From contig NZ_CP062182.1 of the NCBI RefSeq assembly GCF_022700675.1, forward strand, positions 186,001 to 250,000: a DNA stretch of 64,000 nucleotides, read 5' to 3'. The translations under genes were made by a program, and so were the position numbers. The notes beneath the pieces were generated by a model, which saw only the letters and a program-made list of their open reading frames with translations, made no database searches and was not told the origin of the DNA. How positions within the stretch are numbered: the stretch's first letter is position 1; the number at the start of each line of letters is the position of its first letter. This document shows positions 1 to 64,000 of this stretch, piece after piece. Source of the stretch: Acinetobacter sp. ASP199 (GTDB lineage Bacteria > Pseudomonadota > Gammaproteobacteria > Pseudomonadales > Moraxellaceae).

Positions 1-371
1 GCGTAGAAATCTACGGTGTATCTACTGATACGCACTTCACCCATAAAGCTTGGCATGACACGTCTGACGTGATCGGTAAAATCCAATATCCAATGATCGG
101 CGATCCAAGCTGGACTCTGGCGAAAAACTTTGAAGTGCTAATCGAAGCTGAAGGCCTAGCTGACCGCGGTACTTTCGTGATCGACCCAGACGGTAAAATC
201 CAGATCATTGAAATCAATGCAGGTGGTATCGGTCGTGATGCGCAAGAACTGCTTCGTAAGGTAAAAGCAGCTCAGTACGTACACGCTCATCCAGGTGAAG
301 TATGTCCTGCAAAATGGAAAGAAGGCGAAGCAACGCTTGCTCCTTCAATTGACCTGGTCGGTAAAATCTAA
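1..371 (+). CDS. ahpC: Alkyl hydroperoxide reductase subunit C (3' part)
   Basis: This is the last ~122 residues of a typical 2-Cys peroxiredoxin; the start lies outside the window. The reading frame is set at base 3. The segment [13 protein letters not shown], the block [10 protein letters not shown], and the C-terminal [10 protein letters not shown] with the resolving cysteine are characteristic of AhpC. The family reduces hydrogen peroxide and organic peroxides in the cytosol, recharged by AhpF. The first, peroxidatic cysteine is upstream and cannot be checked. A strong terminator follows directly. Confidence 0.93.
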
Positions 372-395
372 TTCGATAAGCTTTTATCGAGTCTT

Positions 396-428
396 AAAAA
401 AATCCAGCCCTCAGCGCTGGATTTTTTT
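396..428 (+). terminator. Rho-independent terminator after ahpC
   Basis: A GC-containing hairpin (AATCCAGC / GCTGGATT around a CCTCA loop) is preceded by a run of A and followed by seven T. It can work on both strands, so it may also stop the LysR gene that converges from the right. Confidence 0.85.
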
Positions 429-455
429 ATATGCACTGAAAATTGAAATCATACT

Positions 456-1391
456 TTAAATGGTATATCCCTTGTGGCCTTCTGCTGCGGCACGCAGACC
501 TTCCACCAGATGCTCGATCAGTTTTTCCATGACCAGACGTTGACCTTTACGTGAGGCATAAACCAGTTGTAGGGTACCAATATTGGAGCACCATTCAGGC
601 AAGACATGAACCAATCGTCCCATTTTTAGATCTTTTTCTACAGTTAAATAGGGCAGATCAGCAATGCCAAGACCATCCAGGGCAGAATAATAGACGCCTG
701 CTAAATCATTGCTTTTAATTCGCGGTTGTAGCGGAATGATGATGTCTTCTTGGCTTTCAATATGGTGCAGATGCCATTGATAGTGGGTTTTTTGTGTACC
801 CAATACAATGGTCGGGAATTCATGGATTTCAATTGGTGATTGCAGCATCCGTCCTTGCAATAATTGCGGACTGGCCACCAAACAATGTGTGGTTTTGACC
901 ACATCACGCACCACAATACTCGAGTCTTCATTGCTTGCAAAATTCGTACGAATGGCTAAATCAATATCATCATGCAATACATCGACACGGCGACTGGTCA
1001 GCTCCATTTCGACCTGTACTTTGGGATATTGTTGTAAAAATGCATTGAGTAAGCCGCGAATTTGATAACGCATCATGACCGATGGGCAACTGATTTTAAT
1101 CATGCCTTGCGGTTCACTTTTTTGTTTCAATAACACATTATGAGCACATTCGACTTGCTGAATGATTTTTGTGCACTCATCAAAGAGTTCTTGACCCAGT
1201 GGAGTGACTTTAAAATGGCGTGTAGAGCGTTGAATTAAAGTGACATTATATTGTGACTCAAGCTCTAAAATACGACGGCTCAATTTTGACTTGGTGATAC
1301 TTGAGGCTTCACTGGCTGCACTAAAGCCGCCATGTTTGACCACAAGATAAAAATAATAATAGTCATCAAAAGAGTGCACGTTGAATCTCAC
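456..1391 (-). CDS. LysR-family transcriptional regulator
   Basis: A protein of about 311 aa with an N-terminal winged helix-turn-helix (FSAASEASSITKSKLSRRI, roughly residues 23-42) followed by the LysR effector domain. The longest frame opens with GTG. A second GTG four codons in, before HSFDDYYYF, has a slightly better upstream sequence, so the start is uncertain by four codons. It lies downstream of ycaC on the same strand with a 117-bp gap, and ycaC is divergent from the pirin gene. A role in controlling ycaC and/or the pirin gene is likely from position only. The effector is unknown. Confidence 0.85.
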   Translation of the reverse strand: MRFNVHSFDDYYYFYLVVKHGGFSAASEASSITKSKLSRRILELESQYNVTLIQRSTRHFKVTPLGQELFDECTKIIQQVECAHNVLLKQKSEPQGMIKISCPSVMMRYQIRGLLNAFLQQYPKVQVEMELTSRRVDVLHDDIDLAIRTNFASNEDSSIVVRDVVKTTHCLVASPQLLQGRMLQSPIEIHEFPTIVLGTQKTHYQWHLHHIESQEDIIIPLQPRIKSNDLAGVYYSALDGLGIADLPYLTVEKDLKMGRLVHVLPEWCSNIGTLQLVYASRKGQRLVMEKLIEHLVEGLRAAAEGHKGYTI

Positions 1392-1508
1392 TGGCTGGCG
1401 TGTTAGTCATCCATGATAGAGGAACTTCGGCAAATCGAAAAATATTTGCAGTGAAAACTGAAATATCACAAAGCAGCGATGCACAGATCGCTACTTTGAT
1501 CGGGAAGA

Positions 1509-2135
1509 TTATTTTTGCGTGGTGTTTTGCACGTAGCTGTTGATCAGGTTGCGGTAGTCTGGAATATGGTTACCAAATAAAGCACCTAGACCTTCAACAT
1601 CATTGCGCCAATCACGATGTAATTCACATGCAGTACCGAACCAAGTCATCAATTGTGCGCCTGCTTGAGACATACGATCCCATGCAGAATCGCGTGTTAA
1701 ATGGTTAAACGTACCCGATGCATCCGTGACGACAAATACGTCAAAATCTTCTGCCAATGCAGACAGCGTCGGGAAGGCAACACAGACTTCAGTCACCACA
1801 CCTGCAATGATTAATTGCTTTTTGCCTGTTGCTTTAACTGCTTGAACAAAGTCTTCATTGTCCCATGCATTGATTTGACCAGGACGGGCAATATAAGGTG
1901 CATCAGGGAACATTTCTTTTAACTCTGGCACCAATGGGCCATTTGGACCTTGTTCAAAACTGGTGGTCAAAATGGTCGGTAAATTAAAATATTTTGCTGC
2001 AGCAGCCAAAGCGAGTACGTTGTTTTTAAATTTATCTGGATCAATATCGCGTACTAATGACAATAAACCGGTTTGGTGGTCAACCAACAGTACAGCAGCA
2101 TTATCTTTGTCTAGACGAACGTAAGGTTTTCCCAT
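1509..2135 (-). CDS. ycaC: YcaC-family isochorismatase-like cysteine hydrolase
   Basis: 208 aa, almost colinear with Escherichia coli YcaC as I recall it (start MGKPYVRLDKDNAAVLLVD). The ATG at 2135 is chosen because AAGGAT sits 8 bases before it; earlier in-frame codons lack such a site. Likely catalytic residues of the isochorismatase fold are D19 (in VDHQ), R84 and C118 (in TEVCVAF). The family forms octameric rings, and its physiological substrate is not established. It is divergent from the pirin gene across a 320-bp gap and followed by a LysR regulator. Confidence 0.9.
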   Translation of the reverse strand: MGKPYVRLDKDNAAVLLVDHQTGLLSLVRDIDPDKFKNNVLALAAAAKYFNLPTILTTSFEQGPNGPLVPELKEMFPDAPYIARPGQINAWDNEDFVQAVKATGKKQLIIAGVVTEVCVAFPTLSALAEDFDVFVVTDASGTFNHLTRDSAWDRMSQAGAQLMTWFGTACELHRDWRNDVEGLGALFGNHIPDYRNLINSYVQNTTQK

Positions 2136-2455
2136 GATCATTATCCTTAAAACTAAAATTGAATGAAAATCTTCAATACTCAATGCCTTTAAATTGCATT
2201 GAGGTTGAAACTTTCAGTTTTATATTAGGGGGCATAGTAGGATAAATGAAGCGTAATTATTAGGAATATTTATCATAAAAATAGGATATTTCGATTTATT
2301 TTGTATTTATTTATATTTTTAGCCTGATTTTGTAAAAATAAACATGATTATTGTTGCATTATTGAGATACTGCATATTGAGCTGACTGTATAAAAAACCA
2401 TAAAGCAGATTTAAAATAGCCCCATGTTCATCCTATCGTACATAGGAGTAAAAAG
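2136..2455. promoter_or_regulatory. Divergent control region between ycaC and pirin gene
   Basis: A 320-bp AT-rich gap with no coding frame. It must hold the promoters for both divergent genes. AGGAG lies 8 bases before the pirin start. No clear palindromic LysR box was located by eye. Confidence 0.5.
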
Positions 2456-3334
2456 ATGAAAAAAGTGATTGGTGTTTATCGTAATCAAAACATGCATTGG
2501 GTCGGTGATGGTTTCCCGGTCAAAAACCTGTTTTCTTATGACCGTCTGGGTCAGGTGATTAGTCCGTTCCTGTTGCTGGACTATGCTGCACCGTATCATT
2601 TTGATCCAACCAGCGTGCAGCATGGCGTGGGTTCGCACCCACACCGTGGTTTTGAGACCGTGACTTTGGCGTATCAGGGCGAAGTGACTCATCAGGATTC
2701 TAGTGGTGGTGGCGGTACCATTCAAGCAGGCGATGTGCAATGGATGACAGCAGGTTCAGGTGTGGTACACGAAGAGTTTCATTCTCATCAGTTTGCTGAG
2801 CAAGGTGGTCTGTTTGAAATGGTTCAGCTTTGGGTCAATTTGCCAGCCAAAGACAAAATGACCACACCACGCTATCAAGCCTTAACGGCTGCTGAAATTC
2901 CTCGTATTGAGATGGATGAAGGTGCAGGGCATTTGCGTATCATTGCAGGTGAATTTGGTGGTCATGTTGGGCCAGCAGAAACCTTCAGTGCGATTAATGT
3001 CTGGGATGGTCAGTTGAAAACAGGCTATGAAACCACGCTGTATGTACCTGCGGGTCATAATGCACTGCTGGTGGTACTGAATGGCGAATTAATCGTAAAT
3101 GGAAGCCAGAAAGTTCTGGACAGTTCAATTGTGATATTTGCCCGGGATGGCGATCCTGCAATACAGTTGCAGGCTTATCAGGACAGTAAATTTGTAGTCT
3201 TGACTGGTGAAGCATTGAATGAACCCATTCAAGGTTATGGTCCATTTGTGATGAATACCAAGGAAGAAATTGTCCAGGCCTTCCAGGATTTTAATCATGG
3301 TAAATTTGGTGAAATTCCGGTCACTGCTGAATAA
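2456..3334 (+). CDS. Pirin family protein
   Basis: 292 aa of bicupin fold. The metal-binding set is visible: HPHRGFET gives H61 and H63, and VVHEE gives H105 and E107. Pirins are iron-binding proteins; bacterial members include quercetin 2,3-dioxygenases and redox modulators, so a precise role cannot be given. The start is supported by AGGAG 8 bases upstream. The gene faces away from ycaC and ends in a hairpin terminator. Confidence 0.92.
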   Translation: MKKVIGVYRNQNMHWVGDGFPVKNLFSYDRLGQVISPFLLLDYAAPYHFDPTSVQHGVGSHPHRGFETVTLAYQGEVTHQDSSGGGGTIQAGDVQWMTAGSGVVHEEFHSHQFAEQGGLFEMVQLWVNLPAKDKMTTPRYQALTAAEIPRIEMDEGAGHLRIIAGEFGGHVGPAETFSAINVWDGQLKTGYETTLYVPAGHNALLVVLNGELIVNGSQKVLDSSIVIFARDGDPAIQLQAYQDSKFVVLTGEALNEPIQGYGPFVMNTKEEIVQAFQDFNHGKFGEIPVTAE

Positions 3335-3357
3335 AAATGTCAGTCTAGAAACAAGAA

Positions 3358-3382
3358 GCCTCTGCAATGCAGAGACTTTTTA
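3358..3382 (+). terminator. Terminator after pirin gene
   Basis: Hairpin CTCTGC / GCAGAG with an AAT loop, followed by ACTTTTTA. Confidence 0.6.
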
Positions 3383-3747
3383 AATATTTATGCGCTGTAA
3401 GTTCTTCTGATTATAAGATTTTTTTTAATAACTTCATCATTATGGAGTGTGATGGAGTTATTATTTTATTATGCAGAAAATTATAGCGACTATTGCACCT
3501 TTTGTAAAACGAAAGGTAAAAAAATAGTTAATCTAAATATATTGTTTTCAAAGGATAAATTATTTAAAAATAAAAAAATATCAATAAAAGCATAAATTTA
3601 AACAGTGTTGATTTTTTATATAAAAATGTAAAAAAATATGAATTTTCAAGTGCTTTAGTCCATCTGAAAAAAATGCAATCTGGAAGATTTTAATAGCCTA
3701 ATTAAGGCAGGCTTGGTACATAATTTCTAAAAGTTTCTCAATGACGG
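3383..3747. other. AT-rich intergenic region
   Basis: About 365 bp of very AT-rich sequence without a plausible gene on either strand. It presumably contains the promoter for the oxidoreductase-methyltransferase pair. Nothing else is recognised. Confidence 0.6.
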
Positions 3748-5055
3748 ATGATCGGTTTGGATATCGCAGTAATTGGTAGTGGCATGGCCGGACTGGCTAC
3801 AGCCAGAATTCTTCAGGATGCAGGACATCACATCACTATTTTTGAAGCGCAGCAAGGGCGCGGCATGGACAGTCACAGCCTCGAGTTTGAAGGTGGACTG
3901 GTAGATGCCCCTTTGCGTGTGATGAATCCGTACTTGTGGAAAAATACGCTAAGTCTTGCGACTCATCTTGGTATCAAGACCTATCCGGTACGCACTTATA
4001 TGGCGTGCAGCTGGTTATTTGAGGACCGGACTGAAACCTGGCTGACAACTTCACGCAGCCGGATTGGTAATTTCCCGATTATTAATAACCGTAAAGGCCT
4101 TCAGCAATATGGCTGGCGTCTGGTGAAAGGCTTATTACAACTGAAAACAGCCTTAAATAAATTCTTTAAATCTAAAAATCAGGATATCAGCCTGGCAGAA
4201 TTTATTAATCGCAATGATATCGAAGAAGTATTCTGGCATGGTGCGGTGATGCCGGTGCTGTATACCATCTGTACCTGTAACCCAAAAACCATTGGCGAAT
4301 GGCCTGCGAAACCATTGTTGATTTTCCTGCGTCAGCTGACGGATGGTGATGCATTATTGCGTATGCAGGGCGGTACACCAGCCTTGGTGGATAAACTGAT
4401 TGAAGGCATCGACATAGTCAGTGGTGCAGCAACCACGCTGGTACAACAGCAGGGTGATCAGGTTCGTGTAGAAAATGCGGCAGGTTATTCCAAGTTATTT
4501 GACCGTGTCATCGTTGCAACACCAACCAACAAGATCGAAGAATTCCTCGATAAAGACCAGTTTGCAACAGATATTGAATTATTGAAAAAATTCCAGTTTG
4601 AGCAGGGTCAATTGGTGATTCACACTGATACCAGCGTGATGCCGCCGAAACGTAAAGACTGGGCGGTACTGAGCTATATGATGGACCGTAAGTTTACCCG
4701 TCAGCAGTTCACGGTTTGGCTTAATGCGATTGAGCCAACACTGGTTGGCAAGTCACCCGTGTTCCAGACCTGGCGTCCGGTTACGGATATCGATCCGAAG
4801 AAAGTCATTTCTTCTGTGACACTGACCCGTGCAGTTGTTGATGCGCATACTGTGGCCTTGAACAAGGAATTGCAGCAACGTCATCTGGATCAGGACCGTA
4901 AAGTATTCTACTGTGGTTCATGGTCATGCGACGGTTTACCAATTCTGGAATCTGCAGTCACTTCAGCAATGAAGATTGCAGAAATCTTTGGTGCACCATT
5001 GCCATTTGAAGGCTTAAAACCGAATATTGAGGTTGCACCACAACTCGGTTATTAA
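3748..5055 (+). CDS. FAD-dependent oxidoreductase, amine-oxidase/desaturase-like
   Basis: 435 aa. The Rossmann FAD motif IAVIGSGMAGLATARIL sits at the very N terminus, followed by E-rich adenine contact residues (TIFEAQQGRG), and the fold matches the flavin amine oxidase/NAD(P)-binding group. A shorter start (TTG three codons in) is also possible; no clear ribosome site is seen. The next gene, a methyltransferase, starts two bases after the stop, so the two are surely co-transcribed. Such pairs often modify lipids or isoprenoids, but the substrate here is unknown. Confidence 0.85.
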   Translation: MIGLDIAVIGSGMAGLATARILQDAGHHITIFEAQQGRGMDSHSLEFEGGLVDAPLRVMNPYLWKNTLSLATHLGIKTYPVRTYMACSWLFEDRTETWLTTSRSRIGNFPIINNRKGLQQYGWRLVKGLLQLKTALNKFFKSKNQDISLAEFINRNDIEEVFWHGAVMPVLYTICTCNPKTIGEWPAKPLLIFLRQLTDGDALLRMQGGTPALVDKLIEGIDIVSGAATTLVQQQGDQVRVENAAGYSKLFDRVIVATPTNKIEEFLDKDQFATDIELLKKFQFEQGQLVIHTDTSVMPPKRKDWAVLSYMMDRKFTRQQFTVWLNAIEPTLVGKSPVFQTWRPVTDIDPKKVISSVTLTRAVVDAHTVALNKELQQRHLDQDRKVFYCGSWSCDGLPILESAVTSAMKIAEIFGAPLPFEGLKPNIEVAPQLGY

Positions 5056-5057
5056 GC

Positions 5058-5906
5058 ATGAAACTGTTCCAGGCCTTTCGACAGCGTCTACCAGAGCATA
5101 AATATGCCATCAATGCGGCATTGCTTGGAGATACTTCGTTATTGTCCTGGAGCAATCTCGGTTACTGGCAGACAGGGCAGCAAGACTATGTTGCTGCCTG
5201 TCAGGCTTTAGCTGATCATCTGGCTGAAACCATCCATTTAAATTCAAAAGATAAATTACTGGATCTTGGCTGCGGTCAGGGTGCCAGTCTGCTGCATTGG
5301 CAACAGCATTATCAGGTGCAATACCTGGCAGGCGTAGAGTTACAGAAAGTCTGTGTCGCCAAGATCCAGCAGCATTTACCCGAACTGAATGCAATTTATC
5401 ATGCGTCTTTTCTTCGATTAAAAGATATCCATTTCCCACATAGATTTGACGCTGTGCTGTGTCTGGATGCTGCTTATCATAATAGCGTACCCGCCTTGCT
5501 GGAACAGCTGATCTCAGTTTTGAATTCAAATGCGCGAATCGGTTTTCATCATCTGGTTTTGTCTGAGCGCTGGAAAACTTTAAATTCATTTCAAAAGCGT
5601 AAATACCAGTTTTTGCTGAAATCAGCAGACATCAATTTAAGTAATTTGATGACGGTAGGTGCATTATATGAATGTCTGGATCAATTTGAATTCACAGATA
5701 TCCAGGTTAAAGATCTGTCAGAACAAGTATTTGCCGGTTTTGCCAGATATGTGCAGCAGGATTTAAATTCAAAAAAACTGACTCAGTCTGTGAAGGCATC
5801 CAGACTAGATGAATTTAAAATTCAGATGACTGCAAAACTATGCCGAAAGCTTTTTGAAGAAGGTGTGGTGCGTTATGTGCAGATTAGCGCGAGGGCGAAG
5901 CACTAG
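5058..5906 (+). CDS. Class I SAM-dependent methyltransferase
   Basis: 282 aa. The SAM-binding loop LLDLGCGQG lies at residues 67-75, with an acidic strand-2 end (GVELQ) and post-motif RFDAVLCLDAAYHNS, as in small-molecule and lipid methyltransferases. It follows the oxidoreductase by two bases, so they likely act in one pathway. No substrate can be assigned. Confidence 0.85.
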   Translation: MKLFQAFRQRLPEHKYAINAALLGDTSLLSWSNLGYWQTGQQDYVAACQALADHLAETIHLNSKDKLLDLGCGQGASLLHWQQHYQVQYLAGVELQKVCVAKIQQHLPELNAIYHASFLRLKDIHFPHRFDAVLCLDAAYHNSVPALLEQLISVLNSNARIGFHHLVLSERWKTLNSFQKRKYQFLLKSADINLSNLMTVGALYECLDQFEFTDIQVKDLSEQVFAGFARYVQQDLNSKKLTQSVKASRLDEFKIQMTAKLCRKLFEEGVVRYVQISARAKH

Positions 5907-5958
5907 CATAGTGCCTGAAGAGCAAGCCTGAAGAAAATGCAGACTCCAGAAACATCAA

Positions 5959-5980
5959 AGCCTCACTAAAAAGCGAGGCT
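5959..5980 (-). terminator. Weak hairpin downstream of tRNA-Thr
   Basis: AGCCTC / GAGGCT pair around a T-rich loop. On the minus strand it is followed by TTTGATGTTT, so it may end the tRNA-Thr transcript. The T-run is short. Confidence 0.4.
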
Positions 5981-5987
5981 AAGAAAA

Positions 5988-6063
<76 letters not shown>

Positions 6064-6283
6064 GTTGTGGTGTGCATTCTACAGATTTTTCGGAGTGATG
6101 CAAGCCAAAAAATAACCGTTTAAATGCTTTGGTGAAATTTTAAGTTTTGATTGAATTCTGCATGAGACGAAAAGCTGCACAGCGAGAAATATATCAGCTG
6201 GATTCATGAAAATCGCCCACATGCGAATGGGTGGGCGAGGGTGGAAAATTTAAACTGGTTTTGGATATGAATAAAATTTAGGT

Positions 6284-6511
6284 TTATCGGCTTTTTAGGA
6301 TACGGTCCAAATCCTGAGCACATTCTTCCAAGGTAAAGGCCATGTCAAACTGCATTTGAGGTTTGAGTTCTTGAGCGAGCCTTCTCCACTGTTCGATAAG
6401 TTTTAGGGCTTTTTGAATCTTATGTTTGTTGACGTCCTTGGCAATGGTCGGGGTGTAACCGCCACGTTTAGCGTTTTTGATCTGTTTTGCATAGTTTGCG
6501 CTGTTATTCAT
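6284..6511 (-). CDS. Small basic hypothetical protein, 75 aa
   Basis: Starts MNNSANYAKQIKNAKRGGY and has a heptad-like amphipathic middle (KALKLIEQWRRLAQEL). The start is supported by GGAGCG 4-9 bases upstream. No signal peptide or membrane segment is present. I do not recognise the family. It stands alone between the tRNA-Thr and a lipoprotein gene. Confidence 0.6.
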   Translation of the reverse strand: MNNSANYAKQIKNAKRGGYTPTIAKDVNKHKIQKALKLIEQWRRLAQELKPQMQFDMAFTLEECAQDLDRILKSR

Positions 6512-6713
6512 GTTCGCTCCCGAATAGCAGTGTGTCTATCTTTAGTTTTTAGTTTGAATCAAGATCAATGGCGTGGTTGGTTAAATCTATTGGTTTTTGT
6601 TCTCCTTTTATATGCCCCCATAAGAGCAACATAACATAGCGATGATGACAATTAAATTAAGCTATTTTTGTGCCAAGTTAGAATTCATTTTTTCATTATT
6701 GAAAAGATAAGCA

Positions 6714-7064
6714 TCAGCAAACCACATTATCTTTCTCCTTATAAAAGTCCAGTGCCAGCTTCAGATCCTGCTCTAATTGTTCTTTAGTATTCTCTGGCGC
6801 AATTTTCATAAAGGCAGGTACGTACTCTTTGAAATAGATCTCAGGATAGTCTTCGCAGATGATTTTCTTGCGAACTTCCATAGGTGTATTTGGATGATCT
6901 AATTGATCGAGAAAGTTATTGATCTTCTGATCCGCCTGTTCAAACTGAATGACATCTACAGACTTTTTATTCGTCGACATTGCGGCCTCTGCCTGTTCAG
7001 GCTGCTTTTGGCAACCAGCCACAACAAACATAACGAGCAAGGTGGTAAAGGCGAGTTTCTTCAT
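6714..7064 (-). CDS. Small lipoprotein, unknown function
   Basis: 116 aa. A lipoprotein signal is clear: MKKLAFTTLLVMFVVAGC with cysteine at about residue 18, followed by a Q/E-rich linker. The rest is an acidic helical domain with two later cysteines (IICEDYP and a terminal VVC) that could form a disulfide in the periplasm. Probably anchored in the outer membrane, since no Asp follows the Cys. Unrecognised family. Confidence 0.75.
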   Translation of the reverse strand: MKKLAFTTLLVMFVVAGCQKQPEQAEAAMSTNKKSVDVIQFEQADQKINNFLDQLDHPNTPMEVRKKIICEDYPEIYFKEYVPAFMKIAPENTKEQLEQDLKLALDFYKEKDNVVC

Positions 7065-7150
7065 GGTCTTTTCTCGTTATTGTCCAGATCTGAAGATAAG
7101 AGTATAAGAGAATTCGCGACGGGATAAGAACAGATTTGTTTTAAATAAAA

Positions 7151-7180
7151 AAATACCTCCATCATGGGGAAGGAGGTAAA
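7151..7180 (-). terminator. Hairpin with T-run on minus strand
   Basis: TACCTCC / GGAGGTA stem followed on the minus strand by ATTTTTTTATT. No minus-strand gene is evident just upstream (7180-7465). It may be a second stop signal for the old tRNA-Ser transcript, or the end of an unrecognised RNA. Confidence 0.45.
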
Positions 7181-7468
7181 ATTGGAAAAGAAACTACAGC
7201 TAGTCTCTGATTACAGATTTTATATTAGATCACTTTTCAAGCAATTGGCAAAATATTACAAGCTTTATCGTGATTCATAAAAATTGAATCTGCTGTGATT
7301 TCTAACCATGGAATTTAGCTCAAATACTTGAGGAATTTTCCTTTACCAAGCTATAAAAATAAAGAATCTGGTTGAATATCCGTTCTTTGTGAGTTGCTAA
7401 AAAATGAATGATTAAAAAGATAGCCGATAAACGAAGAGTGCAGGAGAAAACTTTAATTACAGATAACA

Positions 7469-7506
7469 AAAAAGGCCTAAATCCTTTGGATTTAAACCTT
7501 TTAAGA
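7469..7506 (-). terminator. Original tRNA-Ser terminator, displaced by the island
   Basis: Imperfect hairpin (TAAATCC / GGATTTA core with outer AGG / CCT) ending in a T-run on the minus strand. It closely resembles the hairpin at 15522-15554 that now follows the intact tRNA-Ser. That is expected if the island brought its own terminator when it inserted at the tRNA 3' end. Confidence 0.6.
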
Positions 7507-7533
7507 CATCATGTGGCTACATGATTATAAATC

Positions 7534-7548
7534 TTGGCGGTGAGAGAG
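7534..7548 (-). repeat. Island attachment repeat, distal copy (duplicated tRNA-Ser 3' end)
   Basis: The 15 bases TTGGCGGTGAGAGAG are identical to 15586-15600, where they form the 3' end of tRNA-Ser including CCA. This copy has no tRNA body attached and marks the far end of the inserted element. Confidence 0.85.
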
Positions 7549-7611
7549 TCCGTCAGGTTTAATATCTAAATATATGAAATAGTTAAACATAAAAAAAACA
7601 TACTGTAAATA

Positions 7612-7631
7612 TACCGACATTTGTACCGTCA
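7612..7631 (+). promoter_or_regulatory. Candidate integrase arm-type sites, left end
   Basis: TACCGACA at 7612-7619 and TACCGTCA at 7624-7631, start-to-start distance 12 bp. The same two octamers with the same 12-bp spacing occur at the right end (15455 and 15467). Their assignment as integrase arm sites is inference. Confidence 0.5.
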
Positions 7632-7756
7632 TTGAATAGAATTTTATAGTTTGCTAAGTATAAAAATTAAAATAAAAGTGCTAAATTATAGAGTTATATA
7701 TGTTTTTATTTTATAAATAACAATACTTTGACCGAATATTTCTTTGGGGTAGGGCA

Positions 7757-8686
7757 ATGACTCAAATTTTACAGTATTTACCTTTTTCCCATTATAGAAA
7801 ATTTCTCCGATCTGCAGTTGATGGTTGCATGGGTATAGGTACACATGTAGCAGAAATAATTTGGGATGATGGGATCTGTAGAGAGTCTTTTGTTAAGTTT
7901 TATAAACATGATAAAAAGAGAGCATTATTGAATGAAGCGATCGGATTTTTACTGATCCAATCATTAGAACTTCCACAGCCAGAATTAGGCGGATTTTTAC
8001 AATATAAAATTTCTGAGACAGGAACTCCTGAGTTGTGGAAGGATGCGTCTGAAATAGAAAAATACAGAGGGGAAGTTATTGCATGGGTAACAACTAATAC
8101 TAATGGTCTCAATAAACGCATTGAGATAACTCAGCAACAAGATCCCCAGATTCAAGCCTATTTAATAAGCCAAGTACAAGAGTCACTTAAAAATTGGAAT
8201 CATCTTCCTGAACTCATTCTATGTGATGATTGGTTAGCTAATAATGATAGAAATTTAGGAAACCTATTAGAATTACCAAATAGAACTTTTACACTCATTG
8301 ATCATGGGGGAATTCTATATGGAGATAACTGGTCTGCATGGGATATTATGCAGGCAAGAACTATAAATGGACCGTTCCAGAAAGGATATGCTCAAATATA
8401 CAAGAGAAGATTCGGGGATGGATTGTTTTGGAAGCAGGATTTAGTAGCAGAATTAGTTGAGCTTAAGAAAAAACATATTCAAGGCTTGAATAAAGTTAGA
8501 GGAGAGTTATTTGCCTTAGTTGAGGAGTTTATTGACTCAGAAGAGGTAGATACTGGATTACCCCCTCAACCGATACAAAAAGTAAGTAAAATTCTGCAAG
8601 ATTTTCTAGAAGAAGCAGCTATCCAATATAGTACTATCGAGCAAAAATGTGATTATTGGCTTGATACTTCAGCTCAATATGTTTAG
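7757..8686 (+). CDS. HipA-like (HipA_2-type) kinase family protein
   Basis: 309 aa with a kinase-like set of motifs: a candidate ATP-contacting lysine K47 (SFVKFY), an NE pair at 59-60, a catalytic loop DDWLANNDRNLGNLL at 157-171 and a metal-binding LIDHGG at 180-185. This is the pattern of HipA/PI4-kinase-like folds, but the N-terminal HipA domain is absent and the protein is shorter than HipA (~440 aa), as in the separate HipA_2 group. The next gene begins 11 bases downstream. The AT-rich composition and island location mark it as acquired cargo. Phosphorylation target unknown. Confidence 0.7.
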   Translation: MTQILQYLPFSHYRKFLRSAVDGCMGIGTHVAEIIWDDGICRESFVKFYKHDKKRALLNEAIGFLLIQSLELPQPELGGFLQYKISETGTPELWKDASEIEKYRGEVIAWVTTNTNGLNKRIEITQQQDPQIQAYLISQVQESLKNWNHLPELILCDDWLANNDRNLGNLLELPNRTFTLIDHGGILYGDNWSAWDIMQARTINGPFQKGYAQIYKRRFGDGLFWKQDLVAELVELKKKHIQGLNKVRGELFALVEEFIDSEEVDTGLPPQPIQKVSKILQDFLEEAAIQYSTIEQKCDYWLDTSAQYV

Positions 8687-8697
8687 CAGGTATTAAC

Positions 8698-9594
8698 ATG
8701 AATTTCAAAAAATTCGAGAATAGATTTCTTAAAGAAACTATCCAGCAAACAGAGCTCATACAAGCTACGTGGTCACATATTCGCTTTAAGCCGGATTTAG
8801 TTACAATGGAAGAGCTAGCAATTGGTGTGCTAGTAAACTTGAATGGGATTATTTTTACTAAATTCATTGAAGACTTTGCGCGCCTTGAATGTGGTTTTGG
8901 TGCTGAGAATGCTTCCTATATAAAAAATTGTATTGACCTATTTGATGATTTTTTAAATCATAATTTCGAAAATTCTTTTTCTCATCAGCTCATCATTGAT
9001 AGAAGAGGTTTTGTTCAGGGCGAGTCTATTGACTCAATTCTTGACGATTTACTTTACCGAACAGTTCCTTTATCTCACCCTCATAACAATCTTAGAGGAA
9101 AAAAAGTATTTAGAACTGTAAAAACTGCAAAGTTTCATTCAGATGTTAAAGCATATGTAAAAAATAAAATCGGAAGTATCTACAGTGAAATTTTTTCAGA
9201 AAATATTGAGCCTGTAGGGGATGAAATAGTTGGGTTTAGAAAGTTACCAATCGCACTTAATGTGAAAAATGGAGAAAAATTAGGAGATTTAGTTTCTTCA
9301 GTATATGCGACTCCTGAAAAAATCGAAATTAACTGCCTTAAAGCATTGAATAATATTGTTTTTACAAAAAAATTCTCTCAGCGGGAAACTGATTTTAAAT
9401 TGTTTATGTTATCTCCTGACTATGAGAATTTAGAAGTAATGTCTAAGAGTGATAAAAATAAACGTACTGAGATTATCAAAGATTTCAAATGGAGTTTAGC
9501 GTGTGAGCAAATTGATTTAATTGAGGGTGATACATCTGACTGTATATCAGAGAAAATAATTGAATGGTCTGAGTTAGATAGAGTATTTGGATGA
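8698..9594 (+). CDS. Partner of HipA-like kinase; DUF3037-like N terminus
   Basis: 298 aa, no signal or membrane segment. Residues ~24-46 (TWSHIRFKPDLVTMEELAIG) resemble the opening of DUF3037 proteins, a family that, from memory, is often encoded beside short HipA-like kinases. The rest is helical and unrecognised. It is separated from the kinase by 11 bases, so the two form one transcription unit. It ends at a strong bidirectional terminator. The family call is tentative; the pairing is seen directly. Confidence 0.55.
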   Translation: MNFKKFENRFLKETIQQTELIQATWSHIRFKPDLVTMEELAIGVLVNLNGIIFTKFIEDFARLECGFGAENASYIKNCIDLFDDFLNHNFENSFSHQLIIDRRGFVQGESIDSILDDLLYRTVPLSHPHNNLRGKKVFRTVKTAKFHSDVKAYVKNKIGSIYSEIFSENIEPVGDEIVGFRKLPIALNVKNGEKLGDLVSSVYATPEKIEINCLKALNNIVFTKKFSQRETDFKLFMLSPDYENLEVMSKSDKNKRTEIIKDFKWSLACEQIDLIEGDTSDCISEKIIEWSELDRVFG

Positions 9595-9601
9595 AGAAGA
9601 A

Positions 9602-9628
9602 AATAAGCTACCTTAGAGGTAGCTTATT
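9602..9628. terminator. Bidirectional terminator
   Basis: Perfect 11-bp stem AATAAGCTACC / GGTAGCTTATT with a 5-base loop, between convergent genes ending at 9594 and 9632. Confidence 0.8.
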
Positions 9629-9631
9629 ATT

Positions 9632-10552
9632 TCAATCTAATAGCGCATTATATTTTGAAGGAAGAATTCCGTATTCTCCCCAACTTGGATGATCGATACT
9701 GTAACCTATTCCATTAGAAGTGATTTTTCCCCATATTAATAAGTATTGATTGATATTGTTTTCTGTAAGTCCATGTCTATTAAGATCACCAATATATCCT
9801 TTTAAGCAAAAATCACGCACGGTATGGTGTTCTTTGAGATAAACAAAACGTATATTGTCATCTCGCTTTGGCTCAAAGTCTCTGACAGCTGTAATGCGCC
9901 CGTAATAAAGACGTTCTTTTTGATCTCCGTCGATACTTATTGTATTTAATTCATCCTCAGTTAAAGAATCAATATTGACTAAAAGAGAGCTTAGTAGTTC
10001 AGGTTGATCTAGATTTGGTAAAATAAAAAACTTTTCATAATTTTTATGGAAATTTTTACATATGCCATTTACTGACATGATTTTTGATGGCAAGGAAACA
10101 GTAGCTCCATGATGTCTTGGGATTGGCAAATCAATATTCTCACCATCTTCACTTTCTACAGGTGTTTGATCATAGACACCTGATTCATTTGGTGTAGGTT
10201 CTGGTTGTTGCCGCATAAATCCTGAAACTATTGCTAGCTGATCGCTCTCTATCAGATGAAGTGCTTCAGTTTCATTTTCAAAATGTAGTCCGATTTTCTT
10301 TTTGGATCTCCATATACAAGGAGTCTCTGATTGCTTATGACTAAATGATGCTTTTCTTCCATTAGAGAAGATTCCCTCAGATGGATTCCGGAAAACAGCA
10401 ACTCCACATTTCGGACAAAATAATTTATCCTTCATATCCCGGGTCGCGTCATTAAGCATAACGGTTGTACCGCTTGTATTTAGGTCTTCTAAGCTACTTA
10501 AACTAATATCAAAACCATCTAATAGTTTGGCAATTTTTTGTTGATTAGACAT
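9632..10552 (-). CDS. Unknown protein with CoiA-like zinc ribbon
   Basis: 306 aa. C46-P-K-C49 together with H72 and C79 could bind zinc. The arrangement CPKC...SFSHKQ resembles the N terminus of CoiA-like competence/nuclease proteins, but no nuclease motif is seen further on. The centre is low-complexity and acidic (residues ~115-145), and the C-terminal half contains aromatic beta-like segments. Island cargo, AT-rich, convergent with the kinase pair. The function is unknown; the zinc-ribbon reading is moderate. Confidence 0.6.
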   Translation of the reverse strand: MSNQQKIAKLLDGFDISLSSLEDLNTSGTTVMLNDATRDMKDKLFCPKCGVAVFRNPSEGIFSNGRKASFSHKQSETPCIWRSKKKIGLHFENETEALHLIESDQLAIVSGFMRQQPEPTPNESGVYDQTPVESEDGENIDLPIPRHHGATVSLPSKIMSVNGICKNFHKNYEKFFILPNLDQPELLSSLLVNIDSLTEDELNTISIDGDQKERLYYGRITAVRDFEPKRDDNIRFVYLKEHHTVRDFCLKGYIGDLNRHGLTENNINQYLLIWGKITSNGIGYSIDHPSWGEYGILPSKYNALLD

Positions 10553-10970
10553 ATCTATAAAGTAATTTTAAAGTAATAAATATGAATCAAATATATCACT
10601 ATTTAGTCAGGGAAAAGTTATTTAGCTAATGTAGTAACTTAATGTTAAGTTTTTATAACGTTAAAGTATAAGAACTTTATTTTACTGCCAATTTTTATGA
10701 ATAGTCTCCATTCCATAAACTCTTAAATTTCTAGGACTTCACTCATTTTAATCTATCTAGCGGAATGCAATCGCTAGATGGATACTCGTTATTAAGAACA
10801 ATCGTGTCTGTATTCGTAGTCAATTTTATTTAATACGGCTTGGGCATTCCTGTGGAAAATCAATCTAGAGAAGCCATATTGAACTTAAGACTATTCTCTT
10901 TCATCTATTGTAATAGGGTCTATACATTACATTAATGAATACCTATATGTTATTAGGCACAACTAAACAT
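10553..10970. other. Intergenic region of the island
   Basis: About 420 bp, AT-rich. It presumably carries the promoter for the leftward zinc-ribbon gene; no gene, tRNA or clear repeat is seen. Confidence 0.5.
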
Positions 10971-10997
10971 AAAAAAACCGCCGTGGCTACGGCGGTT
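10971..10997 (-). terminator. Strong terminator of the island's leftward operon
   Basis: AACCGCCGT / ACGGCGGTT stem with a 4-base loop and seven T on the minus strand. A third CGGCGGTT copy lies at 11012-11019 and could form an alternative pairing. Confidence 0.85.
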
Positions 10998-11050
10998 ACT
11001 AGCGTTAAGCACGGCGGTTGTAATTCAAAACTCATCCGAAATTTGCGAAT

Positions 11051-12130
11051 CTAGAATTTATTTGACAAGTTCTTTACTGACTCACGTAACCGTTCATTCA
11101 GATTTTGATTTGTACAAATAAACTTTTTGAAATCCCGATAATGCCCATTTTTGAGAATCGGTGAGGAGAGCTTTTGTCCGTATGGGCGGATATAGAGCGA
11201 GTAAAGTTTCCTTTGCCCAAGCGTCGCCGTATGGGTCAATTGAGTAAAAGTAATCTTCCTGAAGCCAGTTTTCACCACATTTCGTAAATCCTCTAGAGCA
11301 TGATCAAGATTGCTTAATCTTACCTCCGCTCTCAAACGCCATTCCTCACGGGGAAGGGGGCGTTTATTATGATCCGTTTTCTTAAAGTAAAAATGATAGT
11401 AAACATCATCCTTACGATAGTCATTGACTCCAATATTGAAGCCTTGGAGTAGTAAGTTTTTAAGCCTAATAGGCTCATAAGGGATACTCTGATTTTCCCC
11501 CTTTAGCCTAAAGATACGGATGTTTTGTACATCTGCATCAAACTGAATAGATTTGAATAGAGCGGTTAAAAACTCAGGTGGAGCATTGTAAAAATCATGC
11601 GCAAGCTCAATGCACGTAATTCTGAAATTAAATGCACCATAATTTTTCTTAAGCGCATGAACAATTTTATGAATGCACTTTTTATTGCTCACGTCATGAA
11701 TACGAATATTAAAGGTACATGAAGCCATGCTATCAGTATTAACCGTAGCGTTATGCTTATGTTCTTCAGTAATAAAATGTTTTTTACCGATTTTCTCGGT
11801 TAGAAACTTTTTGATATAGCTTCTTTGAGTCGCCTTAATAGTGTTGAAACTCACATTAATAAAATCAATTTGGGATTTAATTTTGATCAGGCTTTGTTGC
11901 ACCTGAATGGATGCACCATTTTTAAAGCTGAGCATTTTTGGTTTCAACTTTTTACGATCAAATTCATAGTTGTGAATGTTACTCTTTTCGATAATATTCT
12001 GATGTTCTGCTACTTCTACAGCATGATTCCATTTGGATTGATAATGGTTTAGAAGATTATTTAGATGATCGATGCTAGATGTCATAGTGACATAGTTTGG
12101 ACTATTGTCCTGTACAGATTCTAAGTGCAT
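11051..12130 (-). CDS. Possible rolling-circle-type replication protein of the island
   Basis: 359 aa, basic. Segments such as FRITCIELAHDFYNA (about residues 170-184) and EEWRLRAEVRLSNLDHALEDL resemble the (R/I)xDxAxDF and RxEv motifs of replication initiation factors of filamentous phages and small plasmids. A tyrosine-based active site cannot be pinned down with certainty. It is the last gene of a leftward chain starting at the AlpA-like gene and is followed by a strong terminator. Confident that it is a real gene; the Rep call is tentative. Confidence 0.55.
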   Translation of the reverse strand: MHLESVQDNSPNYVTMTSSIDHLNNLLNHYQSKWNHAVEVAEHQNIIEKSNIHNYEFDRKKLKPKMLSFKNGASIQVQQSLIKIKSQIDFINVSFNTIKATQRSYIKKFLTEKIGKKHFITEEHKHNATVNTDSMASCTFNIRIHDVSNKKCIHKIVHALKKNYGAFNFRITCIELAHDFYNAPPEFLTALFKSIQFDADVQNIRIFRLKGENQSIPYEPIRLKNLLLQGFNIGVNDYRKDDVYYHFYFKKTDHNKRPLPREEWRLRAEVRLSNLDHALEDLRNVVKTGFRKITFTQLTHTATLGQRKLYSLYIRPYGQKLSSPILKNGHYRDFKKFICTNQNLNERLRESVKNLSNKF

Positions 12131-12194
12131 ACCAGTATTTCAAATTCGTTCAAGGAAAGCATGTGCACTATCGCAATGCACATGCTTAGTTTGC

Positions 12195-12362
12195 TTACTC
12201 GACTAAATATTTTTCGACAGCAGTATCAATTAATAAGGTCTTCAATCCCTTATAAATGATCGTGTATTCTGTTGTAGAGGAGCTTTTTTCCTCTACCTCT
12301 AGAATTTCACTGTGTCTTAAAATATCTGCAAAAAGTTCAGTGCTGATAATTGTTAAATTCAT
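12195..12362 (-). CDS. 55-aa hypothetical protein, translationally coupled
   Basis: Starts MNLTIISTELFADILRH and ends KYLVE. Its ATG shares a base with the TGA of the upstream gene (TGATG at 12364-12360), which argues for coupled translation. No known domain. It lies in the chain between the 80-aa protein and the Rep-like gene. Confidence 0.65.
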   Translation of the reverse strand: MNLTIISTELFADILRHSEILEVEEKSSSTTEYTIIYKGLKTLLIDTAVEKYLVE

Positions 12363-12604
12363 CAGACTTTACTCTGCGGTAAGCGACGGATTAAATTTTC
12401 TTTTAGGTCGAGTGCATTGGTATCGACTTTATTAAGAATGAGGTAATCAACCATATAGTTGACAGCCACATTGATTCCTTGTTCTGTACTAAGATCAAAT
12501 GTCCCATCATTCTCTTCTAATAGATTATGAATCGTATCATCGATAATCTCTTGTTTTAGCTTAGCTAGCTCTTCAGAGCATTTGCGGTTCATTACTTCAG
12601 TCAT
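12362..12604 (-). CDS. 80-aa acidic hypothetical protein
   Basis: Starts MTEVMNRKCSEELAKLK; the ATG at 12604 is chosen because AAAGGA lies 6 bases before it. It overlaps the end of the upstream gene by 8 bases and the start of the 55-aa gene by one. Helical, acidic, no signal peptide. Part of the island's leftward chain; function unknown. Confidence 0.65.
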   Translation of the reverse strand: MTEVMNRKCSEELAKLKQEIIDDTIHNLLEENDGTFDLSTEQGINVAVNYMVDYLILNKVDTNALDLKENLIRRLPQSKV

Positions 12605-12845
12605 GTTGTTTCCTTTGTTTTGGTTCACCTGAGCTTAGGTGAGAGGTTATAAATGCCACTAATGTGGTTTTGGTGTATCGTCTTTCGCCGTTGATGACTT
12701 GGACATTCAGTTTGTATCCATCTTGATGAAGGTATTGAGAGGGATTAATCATCAGATACCGATACCAAGCCTTTTGAGAGCGTAAAGGTAGCCATTGGGC
12801 TAGAAACCTTGCGGCTTCCCAAGTTGTAAATAATTCGTTTTGCAT
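12597..12845 (-). CDS. Small DNA-binding-like protein of the island
   Basis: 82 aa. The pattern TTWEAARFLAQWL...GERRYTKTTLVAFI resembles a winged helix of the excisionase/MerR type, but the match is loose. Its ATG overlaps the stop of the AlpA-like gene (TAATG), so the two are translated together. It may assist excision or regulate the chain. Confidence 0.6.
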   Translation of the reverse strand: MQNELFTTWEAARFLAQWLPLRSQKAWYRYLMINPSQYLHQDGYKLNVQVINGERRYTKTTLVAFITSHLSSGEPKQRKQHD

Positions 12846-13135
12846 TACTGTTTTGACTCAAGCCATTCGATTAGGTCAGTGGTACGCCACGCGCTCACAC
12901 GTTCGCTCAAGCGTACAGGCGCAGGCATATCTCCTTTACGTACTAAGTCATAGATAGTCGACCGACCTAATGGCAAGATGCCTGAAGATGGAGGGCGAGC
13001 TTTGATTCTTCGCTCTAAACCTTCTTTGGTTTTGTAAATACGCTCTTTATGTTCCGCAGTTGTGGCGAGTTGACACATTCGCCAATAATCACGTGCTAGT
13101 AAGCGTTTGTAGATGTTAGGATCTTGGGGGGACAT
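12845..13135 (-). CDS. AlpA-like regulator / excisionase
   Basis: 96 aa. The C-terminal half carries the AlpA signature: LGRSTIYDLVRKGDMPAPV then LSERVSAWRTTDLIEWL (residues ~56-92). AlpA proteins of P4-like elements activate integrase or promote excision. First gene of the leftward chain. Its ribosome site (GAGGAA) lies inside an inverted repeat at 13143-13179, suggesting self-control. Confidence 0.85.
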   Translation of the reverse strand: MSPQDPNIYKRLLARDYWRMCQLATTAEHKERIYKTKEGLERRIKARPPSSGILPLGRSTIYDLVRKGDMPAPVRLSERVSAWRTTDLIEWLESKQ

Positions 13136-13142
13136 GGATAAT

Positions 13143-13179
13143 TCCTCATCATTACGGTAGTGTTTCGTAGTGATGAGGA
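13143..13179. promoter_or_regulatory. Inverted repeat covering AlpA gene leader
   Basis: Arms 13143-13157 (TCCTCATCATTACGG) and 13165-13179 (TCGTAGTGATGAGGA) match at 13 of 15 positions around a 7-base centre, 8 bases before the AlpA-like ATG. It could be an operator or an RNA hairpin hiding the ribosome site. An AT-rich promoter-like region follows at 13190-13245. Confidence 0.6.
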
Positions 13180-13248
13180 GTGTAGAAGTTTTTTTCTTAT
13201 CCTATGTTTTTACAATTATTTTTGAAAAAAATGCATAATTTTATGCTT

Positions 13249-14091
13249 CTAAGTATTTGTTTTATTTTTAAAAATAGTAATAATATTTTTTCTTAAAATC
13301 TCAATTTCGTGTGAATTAGCTTCAATAAAAAATTTATTGATCTTATCAGGGTTAAGTTTTGTGCCTTTAGGCTTAAGCAAATTCATAATTTGATCATTTA
13401 GTTCTTTTTGGCTAGTTTTAGACGTTACTAAAATAATATGTTTGAGTATGAAAATAAGTTGATGAAGATCTTGGGTTAAATTTTCTTGAGATCTATCAAA
13501 AGCGTCTTTTGTTTTTGGTTTACGTGAAAATTTATTCCAACTATTTGTAGTGATGAATAGCTCTTCTCTCGAAAAATTTCGTTTGCCCCATGTGTAATCT
13601 AAATTTTTTTGAGCTTCCTCTATATCTGAATAATTTGTATAGAATTCAGGAAATAGTTCAGGTTCAGAAACCTTAACTCCAGATTCTATTTGCCCTTTTA
13701 AAAATTCAATATGTGGAGAGTTTTCTAAAAATATCCATTTGAAAATTGGTGTATGAATCAGCCCATCAGGGTGCAGAAAATTTTTATATTTCTCTTTATC
13801 ATTAGCAATTTTATTTTCTATATGCTTTAACTTTAATGCATGTCGTGTTTGTGAAACTGTAAGAGTCTTTTTAGGATTTAAGATAACTTTTTTTAATTCT
13901 TCTGTATTTTCAGCGATAAACAATTGATTACCGTATTCAATTGAATGAACAAGTCCTGAAATATCATCAACTGACGCAAAATAATTATTTACACGGTAGC
14001 AAATTTCCAATTCACCTGAAGAGACTAAATTGGAAATTTTACTATAGCTACCAAGTTTATTTTTTACTTCATCAATTGATATGTATTGCAT
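13249..14091 (-). CDS. Unknown island protein, 280 aa
   Basis: Starts 6 bases after the integrase stop, so it is expressed with it. The first ~60 residues (ISIDEVKNKLGSYSKISNLVSSGELEICYRV) look like a helix-turn-helix of the kind that begins many phage-island proteins. The remainder is lysine-rich and helical with no motif I recognise. Lower GC than the integrase. It may be a recombination accessory or cargo. Confidence 0.65.
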   Translation of the reverse strand: MQYISIDEVKNKLGSYSKISNLVSSGELEICYRVNNYFASVDDISGLVHSIEYGNQLFIAENTEELKKVILNPKKTLTVSQTRHALKLKHIENKIANDKEKYKNFLHPDGLIHTPIFKWIFLENSPHIEFLKGQIESGVKVSEPELFPEFYTNYSDIEEAQKNLDYTWGKRNFSREELFITTNSWNKFSRKPKTKDAFDRSQENLTQDLHQLIFILKHIILVTSKTSQKELNDQIMNLLKPKGTKLNPDKINKFFIEANSHEIEILRKNIITIFKNKTNT

Positions 14092-14097
14092 TAACCG

Positions 14098-15378
14098 CTA
14101 CGACGCTTTTGTTCCTAAATTAAATGCAATGATATTGTTTTCATCTTCTGGTTTAAATACCGATACATCTCCACCTTGACGTAAAGTGTCCAGATAGTCT
14201 GCCCATAACTGCATCAGCTCACGTCTACGGCGTAAAAACTTAGTCCGGTTGTAAGCTGTGCCATTCGGATCACGTACCGTATGCGCTAATTGGTGTTCAA
14301 TGATGTCTACCCGATATTCAAGTTCTTCACCTAAGATTGTACGTGCTGTTGCTCGGAAGCCATGAGCCGTATGTTTGCCTTTATATCCAAGTCTATTGAG
14401 TGCCTGACGAATAGTGTCCTCACTCATACTTTCATACGGTGATTTCACGCTAGGGAAAACAAATCTAGAGGTTGTCCGCATATCTTCAAGCTGTTTCAAA
14501 ATGTCAAAGGCTTGGCGAGATAGGGGAACGATATGCTCTTGATGCGTCTTTGATGCACGAAAGCACAAACGCTGATTTTCAAAATCCACATGTTCCCATA
14601 GCAATTCACGGATTTCATTTGGACGTTGATAGATATAAGCTGATAGTTTCAATGCAAGCTCTGTCCGTAAACGTGCACGTGGGCTTTCAGCATGATATCG
14701 CCAAATCTTTTGAAGCATTGTTTTAAGCTCTGATTCGCTTACTACGGCTTTATGATTACCTTTAATAGGTTTGGGTAAGGTAATGTCATAAGCTGGGTTA
14801 TAGGTGATCAGACGGCGTTTAAACGGAAGTTTTAAAACCATACCCATAATAGACTTCACACGGCGAGCCGACTCGAGTGCACCACGCTCTACAAGGCTAT
14901 TCGTTACATCACGTTCAAGCTGTTCGACACTTAATTCAGTCACAGGTAATTTGCCAATGAACGGCAAAATATCACGATTGAGTTTTCGGATTGTTTCTCG
15001 GTCTACTTTGCCTTCAAGTTCACGAATTTTAAGCCATTCAGTTGAAAATTTTTCAAAGGTATTTTTAAGTTTAGCTTTTAGCTCATTTCTATGGTTATTT
15101 CGTTCTTCCGCAGGATCTACACCGTTAGCAATCATGCGTTTTACATCGTCGCATTTTAGGCGAGCTTCCTTAAGGCTGACTGTATCGTATGTACCCAAAG
15201 CTAGCGTATTGCGTTTCTGGCTAATAGGGCGACGATAATCTAATCGCCAATACTTTGATCCATTCTTATGAACTAAAAGATATAACCCACCACCATCCGT
15301 ATATTTGTTATTAATGTTGGGATCAAAATATAGATTCTTAATAGTTTTAGCATCAAGTTTATTAATCTTTTTAGCCAT
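14098..15378 (-). CDS. Tyrosine recombinase, P4-type integrase
   Basis: 426 aa with an N-terminal DUF4102-like arm-binding domain (DAKTIKNLYFDP, DGGGLYLLVHKNGSKYW, LGTYDTVSLKEAR), a core-binding domain, and catalytic residues R252 (QRPNEIRELLW), H339 and R342 (HGFRAT), H366 (LAH) and Y376 (TAYNR). All are intact. It reads away from tRNA-Ser, 208 bp distant, the usual geometry for tRNA-targeting integrases. GAGG about 10 bases upstream supports the ATG. Confidence 0.95.
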   Translation of the reverse strand: MAKKINKLDAKTIKNLYFDPNINNKYTDGGGLYLLVHKNGSKYWRLDYRRPISQKRNTLALGTYDTVSLKEARLKCDDVKRMIANGVDPAEERNNHRNELKAKLKNTFEKFSTEWLKIRELEGKVDRETIRKLNRDILPFIGKLPVTELSVEQLERDVTNSLVERGALESARRVKSIMGMVLKLPFKRRLITYNPAYDITLPKPIKGNHKAVVSESELKTMLQKIWRYHAESPRARLRTELALKLSAYIYQRPNEIRELLWEHVDFENQRLCFRASKTHQEHIVPLSRQAFDILKQLEDMRTTSRFVFPSVKSPYESMSEDTIRQALNRLGYKGKHTAHGFRATARTILGEELEYRVDIIEHQLAHTVRDPNGTAYNRTKFLRRRRELMQLWADYLDTLRQGGDVSVFKPEDENNIIAFNLGTKAS

Positions 15379-15393
15379 TTTGTGAGCCTCATT

Positions 15394-15474
15394 TGACGGT
15401 ATAAATTTCAGGAAAAACCTGACTCACTCCTTATTTTAGTCATCTGCGAGCAGATACCGTCAAAAGTACCGACA
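15394..15474. promoter_or_regulatory. Candidate integrase arm-type sites, right end
   Basis: TACCGTCA at 15455-15462 and TACCGACA at 15467-15474 (12 bp apart), plus an inverted copy TGACGGTA at 15394-15401; TGTCGGGA at 15479 is one base off the inverted motif. They match the left-end pair and overlap the integrase promoter region. Confidence 0.5.
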
Positions 15475-15521
15475 AAGATGTCGGGATACTACTGGATTGC
15501 ACCGTAGTGTATAGGCGTAAA

Positions 15522-15554
15522 AAAAGGCTTGAACCCTTTAGATTCAAGCCTTTT
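15522..15554 (-). terminator. tRNA-Ser terminator supplied by the island
   Basis: 12-bp stem AAAAGGCTTGAA / TTCAAGCCTTTT with a 9-base loop; on the minus strand it is followed by TTTTTACGCC. Related to the displaced hairpin at 7469-7506. Confidence 0.8.
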
Positions 15555-15585
15555 GCACTACGGTACAGTCCCGTAGAAATCAAAT

Positions 15586-15600
15586 TTGGCGGTGAGAGAG
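15586..15600 (-). repeat. Island attachment repeat, tRNA-proximal copy
   Basis: Identical to 7534-7548. It comprises the 3' end of tRNA-Ser (CCA, discriminator G, acceptor strand and edge of the T-stem) plus one flanking base. Insertion regenerated a complete tRNA. Confidence 0.85.
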
Positions 15601-15677
15601 GGATTCGAACCCTCGATACGCTATAAACGTATACACACTTTCCAGGCGTGCTCCTTCAGCCACTCGGACACCTCACC
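15587..15677 (-). tRNA. tRNA-Ser (anticodon GGA)
   Basis: 91 nt on the minus strand with CCA and a long variable arm typical of class II tRNAs. The acceptor GGTGAGG pairs with TCTCACC (one G-T pair), the anticodon loop is CTGGAAA, and the T-loop is GGTTCGAATCC. Integration target of the island. Confidence 0.97.
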
Positions 15678-15797
15678 ATGGCGGTGGATGATATAGAAAA
15701 AAAACCAGTCTGCCAAGCTTGAAACAATTGATTTGCAGAAAAAGTTTGGAGGCAGTGCTATGATTCGCAAAAATGCTTTCTAAAACGAAGACAACAT

Positions 15798-17678
15798 ATG
15801 CAAAGTACTGCACAAAAAGCAGCTTTACCAGTCATTACGCTGGCTGCGCTTGGGGTCGTTTTTGGTGATATTGGCACCAGTCCTCTTTATGCACTGCGCC
15901 AGTGCTTCCTAACGGCGCATCTTGCCATCAGCGAAGCCTCAGTACTGGGCATTCTCTCCCTGATCTTCTGGTGCATCATGCTGACGGTGAGTTTTAAATA
16001 CGTCACCATTATCATGCGTGCTGACAACAATGGTGAGGGTGGCATCATGTCATTGCTGGCCCTCAACCTGCGAACTACACTCATCTCGGATAAGAAGAAA
16101 ATTTACCTGATTGCTTTAGGCTTTATTGGGGCATCGTTATTCTTTGGCGATGGAATTATCACACCTGCCATTTCTGTGCTCTCTGCCATTGAAGGGCTGA
16201 GTATTGCGACACCGGTGTTTAATAAATGGCTGGAACCTTTATCTATCGGAATTATCGCCGGCCTGTTTCTGGTACAGCGTCATGGCACTGGAACCATGGG
16301 CAAATTCTTTGGCCCACTGACTTTGTTATGGTTCCTGTCCATAGGCGGTTTTGGCCTATGGAGCATCATTCAGACACCGATGGTCCTGCAGATGATTAAC
16401 CCTTATTGGGCTTATCATTTTGTGGTGGATCAACCCTATGTTGCTTTCCTGACCATGGGCGCCGTGATTCTGACCATGACTGGAGGTGAGGCGATTTATG
16501 CGGATATGGGGCATTTTGGTCGCCTGCCGATTCGTCTGGCCTGGTTCATTATCGTCTTGCCATGTCTGTTACTGAATTATGCAGGGCAGGGTGCGCTTCT
16601 GCTACGCAGTCCAGAAGCTTTGGCTAATCCATTCTATATGCTGCTGCCAGAATGGAGCCTGTATCCAATGATTGGTCTGGCGACGGCTGCGGCAGTCATT
16701 GCCTCACAGGCGGTGATTACCGGGGTCTTCTCCATGGTTAATCAGGCGATTCAGCTACGTTATTTACCACGTTTAAGCGTGAAACATACTTCAGCCGAAG
16801 AACGTGGCCAGATCTATCTGCCATTCATTAACTGGATGCTGTTTATTTCAGTAGTGATTCTGATTTTACTGTTTGAAAACAGTGCGAGACTTGCCAGTGC
16901 CTATGGGGTGGCAGTCACCATGACCATGCTCTGTGGCACGATCTTGATCTCTATTTTAGCTTATGGTTTCTGGCGTTGGCCAATCTGGAAAGTGTTGCTG
17001 TTTGCGGCACCTTTTCTGGCGCTCGATCTGATTTTTGTCGCATCTACTTCACTGAAAATCTATTCCGGTGGCTGGGTGCCAATCATGCTTGGCGCAGTAC
17101 TGTTTACGATCCTCATGACCTGGAAAGATGGCCGTGAATTGCTGCTGAAACGTATGCAGCAAAATACCCTGCCGATTGAGCTATTTATCAAGAGTGTCTC
17201 TAGCGGTGAAGGTACCCAGTTTGTGCCAGGTGATGCCATTTTCCTGACAGGAACTCCGGATGTAGTGCCGCATGCGATGCTGCATAACATCAAGCATAAC
17301 AAGGTACTGCATCAACGTAATATTATGGTCACAGTAATTACCCGGGATATTCCCTTTGTGGGAGAAGAAGATCGGGTAGAAGTGGAAAAGCTGAATGACC
17401 ATTTTTACCGGATTTATGCCTATTTCGGTTTCAAGGATCAGCCTGATATTCCACTGGCAGTCCAGCAGGCCTATGCTGAATGGGGCTTCGACTATGATCT
17501 GATGCAGATCAGCTTCTTTATCTCGCGTGATCGGGTGATTCATGCCATCGGTGAAGGCATGTCACCATGGCGGGAAAAACTGTTTATTTCGATGCAACGT
17601 AATACCAGTCCGGTCAGTGATTTCTATCAGATTCCAACCAACCGGGTGGTGGAACTCGGTAGCCAGATTGAAATCTAG
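15798..17678 (+). CDS. kup: Low-affinity potassium transporter Kup
   Basis: 626 aa, the usual Kup length. It opens with the family signature [16 protein letters not shown], followed by [17 protein letters not shown] and [18 protein letters not shown]. About 12 membrane segments are followed by a cytoplasmic C-terminal domain. It imports potassium with protons across the inner membrane. Monocistronic, ending in a clear terminator. Confidence 0.96.
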
Positions 17679-17695
17679 CAACGATATTCAGGATG

Positions 17696-17726
17696 AAAAA
17701 AACCAGAGCTCAGCTCTGGTTTTATA
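17696..17726. terminator. Bidirectional terminator kup / Met-rich gene
   Basis: AACCAGAGC / GCTCTGGTT stem with a 3-base loop, A-run before and T-run after, between convergent genes. Confidence 0.85.
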
Positions 17727-17744
17727 ATATCCATTTCAGACCAA

Positions 17745-18227
17745 CTAGGGCATGGTTGCACCTGGAGCAGTAGAGCCTGCTGGTGCCATCGGAGAATCTT
17801 GCTGCATCATAGGAGAATCTTGCTGCATCTCAGGCAGAGTACGCGGGTCATTCGGTTGCTGCATGCCTGGGTTAGTACCTTGTCGCATCATGGCCGGATC
17901 TTGAGAATGTTGCATCATGTCCTGCTGCTGAGACATGCCTGACTGTCCAGAGGGCATACTAGATGGCTGGTTACTTTGCATAGCGGGTACCTGACTCGGC
18001 TGTACTAAACGAATCTGACCAGAATTGACCAGATTTTCCAGAGAAGCATTCTGACCGTTTACAGTGGTCGTAATTCGTGCCTTGGACAGGCTTTCTAATG
18101 TTTCGCCCGGCTGTACACGCGGTTCAGCCAATGCACTTAGGCTCATTACACTGGTGAATACACCTAAAGCCATTAATTTTGAATAATGAGTTTTGCAAGT
18201 ATGGGAGTTTTTCTTCAGCGATAACAT
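17745..18227 (-). CDS. Exported Met/Gln/Pro-rich protein
   Basis: 160 aa starting at the ATG at 18227, 7 bases after AAGGAG. An N-terminal basic stretch and hydrophobic segment (LMALGVFTSVMSLSALAEP) form a signal peptide cleaved after ALA. A small folded part (residues ~35-75) is followed by a disordered tail rich in Met, Gln, Pro and Ser with repeats such as MMQQDSPM. Met-rich exported tails sometimes bind copper, but nothing else here proves that. Family unknown to me. Confidence 0.75.
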   Translation of the reverse strand: MLSLKKNSHTCKTHYSKLMALGVFTSVMSLSALAEPRVQPGETLESLSKARITTTVNGQNASLENLVNSGQIRLVQPSQVPAMQSNQPSSMPSGQSGMSQQQDMMQHSQDPAMMRQGTNPGMQQPNDPRTLPEMQQDSPMMQQDSPMAPAGSTAPGATMP

Positions 18228-18495
18228 CACAATGCTCCTTCGTATATTTCTTCGAGGACTAAGAGGTTCTTACAATTACATAATTAAAGAGTGAGCAGCA
18301 AGGAAAGCTACATAAATGGATTGAAACCTAGTCTAAGCATTAGTAAAAAACCGACAGGCTGTTACATATTTAACGGGACCTTTTTCTACATATTGCTTAT
18401 TTGTTAAACAATTGGAAAAGTCACGATATACACGGCTTACAGGGCTTGTTAAGCTCGGCAAAACTCGCTGTAGATGTTCTAAAGTAGCTGTAATC

Positions 18496-19614
18496 ATGGC
18501 CAAGAAGCAACGTATCAAAAAAAATCCTGTCTTTCAGTTTCTTAACGAAAATACTGTAAAAATTATCTTGGGTGTGGTGGCATCGGGTAGTTTCGCGATT
18601 GCCTTTGGTCAGGAAAAAATCAGCCAGTGGGTATCGCTGTCGTCACCGTCAAATTCTGCCTGTCTGGATCAGTTCTACCGGGATGTACCACCTTACTTAA
18701 TGAAGGAAAGCTTGAAAAAGAACAGCTATGCACTGTGCTTTAACGGCTTTAATGTCATGTATTCTGGCGTATCCAAAACCCCATTATGGGTCGCAGAATT
18801 ACTGACGCCAGCTCGCCTGAGTCAGAAAATTCCACGTGAAGACAGCTTCCATGAGGAAAAACGTGTCAGTTCGGCACATCGTGCGACTTTGGCTGACTAT
18901 CGCGGTACTGGCTATGACCGTGGACATATGGCACCCAATGCCGATATGCCGACCAAGCAGGCGCAGTTTGATAGTTTCTCTTTAGCCAACATGGTACCGC
19001 AAGCACCGAAGAACAATCAGCAGGTGTGGCGTGAGCTGGAAGAAGCTACCCGGGCTGTGGTGACCAAACAGAAACAGGATGTCTACATCGTGACTGGGCC
19101 GGTCTATAGCGCGAAAAAGCTGGAGACGATCGGTAAGGGCGTGATCGTACCGAATGCGACCTATAAAGCGGTATATATGCCGAAAACTGGTGCAGCCGGG
19201 GTGTATTATGTCGATAACAACCTGAAAAACCCGGCACCAAAAGTTCAGATCATCAGTGTCTGTGCCTTGGAAGAACTGGTTAATATCAACATCTTCCCGC
19301 AACTGACTGAAGAGCAAAAACGTAATACCTATAAGCTGCCTTTAAAGGCCAGTGAGGTGAAGGCCAATAAGCCAATCACCTATGCAAACTGGGATGCAGA
19401 AAGCCAGTGCGCCGAAGATGTATCCAAGAGTGAGCTGCAAGCATTACAAGATGAATTCAAACGTTCCGGTGGTAGTAGCATGTCTGTGAGCGAGAATACT
19501 TCAACACCCGAGGGTTCTACTAATGACGCACCAGGCAATAATGATCCGCAAGGGGCATTAATCAATCAGTTGTTGGAAGCAATACTACAGTTCATTTTGC
19601 AGCTGTTGAAATAA
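18496..19614 (+). CDS. DNA/RNA non-specific endonuclease
   Basis: 372 aa from the ATG at 18496; the frame extends upstream but MAKKQRIKK is the sensible start. A membrane anchor or signal (IILGVVASGSFAIAFG, ~22-37) precedes a beta-beta-alpha-metal nuclease domain. Its active site is YDRGHMAPNADM (catalytic His) plus the downstream Asn in SLANMVPQAPKNN. The family (NucA/Serratia nuclease) cuts DNA and RNA outside or in the periplasm. The C terminus is a Ser/Asn-rich linker with a hydrophobic amphipathic end (INQLLEAILQFILQLLK). Confidence 0.9.
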   Translation: MAKKQRIKKNPVFQFLNENTVKIILGVVASGSFAIAFGQEKISQWVSLSSPSNSACLDQFYRDVPPYLMKESLKKNSYALCFNGFNVMYSGVSKTPLWVAELLTPARLSQKIPREDSFHEEKRVSSAHRATLADYRGTGYDRGHMAPNADMPTKQAQFDSFSLANMVPQAPKNNQQVWRELEEATRAVVTKQKQDVYIVTGPVYSAKKLETIGKGVIVPNATYKAVYMPKTGAAGVYYVDNNLKNPAPKVQIISVCALEELVNINIFPQLTEEQKRNTYKLPLKASEVKANKPITYANWDAESQCAEDVSKSELQALQDEFKRSGGSSMSVSENTSTPEGSTNDAPGNNDPQGALINQLLEAILQFILQLLK

Positions 19615-19695
19615 TTCTGTTGTGCTGGACAGGATTCAGGTAGCATAAATCTTGTCCGGTACAATTGAAAAACAACAAGGAAACGACAGAAGAAA

Positions 19696-19941
19696 ATGTT
19701 TAAGCCTTATGAAAATGGCACTGAATCGCATGCGATTCACGACCTGACCATTGAAAATGATGTGGACTGTGTCAGCCTCTATGGAAACTTGCAGTTAACC
19801 AAGGATCAGGCCGGGCTGAAAGCAGCCAAGGCATTGCAGGCACTCCTGAATGATGTGGTTCAGCAACTCGAAAATACCCCAGATCTGCCTGACAAGATCC
19901 AGCGTGATGATGCTCAGGAAATTGATAATCCATTTTTATAA
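19696..19941 (+). CDS. 81-aa conserved-looking hypothetical protein
   Basis: Acidic, soluble; MFKPYENGTESHAIHDLTIEND then a helix (KAAKALQALLNDVVQQLEN). AAGGAAACGACAGAAG precedes the ATG. A terminator follows at 19983. Function unknown. Confidence 0.7.
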   Translation: MFKPYENGTESHAIHDLTIENDVDCVSLYGNLQLTKDQAGLKAAKALQALLNDVVQQLENTPDLPDKIQRDDAQEIDNPFL

Positions 19942-19982
19942 TGCATTGTCTTTTTAAGTTTAATGATTGTTCCATATAAAGT

Positions 19983-20013
19983 AAAAAAGCTCACGATCAA
20001 CGTGAGCTTTTTT
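19983..20013. terminator. Bidirectional terminator
   Basis: 13-bp stem AAAAAAGCTCACG / CGTGAGCTTTTTT with a 5-base loop between the 81-aa gene and the aquaporin pseudogene. Confidence 0.85.
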
Positions 20014-20600
20014 ATTCAGGTTTGGAAATTTCAGCCTTTTTCTCAAGCAAAGTTTTATAGATCAAAGCACTAATCACGCCACCCACAATAGGTGCGATCC
20101 AGAACAGCCACAATTGACTCAGGGCAGCTGTTTCTGCAAATAGGGCTACACCCGTACTACGTGCAGGATTCACCGAGGTATTGGTGACTGGAATACTGAT
20201 CAGGTGAATGCCAGACCAATTGCAATAGGCGCAAAGCCAGCTGTTGCACGACGTTCAGTAGCCCCCATGATCACAATCAGGAAAATGGCAGTCAGTACAA
20301 GCTCAATGATTAAGGCGACATCATTGAATATTTACCAGGTGAAAGATCACCAAAACCAGTCGTTGCGAAGCCACCTGAGAAAGAAACCAGCCTGTCCTTC
20401 CACAATCATATTCAGTACCTATATGCAATGCTTGCCCCGATGAGCTGAGACACGGTATAGGGAATCAGGTCTCTAGTTTTAAAGCGGCTAACTGTTTAGA
20501 GGTCAAAGCTGACTTCCGGCTTAAAAGGTCTTCCTGAAATATGATCAAGGGCACACCCATGCTCAGGACTGTCAAACCAAAAAATAGTGAGATCCTGATA
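20012..20600 (-). pseudogene. aqpZ: Decayed aquaporin Z gene
   Basis: Translating the minus strand in pieces recovers AqpZ segments in order: DHISGRPFKPEVSF (first NPA region, degraded), [81 protein letters not shown], then [19 protein letters not shown] (second NPA motif intact) and the C terminus. Frame changes occur near 20190, 20320 and 20415, with an in-frame stop near 20490, and the N-terminal ~45 residues are missing or unreadable. Clearly non-functional. Boundaries at the 5' side are approximate. Confidence 0.85.
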
Positions 20601-20646
20601 AAGCCTATTCTCTTTCAGAAAACACTGTTATCAATACTGCACTATT

Positions 20647-21714
20647 CTAAATTTGATATTGGGGATTCAGGTTTTCCTCTATCGGGTGATCTAAAGTTTT
20701 TTCCTGGGTTTTATTTTCCAGATAGTTTGAGCGCCACTGTTGCGGTGTCTCACTGCTCCACTGCTTAAAGGCACGCTGGAAGGCGCTTTGTTCAGAATAG
20801 CCCAATAACAGGGAAATCTCGTGCAGGCTTAGATTTTCATCTTTCAGATATTGCTGAGCCAGCATAAAACGGATTTCCTGCATCCGCTGCTGATAGGTTT
20901 TGCCCTGTTTTTGCAAATGCCGCTGCAACTGCCGAACCGACCAGTGCAACTGCCGGGCAATATGCTCAATCTGGAACATATTCTTCTGTAATCCAGCCAA
21001 GATCGCTTGTTGAATACGTTGATCTGCCTGGGAAGTATTTGGCAGTTTTTCCAGTAAGGCTTCTGCCTGTTGTTTTAATAGCTTCTGCAGGGTCTGATCA
21101 CCTTGGCGTAGTGGCTTGGCCAGTTCAGAGACATGAAGAAAAATTATACTTTGAGACTGGTTAAAACGCACTTTGCACTGAAAATACTGCTCATATAGAT
21201 TGATATATTTATTTGCCGGATATTTGAAATGCACTTCATGCAAGTGAATGTCATCGATGGCCATCAGTGAACGCAAAATTTTCAGCATCAATGCCATAGC
21301 CACTTCATCAGTCAACTGAGTCATCAGGTTAAAGGGAATCTCCGCCCAGGCAATCGACAGAACGTCATTTTCTACCCGGACTTCCAGAGGACTACCGTCA
21401 TAGACCAAGCGATGATAATCATGATAGCGCATTAGGGCTTCACCCAAGGTCTCACAAGACAGGACAAGATAGGCCACTATTCCGAGATGTCGGGGTTGTA
21501 CAAAGTTGGCGATTTCAAGTCCTAAAGCCGGGGTTTGCAACTTTTGTTGTAACTGTATGAGCAGATCACGCCAGAGGCTAAAGTCAAAGCGTTCAACTTC
21601 CTGTATAGAGAGCAGTTTTTCTGGAATGGGGAGTTGTTTGGACTGATAGAACTCCAGCAATAAATGTCCTAGCCCACCATAAACCGTGCCTGCATCGTCC
21701 TGTATGCTGTGCAT
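20647..21714 (-). CDS. AraC-family regulator (OruR/ArgR-like, arabinose-binding-like N domain)
   Basis: 355 aa. The N-terminal effector domain of the PF12625 type covers residues ~25-210. The C-terminal double HTH is intact: FQIEHIARQLHWSVRQLQRHL and SLHEISLLLGYSEQSAFQRAFKQWSSETPQQWR. It is divergent from a broken hydroxylase-like gene, with a likely operator at 21726-21768 between them. The effector may be a fatty acid or lipid, judging only from the neighbour. Confidence 0.88.
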   Translation of the reverse strand: MHSIQDDAGTVYGGLGHLLLEFYQSKQLPIPEKLLSIQEVERFDFSLWRDLLIQLQQKLQTPALGLEIANFVQPRHLGIVAYLVLSCETLGEALMRYHDYHRLVYDGSPLEVRVENDVLSIAWAEIPFNLMTQLTDEVAMALMLKILRSLMAIDDIHLHEVHFKYPANKYINLYEQYFQCKVRFNQSQSIIFLHVSELAKPLRQGDQTLQKLLKQQAEALLEKLPNTSQADQRIQQAILAGLQKNMFQIEHIARQLHWSVRQLQRHLQKQGKTYQQRMQEIRFMLAQQYLKDENLSLHEISLLLGYSEQSAFQRAFKQWSSETPQQWRSNYLENKTQEKTLDHPIEENLNPQYQI

Positions 21715-21725
21715 TTTTTAATTCT

Positions 21726-21794
21726 TTTTTGTCGTGTTTTGTCAATCATATTGGATTTTTTGGTCAATATCTAGCCTTTTACCTCACCTATAGT
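21726..21794 (+). promoter_or_regulatory. Operator/promoter module 1, upstream of hydroxylase-like gene
   Basis: Contains TTTTTGTCGTGTTTTGTCAAT (two half-sites GTCGTG and GTCAAT 10 bp apart), a second GTCAAT 22 bp further, and a -10-like TATAGT 26 bp after that. Nearly the same module recurs at 22477-22545 with identical spacings. Half-sites at helical spacing upstream of a -10 without a good -35 suit activation by an AraC-type protein. Confidence 0.6.
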
Positions 21795-21815
21795 GAATAA
21801 AAAGGAGTGACAGAC

Positions 21816-22427
21816 GATGCTAAAAGGTTTTCTGGCAGGACTTATAGTGTAGTGGCCAATGGTTTTGAATGGTTTGCACATAAATATATTCTGCATGGCA
21901 TACATCACAAAGGACAGGCTCGTTACAGTCCAGTACCGCAGAGCATGCGTTCACACTGGGAGCATCATCGCGAAGTGCGTAAGACGGCATTCTCTGATCA
22001 TGGCTATGTAGAAGGCTGGTAGAACTGGCGTACCCGTAATGAAATTGGTTCTTTAGTTGTGGTTGCCAGTGTATTTGGCCTGGCCTTTTATCCGGTCTCA
22101 AAAGGAATGTCGCTCGCAGTGCTTTATAGTGCCTGCAATTATTATTATGTACATCGTCGGGCACATCTGGAACCAGAATGGGCCAAGCGAAAAATTCCCT
22201 GGCATTATGACCATCATATGAATAGTAATCAGGATGCCAACTGGTGTGTGACCCGGCCATGGTTCGACTACGTCATGGGGACACGGGTGATTTCATCGCC
22301 TGAACTCCAGGAACAAAATCCACTCGGCCTCCATCTGCCTGAACCGGTTTCTCGAGCCCTGAGCAGTCGTATTCACCCGGTCTTTCCAGCCAAATGGGTC
22401 GAAAAAAATAGATCCTTGAATCCTTAA
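21816..22427 (+). pseudogene. Broken fatty acid hydroxylase / sterol desaturase family gene
   Basis: The start ATG at 21816 follows AAGGAG and reads MLKGFLAGLIV, then hits TAG; shifting frame by two bases near 21850 restores VANGFEWFAHKYILHG. A second lesion is an in-frame TAG at 22020-22022 (GYVEGW stop NWRTRNE). The di-iron histidine motifs are otherwise preserved (HKYILHGIHH, HWEHHREV, YVHRRAH, HYDHHMN). Intact it would be an ~200-aa membrane hydroxylase or desaturase. Recent decay or sequencing errors are both possible, but two separate lesions favour a pseudogene. Confidence 0.8.
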
Positions 22428-22476
22428 AAGAAACCTGAAAGTTTTAGATATCGAAATAAAATGCATTTGCACGCTA

Positions 22477-22545
22477 TTTTTGTCGTGATTTGTCAATAAA
22501 TCCTACTTAAATTGTCAATATTCGGCGTGTTTTTTAACCTATATT
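22477..22545 (+). promoter_or_regulatory. Operator/promoter module 2, ahead of a putative small RNA
   Basis: TTTTTGTCGTGATTTGTCAAT at 22477-22497 matches module 1 at 20 of 21 bases; the next GTCAAT starts at 22514 (22 bp after the first) and TATATT begins at 22540 (26 bp later). It predicts transcription from about 22552 on the plus strand, where no protein gene is found. Confidence 0.6.
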
Positions 22546-22550
22546 TACAT

Positions 22551-22686
22551 CTGTCAGCGATATAGCCTAACGCTGACAGGTTGTTATGAATACTTGAGTT
22601 ATGGTTAGTTTTTATGAGTTATGTTGATACCAAGCGCTGTAGTCTATTTCTTGGTTTTATAGGGAGTCGAAAGACTCCTTTTTTTT
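22551..22686 (+). ncRNA. Candidate AraC-regulated small RNA (~135 nt)
   Basis: The predicted transcript begins with a 9-bp hairpin (CTGTCAGCG at 22551-22559 and CGCTGACAG at 22571-22579). It ends in a textbook terminator (GGAGTC GAAA GACTCC then eight T, 22663-22686). Short ATG frames inside have no ribosome site or stop quickly. It could instead be the leader left after deletion of a gene. Confidence 0.45.
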
Positions 22687-22720
22687 GTCCACTATTCATG
22701 TGTATCGGTTCTCAGCCAAT

Positions 22721-22748
22721 AAAAAAGGCATGATCAACATGCCTTTTT
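22721..22748 (-). terminator. Terminator after hisF
   Basis: AAAAAGGCATG / CATGCCTTTTT stem with an ATCAA loop, just downstream of hisF on the minus strand. Confidence 0.85.
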
Positions 22749-22770
22749 CAGATCTTGTCTTTAAAAAAAA

Positions 22771-23529
22771 TTAAAGACGCATTTCAATACCTTGTGCTGC
22801 CAGATAAGCTTTTGCTTCTGGAATGGTATGCTGGCCAAAGTGGAAGATTGAGGCTGCAAGTACAGCATCTGCACCGCCTTTTAGAATTCCGTCAGCCAGA
22901 TGTTGCAGGTTACCAACACCGCCCGAGGCAATTGTTGGAATATTAACGTGGTCATTAATGGTACGCATGAGTGCCAGGTCATAGCCCGCTTTGGTGCCAT
23001 CAGCATCCATCGATGTTACTAACAGTTCACCTGCACCATAGTCCGCCATTTTTACGGCCCATTCAATCGCATCAATACCGGTTTCCTTACGGCCACCGTG
23101 AGTAAAGATTTCCCATTTATTCTCGCCGGTTTTCTTGGCATCAATTGCAACCACGATACACTGAGCACCAAAACGCTGAGAAGCTTCCTGTACGAATTCA
23201 GGATTATAAATGGCTGCTGAGTTAATGCTGACTTTGTCCGCACCGGCATTGAGCAGTAAACGGATATCTTCAACTTTACGGACACCACCACCAACAGTTA
23301 ACGGTACGAATACAGATTCGGCCATACGCTCTACAGTACGATAAGTGGTGTCACGTCCATGATGTGTAGCGGTAATATCAAGGAAAGTAATTTCATCGGC
23401 ACCTTGTTCATTATAGCGACGCGCCACTTCGACCGGGTCGCCCGCATCACGAATATCAAGGAACTGAACACCCTTGACCACACGACCATTATCAACGTCG
23501 AGGCAAGGAATAATACGTTTAGCTAGCAT
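22771..23529 (-). CDS. hisF: Imidazole glycerol phosphate synthase, cyclase subunit HisF
   Basis: 252 aa from the ATG at 23529 ([20 protein letters not shown]). A TIM barrel with catalytic Asp in PCLDVD and in VVAIDAKK, and phosphate-binding [10 protein letters not shown] and ASGGVGNL. With HisH it converts PRFAR and glutamine-derived ammonia to IGP and AICAR, step 5 of histidine synthesis. It is separated from hisA/hisH/hisB by about 7 kb. Confidence 0.97.
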
Positions 23530-23642
23530 AAATTTTTCCAATTATTACAGCCGATTATGAAACTCACCCACGCAAGCGCTACACCTTGGCAGATGGAAAC
23601 GGTATTCTAGCAAAAATATGTAAGTTTTTTCGCAGGTTTTCT

Positions 23643-24590
23643 ATGTCGGTTTATACCACTTTGACTTTAAAGGAAGTTCAGGATTTTGCAGCACCTTATG
23701 GTCTGAAGGCGATTGATCTGATTCCCATTCAAGGAGGTATCCAGAACACCAACTACTTTCTGGTATGTGAAGACCAGCAATACGTATTGACTGTATTCGA
23801 GGACATGGATGAAAAGGCCGCTGGTGAACTGGTTCCCGTGCTTGGGCATCTAGGACAGGCAGGCGTTGCTGTGCCTGTGCCATTATCGCATTCAGGCAAG
23901 GCCATTCATAGCATCAAGGGTAAGCCAGCGCAGATCGCGCCACGGATGCTGGGCGAACATCCTATGCCAGCGACGACTGCTCAGGCAGAAGCCATTGCCA
24001 TTGCCCAGGCCAAAATGCATGTGGCACTGAAGGATTTTTATCTGGAACGTGAATTCGTGCGTGACCATGACTACTGGTACGCCGTAGCACAGGAGATCAA
24101 ACCGACTCTGAATGTGGCAGATAAAGTTCTGTTAGGAAAACTGCTTGGTCTGTATGAAGCGCTGACTGCTGTTTATACTGATCGTCCACGTGGCTTTATT
24201 CACTCAGATCTGTTCCGTGACAATACTTTGTTTGAAGGTGATCAGCTCAACGGAATTCTGGATTTTTATGAACTGAATAAAGATGAATTGCTGTTTGATA
24301 TTGCTATTACCTTGAATGACTTTTGTACGGATTATCCGGCAGTGACCTTGAATGAGGAGCGTGCAGTTGCTTTTCTGAAGGCTTATGAAAGTGTACGTCC
24401 GTTGACTGACGATGAAAAAGCCTGTTTACAGCTTTACCTGGCGATGGCAGCCGGTCGTTTCTGGATGATGCGTTTACAAGTGGCACAGAAAAATGCGGCT
24501 GAAGGTCGTACTGGAAACGATATCCTACAAAAGAATCCGGAAGAAATGCGTAATATGTTGATCGAACGACTTAAGTTTGTCACCGCCTAA
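23643..24590 (+). CDS. thrB: Homoserine kinase, ThrB type II (APH fold)
   Basis: 315 aa from the ATG at 23643. The phosphotransferase motifs are GGIQNTNYFLV near the N terminus, RGFIHSDLFRDNTLF (catalytic loop, ~residues 192-206) and GILDFYELNKDELLFDIA (metal site). This is the aminoglycoside-phosphotransferase-like homoserine kinase of pseudomonads and Acinetobacter, making O-phosphohomoserine for threonine synthesis. Divergent from hisF. Confidence 0.92.
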   Translation: MSVYTTLTLKEVQDFAAPYGLKAIDLIPIQGGIQNTNYFLVCEDQQYVLTVFEDMDEKAAGELVPVLGHLGQAGVAVPVPLSHSGKAIHSIKGKPAQIAPRMLGEHPMPATTAQAEAIAIAQAKMHVALKDFYLEREFVRDHDYWYAVAQEIKPTLNVADKVLLGKLLGLYEALTAVYTDRPRGFIHSDLFRDNTLFEGDQLNGILDFYELNKDELLFDIAITLNDFCTDYPAVTLNEERAVAFLKAYESVRPLTDDEKACLQLYLAMAAGRFWMMRLQVAQKNAAEGRTGNDILQKNPEEMRNMLIERLKFVTA

Positions 24591-24607
24591 CCAACAGGAA
24601 CAACAAT

Positions 24608-25234
24608 ATGCGTGATCAAGGGCGTTTGGTGGAATGGTTTGATGAAAAAGGCTATGGCTTTATTCAGCCCAATGATGCTAACAAGGAACGTGTGTTTCTG
24701 CACATTAAAGACTTTGCACGCCCTGGTCCACGCCCGATTGTGGGCTGTGCCCTAGATTACGCAGTGATTCTGGACGGGCAGGGGCGTTATCGTGCTCAGC
24801 AGGTGACTTATCTCAAAGCTGCCCAGATCAAGGCTTTGCCAGCTAAACAGAAAACAGCCATAAAGAACAAAAAAGAAAAGTTGCAGCCGATGCAAATCCT
24901 CTGTGTGGGATATATTCTGGTGCTTGTGGTGTTAAGCTTCAGTGGCCTGTTGAGCGGGATGGTAGTGTTGCTGATCAGCCTGATGAATGTGCTGAGTTAC
25001 TGGCTTTATGCACAAGATAAGGAAGCAGCCCAACTGGGCAATCGCCGTATTCCTGAAAATACGCTGCATCTGGTAGCCTTTCTGGGAGGATGGCCGGCAG
25101 CCTGGCTGGCGCAACAAAGACTGAGACATAAAACACAAAAACAACCATTCCGTCAGATTTATTTTTGTACCATAGTCTTTAACATCATTTTGATTCTATG
25201 GCTTATTTCCCCTTTAAACAGCTTAAGGATTTAG
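24608..25234 (+). CDS. Cold-shock-domain / DUF1294 membrane protein
   Basis: 208 aa. Residues 1-65 form a cold-shock fold with the RNA-binding motif GYGFIQPN and VFLHIKDF. A basic linker is followed by a DUF1294 membrane part with two early helices (ILCVGYILVLVVLSFSG, VVLLISLMNVLSYWLY) and the KEAAQLGNRRIPENTLHL signature, then a last helix. It links nucleic acid binding to the inner membrane; the role is unknown. It begins 17 bases after thrB, so probably the same transcript. Confidence 0.88.
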   Translation: MRDQGRLVEWFDEKGYGFIQPNDANKERVFLHIKDFARPGPRPIVGCALDYAVILDGQGRYRAQQVTYLKAAQIKALPAKQKTAIKNKKEKLQPMQILCVGYILVLVVLSFSGLLSGMVVLLISLMNVLSYWLYAQDKEAAQLGNRRIPENTLHLVAFLGGWPAAWLAQQRLRHKTQKQPFRQIYFCTIVFNIILILWLISPLNSLRI

Positions 25235-25260
25235 GGGAGCGTTGATAAAAAGGAGAGGGT

Positions 25261-25653
25261 ATGAACTATTCGATTGACAAGGACCCTAACCGCACACTGA
25301 CTTTTATTCTGTATATTCTCTATATTGTGGCGATCTTTACCGGGGGGCTGCTTGCTGTCATTGCACTGGTCATTAACTATGTGAAACGTAGCTCGGTTCG
25401 CGGCACAGTTTTTGAGAGTCATTTTACCTGGCAGATCCGTACCTTCTGGTGGTATCTGATCTGGAATATCGTTGCCTTTGTTCCATTTTTCTTCCTGTTC
25501 TTTACAGGGGAAGATCCAGACCTGTTTGCAGGCATCGCATTCGGTGCAACCACTTTCTGCCTGCTGGTGATTGGCTTAGCCTGGATCTGGATTGTCTATC
25601 GTGCAATTCGCGGGATTATGCGTTTGAATGATAATCTGCCGATGTATCGATAA
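25261..25653 (+). CDS. DUF4870-like membrane protein
   Basis: 130 aa, start preceded by AAGGAGAGGGT. About three or four membrane helices (FILYILYIVAIFTGG, FWWYLIWNIVAFVPFFFLFF, FCLLVIGLAWIWIVYRAI), with the motif ESHFTWQIRTFW between, as in DUF4870 proteins. 26 bp after the cold-shock gene and followed by a terminator, so likely the end of the thrB transcript. Confidence 0.8.
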   Translation: MNYSIDKDPNRTLTFILYILYIVAIFTGGLLAVIALVINYVKRSSVRGTVFESHFTWQIRTFWWYLIWNIVAFVPFFFLFFTGEDPDLFAGIAFGATTFCLLVIGLAWIWIVYRAIRGIMRLNDNLPMYR

Positions 25654-25671
25654 ATCAAATATTGAGATGCA

Positions 25672-25699
25672 AAGAGCAGCAGATCGCTGCTCTTTTTTT
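25672..25699 (+). terminator. Terminator of thrB transcript
   Basis: AGAGCAGC / GCTGCTCT stem with a 5-base loop followed by T7. Confidence 0.85.
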
Positions 25700-25835
25700 A
25701 TAGCTGGATGATTTTTCGCAGCAGAATATTGCAATAAGGTATGCACTATTTTCAGGCATCCTGCCATATTAGAGCGACAATACCAAAAACAACTAAACAT
25801 TTTAAAAATAATGATCAAACATTTTTGTTTTTACT

Positions 25836-25918
25836 AATTTACATTTTTAATATTTAAAACTTACTTTTTTATTTTTATAAAATTACTTTTTTAATAAATT
25901 AAATTTACATTTTTAATA
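25836..25918. repeat. AT-rich direct repeats
   Basis: AATTTACATTTTTAATA occurs at 25836-25852 and 25902-25918, with a shorter AATTTACATTAAT near 25925. It lies in a ~180-bp almost pure A/T block downstream of the HTH gene. No function is evident. Confidence 0.6.
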
Positions 25919-25996
25919 AAATTAATTTACATTAATGTACAGCTATTTATTTAAATTTTATGAGAGAAATTATTTTCTCTTTTGAAGATTCTTGAC

Positions 25997-26356
25997 TTAA
26001 GAATAAAAGCGACCACGACGGCGACGCATGCCTAAAACATGAATAGCACGAACCAGAACCGCATAAGAAACTGAGTAACCAAAGCGCTGTTCAAAGAGTG
26101 GTACCAAATCACTGATATTTTGAAATTTTATTGATCTTACAAATGCTTGAAATTCGTTCCAGTCTTTAATATGGCCCGGCGCACCACGATTTTTAGCAGG
26201 CTTTGGAAGCACGTCACCGGTTTCTTCTTCAAGACGAATCCAGGCATCTAAAGTGACACGTGAGATGCCAAATTCTTTGCATACAGCCACTTTGTAATCG
26301 GTTTTTTTATACATTTGCAGTGCAGCTTTTTTAGTTTCTAAACTGTACTTTGGCAT
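25997..26356 (-). CDS. HTH protein related to transposase N-terminal domains
   Basis: 119 aa from the ATG at 26356 (GGAG 8 bases before). KKAALQMYKKTDYKVAVCKEFGISRVTLDAWIRLE is a homeodomain-like HTH as in transposase orfA and IS630-like N-terminal parts; a second basic winged part ends in MRRRRGRFYS. No catalytic domain and no terminal inverted repeats are seen nearby. It is divergent from the permease/oxidase pair by about 97 bp, so a regulator derived from a transposase is possible. Confidence 0.65.
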   Translation of the reverse strand: MPKYSLETKKAALQMYKKTDYKVAVCKEFGISRVTLDAWIRLEEETGDVLPKPAKNRGAPGHIKDWNEFQAFVRSIKFQNISDLVPLFEQRFGYSVSYAVLVRAIHVLGMRRRRGRFYS

Positions 26357-26453
26357 GTAAGACTCCAAAATTTTAATTTGTATTTTTTTATTATATGGCA
26401 TAGAGGTTGCAAAAGAACAAATAACTCAAATAAATAAATTTTAGGTGACGTGC

Positions 26454-27785
26454 ATGGAAAAAGTGCAAAGTTCGTTTAAAAAAATGTCGCTTTGGCAAGT
26501 AGTCATTATTGGCGTGGCTTATATGACCCCAATGGTGGTTTTTGATACGTTTGGGATCGTGTCAGGCATTACAGAAGGGCGTGTGCCACTGGCCTATATT
26601 TTGGCATTGGTTGCTATGTTGTTAACTGCATTTAGTTATGCACGCTTTGCTCGTCAAACTGAAAAATCAGGTTCAGCCTATACCTACACCGCAGAATCCT
26701 GTGGCCCGAAAGCGGGTTTCTTTGTTGGCTGGTGTGCATTGATGGACTACATTTTACTGCCATTGGTGAATGCTTTACTGGCGGGGATCTATCTTGAAGC
26801 GATTATGCCAAGTGTGCCGTATTGGGCATGGGTGTGTATCTTTACTGCCTTAGTCACGCTGATTAACTGTTTTAGAATTAATATCTTAGCTAATTTAAGC
26901 ATTGTATTTGTGGTTGCACCACTGCTTCTGATGTTGGTGTTTATTTACCTTGTGGTCAAAGGCATTGGGTCAGAACAAGGCTATGAGCATGTTCTGACGC
27001 TGACACCACTATTGAATGGTGATACGAGTCTGTTACCATTGGTTGCAGGTGCAGCGATACTCTGTTTCTCTTTCTTGGGCTTCGATGCTGTGACTACCAT
27101 GTCGCATGAAACCAAAGAGCCAAAGAAAAATATTCCGCGTGCAGTGATGCTGACAACGCTCACAGGCGGTGTGATTTTCTTCTCCGCATCATGGTTTATC
27201 CAGTTGTATTTCCCAACCAACGTGCGCTTTAACAATCCAGACGAAGCTTTACCTGAAATTGTGCTGTACGTGGGCGGGGCATTATTCCAAGCGATTTTCT
27301 TGGTCGCACAAATTATGAATACCTTTGCTTCAGGTTTAGCGACACATGCCAGTGCTTCACGTTTAATTCATATCATGGGGCGTGATGGCATTTTCCATAA
27401 AGGCACATTTGGGCAAGTGCATGCCAAATTAGGCACACCGATGTATGCGGTACTCACTATTGGTTTGATTTCCTTAATGGCGATTGTTTTAGATCTAGCA
27501 ACTGTGGTGAGTATGGTGAGCTTTGGCGCATTAATCGCCTTTACCGCAGTTAACTTCTCGGTATTTATGAAATTCTACGTGCGAGATGGTCAGCGTCGAG
27601 GTTTTAAAAATATCTTCCTCAATGCGGTTCTACCGTGGTTGTCGGTCACGGTCATGATGGGGCTTTGGTTCAACCTCGAACGTGTTGCACTGATCTGTGG
27701 TTGCATCTGGTTGGCAGTGGGTGTGCTGTTATTTGTCTACAAACGATTACGTAAGCAAAGCATTGTGATTAGCAATGCCTATTAA
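26454..27785 (+). CDS. APC-superfamily permease, putrescine importer-like
   Basis: 443 aa from the ATG at 26454. About 12 membrane helices. The start SLWQVVIIGVAYMTPMVVFDTFGI and the motif FSFLGFDAVTTMSHETKEPKKNIPRA resemble PuuP putrescine importers. It is followed at 18 bp by a PuuB-like oxidase, so import and oxidation of putrescine or a related amine is the likely joint role. Substrate not proven. Confidence 0.82.
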   Translation: MEKVQSSFKKMSLWQVVIIGVAYMTPMVVFDTFGIVSGITEGRVPLAYILALVAMLLTAFSYARFARQTEKSGSAYTYTAESCGPKAGFFVGWCALMDYILLPLVNALLAGIYLEAIMPSVPYWAWVCIFTALVTLINCFRINILANLSIVFVVAPLLLMLVFIYLVVKGIGSEQGYEHVLTLTPLLNGDTSLLPLVAGAAILCFSFLGFDAVTTMSHETKEPKKNIPRAVMLTTLTGGVIFFSASWFIQLYFPTNVRFNNPDEALPEIVLYVGGALFQAIFLVAQIMNTFASGLATHASASRLIHIMGRDGIFHKGTFGQVHAKLGTPMYAVLTIGLISLMAIVLDLATVVSMVSFGALIAFTAVNFSVFMKFYVRDGQRRGFKNIFLNAVLPWLSVTVMMGLWFNLERVALICGCIWLAVGVLLFVYKRLRKQSIVISNAY

Positions 27786-27803
27786 AAAATTGAAATATAC
27801 GAA

Positions 27804-29237
27804 ATGAAAGAGATGAAGCGAGTAAGTGAAATGAATAAGCCAAAATTTGTTGAAGATGTAGAATTTAGAACCAGCCTAAACGCACAAAGTGGCAAAGAGT
27901 GGAATTGGCTCAACCCAAAACATGGCAACTTTGAACATCCTGCAAATTACTATGAAAGTTCACTCGAAATTGGTCATCAATTTCCTGCGCTAAATGCAGA
28001 CATCGAGTGTGATGTTGCCGTGATTGGTGGCGGACTACTCGGTGCTTCGACCGCATTGCATTTGGCAGAGCAAGGGGTAGACACGGTTTTGGTGGAAAAA
28101 AACCGAATTGGCAGTGCAGCATCAGGGCGTAATGGCGGACAGCTCACACCGGGGCTTGCGCGTTGGGAAGCATCGGAAATGATTGAACATTTCAGTTATG
28201 AAGATGCGAAAAAGCTGTGGCACTTTACTTCTACGGAAGCCATGTCTCTGATTGACCAAATCGCAGATCAATATGGTTTGGAGCTACAGCGTAAACGTGG
28301 ACATATTACGGCTGCTGTACATGAAGGGCATTTGGTGGGGCTGACCCAAGGTGCAGATGCACGTAAGTTCTTAGGTGAAGATCACACTAAAATTGTCGGT
28401 GAGCATGAGCTGAAACAACACATCGCTTCTGAAAATTATTGTGGCGGTTTAATCGACTCACTTGGTGGTCATATCCATCCACTGGCACTCAACCGCGGTT
28501 TGATTTATGGCTTTTGCAAAAATGGCGGACAGGTGTTTGAACAAACAGAAGTGATTTATGTTGAAGAACGTGATGATGGTATTTATGTGACCACGCCATC
28601 GGGTGTGATTAAAGCGCGTAAGAGTGTCGTCATGGGCGTACACCATGCGTCATTTAAACTCTTGCAAAAGAACAATCAAACCACGATTCCATTTTATACC
28701 TATGTGTGTACTACAGCACCTTTGGAAGTCGATTTAAAAGAATTATTACCAAGTGATGCACCGGTTTACGATACCCAATTCCAAATTGATTATTATCGTG
28801 GGGTGTCTAAAAACCGTTTGCTGTTTGGTGGAGAGGGTACAGGTTCATGCTGGAATCCTGAAAAAACCCATCAATATTTATTGGGTCGAATTCAGCATGT
28901 GTTTCCACAATTGAAACAGGTCGAGCTTGATTTTGTTTGGAGTGGCACAACCGATCTCACGATGAATGGTGCGGCTGACAGTCGTAAGTTTGGCAATAAA
29001 TTCCCGATCTATGCGGTGCAGGGGTGGAGTGGTCATGGTGTGGCACAAACGGTACGCATTGGTAAAGCCATTGCCGATGATTTCTGTGGCAAAGCCGATG
29101 ACTTTAATATGCTGACCACTATTCAACATCAAGACATTTTGTTTGGTCGCGCTTTAGCGCCTGTGGTGATTCCGATGGCTAAAACCGCTTATGGCTTGGG
29201 GGCATTGATCAATCCGGGCAAAATGGTGTCGTTCTAA
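27804..29237 (+). CDS. FAD-dependent oxidase, PuuB-like (DAO family)
   Basis: 477 aa; starts at codons 1, 4 and 10 are all possible. FAD motif DVAVIGGGLLGASTALHLAEQG at ~residues 66-87, then SGRNGGQLTPG typical of gamma-glutamylputrescine oxidase and related DAO enzymes. The C-terminal GWSGHGVAQTVRIGKAIAD is the second FAD-contact region. In the Puu pathway such enzymes oxidise gamma-glutamylputrescine, but puuA, puuC and puuD homologues are not in this window. Co-transcribed with the permease. Confidence 0.82.
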   Translation: MKEMKRVSEMNKPKFVEDVEFRTSLNAQSGKEWNWLNPKHGNFEHPANYYESSLEIGHQFPALNADIECDVAVIGGGLLGASTALHLAEQGVDTVLVEKNRIGSAASGRNGGQLTPGLARWEASEMIEHFSYEDAKKLWHFTSTEAMSLIDQIADQYGLELQRKRGHITAAVHEGHLVGLTQGADARKFLGEDHTKIVGEHELKQHIASENYCGGLIDSLGGHIHPLALNRGLIYGFCKNGGQVFEQTEVIYVEERDDGIYVTTPSGVIKARKSVVMGVHHASFKLLQKNNQTTIPFYTYVCTTAPLEVDLKELLPSDAPVYDTQFQIDYYRGVSKNRLLFGGEGTGSCWNPEKTHQYLLGRIQHVFPQLKQVELDFVWSGTTDLTMNGAADSRKFGNKFPIYAVQGWSGHGVAQTVRIGKAIADDFCGKADDFNMLTTIQHQDILFGRALAPVVIPMAKTAYGLGALINPGKMVSF

Positions 29238-29250
29238 ACCTCAATAAAAA

Positions 29251-29319
29251 ATCCCCTTTAATAGAGGGGGATTAAAAAAGCCTCCCTTTCTCAAAGGGAG
29301 GTTTGGAGGGGTTTTTTTA
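29251..29319 (+). terminator. Double hairpin terminator / intergenic palindrome
   Basis: Two adjacent hairpins: AATCCCC with GGGGGATT, and CCTCCCTTT / AAAGGGAGG, then GGAGGGGTTTTTTT. It ends the permease-oxidase transcript. The C/G-run palindromes look like the short repeats scattered in Acinetobacter intergenic DNA. Confidence 0.65.
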
Positions 29320-29335
29320 GAGAGCTGTAAAGGTA

Positions 29336-30250
29336 TTATTCAACAGCCTCTTTCACTTTTTGCTTTAAAAACTTCGGTTTCCATTCACTGGCAATCACGC
29401 CAAGCACCACCAACAAACCACCCAATAGTGCCAGTGCAGGTAAGCGTTCGCCAGCAAGTCGTCCAAATAGGCTGGCCCAAATTGGTTCACCCGCATAAAT
29501 AATCGCGGCTTGAGATGGATCAACCATTTCTTGTGCCCAGTTCATCACCAATTGAATACAGGCACTCGCCATGCCCAGTCCAATCAAAATCATGATCAAA
29601 TGTGGATGGAACTCAGGCAGTTGTGTTTCACCAATCATCGGCGCAAACATAAAACAGAATATCGATGCAAAAATCAGCTGTAAGACAGTCACGCGCCGTG
29701 TATTCACTTTAGGTGCAAAATAACTGATAAAAATAATCTCAAGTGCAATCGCAATCGAGCCGAGAAGGGTCAGCAGTTGTCCATAACTTAGTTGAATCGC
29801 ACCAAAGCCATTACCGGTTAAAAATACTAAGCCTAAAAAAGCCAAGCCTGCGCCAATCCATGTCATCACATGCGGTTTTTTACGGAACAATAACCACAAT
29901 AAAATCGGCACGAGGGGCACATAGAGTGCAGTCAAAAATGCAGATTCACTGCTACTAATCGTTTGTAAGCCCACTGTTTGCATACCATAGCCCAAGGCAA
30001 TGGTGAGACCGATGACTGCACCTGCAAAGATTTCAAATGCAGTCATGCCTTTTAAGTATTTCCATGAAATCAGCGTGACCGCAATCGCTGCCGCCGCGAA
30101 ACGTAGCGCGACAAACAGAACTGGGCTTGCAAAGCTCAGTCCATATTTCACCACCACAAAGGTTGTACCCCAAATGATGGTGATCAGGATGAGTGAAAGC
30201 TGCGGCAGTTTGGATTTCCACAGGGGGATTTGGCTGAGTTGCGTAGACAT
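29336..30250 (-). CDS. EamA/DMT-family transporter
   Basis: 304 aa from the ATG at 30250 (a TTG four codons earlier is the alternative; neither has a clear ribosome site). Ten predicted helices in two EamA repeats, the first with IIWGTTFVVVKYGL and the second ending AGEPIWASLFGRLAGERL. DMT family exporters; the substrate is unknown. Convergent with the oxidase. Confidence 0.88.
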   Translation of the reverse strand: MSTQLSQIPLWKSKLPQLSLILITIIWGTTFVVVKYGLSFASPVLFVALRFAAAAIAVTLISWKYLKGMTAFEIFAGAVIGLTIALGYGMQTVGLQTISSSESAFLTALYVPLVPILLWLLFRKKPHVMTWIGAGLAFLGLVFLTGNGFGAIQLSYGQLLTLLGSIAIALEIIFISYFAPKVNTRRVTVLQLIFASIFCFMFAPMIGETQLPEFHPHLIMILIGLGMASACIQLVMNWAQEMVDPSQAAIIYAGEPIWASLFGRLAGERLPALALLGGLLVVLGVIASEWKPKFLKQKVKEAVE

Positions 30251-30281
30251 GGGAGAGATCAAAATTCAAAATGGAAAACAA

Positions 30282-30303
30282 AAAGAGGTCCGAAGACCTC
30301 TTT
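30282..30303 (-). terminator. Terminator after hisA
   Basis: AAAGAGGTC TTCG GACCTCTTT hairpin followed by T-rich sequence on the minus strand. Confidence 0.85.
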
Positions 30304-30326
30304 AAATCTAAAATCAAATATTTAGA

Positions 30327-31049
30327 TTAAGCATCTAGCACAGCTTGTGCTTCACGAAGGTTTAAAGTGCCTTCATAGATCGCACGACCTGTGATCGCAC
30401 CCAGAATACCTGGTTGACCTTTTAAGCCGTGTACGTCATCAATATTGGTCACGCCACCAGAAGCAATCACTGGTAGACCTGAGTAAGTCGCAAGATTAAC
30501 CGTTTGTTCGATGTTTACACCTTGCATCATGCCGTCACGTGCGATGTCAGTATAAACAATGCTTGATACGCCAGCGTCTGCAAAACGTTTCGCAAGTTCA
30601 GTTGCTTTCACGTCAGTGACATTTGCCCAACCATCCGTTGCCACCATGCCATTCATGGCATCGATCCCAACAATGATGTGACCCGCGAATTTTTGACATG
30701 CTTCTTCAACAAATTCTGGGTTTTGAACTGCTTTAGTACCAATGATCACATAAGACACGCCAGCATCTAGGTAGTGCTCGATGGTTTCAAGTGAGCGAAT
30801 ACCACCACCAATTTGAATTGGCAGGTTTGGTTGCGCCTTAGCAATTGCTTCAACCACAGGCTTATGGATCGGTGTACCTGCGAAAGCACCATTCAGATCA
30901 ACCAAATGTAGACGACGTGCGCCTTCATTTACCCAATGCTGTGCTGTTGCCACTGGATCATCAGAAAATACAGTATCGTCTTCCATACGACCTTGTTTTA
31001 AACGGACACATTTGCCATCTTTCAGGTCAATTGCAGGGATGATCAGCAT
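30327..31049 (-). CDS. hisA: Phosphoribosylformimino-AICAR ribotide isomerase HisA
   Basis: 240 aa, [23 protein letters not shown] barrel with catalytic Asp in AIDLKDG and in YTDIARDG, phosphate sites QIGGGIRS and ASGGVTN. It performs the Amadori rearrangement of ProFAR to PRFAR, the substrate of HisF/HisH. Encoded downstream of hisB-hisH but with unrelated genes between. Confidence 0.97.
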
Positions 31050-31147
31050 GCTTTCGCTCCTGGCCTAATCTTCGATTGAATTTGAATGGCTGCCATCTTA
31101 ACAAATAAACAGCGGATTTCTAAATCTAAATACTGAATCTCGCATAT

Positions 31148-31173
31148 GAAAAAAACCTGTCATGCGACAGGTT
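31148..31173 (-). terminator. Terminator of the repetitive-protein gene
   Basis: AACCTGTC ATGC GACAGGTT with seven T on the minus strand. Confidence 0.8.
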
Positions 31174-31244
31174 GGAGTGAGTAAGTACAGGTCATTATTG
31201 TTTTTATTCGGTCAGGCTCATCATTCAGTATGGATCAAATTCAA

Positions 31245-32002
31245 TTAGACATATGCAGATTGGAGTTCCAGATCCAGTGGACTTACTTTGCCAAGCTGAG
31301 CACCCAAGTCATAAAGACCTGCATTCACAGCACCTGCTGTAGCGCCTACAGTTTTTACGATACTGCCGATAGCTGGCAGATCCGCTGCAGTATCAGTAAT
31401 CGGGGCAAGGTCATCCAGCAGTGCATCGACAGTGCCCGAGATATCTTGCAGGACACCACCGACACTCGCTACCGGGTTATTGAGTGCATCATTAACCAGA
31501 TCCAGTGGCTGAATACTCGCAACATAATCACCTGTTTCTGCAACCAAGCCACTTAGATTAGAGGCCGTTTCACCCACATCACCGATGACTGGTAAAGAAA
31601 CCAGGGGTGCTGTCAGCGGTGCTGTAGTATCTAAAACGCTATCTAAAATATCAGAAACGCCATCTAAAGTTTGACCGACCAGGTCTGTAGTCCCATTTAG
31701 AAATATATCTATACCGCTAGGTAAATCTCCTGTAATAGCTGGTCTGATACCGCATGCACGCCTTGACTCACATCTGCTAAAAGCCCTGTACTGGTATCTA
31801 GTACAGTTTCTAGCGTATCGCCAACCACAGGTAATTGTGTCAGTGCATCCGTCAAAGGTGCCGTCAGGATACTGACTGTTTCAACCATTTCATCAATTAA
31901 GGTAATGACTGCCTTAGTCAGGAAGCCTACCGCTTTGCTAATACCTTGCACAGCCAGTGTGAATACCCCGTTGAACTTACTGCCGCTCAGTAAACTTGTC
32001 AT
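31245..32002 (-). pseudogene. Frameshifted repetitive (collagen-middle-domain-like?) protein
   Basis: Two frames, 31709-32002 (MTSLLSGSKFNGVFTLAVQG) and 31245-~31740, carry one continuous domain. The second begins AITGDLPSGIDIFLNGTTD where the first runs into TAG, and both share internal repeats (LTAPLTDALTQLPVVGDTLETV, then LTAPLVSLPVIGDVGETA). The break is near 31735-31750. Hydrophobic, Asp/Gly-rich, no signal peptide. It resembles the region flanking collagen-like repeats in some Acinetobacter surface proteins. That match is tentative. The frame change may be a real mutation or an assembly error. Confidence 0.6.
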
Positions 32003-32040
32003 GATTTTTACTTTCTAGAAATTTGAATCACTTATCAGTG

Positions 32041-32443
32041 GAAAATTATTATGCAGGTCATGTTTTAGCAAGAAACTGCCAAATTTATAGCCTCTAGAAT
32101 TATGATTTTGACCATAGGTTAGGAAAATTCATGTTTATCAAAGAATTGAAAAGATTTATGGGAATTTTTGAAAAATGTAATTAAAAACAATGGTTTATGT
32201 TGATTATTTTGGTGCTTTAATCGGATAGATAGTCTTGTTGTTGTGCATTTATCTCTATCAGTTGAATTTTTTCACCTAAAACAATAGTTAAAAACTGAAA
32301 TAATTTACTCAAGTTTTAGAAGAGGCCATTATTTTTTGCCAAATTTTGGTGCGTCATAGGGTTTACATAACCTTACAATCGATCAGCGCTTAATTTCTCA
32401 AGTATTAGTGTTAATAAATATCCAGAAGCAATAATTATTTTCT
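32041..32443. other. AT-rich intergenic region
   Basis: About 400 bp with no coding frame or clear repeat. It presumably holds the promoter of the leftward repetitive-protein gene. Confidence 0.5.
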
Positions 32444-33070
32444 TTAGGAAAGTTTCAATTCTCGGCTTAGGAGTTTCCGTTGCCAAAGTTCTTCTAGAAT
32501 CAAAATGCAGGCATAAGCATCCGCGGCTGCGTATTCAATTTGAGCCTGACTGAGTTTCCGTGCTGCCCAGTTCGAGGTACTGATTTTTTTCGACTTTGGA
32601 AAATTCACCTGGAACAGGAGTGCCATTGCATTTCTGACCCCAACAGCCTGCTTGAACCCAAAACTGCCAAAGCATTTGGAGAGTTCCAGTACTCCATTCA
32701 GTTCAATGCCTTTTTTACGGAACAGATGCCTGTCATTTTTTAAGCCAAAGCCCGCTTTTATCTGATTGGGATTGGCAAATATGGGCTGTAAAAACTGCCA
32801 TAGCTCAGTATTCATTTGAAATAAATATGCTCTTTCTCGAGTAGCTAACTGAATCAAATGCGGTCCTGTGGACTGTTCACCGACTTTAAATATGGGCTTG
32901 GATTCTGAATCAAAGCCAAAGACTTGTACTTGTTCAAGTTCTTTACGTAATACTTCTGCCTGTTGAAGCGTCTGAATCACAATAATTTTTTCAGAAGAGA
33001 TATTCTGAAATCGTTGAAGTGTGGCGATTTCTTCTTTGGTGGGTAAAATTGGAGAATGAAGGGCATCCAT
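32444..33070 (-). CDS. RNase D-like 3'-5' exonuclease
   Basis: 208 aa, single DEDDy exonuclease domain. Exo I is FGFDSESKP (D and E), Exo II lies in IKAGFGLKNDRHLF, and Exo III is QIEYAAADAYACILI (Tyr and Asp). No HRDC domain, so shorter than RNase D (~370 aa). Likely trims RNA or DNA 3' ends in the cytoplasm. Confidence 0.85.
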   Translation of the reverse strand: MDALHSPILPTKEEIATLQRFQNISSEKIIVIQTLQQAEVLRKELEQVQVFGFDSESKPIFKVGEQSTGPHLIQLATRERAYLFQMNTELWQFLQPIFANPNQIKAGFGLKNDRHLFRKKGIELNGVLELSKCFGSFGFKQAVGVRNAMALLFQVNFPKSKKISTSNWAARKLSQAQIEYAAADAYACILILEELWQRKLLSRELKLS

Positions 33071-33165
33071 GACGAGTCTGTGTGAGTCCGTATCTGAAGA
33101 TGCAGCTTAAGACTTTTTCAATGCAGTCTAAAGCACTTTTAAGAAAATTGTTTTTAAATCAAGAT

Positions 33166-33198
33166 AAAAAGCCAGACCCATTGTTAGATCTGGCTTTT
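33166..33198 (-). terminator. Terminator after DUF805 gene
   Basis: AAAAGCCAGA / TCTGGCTTTT stem with a 12-base loop, T-run on the minus strand. Confidence 0.75.
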
Positions 33199-33221
33199 GC
33201 ATTCAGTGGAGTGCATCAAAC

Positions 33222-33731
33222 TTAGTGCTGTTGCACAGCCGCCTGTTTTGCACGGTTGACATAGTCCTGATAAGACGGAACCGCCATCGCTGCTGCAATC
33301 CCCAAAACAATCAGCAGAATATAAAGAATCGCCAGTACATTTTCCCAGCCACGTGTGGTACGGGGGTGTCCAAACTGGTTGCTGTCACGGTTACCTGGGG
33401 CAAACAGGGCATACAAGGCAAATAAAATATTGGCGATAGGTACCAGCATCAGCAAAGACAGCCAGCCGCTATGGTTTCGGTCATGCAGGCGACGAATTAA
33501 AAAGATGATACTGAAATAAATTACTGCAATATAAATTAATCCCATGACTACCAGTGATAGCATAGGCAAGGAGCCATCTGGACTCAGAAATGGATTTGCA
33601 CCTGGTAGAATGACAGCAGCTAAAATACCGACAAACATCAAACAAAAGCCCATCAGCATATTCCAGGCCAGATATGAACGACGCCCAAAACGTCCCCCTG
33701 CATTTAAAGCAGAATCATTTAAGTTACTCAT
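33222..33731 (-). CDS. DUF805 membrane protein with pilin-like C terminus
   Basis: 169 aa; AAGGA upstream of the ATG. The DUF805 core is clear: GRFGRRSYLAWNM, then FLIRRLHDRNHSGWLSLLMLVPIANILFALYALFAPGNRDSN. Unusually, the protein continues into ILLIVLGIAAAMAVPSYQDY and VNRAKQAA, which looks like the N-terminal helix of a type IV pilin but lacks the leader-peptide cleavage context. Between hisH and the exonuclease gene; its role is unknown. Confidence 0.85.
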   Translation of the reverse strand: MSNLNDSALNAGGRFGRRSYLAWNMLMGFCLMFVGILAAVILPGANPFLSPDGSLPMLSLVVMGLIYIAVIYFSIIFLIRRLHDRNHSGWLSLLMLVPIANILFALYALFAPGNRDSNQFGHPRTTRGWENVLAILYILLIVLGIAAAMAVPSYQDYVNRAKQAAVQQH

Positions 33732-33822
33732 TATTATTTCCTTGTTTTGTCATTAGAATTTTTATAAGTGAATGAATGATATAGTAATTTATTAAAAAGT
33801 AAAAGATTAAATATTGAGCAAT

Positions 33823-33849
33823 AAAAAACCCGCCTTAAGCGGGTTTTTT
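33823..33849 (-). terminator. Terminator after hisH
   Basis: AAAAAACCCGC / GCGGGTTTTTT with a 5-base loop; works on both strands. Confidence 0.88.
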
Positions 33850-33863
33850 AAGTATGAATGGGA

Positions 33864-34481
33864 TTAGATATTCCATTCCACAAAATTTTTCAGCAATTGC
33901 AGACCTGCGGTATGACTCTTTTCCGGGTGGAACTGGGTCGCAAACAGATTTTCTTTATGCAGTGCCGTACAGAATTCCAGTCCATAGTCACAAGTCGCAG
34001 CAACGATGCTTGAATCTTTCGGCTCTACATAGAAGCTGTGTACGAAATAGAAACGTGCATCCTGTTCAATGTCTTTCCACATTGGATGACTTGGATCAGC
34101 CTGATGTACCTGGTTCCAGCCCATATGCGGTACTTTTAAACCTTCTACATCCGGGAAGCGTTTCACTTCACCTTCAAAAATACCCAATGCATCTGCACCG
34201 CCATTTTCTTCAGAGCGTTGCATCAGTGCCTGCATACCCACGCAAATCGCCAATACAGGTTTGTTGAATACCGCATGACGTACCACATCATCAATACCTG
34301 CTTCATGCATACCGTGCATACAGTCACGCATTGCGCCTACCCCCGGGAAAACAATCTTGTCTGCCTGAGCAATCAGCTTTGGATCATTGGTCACATCTAC
34401 TGTAGCACCGACATGTTCTAATGCTTTGGCAGCAGAGTGAAGGTTTCCCATGCCATAGTCAAGAAGGGCAATACGGGTCAT
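33864..34481 (-). CDS. hisH: Imidazole glycerol phosphate synthase, glutaminase HisH
   Basis: 205 aa. Class I glutamine amidotransferase triad: Cys in AICVGMQ (~84), His and Glu in FHPEKS near the end; the N terminus is [14 protein letters not shown]. Supplies ammonia to HisF. Its ATG overlaps the hisB stop by one base (TAATG). Confidence 0.97.
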
Positions 34482-35074
34482 TACAGGGTACCTTTGGTTG
34501 AAGCAACAGTATTGGCAGCACGTGGATCAACTTCACATGCCATACGCAATGCACGGGCAAATGCCTTAAATACGCTCTCGATCTGATGGTGACTGTTTTT
34601 ACCTTTTAGGTTGTCAATATGTAATGTCATCAGCGCGTGATTTACAAAGCCCTGGAAGAATTCAGAAAACAGGTCTACATCAAAACGGCCAATCATGGCT
34701 CGGGTAAATGGAATATCCATAAACAGGCCCGGACGACCAGACAGATCGACCACGACACGACTCAAAGACTCATCCAGCGGGGCATAGAAGTGACCATAAC
34801 GGCGTAAACCTTTCTTGTCACCCAATGCTTGTGCAAAGGCTTGACCCAAGGTAATACCACAATCTTCTACAGTATGGTGATCATCAATTTCCAGGTCGCC
34901 GTCACAATGAATATCAATATCAAACAGACCATGTCGCTTGATTTGATCAATCATATGATCTAAAAATGGAACACCAGTGTTTAAAGTGCCTTGACCAGTA
35001 CCATCGAGATTCAAGCGAACCCGAATTTTGGTTTCGTTGGTATTTCTTACCACTTCACTGATACGATCTGTCAT
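34481..35074 (-). CDS. hisB: Imidazoleglycerol-phosphate dehydratase HisB
   Basis: 197 aa from the ATG at 35074, 8 bases after GAGGA. Metal-binding motifs [36 protein letters not shown] and [17 protein letters not shown] monofunctional dehydratase without the phosphatase domain of E. coli HisB. It dehydrates IGP to imidazole acetol phosphate. Translationally coupled to hisH. Confidence 0.97.
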
Positions 35075-35170
35075 AGACACGTTCCTCAAATACGTCAAAA
35101 TGATTGATGTAGAAAATATTTTCGCCGTGACGACGTCACCGCATATTAGATTGCTCAGGAGGGTTTATCA

Positions 35171-35548
35171 ATGCCTATAACCGTACATGCCTATACTTCT
35201 TTGGAAAATGATGAAGTGCGCAGCCAGCTTGAGCGACTGTATGACACCAGCCCGGAATTTAGTGATGGGGCCGATGCCATGGAACAACTAGAGCAAAACC
35301 TGCAACAGTATAGCGTACTTTACACTGCAGAATTTAATACCCGTATTATTGGTGCGATCTGGTGCACTGGTCAAGGCGAAACCCGCCTGCTGGAGTATGT
35401 GGTTGTGCATCCGGCCAATCGCGGACGCGGAGTTGCAGAAAGGCTGGTCAGTGAAGCCTGCCGAATGGAAGAAGAAAAAGGTGTGAAGGTATTTGAACCT
35501 GGCTGTGGCGCGATTCATCGCTGTCTGGAGCATATTGAAAAAATCTAG
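35171..35548 (+). CDS. GNAT-family protein, PanZ/PanM-like
   Basis: 125 aa; AGGAGGG upstream of the ATG. The acetyl-CoA-binding signature is VVVHPANRGRGVAERLV (~residues 76-92). The small size and layout resemble the PanZ (PanM) acetyl-CoA sensors that drive maturation of aspartate decarboxylase PanD; the catalytic role may be absent. Divergent from hisB. Confidence 0.7.
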   Translation: MPITVHAYTSLENDEVRSQLERLYDTSPEFSDGADAMEQLEQNLQQYSVLYTAEFNTRIIGAIWCTGQGETRLLEYVVVHPANRGRGVAERLVSEACRMEEEKGVKVFEPGCGAIHRCLEHIEKI

Positions 35549-35562
35549 ACTTTTCCTGTATT

Positions 35563-35588
35563 AAGGCAGCCTTAGGGCTGCTTTTTTA
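35563..35588 (+). terminator. Terminator after GNAT gene
   Basis: GCAGCC / GGGCTGC hairpin followed by six T. Confidence 0.75.
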
Positions 35589-35741
35589 TGCAGTTTTTTA
35601 ACTAAAAATGAATAATTTAGGCCGTTTCACTTAAAAATTAAGCAATTGATAATTAAATCTGCTGTAAAAGTAGGCGATTGATAAAAATTATACTTTTCAT
35701 GCTTGACGGCATTGGGCTGAAACGGTTTAATACACGTCATC

Positions 35742-35817
35742 GGCGTGATAGCTCAGTAGGTAGAGCAACGGATTGAAAATCCGTGTGTCCCCAGTTCGAT
35801 CCTGGGTCTCGCCACCA
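35742..35817 (+). tRNA. tRNA-Phe (anticodon GAA), copy 1
   Basis: 76 nt with CCA; anticodon stem-loop GGATTGAAAATCC, T-arm CCCAGTTCGATCCTGGG. The acceptor GGCGTGA / TCTCGCC contains a T-T mismatch at pair 5-68. Confidence 0.96.
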
Positions 35818-35841
35818 TATTCAAAACGATTTAAAGTTTTC

Positions 35842-35870
35842 AATCCCTGATCCCATCAGGGATTTTTTTT
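35842..35870 (+). terminator. Terminator after tRNA-Phe copy 1
   Basis: AATCCCTGAT CCC ATCAGGGATT then T-run. Confidence 0.85.
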
Positions 35871-35952
35871 GGGTTAAATTTTACACATTCAATCATTTTT
35901 TTTCTAATTTCGATTGACTAATGTGTGCAGATACGGCTTAATACACCGCATC

Positions 35953-36028
35953 GGCGTGATAGCTCAGTAGGTAGAGCAACGGATTGAAAATCCGTGTGTC
36001 CCCAGTTCGATCCTGGGTCTCGCCACCA
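35953..36028 (+). tRNA. tRNA-Phe (anticodon GAA), copy 2
   Basis: Identical to copy 1 across all 76 nt, 211 bp downstream, with a similar upstream promoter fragment (TTAATACAC...CATCGGCGTG) in both. Each copy has its own terminator, so they are separate transcripts. Confidence 0.96.
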
Positions 36029-36035
36029 TATTCGA

Positions 36036-36067
36036 AAAAACCTCAAACCATGTTTGAGGTTTTTTTT
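36036..36067 (+). terminator. Terminator after tRNA-Phe copy 2
   Basis: AACCTCAAAC / GTTTGAGGTT hairpin with T8. Confidence 0.85.
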
Positions 36068-36302
36068 CGCCTGTGATTTTGTTATTCAACAAAAAAATGA
36101 TCTTTTCTCATGATTCGGCTTTGAAACTATGAGCGTCATACTTGTCTAGCTTTCGAGATCATTGGCTTAATATGCCATTCATCTGAGCAGGCATGAGTTG
36201 TCCAAATAATCCATGTAATCTAATAGATAAGAATATTAAAAGCAGTTTATACGCCGTCAGTTGTACAATTTGGGTGATAGAAAACAAAGGGGAGGCAAGC
36301 CA

Positions 36303-36821
36303 ATGAATATCATGACAATGTCTGCATTTGGGTCTGTATTTGGAATCATGCTGGGCGCATTCAGTACGGGAGCACTGGCCGAGGATGAGAAAACGGTGCT
36401 AACACTGCCTACCCTGACGGTCATGGCTGAACCTGAACTGAGTAATGAAACTGGCTATGTGCCTTTTGTAGAGGAAGAAAAGACTCAGCGAGCCTTACAG
36501 CATCAGGTGATGCGTAGTGCTAAGGAAGCCCAGAATTTTGTGTTAAATGCACAGGTGATTGAAAATCTGGATTTTCAGCCGCAGATCCAGCCTGACTTCA
36601 GTTCGCTTTCTCCAATGCTGCAGCTATATGTCATGAGTATTGCCCAAGGTCTGCAATCCAGTGATCCAACTCAGGGTCTAAATATCATGCTACAGCCACT
36701 GGGGATTGACCGTAGCAATAGCCAATCTGCCGAATATCGTTTCCAGCTGCAAATTAATCCGGGTACGATCAAACAGGGTATGCAGGATTATTTCAATAAA
36801 CTTTCTCCTGCTCTCCCTTAA
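36303..36821 (+). CDS. Exported protein with LPTLTVMA motif, paralogue A
   Basis: 172 aa from the ATG at 36303, preceded by GGGGAGG. The signal peptide ends GAFSTGALAED. Directly after comes TVLTLPTLTVMAEPEL, then an amphipathic helical part and a C-terminal region (LQLYVMSIAQGLQSSDPTQGL). The gene at 37072 encodes a paralogue with the same layout. No catalytic motif. The LPTLTVMA stretch resembles the plug/TonB-box start of outer membrane receptors, without a receptor following. Confidence 0.75.
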   Translation: MNIMTMSAFGSVFGIMLGAFSTGALAEDEKTVLTLPTLTVMAEPELSNETGYVPFVEEEKTQRALQHQVMRSAKEAQNFVLNAQVIENLDFQPQIQPDFSSLSPMLQLYVMSIAQGLQSSDPTQGLNIMLQPLGIDRSNSQSAEYRFQLQINPGTIKQGMQDYFNKLSPALP

Positions 36822-36854
36822 GGCTAAATAAAATAGTTTAATCCTAAGTCTCTG

Positions 36855-36880
36855 AATCCTCGCCAGTCGGGGATTTTTTA
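36855..36880 (+). terminator. Terminator after paralogue A
   Basis: AATCC-rich stem pairing with GGGGATT followed by T6. Confidence 0.65.
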
Positions 36881-37071
36881 TATTCGAAATTCGTGGAAAT
36901 TTATCTTTTATTCAAAAGCAATCCGTATAAAAAAAATCGCTTAAATCGAATACCAGTAAGCAGGCTATATTGACCGTGTATCAACGCTCACAGTAATACT
37001 CAGCACCTTTACATAAGTTCAAGCAAGAATAAGGTTTCTCCCACTGAAATGACGATGCGGAGGTTTTCCTT

Positions 37072-37569
37072 ATGCGTCCCCTCGACACAACTTTTCTAAT
37101 GTTACTGAGCCTGTTTACTGCACTGCGGCTGGTCGATGCGCATGCTGAACCGGTGACCCTGCCGACACTGACCGTGATGGCCGATCGTGAACTGCGTGAA
37201 GAAACAGAATTCATGCTTCCCCTGCAAGAACAATCCAGTCAAAAACAGGCATTAAAGATGCGCATGATGAAGATTGAACGTGAACTGCAGGACTATACGG
37301 TCAATGCTGACTTTGCAGGTGATATTGAGATTCTACCCACCACGAATCCGGCACGACTGGATAACCTGCCACCGGGGCTGCAACAGTATGTGCAGGCCAT
37401 TGCTGATGGTTTGCGTTCTCCTGATCCACGTGATGGTATTTATCTGATGTTGGTACCTTTTGGTATTAACCGCAATGCAACGTCAGTTCAGGCGGCTCGG
37501 GAACAGTTCAATCCGAATAATGTTGACCGAACGCTAATTAATGAATGGTGCGCTGCGAATGGTTGTTAG
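37072..37569 (+). CDS. Exported protein with LPTLTVMA motif, paralogue B
   Basis: 165 aa; GGAGG lies 8 bases before the ATG. Signal peptide FLMLLSLFTALRLVDAHAE, then VTLPTLTVMADRELREE. The segment GLQQYVQAIADGLRSPDPRDGIYLMLVPFGINR mirrors paralogue A (LQLYVMSIAQGLQSSDPTQGL...LQPLGIDR). It ends EWCAANGC with two cysteines, absent in A. Tandem duplication with divergence; function unknown. Confidence 0.75.
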   Translation: MRPLDTTFLMLLSLFTALRLVDAHAEPVTLPTLTVMADRELREETEFMLPLQEQSSQKQALKMRMMKIERELQDYTVNADFAGDIEILPTTNPARLDNLPPGLQQYVQAIADGLRSPDPRDGIYLMLVPFGINRNATSVQAAREQFNPNNVDRTLINEWCAANGC

Positions 37570-37744
37570 ACAGGATTAAACGCTTCAGAGCTGGGTTAAA
37601 ACAGGAAGTTTAATTAAATTTCCTGGTAGGATGAACTGTGCCCTTGCATAGGGTTTTTGTATAGAAGAATTGATTTATGCCTAAAAAATCAGCATATTGA
37701 TTAAAAGGAAACCTATACATAACCTACAGCAGGGGAGCATGTGC

Positions 37745-38494
37745 ATGCCGCGTGTCTTTATGGTCCTGGCTGGTGCGACACTTGTTGTCTTTGCATGGCT
37801 ATTTTATCAATACACCGCGCAACAGCAGGATGAAGCCGAGCTGATTGAATATGAAACTGTTCTAAATGAAAAGACAGCTGAAATCTTTGAGCAGGCACAA
37901 GACTGGAGCAAGCCGATTCAGTTAGAGATTGAAGAAGACCGTCTGGATGGTGATTATGCGGTTATGGCGGAATATGTGCTGGGACAGATGCGAGACCGCG
38001 CCGAGGGACGTAACCAGTATTTGCGAGATCTGAAAGCGGCAAACTGGGAGCATTTTCTGGATATTGATCGCTTGGAGAAAGATCAGGCTCAAGGCTATAA
38101 AGAAACTGAGGCCATGCTCAAGCAGGTGCATCAGATTGTGCGGAATTATGAGCAGACCATTCAGCGCCGTGAAGAAAACCAGATTGAACAGGTCAAACAG
38201 CTCGATATCAAACAGCGTTATCGTCAGCAGTTGGCACAGAGCCTGAAAGCAACCCAGCAGGAAAGTGATGCCTATGCCATCTTTGCAATTGAAAAGCAGA
38301 GTCTGGCCAAGGCTGATCAGCTATTTGCCTTGCTCAAAAAATATAAATGGGAAAAACGCAACCGCATGTTTATGTTCCATGATGAAAAAGCGGTTCAGCC
38401 CTTTATTGCATTATATAAAGATATTGAAAACCTGAATAAACAGATGCAGCAAATTAAGACCAAAAATCAGAAAATTGTCGAAGAGGCTTTGTAG
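37745..38494 (+). CDS. Membrane-anchored coiled-coil protein
   Basis: 249 aa from the ATG at 37745, 7 bases after GGGGAG. One N-terminal membrane helix (FMVLAGATLVVFAWLFYQY), then a long charged helical domain rich in Gln/Glu/Lys (~residues 30-249), predicted coiled coil facing the periplasm. No enzyme motif. Unknown family. Confidence 0.72.
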   Translation: MPRVFMVLAGATLVVFAWLFYQYTAQQQDEAELIEYETVLNEKTAEIFEQAQDWSKPIQLEIEEDRLDGDYAVMAEYVLGQMRDRAEGRNQYLRDLKAANWEHFLDIDRLEKDQAQGYKETEAMLKQVHQIVRNYEQTIQRREENQIEQVKQLDIKQRYRQQLAQSLKATQQESDAYAIFAIEKQSLAKADQLFALLKKYKWEKRNRMFMFHDEKAVQPFIALYKDIENLNKQMQQIKTKNQKIVEEAL

Positions 38495-38614
38495 CCTGAA
38501 AGAGCTATTTACCTGTAAATCATTGTGAACATGGCACCAAAAACATAAGCATGCTATAGATAAACAGGAAATTATCAGCTGTATAGAATGGCGCGAGAAC
38601 AGGAGCAATGCTGC

Positions 38615-39487
38615 ATGACCCAGGACTTAGTCTGTTATAAAGAAATGCCGATCTGGACGCAGGAACGGATTCCTCAAGGCTTTCAGCGTTCACATAATAC
38701 CAAGGCAGGCACCTGGGCTAAACTAGAGGTTCTGAAGGGTGAGCTGAGCTTTGCCTTTGTTGATGAAAGCGGAGCAGTACAGTCTACCCATGTCTTTACA
38801 CCTGAGCAGCAACCACCATTTATTGAACCACAGCGCTGGCATCAGATTGTCTCTGCCAGTGCCGATGTAGAATGCCAGTTAAAATTCTATTGCACCCCAC
38901 AAGATTATTTTCATAAAAAATATGCGATTTCTCCAACGCATTCTGAAATTGTGGCTGCTACGTCTTATTTAACGGGTGGTCATGCATTAGATGTGGGCTG
39001 CGGGGAAGGACGGAATTCGCTATATCTGAACCAGATGCGCTATGAGGTCGATGCCTGGGATGTGAATTCCCAGAGCCTGGAAAAGTTTCAGCAGATTATT
39101 GATGCTGAAGATATTCAGCAGATTCATATTGCACAGCGGGATTTGAATGCTGATCCAAGCATTTTTGGCAATTATGATTTTATCTGCTGTACCGTGGTGA
39201 TGATGTTCCTGGAAGCCAAAACCATTCCGCCACTGATTGCTCAGATGCAGCAGGCGACCAAGATCAATGGCTATAACCTGATTGTCTGTGCCATGGATAC
39301 TGATGACATTCCAGCCCAACCAGACTTTCCTTTTGCCTTTAAGGAAGGTGAATTAAGTGCTCTCTATAAAGGCTGGAAGCTGATCAAATACAATGAGGAT
39401 GTTGGTGAGCTGTATCGTCGGGATGAGCAGGGCAATCATATCAAGCAGCATTTTGCTACGATGCTGGCACAGAAAGTCTTAGCTTAA
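38615..39487 (+). CDS. tehB: Tellurite-resistance-type methyltransferase TehB
   Basis: 290 aa from the ATG at 38615 (AGGAG upstream). The N-terminal cupin-like domain (IPQGFQRSHNTKAGTWAKLEVLKG, residues ~18-41) is fused to a SAM methyltransferase with ALDVGCGEGRNSLYL (~124-138) and the post-motif YDFICCTVVMMFL. This two-domain layout matches the Haemophilus influenzae form of TehB. It methylates tellurite or other soft metalloids; the physiological substrate is unclear. Confidence 0.87.
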   Translation: MTQDLVCYKEMPIWTQERIPQGFQRSHNTKAGTWAKLEVLKGELSFAFVDESGAVQSTHVFTPEQQPPFIEPQRWHQIVSASADVECQLKFYCTPQDYFHKKYAISPTHSEIVAATSYLTGGHALDVGCGEGRNSLYLNQMRYEVDAWDVNSQSLEKFQQIIDAEDIQQIHIAQRDLNADPSIFGNYDFICCTVVMMFLEAKTIPPLIAQMQQATKINGYNLIVCAMDTDDIPAQPDFPFAFKEGELSALYKGWKLIKYNEDVGELYRRDEQGNHIKQHFATMLAQKVLA

Positions 39488-39554
39488 TTTTTGAAATTTT
39501 AAATGCAGACTGATGATTTAGGTGCAGGCCGTATTTAAAAATAGAAGACAATAA

Positions 39555-39580
39555 AAAGGGATGTCAGAGGACATCCCTTT
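39555..39580. terminator. Bidirectional terminator
   Basis: AAAGGGATGTC AGAG GACATCCCTTT between convergent tehB and the Ala/Lys-rich gene. Confidence 0.85.
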
Positions 39581-39598
39581 GTAGTTTAAATTGCAGGC

Positions 39599-40093
39599 TT
39601 AAGCTGCTTTTTTAAACCAAGAGAACCAGCCTTTTTTCTCAGCTTTTACTGCTGCTTCAGCAGGTGCCGCTTTTGCAGCTTCTGCTTGTTGAGCTGCTTC
39701 AGTTTTTACTTCTGCTGTTTTAGCCATTGCTGTTTCTTTTGCTTCTGTAGTTTTTACTACCGCTTCTGTTTTTACTGCTTCGGCTTTAGTATTCGCTGCT
39801 TTTTTCATTTCAGCAGGTGTTGCTTTTGCTGCTTCTGCTTTTGCCTTAGCCGCTTTCTTTTCAGCTTCTGCTTTAGCAAGTGCTGCTTGTTTTTCAGTTT
39901 CCGCTTGAGCTACAGCAGATTTAGCTTTAGCTGTTGCAGTCGCTACTTTCGCTTGAGCTGGTGCAACGGCTTGAACAGCATTTGCTTGTACTTGCGCTTT
40001 CATTGCAGCGACAGGAGAAGTTGCTTCGGTCGCCATAGCAGAAGCTGAAGTTGCAACAATTGCAGTTGCTAAGATTGTTTTAAGCATAGTCAT
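39599..40093 (-). CDS. Exported Ala/Lys/Glu-rich helical protein
   Basis: 164 aa; AGGG 6 bases before the ATG. Signal peptide LKTILATAIVATSASAMAT. The mature part is nearly all Ala, Lys, Glu and Thr in repeated blocks (KAEAEKKAAKAKAEAAKA, TKAEAVKTEAVV), giving a long charged helix. It ends with a compact GWFSWFKKAA that could bind a membrane. Apolipoprotein-like in composition; function unknown. Confidence 0.75.
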   Translation of the reverse strand: MTMLKTILATAIVATSASAMATEATSPVAAMKAQVQANAVQAVAPAQAKVATATAKAKSAVAQAETEKQAALAKAEAEKKAAKAKAEAAKATPAEMKKAANTKAEAVKTEAVVKTTEAKETAMAKTAEVKTEAAQQAEAAKAAPAEAAVKAEKKGWFSWFKKAA

Positions 40094-40271
40094 GTTAAGC
40101 CCTATAGGATATAAGGAGAGATAGATGGAAATATCATACGCCTATAGAACTTAACTAGCTGATGGATAGAGTTTTAATGGTTGAATATTCAACTAAATTT
40201 ACAAAGGGATAACATTTTATTTAGTTAAGAATTATAATTATTTAAAACAAATAATTATTTTAGAGATTGTA

Positions 40272-40736
40272 GTGGGCGACCTTCAAACAAATGGATATAT
40301 TACTTGCTCATCTTGTAATACAGTAAATAAACTTAATCAAATTGGTGATCAAGGTCTTTATCATTGTGGTACTTGCCAAAACCCATTAATTTTCATTAAT
40401 AAAGAAAAACCTAAATCAGGTTTTATGAAAATTCTTGTTATTGCTGGATTGATTGGGGTTGCTGGTGGTGTAGGCATAGATCAAATAAAAGACGCTCTCA
40501 AACCCACTGAAATTAATTATTCGAAAATACAAACGAATTGGACTGATAAGCAGGTTAGGCAGTTTGATCTTAATTGTAAGGCAAATTTGGCTATGCAAAA
40601 GAAAAGATGGGATGCTGAACGTATTGATAAGACATGTACATGTTTTACGACGTACATAGTTGAAAATACTAATTATCCACTATGGGGTAAGTTAGATCCT
40701 AAAGTGGTTGATGCAGGTACAAATGAATGCATTTAG
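40272..40736 (+). CDS. Zinc-ribbon membrane protein, unknown function
   Basis: 154 aa, GTG start with GAG about 8 bases upstream. The N-terminal zinc ribbon is ITCSSCNTVNKL...YHCGTCQNPL (four Cys). One membrane helix follows (KILVIAGLIGVAGGVG, ~54-69), then a C-terminal extracytoplasmic domain with Cys in DLNCKA, TCTCF and NECI. Its last 10 bases overlap the next gene. AT-rich compared with the surroundings. Unknown role. Confidence 0.7.
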   Translation: MGDLQTNGYITCSSCNTVNKLNQIGDQGLYHCGTCQNPLIFINKEKPKSGFMKILVIAGLIGVAGGVGIDQIKDALKPTEINYSKIQTNWTDKQVRQFDLNCKANLAMQKKRWDAERIDKTCTCFTTYIVENTNYPLWGKLDPKVVDAGTNECI

Positions 40737-41062
40737 AAAATAATGAAAAAGATAAATTAAATTTAAATCCTAATTTAGAAAATTTTTTAAACTTAATTGA
40801 AGAAGTTTATACAGGTAATTTAAAGGCTTTTAGCGATGCATTTTCCGATGAAGATACTTCTTTTTATGAGCGCTTAAAAAAAGATATTCAGAGGGCAAAA
40901 CAAGGGTCATTAACCATTAAGAAAGAGGATGCATTGAAGAAATATATATTTTTTCTTGAATATAAGCAGTGGGAAAAGAATACAGGCGATAAATTTTCTA
41001 AGAAATTAGATCTACAAATAGATACAGCAATTGAAGCATTATGTAAGGCAACTGGGCAGTGA
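40727..41062 (+). CDS. 111-aa soluble hypothetical protein
   Basis: Overlaps the zinc-ribbon gene by 10 bases, so co-translated. Helical and charged (MHLENNEKDKLNLNPNLENF, then KEDALKKYIFFLEYKQWEK). No recognised domain. Same AT-rich character as its partner, suggesting the two arrived together. Confidence 0.65.
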   Translation: MHLENNEKDKLNLNPNLENFLNLIEEVYTGNLKAFSDAFSDEDTSFYERLKKDIQRAKQGSLTIKKEDALKKYIFFLEYKQWEKNTGDKFSKKLDLQIDTAIEALCKATGQ

Positions 41063-41073
41063 TACTGCCCAGT
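41051..41073. terminator. Hairpin between convergent genes
   Basis: Perfect 10-bp stem ACTGGGCAGT / ACTGCCCAGT around GAT. It includes the stop codon of the 111-aa gene; the T-run is weak. Confidence 0.65.
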
Positions 41074-41081
41074 ATTAAAAG

Positions 41082-41585
41082 TTATTTACATGCACCAGGT
41101 ACACGACATGCACAGCTTGAAGGAGCATGACAGGCGTGATCATCACCACAGCGTGCTTCAATTGTGAAATCAGGGTATGGGCCAAACCAAACTTCATAAA
41201 GTTTTTTAGTTCGTTGGAAAGTATCTTTCAAATTTTGTTGGTCGACTTCATCATGGATTCCAAAATATGGATAGTGGTGCAGATAAGCTCCAAAAATTTT
41301 CAAGCAATCCATGTGATAATTTCGAGTATCTAAAATGTGAGCATGCCAAAACTCATCAACAAGTTTATTAGGTACTAGCGTTTCTTTTGGATAGAAATAT
41401 TTTAACGCTAGAAAACGTTTATATTCTTGCTCTGCAAATTCGCAAACTTTTTTTGACATGGTTGCTTCATTACCTGATGTTAATTTAAATTTTAATTTAT
41501 TGAAATTTAAACTCTCAACCGAAGTCGGCATATTTGAGCTTGCTAGAGTAGTTTTATGGTTAAAGTCTATTGCTAAATTTCCCAT
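41082..41585 (-). CDS. GRDP-like (glycine-rich-domain-type) protein with Cys-rich tail
   Basis: 167 aa. VPNKLVDEFWHAHILDTRNY followed by FGAYLHHYPYFG matches the His-rich core I associate with the plant GRDP / DUF1399 group. The last ~23 residues form a separate cysteine-rich tail (ARCGDDHACHAPSSCACR then VPGACK) with five Cys and two His, suggesting metal binding or a peptide released after cleavage. No signal peptide. Function unknown. Confidence 0.65.
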   Translation of the reverse strand: MGNLAIDFNHKTTLASSNMPTSVESLNFNKLKFKLTSGNEATMSKKVCEFAEQEYKRFLALKYFYPKETLVPNKLVDEFWHAHILDTRNYHMDCLKIFGAYLHHYPYFGIHDEVDQQNLKDTFQRTKKLYEVWFGPYPDFTIEARCGDDHACHAPSSCACRVPGACK

Positions 41586-41674
41586 TTCTTTTTCCTTAGT
41601 AGGTTTATAGCGTTATTGCTATGTAGGAAATGTTGCCATGTACTTTTATTTGGATTAGGGAATTTTAAGGGACA

Positions 41675-41701
41675 AAAAACCCCGCACGAAGCGGGGTTTC
41701 T
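41675..41701 (-). terminator. Terminator of fadBA
   Basis: AAACCCCGC ACGAA GCGGGGTTT with T-run on the minus strand. Confidence 0.88.
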
Positions 41702-41725
41702 TTTATCTCAGTATTTAACTAAACA

Positions 41726-42898
<1,173 letters not shown>

Positions 42899-42910
42899 TC
42901 ACGTTGCTCC

Positions 42911-45064
42911 TTAACCGTAGAATTTTTTGTTGTTAGCAGCCATGTCACGCAACATTTGTGGCGCTTCATAAGCCTTACCTAAGTGTGCGTACTTGTCGCA
43001 AAGCGCAACGTATTCAGCAACACCTGTTTGGTCGATGTAACGGCATGGACCACCGCGGAATGGAGGGAAACCAACACCCATAATCATCGCCATATCTGCT
43101 TCAGAAGCAGTCGCTACAATGTTGTCTTCTAAGCAACGAACAGTTTCATTACAGAACGTAAGCATCATACGGTCAATGATTTCTTGAGCATCAAATTCAC
43201 GTTTCTCAGAAGTTGCAACAGATGCCACAAGTTCATACGCAGTTGGATCAACCACTTTGGCTTTTTTGCCTTTTTTGTCCAATTCGTATTTGTAGAAACC
43301 AACGTCATTCTTTTGACCAAGACGTTTGTTTTCGTACATGACTTGGATTGAGCCTTTGTAGTCAGGCTTCATACGGTCAGGGAAACCTTCCGCCATCACT
43401 TCTGCACCGTGAACGCCAGTATCAATACCAACAACGTCCATCAGGTAAGCAGGGCCCATAGGCCAGCCGAATTTTTCCATTACCTTGTCGATTTGCTGGA
43501 AGTCAGCACCATCTTTCAGTAACAGGTCAAATGCACCGAAGTAAGGGAACAGTACGCGGTTTACCAGGAAGCCCGGGCAGTCGTTGACCACGATTGGTGT
43601 TTTACCCATTTTCTGAGCAAGAACTACAGTGGTTGCAATCGCTTCAGCAGAAGTCTTCTCACCACGAATCACTTCTACCAATGGCATCATGTGAACAGGG
43701 TTAAAGAAGTGCATACCCACGAAGTTTTCAGGGCGTTCCAGGTTTTCAGCCAAACGTGTGATTGAAATTGTTGACGTGTTCGAAGCAATGATCGTGTTTT
43801 CACGAACTTTCGCTTCAGTTTCTTTCAGTACGATACCTTTCACTTTTGGATTTTCAGTCACCGCTTCAATCACGATGTCCACTTCTTTAAACTCGTCATA
43901 GCTTAAAGTTGGGCGGATGCGCGCAAGAGTTTCACCCATTTGAGCAGGTTTCATCTTCTTACGTTCAACTTGTTTGGTCAGTAAACCATTTGCTTCTTTC
44001 ATACCCAAAGCAAGTTGCGGATTACCAATGTCTTTCATGATGATTGGTGTGCCTTTGCTTGCCGCTTGGTAAGCAATACCACCACCCATGATCCCCGCGC
44101 CTAATACAGCTGCTTGGTTGACAGGGTGAGCACCTTTTTCATATTTCTTCGAAGTTTTCTTCACAATTTGGTCGTTAAGGAATAAACCAATTAACGCACC
44201 TGCTTGTGGAGTCACAGCCGCTTTAGCAAAACCTTGCGCTTCGATTTTCAATGCTTCATCACGTGGAAGGCTTGCACCTGCTTGTAATGAGTCTAGAAGA
44301 AGTTTTGGCGCTGGGTATTGAGCAGGATTTGCTTTTGCAAGCACTGCACCTTTCGCTGTATTGAATGCCATCATTTGTTCAAGCATGTTCAATTTAACAG
44401 GATCTAATTTTTCTTGGCGTTTTGCTTTCCAGTCTACACGGCCAGCAATTGCTTGTTTCACAAGGTCAATTGCAGCGTCTTGTAGTTTGTCTGCAGCAAC
44501 AACTGCATCAACAGCACCGTCTTTGAGCGCAGCAGCTGGCTTTTTCGGTGCAGCCATTGCCATCCATTCAACCGCATTGTCGATACCAATCACGCGGCTT
44601 AAACGAACCGTACCACCAAAACCAGGGTAGATACCCAGTTTGATTTCTGGAAGGCCAACTTGTGCAGCTTCTGACATCACACGATAGTCACACACTAAGC
44701 ACATTTCAAAACCGCCGCCCAATGCCATACCATTGATTGCAGCAACTTTAGGAACGTTTAGATCTTCAAACGCATTGAAGATGTCGTGAACAGGCAATGC
44801 CCAATCCACAATCGCTTGTTCGCCTTGAGCGAAGTTTTCACCGAATTCAGTGATATCTGCACCCACGATAAATGTAGATTTACCTGAAGTAACGATTAAA
44901 CCTTTGATGTCACCGTTTGCTTTAACAGCGTCAATTGCAGCTTTAAAATCTTCAATTGTTGCGCGGTTAAATTTGTTGACCGACTCACCTTGTAAGTCAA
45001 AGCGGAATTCTGCAATTCCGTCCGAAAGCATTTGGACGGTAATGGCATTGCCAGCGTGGATCAT
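42911..45064 (-). CDS. fadB: Fatty acid oxidation complex alpha subunit FadB
   Basis: 717 aa. The N-terminal enoyl-CoA hydratase domain contains [19 protein letters not shown] and [19 protein letters not shown], carrying both catalytic Glu. The C-terminal 3-hydroxyacyl-CoA dehydrogenase has the NAD motif [13 protein letters not shown] and [14 protein letters not shown] with the catalytic His. It forms a multienzyme with FadA. The 510-bp upstream gap holds its promoter. Confidence 0.97.
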
Positions 45065-45578
45065 GCCTGATCTCCTTTATTTTGGAGGACTTCTAAGTTG
45101 ATGTTGTGAAGAGCCTATGCGCGATTCCTGCGCATATTTATGCTTCGCCAATCTTACGATAACTATATCCAAAAAGAACATAACAAGTTGTATCAAGCCG
45201 TGACGCAAGGGTCATCAATTTTTGCCTGAACTGTTTTGGCTGTTATGCGTTCGGGTATGGCTCATATCAAGTACAATGAACTGAAGATTTTGTTTCAGTT
45301 CACAATTTTTTAATGAGAACCCCATTTATATTGGGCGATAGAAAGGCTTTTCAAGTCTTTGAAAAAATCGTTTTACTGTCAAAAATGTCAATTCACTGCG
45401 GATTTTTTCTTTGTTGCTGTTTTGCAGCCTGATCAAAATAGCAGGCAAAGTCCAGCTTTGTTGCAGTTTGGTTGTGAAGTGGTAGTTTGCCGATAAGCTG
45501 GCTGGGATTGTAAATCGGCCCGGCTTAGAATGGATGAAAATAAGCAAAAACCTAAAACAATAATAAGAAGATTACTGC
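45065..45578. promoter_or_regulatory. Divergent control region fadB / diguanylate cyclase
   Basis: 514 bp with no convincing gene. A small dyad TGCGC / GCGCA lies at about 45118-45134, close to fadB. No sequence matching the GAAAC-type PsrA operator was recognised by eye. The cyclase start codon has AGAAGATTACTGC upstream, a weak ribosome site. Confidence 0.45.
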
Positions 45579-46640
45579 ATGAAATTGACAGATCAGACGC
45601 TGATGCAGCAGATGCAGATTTCATTGCCCGACATTCAGCGACGCAAGCAATTACTTGGACTGACCGAAGAAGCACTGGCTGCACTGGCGACTGTGCGTGA
45701 ACTGATAGCGCCAGGCTTGCAGGACACCGTGGCCGAATTTTATGACTATCAAACCTCTGTACCTGAAATTAACAATCTGATTGGTGATGTCGATACGCTT
45801 AAGCGCCTCAAGGTAGCCCAGCATCAATATATTCTGGATCTGTTTTCTGGCTGCTATGACAGTGTCTATGTCAATAACCGCTTGCGTATTGGGCTGGTGC
45901 ATAAACGCATTGGCGTAGAACCGCGTCTGTATCTGGCTGCCTTGCATCAGATTAAATTAGGGATCTTTAAACTGGTAGAACAGTATGTGCCGGATGTAGC
46001 CTTGGTACGGCAGGTGCAGGACACCTTGGAAAAACTGTATACCTTTGACATTACCTTGGTGGTCGAAACTTATATCTGGAGTCTGGTGAAAGAAGTGAAT
46101 AGTTCCCATCACAAACTGCAGGAATATGCTGTGGAACTTGGAACGCATGCACAAGAAATGGAAACCCTGTTCCGACTGGATCCACTGACAGGTCTTTATA
46201 ATGTACGCAGCCTGACCTCGATGTTGAATGAGTTACTCTATCGTGCGCGGCAACAGCATGCGCCTGTGACCGTGGTATTTATTGATATCAACGACTTTAA
46301 ACGGTTAAATGACCAATATGGCCATATCTATGGCGATCAGGTGATTCAGGCCGTAGCGAGTACCTTAAAGCAGATTGCCCGGGATGAAGACTACTGTTTT
46401 CGCTATGGCGGTGATGAGTTTCTGGTGGTATTGCCAAACTGTACCGAGGCAGATGCCTTGCAAAGCTTTATTCCGCGCGTGGAGCAGACCTTGAGTCAAC
46501 TGACCATGCAGGTCAGTCTTAGTGTTGGGATTCATCAGACCGATGCCAATAGTGGCTATCTGGATAGTGCCAGCCTGATCCGCTGTGCCGATGACAAGAT
46601 GTATGCTTTCAAGAAACAGTACAAGCTGAAAGGGAATTAA
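45579..46640 (+). CDS. Globin-coupled diguanylate cyclase
   Basis: 353 aa. The globin sensor domain covers residues ~1-175, with proximal haem ligand H108 in GLVHKRIGVEP. It is joined by a short coiled coil to a GGDEF domain (LDPLTGLYNVRSL onward). The active site YGGDEF is intact (277-281), and R268-x-x-D271, five residues before it, is a product-inhibition I-site. It should make cyclic-di-GMP in response to oxygen. No EAL domain. Confidence 0.92.
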   Translation: MKLTDQTLMQQMQISLPDIQRRKQLLGLTEEALAALATVRELIAPGLQDTVAEFYDYQTSVPEINNLIGDVDTLKRLKVAQHQYILDLFSGCYDSVYVNNRLRIGLVHKRIGVEPRLYLAALHQIKLGIFKLVEQYVPDVALVRQVQDTLEKLYTFDITLVVETYIWSLVKEVNSSHHKLQEYAVELGTHAQEMETLFRLDPLTGLYNVRSLTSMLNELLYRARQQHAPVTVVFIDINDFKRLNDQYGHIYGDQVIQAVASTLKQIARDEDYCFRYGGDEFLVVLPNCTEADALQSFIPRVEQTLSQLTMQVSLSVGIHQTDANSGYLDSASLIRCADDKMYAFKKQYKLKGN

Positions 46641-46769
46641 CAATCAATACGGCAATTTATGATTGTTATTTCATGCTGCATGATTTCTAAAATATCTGAT
46701 GAGTTAAGTAATTCTGCTGGTACATCCTGTTTTTAGACTTACAATAGCTTTAAGAATGGGGGAGCACAC

Positions 46770-47186
46770 ATGCAGGTATTTCGTTCCAAAAAAGACTGGT
46801 GGCTGGTGGCCTTTCTGGTATGTATGACCGGGCTATTAGTGCAGTTACTGTTGGTGATGTCAGCCAAAGGCACCATGCAGCAATATCCGTTGCATACAGT
46901 GGTATATATACTGACCATTGTGATCATCTGGTGGCCGGTGCTGAATACCCGATATCAGCTTACTGCTGATCAATTGATCGTAAAAAGTATGTGGTTGAGC
47001 TGGCAGATTCCCCTAACCGCGATTCAGGCGGTCACTCCAACCGACTATTCCTCTGTTGCACCTGCTTTGTCCCTGAAGCGTTTACGCGTGGATTATCGTG
47101 AAGATGGAACCAATAAATTTGTGCTGATCTCACCCAAAGACCAGATGGCATTTATTAATGCGGTGCAGAACCAGCAGGCATCTTAG
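46770..47186 (+). CDS. PH-domain-like membrane protein
   Basis: 138 aa. Two N-terminal helices (WWLVAFLVCMTGLLVQLLLVM and HTVVYILTIVIIWWPVL) are followed by a small beta domain with YQLTADQLIVKS, as in the bacterial PH / DUF1200 group. Preceded by a GGGGGAG ribosome site. Function unknown. Confidence 0.78.
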   Translation: MQVFRSKKDWWLVAFLVCMTGLLVQLLLVMSAKGTMQQYPLHTVVYILTIVIIWWPVLNTRYQLTADQLIVKSMWLSWQIPLTAIQAVTPTDYSSVAPALSLKRLRVDYREDGTNKFVLISPKDQMAFINAVQNQQAS

Positions 47187-47207
47187 CAGCTGATTTTGTG
47201 GCCGAGG

Positions 47208-48257
47208 CTATTCGGGCTGAATCACCAAATTGCCTTCAATACAATCTAGTTTCAGCGTAGATTGCTCAGGCTGATTTAAAAAATATAGCGCTAAAATTGG
47301 TTCTAGTTCGGTACGCATTTTGCGACCCAGATGGCGTGCGCCGTAGCGAATGTCATGCCCTTGATAGAAATAGGCCTTGGCTGTATCGGTTAAGATTACA
47401 GTTCGCTTCTGATGCTGTAGACGCTTATTCAGTTTTTCCAGTTCAATCTCAACCAGTCGTGGCAGAGCATCATTCTGTACAGCCTGATAATGCAGGGTAC
47501 GGTCAATCCTGTTGAGAAACTCAGGATCAAACTTACGCTGCATGACCTTTTCAATGATGCGCTGTGTCGGCACTTTTTTCAGGCACAGATTCTGAACCTG
47601 CTGCGGCAAATAACTGAGCTTTTCCAGATATTGTTGAGCCGCTTGTGCGCCAACATTACTGGTCATAAAGATCATGCAGTTACGAAAATCAATGGTTTTG
47701 GTACCTGCGGTTAAAGTGAGTCGACCGGTGTCGAGCACATTCATCAGGCCACGAATCACCTCATTCGATGCTTTTTCCAGTTCATCAAACAGCATGATGC
47801 CCGGACGGGTATGGCTACCTGCAATCGCAGTTTCATCGAACAGACTATGACCTTCTTTCGAGCCGACATAACCCGGAGGTGCACCAGTCAGCGCTGCGGC
47901 ATAATGTTCTTGCGCCAAGGTATTCATATCAATCCGGCAAAACGCATCTGGACGTCCATAGATGGCTTCGGCAATCAGGCGCACAGTCTCGGTTTTACCT
48001 ACCCCGGTGGGACCAAGCATCAAGGTAACTGACAATGGACGATCCGGGCTGGAAAAATCCGCCTTGACCACATGGAGCATCTTTTCGATTTCATTCAGTG
48101 CCGTATCCTGCCCGATAATCCGTTCTCGTAACAGATCCATGACCGTCTTGGGTTCAAAGTGAAAGCGTGGCTTGCCAATCAGGCGGTCACGTTCCGAAGT
48201 GCTATGCGTGGAGGTGCCAGGCTGGACGACATGGAAATCGGAATGCTGCGTGGTCAT
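47208..48257 (-). CDS. Single-domain AAA+ ATPase, ClpA/ClpB D2-like
   Basis: 349 aa from the ATG at 48257. Walker A GPTGVGKT at 82-89, pore-loop GYVGSKEG, Walker B IMLFDELEKA, sensor-1 FMTSNVGAQ, and the C-terminal Clp D2-small domain with sensor-2 IRYGARHL. Unlike ClpA/B it has only one AAA+ module and a short N-terminal tail (~45 aa) without a Clp-N domain. A partner protease motif (IGL/F loop) is not evident. Possibly a stand-alone unfoldase. Confidence 0.82.
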   Translation of the reverse strand: MTTQHSDFHVVQPGTSTHSTSERDRLIGKPRFHFEPKTVMDLLRERIIGQDTALNEIEKMLHVVKADFSSPDRPLSVTLMLGPTGVGKTETVRLIAEAIYGRPDAFCRIDMNTLAQEHYAAALTGAPPGYVGSKEGHSLFDETAIAGSHTRPGIMLFDELEKASNEVIRGLMNVLDTGRLTLTAGTKTIDFRNCMIFMTSNVGAQAAQQYLEKLSYLPQQVQNLCLKKVPTQRIIEKVMQRKFDPEFLNRIDRTLHYQAVQNDALPRLVEIELEKLNKRLQHQKRTVILTDTAKAYFYQGHDIRYGARHLGRKMRTELEPILALYFLNQPEQSTLKLDCIEGNLVIQPE

Positions 48258-48482
48258 CTTGGGGAATCTCAAAAACGAACCCGTCGAGCATAACAAAGAT
48301 ATCACTTGAAATTTATAGCTTTTAGCAATCACAGCATAACGGTGAGCCTATAAATTGACCGGGATTGCATACTTATAAACTTCATTTGTAGACAGGCTTG
48401 ATGGTAATTTTGTCACCGCGCTTGAAAATCAGGCAATAAACATCACATTATCTGCATATTGCATGTGAAAAATAGGTTGCAG

Positions 48483-50282
48483 GTGAACGAGAACGCGCGT
48501 CCCCATATTAAAAAAATCCTGGCGAATATGACCACACTTCCGGGGGTGTACCGGATGTATGGCAAGGATGGCGAATTGTTGTATGTGGGCAAGGCAAAAA
48601 ACCTGAAAAACCGCGTATCCAGTTATTTCGTCAAGACCCTTGAACATCCGAAAACCCAGGCTCTAGTGGCGCGGATCTATGATATTCAGACCTTGGTGGT
48701 GCGTTCTGAAACCGAAGCATTGCTGTTAGAGCAGAACCTGATCAAGCTGCATCGTCCACCGTATAACATCATGCTGCGCGATGACAAATCTTATGTCTAT
48801 ATCTTTGTTTCCAGCGATAAACCTTATCCACGGATTGCGGCGGGTCGAGGCAAGGGCAAACATCAGCCGGGCAAGTTTTTTGGACCTTATCCGAGTGCTT
48901 ATAATGCCAAGGATACCCTGATCGTCTTACAGAAACTGTTTAATGTACGCCAGTGTGAAAACAGCTATTTCGCACAGCGTAAGCGTCCCTGTCTGCAATA
49001 CCAGATCAAGCGTTGCTCTGGCCCATGTGTCGGACTGATTTCACCTGAAGATTATCAGGAAGATGTCAATAATTCGATTCGCTTTCTGCAAGGCGATACC
49101 AAGGAGCTGAACCAGCAACTGATTGCCAAGATGGAAGCAGCTGCTGAACAGCTGGAATTTGAAAAGGCGGTGTTTTATCGGGACCGTATGGCCCTGTTGC
49201 GTGATGTTCAAGCCAATCAAGCAATCTACAAAGTCAAAGGCGAAGCTGATATTCTGGCGATTGCGCATCAGGCTGGCGTGACCTGCGTACAGATCATGCA
49301 TGTGCGTAATGGCAAAATGCTGGGCGGCAAAAGCTATTTCCCGGATATGCAAGGCGATGATTTGGGACAAATGCTGAATGATTTTATTGCCAACTTCTAT
49401 TTTCAGGTCGCTGATGAAATTCCTGCAGAACTGATCGTCAATGTCGATGTAACCGATCGCAATGAACTGGAACAGGCATTGGCCCAGCATTTTGATAAAA
49501 AAATCCAGATCAAGTCCAAGGTTCGCGAAACCCGTGCCGAATGGCTGGAACTGGCACAAATGAATGTGCTGCAAGGGATTAAGTCCAAACTGGCGAATCA
49601 CTTTGAACTGAATGAGCGTTTCCATCAGTTAGAACAGGTGGTGGGGCATCCCGTGGACCGGATCGAATGTTTTGATATCTCGCATACCATGGGGGAGGAA
49701 ACTGTTGCCTCTTGCGTGGTGTTTGATAGTGGCGGTGCGCGTAAGCGGGATTATCGCCAGTTTTCGATTAACGACATTACTGAAGGCGATGACTATGCAG
49801 CGATGCGTCAGGCGCTGACCCGACGTTATAAAAAGCACATGTTGCCCGACCTGTTATTAATTGATGGAGGGAAGGGACAGCTGCATATGGCGATGGAAGT
49901 CATGCAGGACCTTGGTCTGGACGCTTTTATGGTGGGTGTATCCAAAGGTGAGGGACGTAAGCCAGGTCTGGAAACTTTACACTTTACTGATGGTACCAAG
50001 ATTCAACTTCCCGAAGACCATAAAGCCCTGCATCTGATTCAACAGGTACGTGATGAAGCACACCGCTTTGCGATCACCAAACATCGTGCCAAACGTGACA
50101 AGAAGCGTGGTTCTTCAGTTCTGGAAGTGATTCCCGGTCTGGGACCAAAACGCCGTCGTGATCTGCTAACCCATTTTGGTGGTATTCAAGGGGTGCTCAA
50201 GGCTTCAGAAAAAGATTTACAGCTGGTACCGGGACTGGGTGAAGTCATGGCACGTACCATTTATAAAGTACTGCATGAATAA
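48483..50282 (+). CDS. uvrC: Excinuclease ABC subunit C
   Basis: 599 aa. GTG at 48483 is chosen because AGG lies 6 bases upstream and [12 protein letters not shown] is the usual beginning. GIY-YIG nuclease domain ([20 protein letters not shown]), UVR motif region (~205-240), RNase H-like 5' nuclease ([31 protein letters not shown]) and C-terminal helix-hairpin-helix ([22 protein letters not shown]). Makes both incisions in nucleotide excision repair. Confidence 0.96.
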
Positions 50283-50310
50283 AAATCCAAACTAAATCAT
50301 TTGCCAAACT

Positions 50311-50335
50311 GCTCAATGACGGAGAAGTCATTGAG
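50311..50335 (+). terminator. Hairpin after uvrC
   Basis: Perfect 10-bp stem GCTCAATGAC / GTCATTGAGC with a 5-base loop but no T-run, so an intrinsic terminator is doubtful. Confidence 0.4.
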
Positions 50336-50398
50336 CATTCACATCAATTCAAATTTATTGAATGATATCAAAACTAAAATCAAGCACAGGGATGAACA

Positions 50399-51193
50399 AT
50401 GACACTGGAACAGGTGTATGCAGCAATTGCTGCTGAGGAATGGGTTGATCTTCCAGCAGGATGGTTACAAGGGCGGACATTGTATGGCGGTCTGGCTGCG
50501 GCGATGATGATGCAAAAAGCGGTGCTGAGCATTAATGACCCGGCGAAACATCTTTTGAGCACCAGTGTGACTTTTGTGGGGCCGGTTCAGCAACGACCCG
50601 TCAGGTTAACCGCAGAAATTCTGCGTGAAGGTAAATCCGTCACTACGGTTGAAGTTCGCCTGTGGCAGGATGATGCGGTGCAGAGTATCTTGATTGCCAG
50701 TTTTGGAGTAGCACGTGACTCGACTATTCAGGTACATCAGGAGGCATCTGCCCCAGATTATCCAGCTCCTGAAAGCCTGTTTAGTATTCCTCCAAATGTG
50801 GCTATGCCGGAATGCTATCAGCAGTTTGAGGTCCGTTGGGTCGAAGTGAATTTGCCATGTACAGGGAGTGATCACCCTGATTTTGGCGGCTGGTGCCGTT
50901 TTGATTCGGAACGACATGCAAACCGCAAATTTGAGGTTGCTGACCTGATGGCGATTTTTGATATCTGGCCACCCGGCGTATTGCCGATGTTTAAGCAAAT
51001 AGCACCAGCCAGCAGCCTCAACTGGACGGTGACTTATGTGCATCCAGTACAACATCAGTTGAATGATTGGTTTAAATATAAAGTATTTACTGATTATGCA
51101 GCAGACGGCTACGCCACAGAACATGCCTATCTCTGGGACGCTGAAAATCGTCTGATTGCGATTGCCAGACAGACAGTGACGGTGTTTGCCTAG
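50399..51193 (+). CDS. TesB-like acyl-CoA thioesterase
   Basis: 264 aa, double hot-dog. LQGRTLYGGLAAAMMMQKAV and STSVTFVGPVQQRPVRLTAEILREGKSVTTVEVRL are the N-terminal half (4HBT_3 type), and the C-terminal half has FEVADLMAIFDIWPPGVL. It should hydrolyse acyl-CoA; chain preference unknown. Stands alone between uvrC and pgsA. Confidence 0.82.
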   Translation: MTLEQVYAAIAAEEWVDLPAGWLQGRTLYGGLAAAMMMQKAVLSINDPAKHLLSTSVTFVGPVQQRPVRLTAEILREGKSVTTVEVRLWQDDAVQSILIASFGVARDSTIQVHQEASAPDYPAPESLFSIPPNVAMPECYQQFEVRWVEVNLPCTGSDHPDFGGWCRFDSERHANRKFEVADLMAIFDIWPPGVLPMFKQIAPASSLNWTVTYVHPVQHQLNDWFKYKVFTDYAADGYATEHAYLWDAENRLIAIARQTVTVFA

Positions 51194-51288
51194 TGACACT
51201 GCTGGCCAATTCGTATAAAGTGAAGCCTATTAACGATGGATCAAACCTCAATAAAAGTGTGCATTTTCATCGTACATGAGGGGAACAA

Positions 51289-51888
51289 TTGGCGGTGTCT
51301 ATGACTACAGGTCGTATCCTGAATATTCCAAATATCTTGACCTTGGCACGTATTGTCCTGATTCCAGTCTTTCTATTGGTGGCGTATTGGCCGCCGGCGA
51401 TGGGGATTGATGAGAGCAATCCAGATATGACGCGTCATCTGCTGTTGACTGCGATTTTTGTGGTTGCGGCGGTAACGGACTGGTTTGATGGCTATCTGGC
51501 GAGAACACTCAACCAGACTTCGGCTTTTGGTCGATTCCTGGATCCGGTGGCAGACAAGCTGATGGTGGCAGCTGCACTGATTGTACTGGTGCAATGGCAG
51601 CCTTCGATCTCGATGGCCTTTGCTGCAATTGTGATTATCTCGCGAGAAATTACGGTATCAGCTTTACGTGAATGGATGGCTGAGCTCGGTGCACGAACCA
51701 GTGTGGCAGTGTCTACAGTCGGGAAATACAAGACAGCCTTCCAGATGATCGCGATTACTGTATTTCTGCTGAACTGGCAGCCACTGGATACGCTGGCTTA
51801 TGCATTGCTTTATACTGCAGTGGTGCTCACCTTATGGTCGATGTTTATCTACCTGAAAGCGGCCTGGCCATATCTGAAACAGCCTTAA
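51289..51888 (+). CDS. pgsA: CDP-diacylglycerol-glycerol-3-phosphate 3-phosphatidyltransferase
   Basis: 199 aa from TTG at 51289, which has an ideal AGGGG 5-6 bases upstream; an ATG four codons later (MTTGRILNIPNILTLAR) is the alternative. The CDP-alcohol phosphotransferase motif DWFDGYLARTLNQTSAFGRF with LDPVADK is complete. Inner membrane enzyme, first step to phosphatidylglycerol. Confidence 0.94.
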   Translation: MAVSMTTGRILNIPNILTLARIVLIPVFLLVAYWPPAMGIDESNPDMTRHLLLTAIFVVAAVTDWFDGYLARTLNQTSAFGRFLDPVADKLMVAAALIVLVQWQPSISMAFAAIVIISREITVSALREWMAELGARTSVAVSTVGKYKTAFQMIAITVFLLNWQPLDTLAYALLYTAVVLTLWSMFIYLKAAWPYLKQP

Positions 51889-51903
51889 TTAAATATTGAA
51901 TCC

Positions 51904-51927
51904 AGCCCCAGTCACTGGGGCTTTTTT
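51904..51927 (+). terminator. Terminator after pgsA
   Basis: AGCCCCAG TCA CTGGGGCT then T7. Confidence 0.9.
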
Positions 51928-52500
51928 TATGGGTAATCTAATAAATTGCAGGCAAAAAAATACCCAGCCTTTGGGGGAAGAACTGGGATGAAATCGGGGA
52001 TATTTATCGCTATTATACAAAGATGTTGCCATCCTCTTAATTGCTATTATAGGAATTCCATTTTTTAATTCATGTACATTCTTGTAGTGTAATGTTGCGT
52101 TTCTATAGTGGCATGTATCTGTTGTTTACAATCCATAATTTTGAGATGAATGAAGAGCTTAATTCTAATAAGCCCCATGTTTGGATTCTTTAAAAAGAGT
52201 ATGTAAATTTTACAGTTGAAACTTGATTGATTAGTAAAACTTCGTATTTACAATAAATCTGGTCTATAAAATAAATAATATTGAAAAAGAATTGATCTTA
52301 AAACTGATGCAATCTGTTGCTCTGAGAAAGTTAGAAAAAGAGGAAAGATATGATCTATTTATTGGAAAATAGCTAACTAGAAGAAGGGGATTCTAGTGAT
52401 TTTATTTGCTTATTTATGGTACGTTTCTGCAATAAATAGAAAGGTGGGTGAAGAAATTAAGAATTGCTTTAAGAAAACCTTTTTTGATATGTCACCTTAG
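51928..52500. other. Long intergenic region, possibly a gene remnant
   Basis: 573 bp. No intact gene, but short open stretches on the plus strand look like worn coding sequence: one at about 52270-52370 reads NIEKELILKLMQSVALRKLE..., and one at 52396-52500 reads VILFAYLWYVSAINRKVGEE... They have no ribosome sites and lie in different frames. This is weak evidence for a pseudogene. Confidence 0.3.
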
Positions 52501-52501
52501 G

Positions 52502-52705
52502 TTTTCACTACGAAGCGTAGCTTCTCGTCTTGCGTAAGGGCAGCGCAGTGTTATTGCAAAGAAAAAGAGCCTCATAAGAGACTCTTTCAAATTAAAGCCT
52601 ACGCACACCTTCGGTGTTTGTCTTGCAGAAAAAATAAGGCAGCGCCTTATTTTTTCACTCGAAGCATAGCTTCTCATCTTGCGGCGTGGCGGAGCAATGC
52701 TCCGC
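52502..52705. repeat. Cluster of short palindromes and a 32-bp direct repeat
   Basis: A unit of ~32 bp (CACTACGAAGCGTAGCTTCT at 52507 and CACTCGAAGCATAGCTTCT at 52656, with similar flanks) occurs twice, at 52502-52534 and 52652-52683. Between and after them lie hairpins: AAAGAG...CTCTTT (52563-52588), ACACC TTCG GTGT (52608-52620), a perfect 12-bp stem AAAAAATAAGGC / GCCTTATTTTTT (52629-52655) and GCGGAGCA / TGCTCCGC (52689-52705). The 12-bp stem can terminate yggX on the minus strand. Confidence 0.75.
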
Positions 52706-52709
52706 TGAA

Positions 52710-52982
52710 TCACGCCTCAGGCTTTAGTCCTTCAGCTTTTTCCAATGATTCATCATTGTTGAAAAATTTCTCGCGCTGTTCTTCAAGAAACTTTTTCGCA
52801 TCCGCTTCAAACACGTTTAAACGCTTTTCATTGATCAACGTAGTTTGGTGCTTTAGCCATTCCTGCCAAGCCTGTTTAGATACAGTTTCAAACAGTTCCT
52901 GACCCTTTGCACCTGGGAACGGTGCAAAGTCTAAGCCTTCCATTTCTTTTTGATACTTACGGCAAAATACTTGTCGAGACAT
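52710..52982 (-). CDS. yggX: Oxidative-damage protection / Fe(II)-trafficking protein YggX
   Basis: 90 aa, full length. [19 protein letters not shown] with the single conserved Cys7, then [23 protein letters not shown] and the C-terminal helix. It protects iron-sulfur clusters. A 33-bp gap separates it from argH, so it may share the argH transcript. Confidence 0.95.
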
Positions 52983-53015
52983 ATCAATACTCCGAATTTA
53001 AGATAGCGCAATTAA

Positions 53016-54446
53016 TTAAGCGTAAAGTTTTTCCAGACGTACATAAGCGCGTTCGATTGCTGCTGCGACTTGTACAGGTGCAGTACCACCAATGTGATTA
53101 CGTGCGTTGACTGAGGCTTCCAGAGTCAGTGCTTTTTCAAATACATCTGCTTGGATCAGGTCAGAAAATTGCTGTAGCTGTTCAAGTGTTAATTCAGACA
53201 AGTCTTTACCTTCTTGAACACCCAGCGCAACCGCTTTACCTACGATTTCGTGTGCATCACGGAAGGCAACACCATTTTTCACCAGGTAGTCTGCCAGGTC
53301 AGTTGCGGTCGAGAAACCGCGAAGTGCTGCTTCACGCATGATTTCGATATTTGGAACCAGTGCAGGAATCATGTCTGCGAATGCCATCAATGAACCACGC
53401 ACAGTATCAATTGCATCAAATAGTGGTTCTTTGTCTTCCTGGTTGTCTTTATTGTAGGCTAATGGCTGACCTTTCATTAAAGTCAATAGGCTCATCAAGT
53501 CGCCATAAACACGACCAGTCTTACCACGAATCAATTCAGGTACGTCCGGGTTTTTCTTCTGTGGCATGATAGATGAACCAGTACAGAAACGATCCGGAAT
53601 GTTCACAAATTTGAATTGTGCAGAAGTCCACAGAATCATTTCTTCAGACATGCGCGATAGATGCATCATGATTAAAGATGCTGCTGCATTGAATTCGATG
53701 CCGAAGTCACGGTCAGACACTGCATCCAGCGAGTTTTCAGCCACTGCTTCAAAACCTAGAAGCTCAGCTGTATATGCACGGTCGATTGGATAAGTGGTAC
53801 CAGCTAAAGCAGCAGAACCAAGCGGCATACGGTTAACACGTTTACGGCAGTCGATTAGACGCTCAGAGTCACGTACCAGCATTTCAAACCAAGCCATCAA
53901 GTGGTGACCAAAAGTCACAGGCTGTGCAGTTTGCAGGTGAGTAAAGCCAGGCATGATAGTATTGGTGTTTTTCGCCGCTAAGCTCAAAATGCCTTTTTGT
54001 AATTTCTCTAATAATTTTAGGATGGCATCGATTTCATCACGTACATATAAACGGATGTCGGTCGCGACCTGGTCATTACGGCTACGGCCAGTATGTAATT
54101 TTTTACCTGTGATGCCGATACGCTGAGTCAGACGTGACTCAATATTCATGTGCACATCTTCAAGGTCAATGCGCCACTCGAAATTACCTGCTTCAATATC
54201 TGCCTTAATCGCAGTCAGGCCTTCAATGATGTCATCACGTTCTTGTTCAGTCAGCACGCCCACTTTTGCAAGCATGGTTGCATGCGCAATTGAACCCGCA
54301 ATATCTTGTTTATAAAAACGTTGGTCAAATTGTACAGATGCTGTAAATTCAGCAACAAAAGCATCAGTCGCTTCAGAGAAACGACCGCCCCACATACCCG
54401 AAGTCTGGGCTTGTGATGGATTTGAGGAATTAGAAGATGTGGTCAT
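53016..54446 (-). CDS. argH: Argininosuccinate lyase
   Basis: 476 aa. Fumarase-superfamily signature [20 protein letters not shown] with the catalytic Ser loop, plus [16 protein letters not shown] and the [14 protein letters not shown] region with the catalytic His. It splits argininosuccinate to arginine and fumarate. A Ser/Gln-rich N-terminal extension of ~15 aa precedes MWGGRFSE. Its first 10 bases overlap the divergent kinase frame. Confidence 0.97.
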
Positions 54447-55591
54447 GTCGGCTCAATAAGATTAAAAGCAGTAGAACGAAAAAGAGTATAGCAAATTCAA
54501 CGGCTGTTGCCGAAGTTCCATCTGCTCAATCTGTTACAGATCTGGTGGGGCAGCAAAAATCTTCCTATTTTTTTAGCCAGATTGGCAATTGGCGTTATCT
54601 GCTTGAGCTGTTTGTTGGTGGTAATGTGCTGGCGCTAGTACTGAGTCTGGCAGAAGCACAGTCCTGGCAAGCGCTCAATTTTATGCACTTGCTGCAATAC
54701 ATCCTCTACATTAACTGGGTGTTGCTATCATTTGCAGCTTGTGTAGAACTGTTTCACCAGTATTTTGATCGTATGGGGATCAAATCTGCGTTGATCACCG
54801 GATTCTTGTTATTACAGACTATCGTGTTGCTAACGACAGTTAGTTTAAACATTCTGATACATTTTGGCATAAATTTTCATTTGTATGACCTCACAGCTGA
54901 AATTGCTTTTAAGCAGGTCGGGATGCACCTGAGTTTTGGAATTTTGCTTGGAACTTTCTGTTTTCGTTATCTTTACTTAAGAGAACAATGGACACGTCAA
55001 CGCCATAGTGAGTTAAATTCACGGATTCAGGCCATGCAGGCCCGGATTCAACCGCATTTTTTATTTAATAGTTTAAATAGCGCTATCAGCCTGATCAGCA
55101 TTGATCCCGATAAAGCGGAACAGATGTTGCTCAATCTGTCTCGACTGTTTCGTGCCAGTTTTCAGGAATTAAAGCTGGTCAGCTTGCAGGAAGAAATTGA
55201 TCTATGTCAGCGTTATCTGGAGATTGAGCAAATTCGACTCGGTGATCGCCTGCAGGTCGAATGGAAATTAGAAAACAAAGACTTATACTCAAAAGTCCAA
55301 ATTCCATTACTGACTTTACAACCCCTATTAGAAAATAGTATTTTCCATGGAGTTGAAAAAATTCTAACAAAGAGTACGATAAGCGTATTGATTGAAATCC
55401 TGCAAAATCAAATTAATATTATTATAACAAACCCATATTCACAGGATTATGCAGCATTAAAGCGGGGGAATGGTATTGCAATTGAAAATGTTCGACAGCG
55501 CCTGAAAGCTTATTATGGCCCGACAGTGACCTTTAGAACCTATGCCGGCAAGGGAATTTTTACGACGGTTGTGCAATATCAGTATAAATAA
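54437..55591 (+). CDS. LytS/AlgZ-like sensor histidine kinase
   Basis: 384 aa. About four membrane helices (residues ~55-180), then a His_kinase domain with phospho-acceptor H207 in [13 protein letters not shown] and N-box [19 protein letters not shown]. The Gly-rich ATP lid is reduced to [15 protein letters not shown]. The longest frame overlaps argH by 10 bases; a shorter start is possible. It pairs with the LytTR regulator downstream, as AlgZ with AlgR in pseudomonads. Confidence 0.87.
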
Positions 55592-55647
55592 CAATAAAAT
55601 GCAGTTAACTTAACAACAATGACATACTGTTAACTGAAGGAGGATAA

Positions 55648-56388
55648 ATGGACATCCTAATCTGTGATGATGAGCCACTCGCTGTAGAGCGCTTGGCACG
55701 CCTGGTCAGCCAGCTCGGCCATACTGTAGTTGCAACCGCAACCCATGGTCAGCAAGCCCTTGATCTGGCACATCAGCATGAGCCCGATGTCATTCTATTA
55801 GATATTCAAATGCCCGAAATGGACGGTCTGCGTTGCGCACAACATCTGCGTCAGCTTGACCCAATGCCGGCAATTGTTTTCTGTACGGCCTATGACCACC
55901 ATGCGCTTGATGCGTTCAAGTCGAATGCAGAAGGCTACTTGCTCAAACCGGTGATGCAACAGGAGTTAGCACAGATACTTGAGCATTTAACCAAACTTAC
56001 CCAAGCTCAGATGAGCCAACTAAAACAAAAAGAAAATATGGAAGAACTCAATATCAGCCGCCATCAGATTGCGGCAAAGACTTATCGCGGGGTGGAGCTT
56101 GTCCCTGTGGAAAATATTTACTATTTCCTGGCTGATCAGAAATATGTCACGGTACGACATAAAAATGGCAGTGTCCTGATTGATGAAACATTAAAGGACT
56201 TGGAACAGGAATTTGGCCAGAATTTTATCCGAATTCATCGCAATGCACTGGTGTCTGTGAACTATCTGGATGGACTGGAAGTGGTTAGTTCGGGACAGTA
56301 CCAGGTGCGTTGTCGTGAGCTAGATGAAAGACTTGCAGTGAGTCGACGTCACTTGCCATTTTTACGTGAACGCATTCATAAGCTCTGA
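55648..56388 (+). CDS. LytTR response regulator, AlgR-like
   Basis: 246 aa; GGAGG before the ATG. Receiver domain with acidic pair D7/D8, phospho-acceptor D52 (VILLDIQMPEMDG), and K near 99 (YLLKPV); C-terminal LytTR DNA-binding domain (~140-246; IYYFLADQKYVTVRHKNG, FIRIHRNALVSVNYL). The gene order kinase-regulator-hemC-hemD is like algZ-algR-hemC-hemD in Pseudomonas. Confidence 0.9.
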   Translation: MDILICDDEPLAVERLARLVSQLGHTVVATATHGQQALDLAHQHEPDVILLDIQMPEMDGLRCAQHLRQLDPMPAIVFCTAYDHHALDAFKSNAEGYLLKPVMQQELAQILEHLTKLTQAQMSQLKQKENMEELNISRHQIAAKTYRGVELVPVENIYYFLADQKYVTVRHKNGSVLIDETLKDLEQEFGQNFIRIHRNALVSVNYLDGLEVVSSGQYQVRCRELDERLAVSRRHLPFLRERIHKL

Positions 56389-56494
56389 AGCGTATGGGGT
56401 CGGGTTGCAGTTAAAACTTGCATAAATTCACTTGCATTTTAAAGTGATCAGGTTAAGTTTAGACTATTGTTCTCATTCACTGTATTTGAAATTT

Positions 56495-57415
56495 ATGAAG
56501 ACCCTAAAAATTGCAACTCGACAAAGTCCTCTGGCATTGTGGCAAGCGGAACATATCCGTGCACGTCTGCAGGAATTGCATGCTGACCTTCAGGTCGAGT
56601 TGGTCACGTTTGTGACACAGGGCGATAAAATTCTCGATACACCTTTGGCAAAGATTGGTGGCAAGGGCCTGTTTGTCAAAGAACTTGAGGCTGCATTACT
56701 GGATGGTCGTGCAGACTTGGCCGTGCATTCCATGAAAGATGTGCCCATGGCACTGCCTGAAGGCTTAAGTCTTGCAGTGATCTGCGAGCGTGAAGATCCA
56801 TTAGATGCCTTTGTGTCTAATCGCTATGCAAGCTTTGACGAGCTGCCACAGGGCGCTAAAGTAGGAACATCCAGTCTGCGTCGCAAGAGCCAGATTTTAA
56901 AAGCACGTCCGGATCTTGAGATTATTGATCTGCGAGGTAACGTCGGCACACGTCTGTCGAAACTCGATGCAGACAATTATGATGCTATTATTCTTGCTAG
57001 TGCCGGTTTAAAACGTCTGGGACTGGCGGATCGTATTCGTCATACGCTTGAACCTGCAGTGAGCTTGCCAGCTGTGGGACAAGGTGCGCTTGGTCTGGAA
57101 TGTCGTGAGGGTGACCAGAATGTACTGGATCTGATCTTGCCTCTCTTGCATGCTGAAACCGATGCCTGTGTTCGTGCTGAACGCGCGTTCAATGCCTATC
57201 TGGAAGGTGGTTGTCAGGTGCCGATTGCTGGCTATGCGACATTACAGAGGGGGCAAATTTCGATTGAAGGTCGTGTTGGTAGTGTGGATGGCGCAACCTT
57301 ATTAAAAGCAGAGCTACAGGGTGAAGCAAATCAAGCGGAGCAGCTGGGTGTAACCTTGGCACAGAACTTATTGGCTCAAGGTGCAGGCGATTTGCTTAAA
57401 GCACTGTATTCATAA
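56495..57415 (+). CDS. hemC: Porphobilinogen deaminase
   Basis: 306 aa from the ATG at 56495 ([17 protein letters not shown]). Catalytic Asp in HSMKDVPM, cofactor-binding Arg in TSSLRRKSQ and LRGNVGTRL, and dipyrromethane-attachment Cys in LEGGCQVPI (~residue 240). Builds hydroxymethylbilane in haem synthesis. Confidence 0.96.
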
Positions 57416-57420
57416 AATTC

Positions 57421-58200
57421 ATGCTGTTTATTAATACCCGCCCTCAGGATCGTGCTGTTCGACTCACACAGCAGTTGCAGGCAGTACAAATTCCTGTGGT
57501 GGAGCTACCTTTGCTAGAGCTGGTTGCACGGTCTTATTCAGCAGAATTGGCGAGTCTGTATCAGCAGTTGTGCCGGGCTCAAGTGATTGTGGTGGTGAGT
57601 CCGACTGCGGTGCAGTTTGGTATGCAATATTTGGTGCAGGCAGGTATTGAACTGGCTCTATTAGCCCATATTCAGTGGATTGCTGTAGGGCGAAGCACTG
57701 AGCAGGCATTACTGCAATATGGTATTCAAAGTCATGTGCCGGAGGTTGAAACCTCTGAAGGAATGCTACAGTTACCGATCCTGGATCGTCTTGATAATGA
57801 TGCTGTTATCGCTTTCTGGCGAGGTGAGGGTGGTCGATTATTCATGATGGACCATTTACGTCAGCAGGGCGTTGAGGTGCTAAATTTTGTACTGTATCAG
57901 CGTCAGTGTCCACTTCAGTCACAACACACCATAGCTGAACTCTTACCTCAATTACAGCACGATAGCCACTATATGGTATTGATTAGTAGTGAAGCCAGCT
58001 GGTTAAACTGGTTGCAGCTATTACAACAAGAAATATCCTTGATCAGCAAGGGAATTTATTTGGTTTTAGGCCCACGTTTGGCTGCTATTTTAGGGGAATA
58101 CCGTCAACATCATGCTGCCGCATTTGAGTATGTACAACTTGAGAGCTTAAGCAGCGATGTGATCGTACGGGAGATGAAGCGAGTGCTGGGGAACTCATGA
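57421..58200 (+). CDS. hemD: Uroporphyrinogen-III synthase
   Basis: 259 aa, two-lobed fold of low sequence conservation. FINTRPQDRAVRLTQQL at the start, VVVVSPTAVQF and WIAVGRSTEQAL in lobe one, and VLISSEASWLNWLQLL in lobe two are typical. 5 bp after hemC; its stop overlaps the hemX start (ATGA). Confidence 0.9.
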   Translation: MLFINTRPQDRAVRLTQQLQAVQIPVVELPLLELVARSYSAELASLYQQLCRAQVIVVVSPTAVQFGMQYLVQAGIELALLAHIQWIAVGRSTEQALLQYGIQSHVPEVETSEGMLQLPILDRLDNDAVIAFWRGEGGRLFMMDHLRQQGVEVLNFVLYQRQCPLQSQHTIAELLPQLQHDSHYMVLISSEASWLNWLQLLQQEISLISKGIYLVLGPRLAAILGEYRQHHAAAFEYVQLESLSSDVIVREMKRVLGNS

Positions 58201-59024
58201 AGAAAATTTTAATCGTGCTGTTCATTGTGGCGTTTACCTGGATGGCAAAAATCAGTTATGACCTGTTTAGTTTGCGCCAGGCCCATACAGAACTCAGTTC
58301 CAGCTTCACTCTATTGCAGCAGAAAAATGCCAGCTTGAATGACAATGTTGTTGCACTTAAACGGCAGGTCGCTGAACAGCGCCAAAGTATATCAGCTACA
58401 CCTAACTCACAGGTGGCAATTGCTCCTGAGTCACATGATGTTGAACTGGTTCGTCAGCAACTCAGCCTGATTGAGTTTGCTTTGCAGCAGCAGCAATACA
58501 GCACAGCACTGGAAAAAATCAGTCAACTGCAACTGGATTTGCCGAACTATACACTTGCACCAGCTTTATTAGACAGTCTGGAGCGGGTGCTCAGCAAAGA
58601 TCAGGTGATGCTACAACAATTCATCAATAGTCGCCTGGTACAGCAGAACAGGATCCGAGATTTACTGAATCAAATGGATGCTGAAATTGCCAAGGAACTA
58701 AAAGCCCAGCACAGTACCACGCCCGCAGAGAGTGGTTCCTTCTGGCGCAATCTGATTCAGATTGAAGCTGCACAGCAGCCAAGTACGGTGTTAATGCAGC
58801 GAGGACTAGTGCTAAAAGAAGCACAATTGCGTTTATTGATGGCGCAAAATGCGCTACAGCAAGGGCAGCAAATTCCTTTCCAACAATCGCTTGGTGCCGT
58901 GGCTGAAGTACTCAAACAATTGCCGGATGTGAAAAGCCAGCAATGGATTAAACAGCTGGAACAAATCCGTAGCATACCGCTGACACCAGTTCCTCCTTTG
59001 AATGCCCGTACCTTAATGAGCTGA
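58197..59024 (+). CDS. hemX: HemX-like membrane protein
   Basis: 275 aa. One N-terminal membrane helix (ILIVLFIVAFTWMAKISYDLF), a coiled coil (residues ~28-65), then a helical periplasmic domain. Position between hemD and hemY, and the fold, fit the HemX group often labelled uroporphyrinogen C-methyltransferase, but no methyltransferase motif is present. Exact role unknown. Confidence 0.82.
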   Translation: MKKILIVLFIVAFTWMAKISYDLFSLRQAHTELSSSFTLLQQKNASLNDNVVALKRQVAEQRQSISATPNSQVAIAPESHDVELVRQQLSLIEFALQQQQYSTALEKISQLQLDLPNYTLAPALLDSLERVLSKDQVMLQQFINSRLVQQNRIRDLLNQMDAEIAKELKAQHSTTPAESGSFWRNLIQIEAAQQPSTVLMQRGLVLKEAQLRLLMAQNALQQGQQIPFQQSLGAVAEVLKQLPDVKSQQWIKQLEQIRSIPLTPVPPLNARTLMS

Positions 59025-59030
59025 TCGCGT

Positions 59031-60224
59031 ATGAAACAGATTCTGCTTGCTTATTTATTTGTCAGTCTGCTCGGTATTGCGGCTTTAAGTCTACTCAGTT
59101 ACGGTCATGGACCGGGTTATGTCTATCTTTACTGGCGTAACTGGCAAGTACAGACCAGCCTGTGGATACTGGCAGCACTACTGGTCATTATCAGCTTTGT
59201 CATGCATATGCTGTGGTATGCAGTTACGCGTTATCTGAATCGCGAGCAGCGCAAGAAACAGCGCGTTTTTAGCTTTCATCATTTGCATCCTTATGAGCAA
59301 CTGGCAGTGGTGTGGCTACTCAATGCCTCACAGGACCAACGTAATTTTATTCAGCAGTCTTTCGCCCAATCCGGATTATTAAAAGATATTATCCATGCGC
59401 GATTATCTTGGGGGCAGCAGAATTTTGATGAGGCTTTGGAATCTTTAAATCATTCCAATCCGATGGCATTTGAACTGGCTGAATTACAGCGTATTGAAGT
59501 GTATTTATCGCAACAGGATGGTCAGCAGGCATTAACCCATCTGGAATTTTTAAATCAGCATGAATTATCTCCATGGCTGTTTAAAGTTAAATCAGCTTAT
59601 GAGCAGCGATTAACTAAATTATGGGGGCAATTTGCTTTACAGTTTCCCTGGTTATATTTAAGATCAACCCAATATGGTCATTTAGAACAAAATACTAAAA
59701 CACTTTGGCTGGAACAATTGTTGCTGGCTTTTGAGCAAGCGGATCAGGAAGATTTAAAATATTTACAACAGCGTTATTTTGACTTAAGTGAAGAGATATT
59801 TACGCGTGACTATGCAGTCAAATTATTGTGGTTGAAATTATTATTTAAAATGCCTGAAATGGGTGCCGAGCATGAAGCCCTAGCAGTGCATTTACTGGAA
59901 CAACAATTTAATCAGGATGTATTTTATTTATGGTTCCAGCAACAATTACTTCGACAAAACCCTGATAATGAAATTATTAACCAGCAAATTTCATTATGGG
60001 AAGAAAAATATACAGCAGTGCCGGTATTAACTTTTGCCAAATGGCATGTGCTGCAAGCTGCAGGTCGAGTGGATGAGGCCCAGCAACTTCTTGCACTTTA
60101 TCCAGATGATGTACGTATGAGTTATCTGCGTATTAAATCTGCTTTACAGGGGCAGGATGAACTACAACAACAACTGAATCAGGTGTTTGAATCAAATGCC
60201 AATTTTATTGATACAAGAATATAG
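59031..60224 (+). CDS. hemY: HemY-like TPR membrane protein
   Basis: 397 aa. Two N-terminal membrane helices (LAYLFVSLLGIAALSLLSYG and SLWILAALLVIISFVMHMLWY) with GPGYVYLYWRNWQVQTSLW between, as in HemY, then TPR-like helical repeats facing the cytoplasm or periplasm. The family is tied to haem synthesis by gene order only. Confidence 0.85.
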   Translation: MKQILLAYLFVSLLGIAALSLLSYGHGPGYVYLYWRNWQVQTSLWILAALLVIISFVMHMLWYAVTRYLNREQRKKQRVFSFHHLHPYEQLAVVWLLNASQDQRNFIQQSFAQSGLLKDIIHARLSWGQQNFDEALESLNHSNPMAFELAELQRIEVYLSQQDGQQALTHLEFLNQHELSPWLFKVKSAYEQRLTKLWGQFALQFPWLYLRSTQYGHLEQNTKTLWLEQLLLAFEQADQEDLKYLQQRYFDLSEEIFTRDYAVKLLWLKLLFKMPEMGAEHEALAVHLLEQQFNQDVFYLWFQQQLLRQNPDNEIINQQISLWEEKYTAVPVLTFAKWHVLQAAGRVDEAQQLLALYPDDVRMSYLRIKSALQGQDELQQQLNQVFESNANFIDTRI

Positions 60225-60235
60225 GGGAAGTATAT

Positions 60236-60664
60236 ATGGAATCACTCGCGCACTATCCGGTGATTTTTGAGCAACGCGTGGCCTGGGGAGATATGGATGC
60301 TTTCGGTCATGTTAATAATGCGGTGTATTATCGTTATATTGAAAGTGCCCGACTGGCTTATCTGGCTCGATTAAATATACTGCTTGGTCCATTATTAACT
60401 GTTGTTGTAACCAATCAATGTCGTTATTTAAAGCCAGTGGTTTATCCAGATCAACTTAAAATCGGGGTACGTATTGAAGAGATGGGTACTACATCATTTC
60501 GTATGAGTTATTTATTATGGAGTGAGCAGCAGCAGAGTGTAGTCGCAATTTCTGAAGCAGCTCTGGTTTGTATAAATAAAAATACCATGCAGAAAATGCC
60601 AATTCCTGAAGAGGTACAGGAAATAATAAGAAACTTAGAGAAGACGGCCGAACATATACTTTAG
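60236..60664 (+). CDS. 4HBT-family acyl-CoA thioesterase
   Basis: 142 aa single hot-dog domain. The catalytic region WGDMDAFGHVNNAVYYRYIE carries the Asp of YbgC/FadM-type thioesterases. It follows hemY by 11 bases and is probably in the same transcript. Substrate unknown. Confidence 0.85.
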   Translation: MESLAHYPVIFEQRVAWGDMDAFGHVNNAVYYRYIESARLAYLARLNILLGPLLTVVVTNQCRYLKPVVYPDQLKIGVRIEEMGTTSFRMSYLLWSEQQQSVVAISEAALVCINKNTMQKMPIPEEVQEIIRNLEKTAEHIL

Positions 60665-60809
60665 AACACCACAAAATTATTTAATTTTGTAATTAAATTT
60701 ATTATTTGTTGTTATCCGTTTAAATTTTTTTATTGAATATTTTATTCAACCCAAATACTATGAAAAAGTTATTTATAAAACGAATAATATTATTTTTATG
60801 GAGAGAGTG

Positions 60810-61133
60810 ATGCCAGACATTACGAATTTATCAGTTGAAGAGTTAAAGCGCTTACAAGCTGAAGCTGAAGCATTAATTGCGTCTAAAAAAGACCAGGAAA
60901 TTGAAGATGCTTATAATCAGGTATTAAGCATTGCAGAAAAAGTAGATATGACCATTGAGCAGTTGCTCGAGTATGGTGCCTCTAAGCGTAAGAAATCATC
61001 TCGTAAGACTGTAGAACCACGCTATCGCAGTAAGGCAAATCCGGAAGAGACCTGGACAGGTCGTGGTAAACAGCCACGCTGGTTGGTTGCAGAACTGGAA
61101 AAAGGTGCCAAGCTGGAAGATTTCCTGATCTAA
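60810..61133 (+). CDS. hns: H-NS-family nucleoid protein
   Basis: 107 aa from the ATG at 60810 with GGAGAG upstream (an ATG 12 bases earlier overlaps that site). N-terminal coiled coil for oligomerisation (SVEELKRLQAEAEALIASK), a basic linker (SKRKKSSRKT), and the C-terminal AT-hook-like DNA-binding motif TWTGRGKQPRWL. Silences AT-rich, often acquired DNA, and so may act on the tRNA-Ser island. Confidence 0.93.
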   Translation: MPDITNLSVEELKRLQAEAEALIASKKDQEIEDAYNQVLSIAEKVDMTIEQLLEYGASKRKKSSRKTVEPRYRSKANPEETWTGRGKQPRWLVAELEKGAKLEDFLI

Positions 61134-61189
61134 AGATTCGATTATGAATGTCATCATAGGTCGGTCATGGAGATGACCTATGCATCTTT

Positions 61190-61216
61190 AACCAAGCATC
61201 ATTGCTTGGTTTTTTT
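61190..61216 (+). terminator. Terminator after hns
   Basis: AACCAAGCA TCAT TGCTTGGTT then T-run; a second hairpin CATAGGTC / GACCTATG lies just before at 61155-61182. Confidence 0.88.
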
Positions 61217-61316
61217 ATGCCTATCAATTGGCGTGGTGAGAAAAGTATGCATAATGTGCTTATATAAGAAAAGAATGATAACCAGGAACTGAAATTGATG
61301 GATTGGTTGGGGTGGG

Positions 61317-62060
61317 ATGAGCAGTAAACCGAAAACTTTCAAATGGTTAATTCTTGCCATAGTCGCCTTTTTTATTTTTGTAGTTTTGCAGGTGCCTGCT
61401 GCCTGGCTGATTTCAAAATTTTATAAAAATAATCAGGTACTGCATAACGTCAGTGGCAATATCTGGCAGGGCAGTGCTGACTGGAAAAAAGGTCAATTGC
61501 GTGGCAGTCTGAACTGGCAGGTTCGTCCATTGGATTTGTTGTTATGGCGTCTCGGGGCAGATATGGAAGTACATAGCGGCAATACTAAAATTGCCGGTGT
61601 CATGGCTTACGGCTTGAGCAAAACGCTAGTCGTAAAGAATCTGGAAGGACAGCTGGCACCAGAAACCCTGAAACATCTGGCAGACTGGCAATGGCCAACC
61701 AATGCGATTCAATTTAAGCAGCTTGATTTTAAATATAAGAAACAAAATGGCTTTAGTGATGTCAATGGTCAGTTAAATTGGACAGGGGGGGAGTTGATCT
61801 ATACCTTTGCACAGCGTCAAGAACGGATGAGTGTTCCTGTTCTTGCCGGGAAGTTGGCAGATGAGTCAGGCAAATTATTGCTGGATGTTCGCGATAGTCG
61901 TGATCAGAAAATGCTGAATATTGAACTTGATCCCGATCTGATGCTGAATGTGCAACTGACCCAGCGTATGTTACTGAATGTTCCTTCCTATGAAGGTAAA
62001 GCGGGGCTGGATACTTATGTTATCAGCACCCGTCAGCCGCTGATGGGAGGCCTGAACTGA
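61317..62060 (+). CDS. gspN: Type II secretion system protein N
   Basis: 247 aa. N-terminal membrane helix (WLILAIVAFFIFVVLQVPAAWLI), then a beta-rich periplasmic domain with NVSGNIWQGSADW, the typical GspN opening. Accessory inner membrane component of T2SS. Its last base is shared with the gspC start. Confidence 0.88.
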   Translation: MSSKPKTFKWLILAIVAFFIFVVLQVPAAWLISKFYKNNQVLHNVSGNIWQGSADWKKGQLRGSLNWQVRPLDLLLWRLGADMEVHSGNTKIAGVMAYGLSKTLVVKNLEGQLAPETLKHLADWQWPTNAIQFKQLDFKYKKQNGFSDVNGQLNWTGGELIYTFAQRQERMSVPVLAGKLADESGKLLLDVRDSRDQKMLNIELDPDLMLNVQLTQRMLLNVPSYEGKAGLDTYVISTRQPLMGGLN

Positions 62061-62926
62061 TGGCCATTGATATAGATAAATTGAAACAACTGGATTTACA
62101 GTCTTTTAATAAAGCTGCACCCGCACTTTTAGTTTTGCTGATTCTGTATTTATGCTGGAAGCTGGCAGCGCTATTCTGGCTGGTTGTTGCACCGCCTCAA
62201 GCTTTGCAACTGGAACGAGTGGAGCTGGGCTCACAGCAGCCACGGATTCCGAATATCAGCTCTTTTTCATTATTTCAGGAAACTGGACAAACTGCAGCGA
62301 GTGCGGAAGTCTCCAATATTCTGCTACAAGGGGTAATGGTTGCCAGTCCAAGCTATTTATCTTCAGCAGTATTAAAGCTGAATGATCAGGTCGACCGGTA
62401 TCGTGTCGGCGAGAGCTTCGGTAATACCGGCTATGAGCTGGCTGAGGTGTACTGGGATCGGGTGGTCATTCGTCAGAAAAATGGTGCGAGTAAGGAAGTA
62501 TTCTTTAAGGGTTTGGAAAATGGCCTGAATCAGCCTTGGCAAAGTAATGAGCAGAAGAAGGGTCGTTCATCTTCATCCTCGAGTGGGGGTAGAGCAGCGA
62601 ATCAGCCCAATAATGAGCCTGCTTCACCACAGAATGAAATTAGTCGCGCGATTCAGCAGATGAATGAAAACCGCGAACAGTATCTGGAAAATATGGGCGT
62701 TTCTGCTGGTGAAGGCGGTTATGAGGTCACTTCGCGGACTCCGGCAATACTGCGTAACCGTCTCGGTCTCAGACCGGGTGACCGGATTGTATCTCTGAAT
62801 GGTCAGACCGTCACTGCGGGACAATCTGAAGCGCAGTTGCTGGAACAGGCACGACAGCAGGGCCAGGTAAAACTCGAAATTAAACGTGGTGATCAGGTGA
62901 TGACCATTCAACAAGATTTAAAGTGA
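62060..62926 (+). CDS. gspC: Type II secretion system protein C
   Basis: 288 aa. Membrane helix LLVLLILYLCWKLAALFWLVV, homology region ~75-155 (VSNILLQGVMVASPSYLSSAV, DRYRVGESF), a Ser/Asn-rich linker and a C-terminal PDZ-like domain (NRLGLRPGDRIVSLNGQTV). It connects the inner membrane platform to the GspD secretin. Confidence 0.93.
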   Translation: MAIDIDKLKQLDLQSFNKAAPALLVLLILYLCWKLAALFWLVVAPPQALQLERVELGSQQPRIPNISSFSLFQETGQTAASAEVSNILLQGVMVASPSYLSSAVLKLNDQVDRYRVGESFGNTGYELAEVYWDRVVIRQKNGASKEVFFKGLENGLNQPWQSNEQKKGRSSSSSSGGRAANQPNNEPASPQNEISRAIQQMNENREQYLENMGVSAGEGGYEVTSRTPAILRNRLGLRPGDRIVSLNGQTVTAGQSEAQLLEQARQQGQVKLEIKRGDQVMTIQQDLK

Positions 62927-62964
62927 TGTGTCATCACATATAGGGTTGGGAAGCATTTAGGTTT

Positions 62965-64000
62965 ATGGCTTTATTTAATAATAATCGATCAGCATGGGCG
63001 CTTTGTGTTGCCGCACCTCTGGTGGCTATGGTCAGTACCGCAACGTATGCGCAGACCTGGAAAATCAATCTGCGTGACGCAGACCTAGCTGCTTTTATTA
63101 ATGAAGTAGCCGATATTACGGGGAAAAATTTTGCCGTTGATCCACGGGTGCGCGGCAACGTCACAGTCATTTCAAACCGGGCATTAAACCGGGCTGAAGT
63201 TTATGACCTGTTTCTTGGGGTGTTGAATGTCAATGGGGTGGTGGCGATCCCCTCCGGGAATACCATCAAACTGGTGCCGGACAATAACGTCAAGAATTCC
63301 GGTATCCCTTATGATGCCCGTAACCGTGCCACTGGTGACCAGATCGTAACCCGGGTAATCTGGTTGGAAAATACCAATCCGAATGACCTGATTCCAGCGC
63401 TACGTCCATTGATGCCACAGTTTGCCCATTTAGCAGCTGTGCCGGGAACCAATGCCTTAATTGTCTCTGATCGTGCCAGTAATATTTATCAACTAGAAAC
63501 GATTGTGCGTAATCTGGATGGCACCGGTCAGAATGATCTGGAAGCTATTAGCTTGCAGTCGAGTCAGGCTGAGGAAATGATTGGTTTGATTGAGTCTATG
63601 ACAGCTACAGGTGTTGCCAAGGATCTTAAAGGTTCTCGTGTGCGGGTGATGGCAGATCAGCGAACCAACCGGATTATCATCAAGGGTGATACTGCGACGC
63701 GTAAACGTATTCGCCAGATGATTGAAACGCTGGATGTGCCTGCAGCAGATCGTTTAGGTGGTCTCAAAGTATTTCGTCTAAAATATGCCAGTGCTAAAAA
63801 CCTGGCTGAAATTCTGCAAGGGCTGGTTTCTGGACAGGCTTTAGGTCGTTCGAGTTCTTCTTCAGAGAATAGCTCCGCAGGAACTTCGCTGAATACACTG
63901 GGCAATAGCAGCTCTGCATCTAATATGTCTCAGGACGGTTCTACTTCCGGGATTCAGCTGAATTCAGGATTAGGGAATAGCCAGCAAGGGATTACCAGTT
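62965..64000 (+). CDS. gspD: Type II secretin GspD (5' part)
   Basis: The first 345 residues are present; the frame is open to the window end. Signal peptide ending STATYAQ, N0 domain (WKINLRDADLAAFINEVADITGKNF), then N1-N3 repeats (VIWLENTNPNDLIPALRPL; RVRVMADQRTNRIIIKGD; VFRLKYASAKNLAEIL). A Ser/Asn-rich insert begins at about residue 295, in the usual N3 loop. Start ATG at 62965; the secretin pore is beyond the window. Confidence 0.95.
   Translation, partial: MALFNNNRSAWALCVAAPLVAMVSTATYAQTWKINLRDADLAAFINEVADITGKNFAVDPRVRGNVTVISNRALNRAEVYDLFLGVLNVNGVVAIPSGNTIKLVPDNNVKNSGIPYDARNRATGDQIVTRVIWLENTNPNDLIPALRPLMPQFAHLAAVPGTNALIVSDRASNIYQLETIVRNLDGTGQNDLEAISLQSSQAEEMIGLIESMTATGVAKDLKGSRVRVMADQRTNRIIIKGDTATRKRIRQMIETLDVPAADRLGGLKVFRLKYASAKNLAEILQGLVSGQALGRSSSSSENSSAGTSLNTLGNSSSASNMSQDGSTSGIQLNSGLGNSQQGITS

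What the first reader, a model, noticed from the sequence alone, without database searches (positions are those of the whole stretch)
7757..9594. Two-gene kinase system on a tRNA island: HipA-like kinase plus DUF3037-like partner
The first gene has the HipA/PI4K-type catalytic set (K47, NE at 59-60, NDRNLGNLL, IDHG) but lacks the HipA N-terminal domain and the usual HipB antitoxin. Instead an unrelated 298-aa protein follows after 11 bases. From memory, short HipA-like kinases next to DUF3037 proteins recur in bacteria without a settled function. Location as AT-rich cargo of an integrative island makes an anti-phage or abortive-infection role plausible. Function is inference.
Basis: partly seen in the sequence, partly recalled or inferred. 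Interest (0 to 1): 0.75.

Follow-up and report, generated by a model that had tools for sequence, protein, structure and literature searches.

The report
Divergent HipA-kinase/DUF3037 toxin-antitoxin-like pair
A mobile element in a bacterial chromosome carries two neighbouring genes, a kinase and its partner, that are distant cousins of a recently reported phage-defence pair but were not recognised by the defence-gene library I could test.

The parts
7757..8686 (+). HipA/PI4K-type kinase, 309 aa, proposed toxin/effector; K47, E60, catalytic loop N162-D164-R165-N169, D182
   Evidence: PHROG 11186 E 1e-47; Pfam HipA_2 only E 0.007, under its cut-off
8698..9594 (+). partner, 298 aa, proposed antitoxin: N-terminal DUF3037-like domain (about residues 21-124) and C-terminal half (about 143-298) of PD-(D/E)XK-like fold without conserved active-site residues
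   Evidence: PHROG 14695 E 2e-52
9602..9628 (.). stem-loop just behind the partner's stop codon, listed on the - strand with a T run; possible terminator between the pair and the converging 306-aa gene
   Evidence: 2 found in 7400-9900, shuffles mean 1.0, so weak
7535..7549 (+). left attachment repeat, copy of the tRNA-Ser 3' end
15587..15601 (+). right attachment repeat inside tRNA-Ser(GGA) (15587-15677, - strand)
14098..15378 (-). tyrosine integrase of the island
   Evidence: Pfam Phage_integrase E 7.5e-17, Arm-DNA-bind_3 E 2.1e-24
12845..13135 (-). AlpA-type excisionase/regulator of the island
   Evidence: Pfam Phage_AlpA E 6e-8
11051..12130 (-). 359-aa backbone protein of the island with relatives in 14 further Acinetobacter genomes; replication-initiator-like by eye only
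   Evidence: 15 of 149 genomes incl. own
9632..10552 (-). 306-aa protein of unknown function next to the pair, converging with it
   Evidence: no family match above cut-off

Best explanation
The two genes are a toxin-antitoxin-like phage-defence pair, a divergent branch of the HipA-kinase/DUF3037 kind (HipAD). The kinase is the effector. The partner, made from the same operon, binds and restrains it. On infection by a phage the restraint is lifted, the kinase phosphorylates host (or phage) proteins, by analogy with HipA/HipT perhaps an aminoacyl-tRNA synthetase or another translation component, and growth stops before phage release, which protects neighbouring cells and the mobile element that carries the pair. 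Shown here: the pair, its conservation as a unit, the kinase fold with an intact active site, remote homology of both proteins to HipA and HipD of a coliphage, carriage by phages, mini-plasmids and a tRNA island. Inferred: toxicity, neutralisation, defence, trigger and target.
Against: No experiment on this branch. Window proteins have no PADLOC or NCBIfam match at E 1 and pass no Pfam cut-off. The partner-HipD link rests on about 100 residues; the C-terminal halves did not align, and a sister partner family does not align to HipD directly (0.3%). The profile comparisons are single pairs, so their E-values are not those of a database search. The distance correlation shows that the genes travel together, not what they do. 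The window copy is not behind a repressor. No complex was modelled.
Confidence: 0.75

Rival explanations
1. A plain addiction or persistence module: a kinase toxin with its antitoxin that stabilises the mobile element (plasmid, prophage, island) or causes dormancy, without a role against phages.
For: Carried by small plasmids, one of 3462 bp with three listed genes, two of them the pair, and by integrated elements; HipA of E. coli is known (established knowledge) for persistence.
Against: Repeated placement behind phage repressors and beside BREX in a sister lineage; distant relatives HipAD and the Retron-Sda1 pair protect from phages.
Confidence: 0.15
2. A regulator of the mobile element itself: the kinase phosphorylates a repressor or excision factor and the pair tunes lysogeny or excision.
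For: Close neighbourhood with repressors in several phages; overlaps of 4 to 23 bases with the upstream ORF in L004, L005, L054, L097, L098.
Against: The pair also sits without a recognised repressor before it, on the window island and on mini-plasmids; the neighbours differ while the pair stays.
Confidence: 0.06
3. Interference between mobile elements: the island is a phage satellite and the pair acts on its helper or on rival phages only. (Compatible with the best explanation; it narrows the target.)
For: Island anatomy (integrase, AlpA, small size; no structural or packaging family among the nine island proteins scanned) resembles satellites; cargo slot is exchangeable.
Against: No packaging or capsid-remodelling gene was identified, so satellite status is unproven; the same kind of pair occurs in phage genomes such as Mcat22 and D14P.
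Confidence: 0.2

Closest known systems
HipAD / DS-6 / PADLOC PDC-M66 (HipA-like kinase + DUF3037 protein)
   Same: gene order kinase then partner, overlapping or nearly so; kinase of the HipA/PI4K type; partner with the DUF3037 core motif; place behind cI in phages
   Different: kinases 270-321 aa in 35 of 36 non-redundant core loci against 236-249 aa in the five annotated canonical ones; separate branch with support 100/99 and 100/100; C-terminal half of the partner not aligned; window proteins not matched by the PDC-M66 profiles
HipA-like kinase + DUF3037 in the Retron-Sda1 operon (PMC12548924)
   Same: two-gene architecture; reported there: kinase needed for defence against Bas51, deletion of the DUF3037 gene toxic (passages)
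   Different: no reverse transcriptase among the island proteins scanned and no Rfam match but the tRNA in 7000-15700
HipBA and HipBST
   Different: no HipB-type gene, no HipA N-terminal domain or HipS seen beside the kinase; partner is of another family
CtkA (Helicobacter pylori kinase)
   Different: 14% identity; biological role not compared
PHROG 11186 and PHROG 14695
   Same: window proteins match over almost their whole length (E 1e-47, 2e-52)
   Different: both are listed there as unknown function

Membership tests
HipA-kinase/DUF3037 pair (HipAD kind) | HipA/PI4K-type kinase with intact ATP-binding, catalytic and metal residues | tested here: met
HipA-kinase/DUF3037 pair (HipAD kind) | directly adjacent partner with a DUF3037-type domain | tested here: met
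   by profile comparison and through relatives; the window protein alone gives no Pfam match
HipA-kinase/DUF3037 pair (HipAD kind) | pair conserved as a unit | tested here: met
HipA-kinase/DUF3037 pair (HipAD kind) | kinase needed for phage protection; partner neutralises the kinase | not testable with these tools
   experimental for distant relatives only (passages)
PADLOC PDC-M66 (the profile-defined subset) | match to PDC-M66A and PDC-M66B profiles | tested here: not met
   no match up to E 1 for either window protein; distant relatives match weakly. Hence filed as a divergent branch, not as PDC-M66
HipBA | HipB antitoxin with HTH next to the kinase | tested here: not met
   no such ORF of 60 aa or more beside 7757-8686; partner has no HTH family match
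HipBA | N-terminal domain of HipA before the kinase domain | tested here: not met
   kinase domain spans residues 6-300 of 309
PD-(D/E)XK superfamily (partner C-terminal half) | alpha-beta fold of the superfamily | tested here: inconclusive
PD-(D/E)XK superfamily (partner C-terminal half) | conserved D...(D/E)xK active site | tested here: not met
   no column from 156 to 209 is acidic or basic in 60% of 37 partners (E207 59%, K208 57% come nearest)
Phage satellites | integrase, regulator, and packaging or helper-interference genes | tested here: inconclusive
   integrase and AlpA met; no packaging gene recognised

The most novel reading that the evidence does not exclude
The partner couples a DUF3037 kinase-restraining domain to a catalytically dead nuclease-fold domain that acts as a nucleic-acid (or nucleotide-signal) sensor: binding of phage DNA ends, or of a phage factor, releases a PI4K-type kinase. 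That would be a sensor-gated kinase defence shared, with diverged sensor halves, by three branches of HipA-partner pairs that phages, plasmids, BREX operons and retrons trade among themselves.
Probability: 0.25. Interest if true: 0.7.

Novelty: new variant of a known kind. Interest (0 to 1): 0.45.

Why it matters
It extends a defence kind reported in 2025-26 to a branch whose window members the tested PADLOC copy (2.0.0, 2023) misses, with relatives in Acinetobacter, a Moraxella phage, Pseudomonas, enterobacterial mini-plasmids and Allochromatium/Thiorhodococcus. It supplies the bridge that links HipD to a third partner family. It gives a testable proposal for what the partner senses. Two E. 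coli plasmids of 3.5-3.6 kb carry a pair of this branch (2 of 5426 genomes), convenient for laboratory work.

Tried and rejected
Considered and rejected: an unrelated second gene; a HipBA or HipBST operon; a retron operon; an active nuclease as partner; an autoregulatory operator before the kinase (the inverted repeats are AT-rich and were not tested against chance; 10 promoter-like sites against a mean of 11.4 in shuffles, so none is supported).

Led nowhere: PDB sequence search with the partner profile (one row, E 0.67) and with the kinase profile (one row, E 0.11); PADLOC and NCBIfam on window proteins; Pfam on 45 distant partners (none at E 0.001). Foldseek 'pdb' was busy at every try, so the PDB comparison rests on the second-look tool; its 50 rows for the kinase show HipT but no entry titled HipA. 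BFVD rows for the partner had low TM-scores (0.26 to 0.38 for the query in the best five) despite low E-values and are not used. A complex could not be modelled. A literature search for Acinetobacter, phage satellite and tRNA-Ser found 0 papers with all three. The paper that named HipAD (Brenes and Laub 2025) is not held; only its reference entry was seen.

Results against a tidy story: one core kinase, that of the mini-plasmids, does pass the Pfam HipA_2 cut-off (36.4 bits against 27; 1 of 5 relatives scanned) and its record calls it HipA family kinase, so the branch is not wholly invisible; no partner of 5 scanned passes the DUF3037 cut-off (best 21.1 against 22.6).

Own rules that could bias counts: 'core' means kinase E below 1e-25 with the profile. 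L008-L017 came from a partner search, and L007 and L013 are both the window, so the 53 kinase-seeded loci (43 viral, 10 genome contigs) are the fair count. Near-copies are many; after their removal 36 of 36 core kinases have the partner, and of 50 more distant kinases 45 have an ORF of 277-315 aa next to them. Of the other five, L132 and L088 end 170 and 507 bases after the kinase, L103 and L111 have a longer overlapping ORF outside my limit, and L055 has none.

Full report
WHAT IS THERE. Two ORFs lie at 7757-8686 (309 aa) and 8698-9594 (298 aa) on the + strand with 11 bases between them. The kinase is single copy in the 3.05-Mb genome. They sit at the left end of an element bounded by a 15-base copy (one mismatch) of the 3' end of tRNA-Ser(GGA), 7535-7549 and 15587-15601 (mean 0.00 in 100 shuffles), with integrase (14098-15378) and AlpA (12845-13135) toward the other end. 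Empty site (20 loci, L147-L166, of which L147 is the window): in G009 (L149) and G002 (L148) the left flank, window 6210 or 6281 to 6675, lies 288 and 198 bases from the tRNA side, so the element is absent there. L151 shows part of the flank 1.25 kb off. In six more (L155-L158, L160, L161) only about 85 bases, window 7465-7548, align, next to the tRNA. In the other ten the left flank did not align.

PAIRING. Kinase searches of IMG/VR gave 72 loci from 170 matched stretches and of GTDB genomes 43 from 92. With loci from other searches, 132 loci were examined. Core loci (kinase E < 1e-25): 69 of 70 have the partner at once downstream, the other (L096) ends 56 bases after the kinase. Of the 53 that came from kinase searches, 52 do. 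After removal of near-copies 36 of 36 do, with gaps of -73 to +18 bases, 11 of them overlaps of 4 bases. In the same 149 Acinetobacter genomes separate searches found the partner in 10 and the kinase in 10, the same ten, own included. Over 30 non-redundant pairs kinase and partner distances correlate with r 0.96; 0 of 5000 permutations reach it, the largest being 0.22. The ten core loci from genome contigs (L090-L099) are from Acinetobacter, Allochromatium, Thiorhodococcus, Pseudomonas, Marinobacterium and an Oceanospirillales MAG. In a sample of 274 genomes of the class the partner profile found 2, the window's own and one partial match, against 6 for PDC-M66B: outside Acinetobacter the branch is rare in that sample.

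WHERE RELATIVES LIVE. Moraxella phage Mcat22 (upstream gene Phage_CI_repr); Pseudomonas phage vB_PaeS-D14P behind the gene annotated cI; a 3.66-Mb A. baumannii record filed among plasmids, behind a repressor-like ORF recognised by eye; plasmids of Salmonella, Klebsiella, Raoultella and E. coli of 3.5-6.4 kb; a Photobacterium plasmid. Of 36 non-redundant core loci 29 have an upstream ORF within my limits; of these 11 match Peptidase_S24, 8 HTH_3, 1 Phage_CI_repr at E 0.001, and members overlap between families. So a repressor is frequent, not general. Coliphage PhiR5_1 has cI-HipA-HipD-Kil. From established knowledge this is the place of rexAB in phage lambda.

BRANCHES. A 90-row kinase tree puts the 37 core kinases on one side of a branch with 100/99 support and the 8 canonical kinases with 100/100; the 45 others are not one clade. 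Partner profiles: core to sister 99.2%, core to canonical 92.4%, sister to canonical 0.3%. Kinases: core to sister 99.9%, core to canonical 96.2%. The core partner is therefore the bridge. Three near-identical loci of the sister set (L103, L106, L111) have brxL right before the kinase: the L106 protein matches BrxL over 669 residues, E 4.9e-184, with 97% and 95% identical copies in the other two. I count them as one lineage.

CARGO SLOT. The 359-aa backbone protein has relatives in 15 of 149 Acinetobacter genomes, own included. In G012 a copy of the element in the same chromosomal neighbourhood (integrase 90%, AlpA 50%, 88-aa ORF 56%, backbone protein 34% identical) has an 875-aa protein with weak SMC similarity (E 4.8e-4) and a 240-aa protein in place of the pair. 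In G015 the element is split over contigs; a piece with the attachment sequence and a backbone fragment (88-92% identical) holds a Cdc48-like AAA+ ATPase (E 4e-47) and an 855-aa protein with a Peptidase_S8 domain (E 7.6e-25); from memory this resembles the defence pair IetAS. These are 2 of the 14 other genomes; the rest were not opened.

MECHANISM. Shown: anatomy, fold, active site, unit conservation, kinship, mobile carriage. Published for distant relatives: mutating a predicted catalytic residue of DS-6A ends defence, and AlphaFold3 predicts DS-6A/DS-6B and DS-6B/DNA contacts (PMC13092281, passages); in the Retron-Sda1 operon deletion of the HipA kinase ends defence against Bas51, deletion of DUF3037 is toxic, and the RT and RNA are not needed (PMC12548924, passages). 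Inferred for the window: kinase as toxin, partner as antitoxin, release on infection, arrest of the cell. The kinase target is unknown; translation is a guess by analogy with HipA and HipT.

VERDICT. A divergent variant of a known kind. Against a higher score: the principle was published in 2025-26, and nothing here tests function. For some score: the window pair is missed by the profiles tested, its branch links three partner families, and the probable dead nuclease-like half suggests how the partner may sense infection. In the held library 3 papers hold DUF3037 (one is on plants), 1 holds PDC-M66 and 1 DUF1829. Of these PMC12548924 and PMC13092281 were seen in passages; the passages do not describe this branch. 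PMC8008677, on HipA-family kinases of gut phages, was also seen in passages.

Noticed in passing
L182 4219-5214 and 5232-7799 (G015:C65): AAA+ (Cdc48-like) ATPase plus Peptidase_S8 protein in the cargo slot of a related element; IetAS-like from memory.
   Followed up: partly
L183 4917-7544 and 7789-8511 (G012:C1): Another copy of the element carries an 875-aa protein with a Walker A motif and weak SMC similarity plus a 240-aa protein in the slot; possibly an undescribed defence pair.
   Followed up: partly
L106 3573-7367, L111 1111-4906, L103 80-3541: Sister-branch kinase and partner directly behind BREX brxL, 40-41 bases away: a possible BREX add-on; the three loci are near-identical.
   Followed up: partly
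window 6714-7064 (-): 116-aa probable lipoprotein (by eye) just outside the left end of the island; 36-44% identical proteins lie close to the kinase pair in L010/L184 (one place), L027, L030 and L035, and 44-46% identical ones farther off in L031-L033. Possible third gene or common prophage cargo.
   Followed up: partly
L183 about 4812; G012:C1:202590-226952: In G012 a further copy of the attachment sequence lies 24 kb from the tRNA-Ser, so the site seems to hold two elements in tandem.
   Followed up: no
alignments A5/A6 (45 loci): A third set of kinase-partner pairs whose partners match neither Pfam DUF3037 (0 of 45) nor HipD directly; of 26 proteins scanned (13 of the 45 pairs) 12 match PDC-M66A, and 4 and 2 weakly match two PDC-M03A profiles.
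   Followed up: partly
window 13249-14091 (-) and 9632-10552 (-): Two island proteins (280 and 306 aa) without a family match above cut-off.
   Followed up: no
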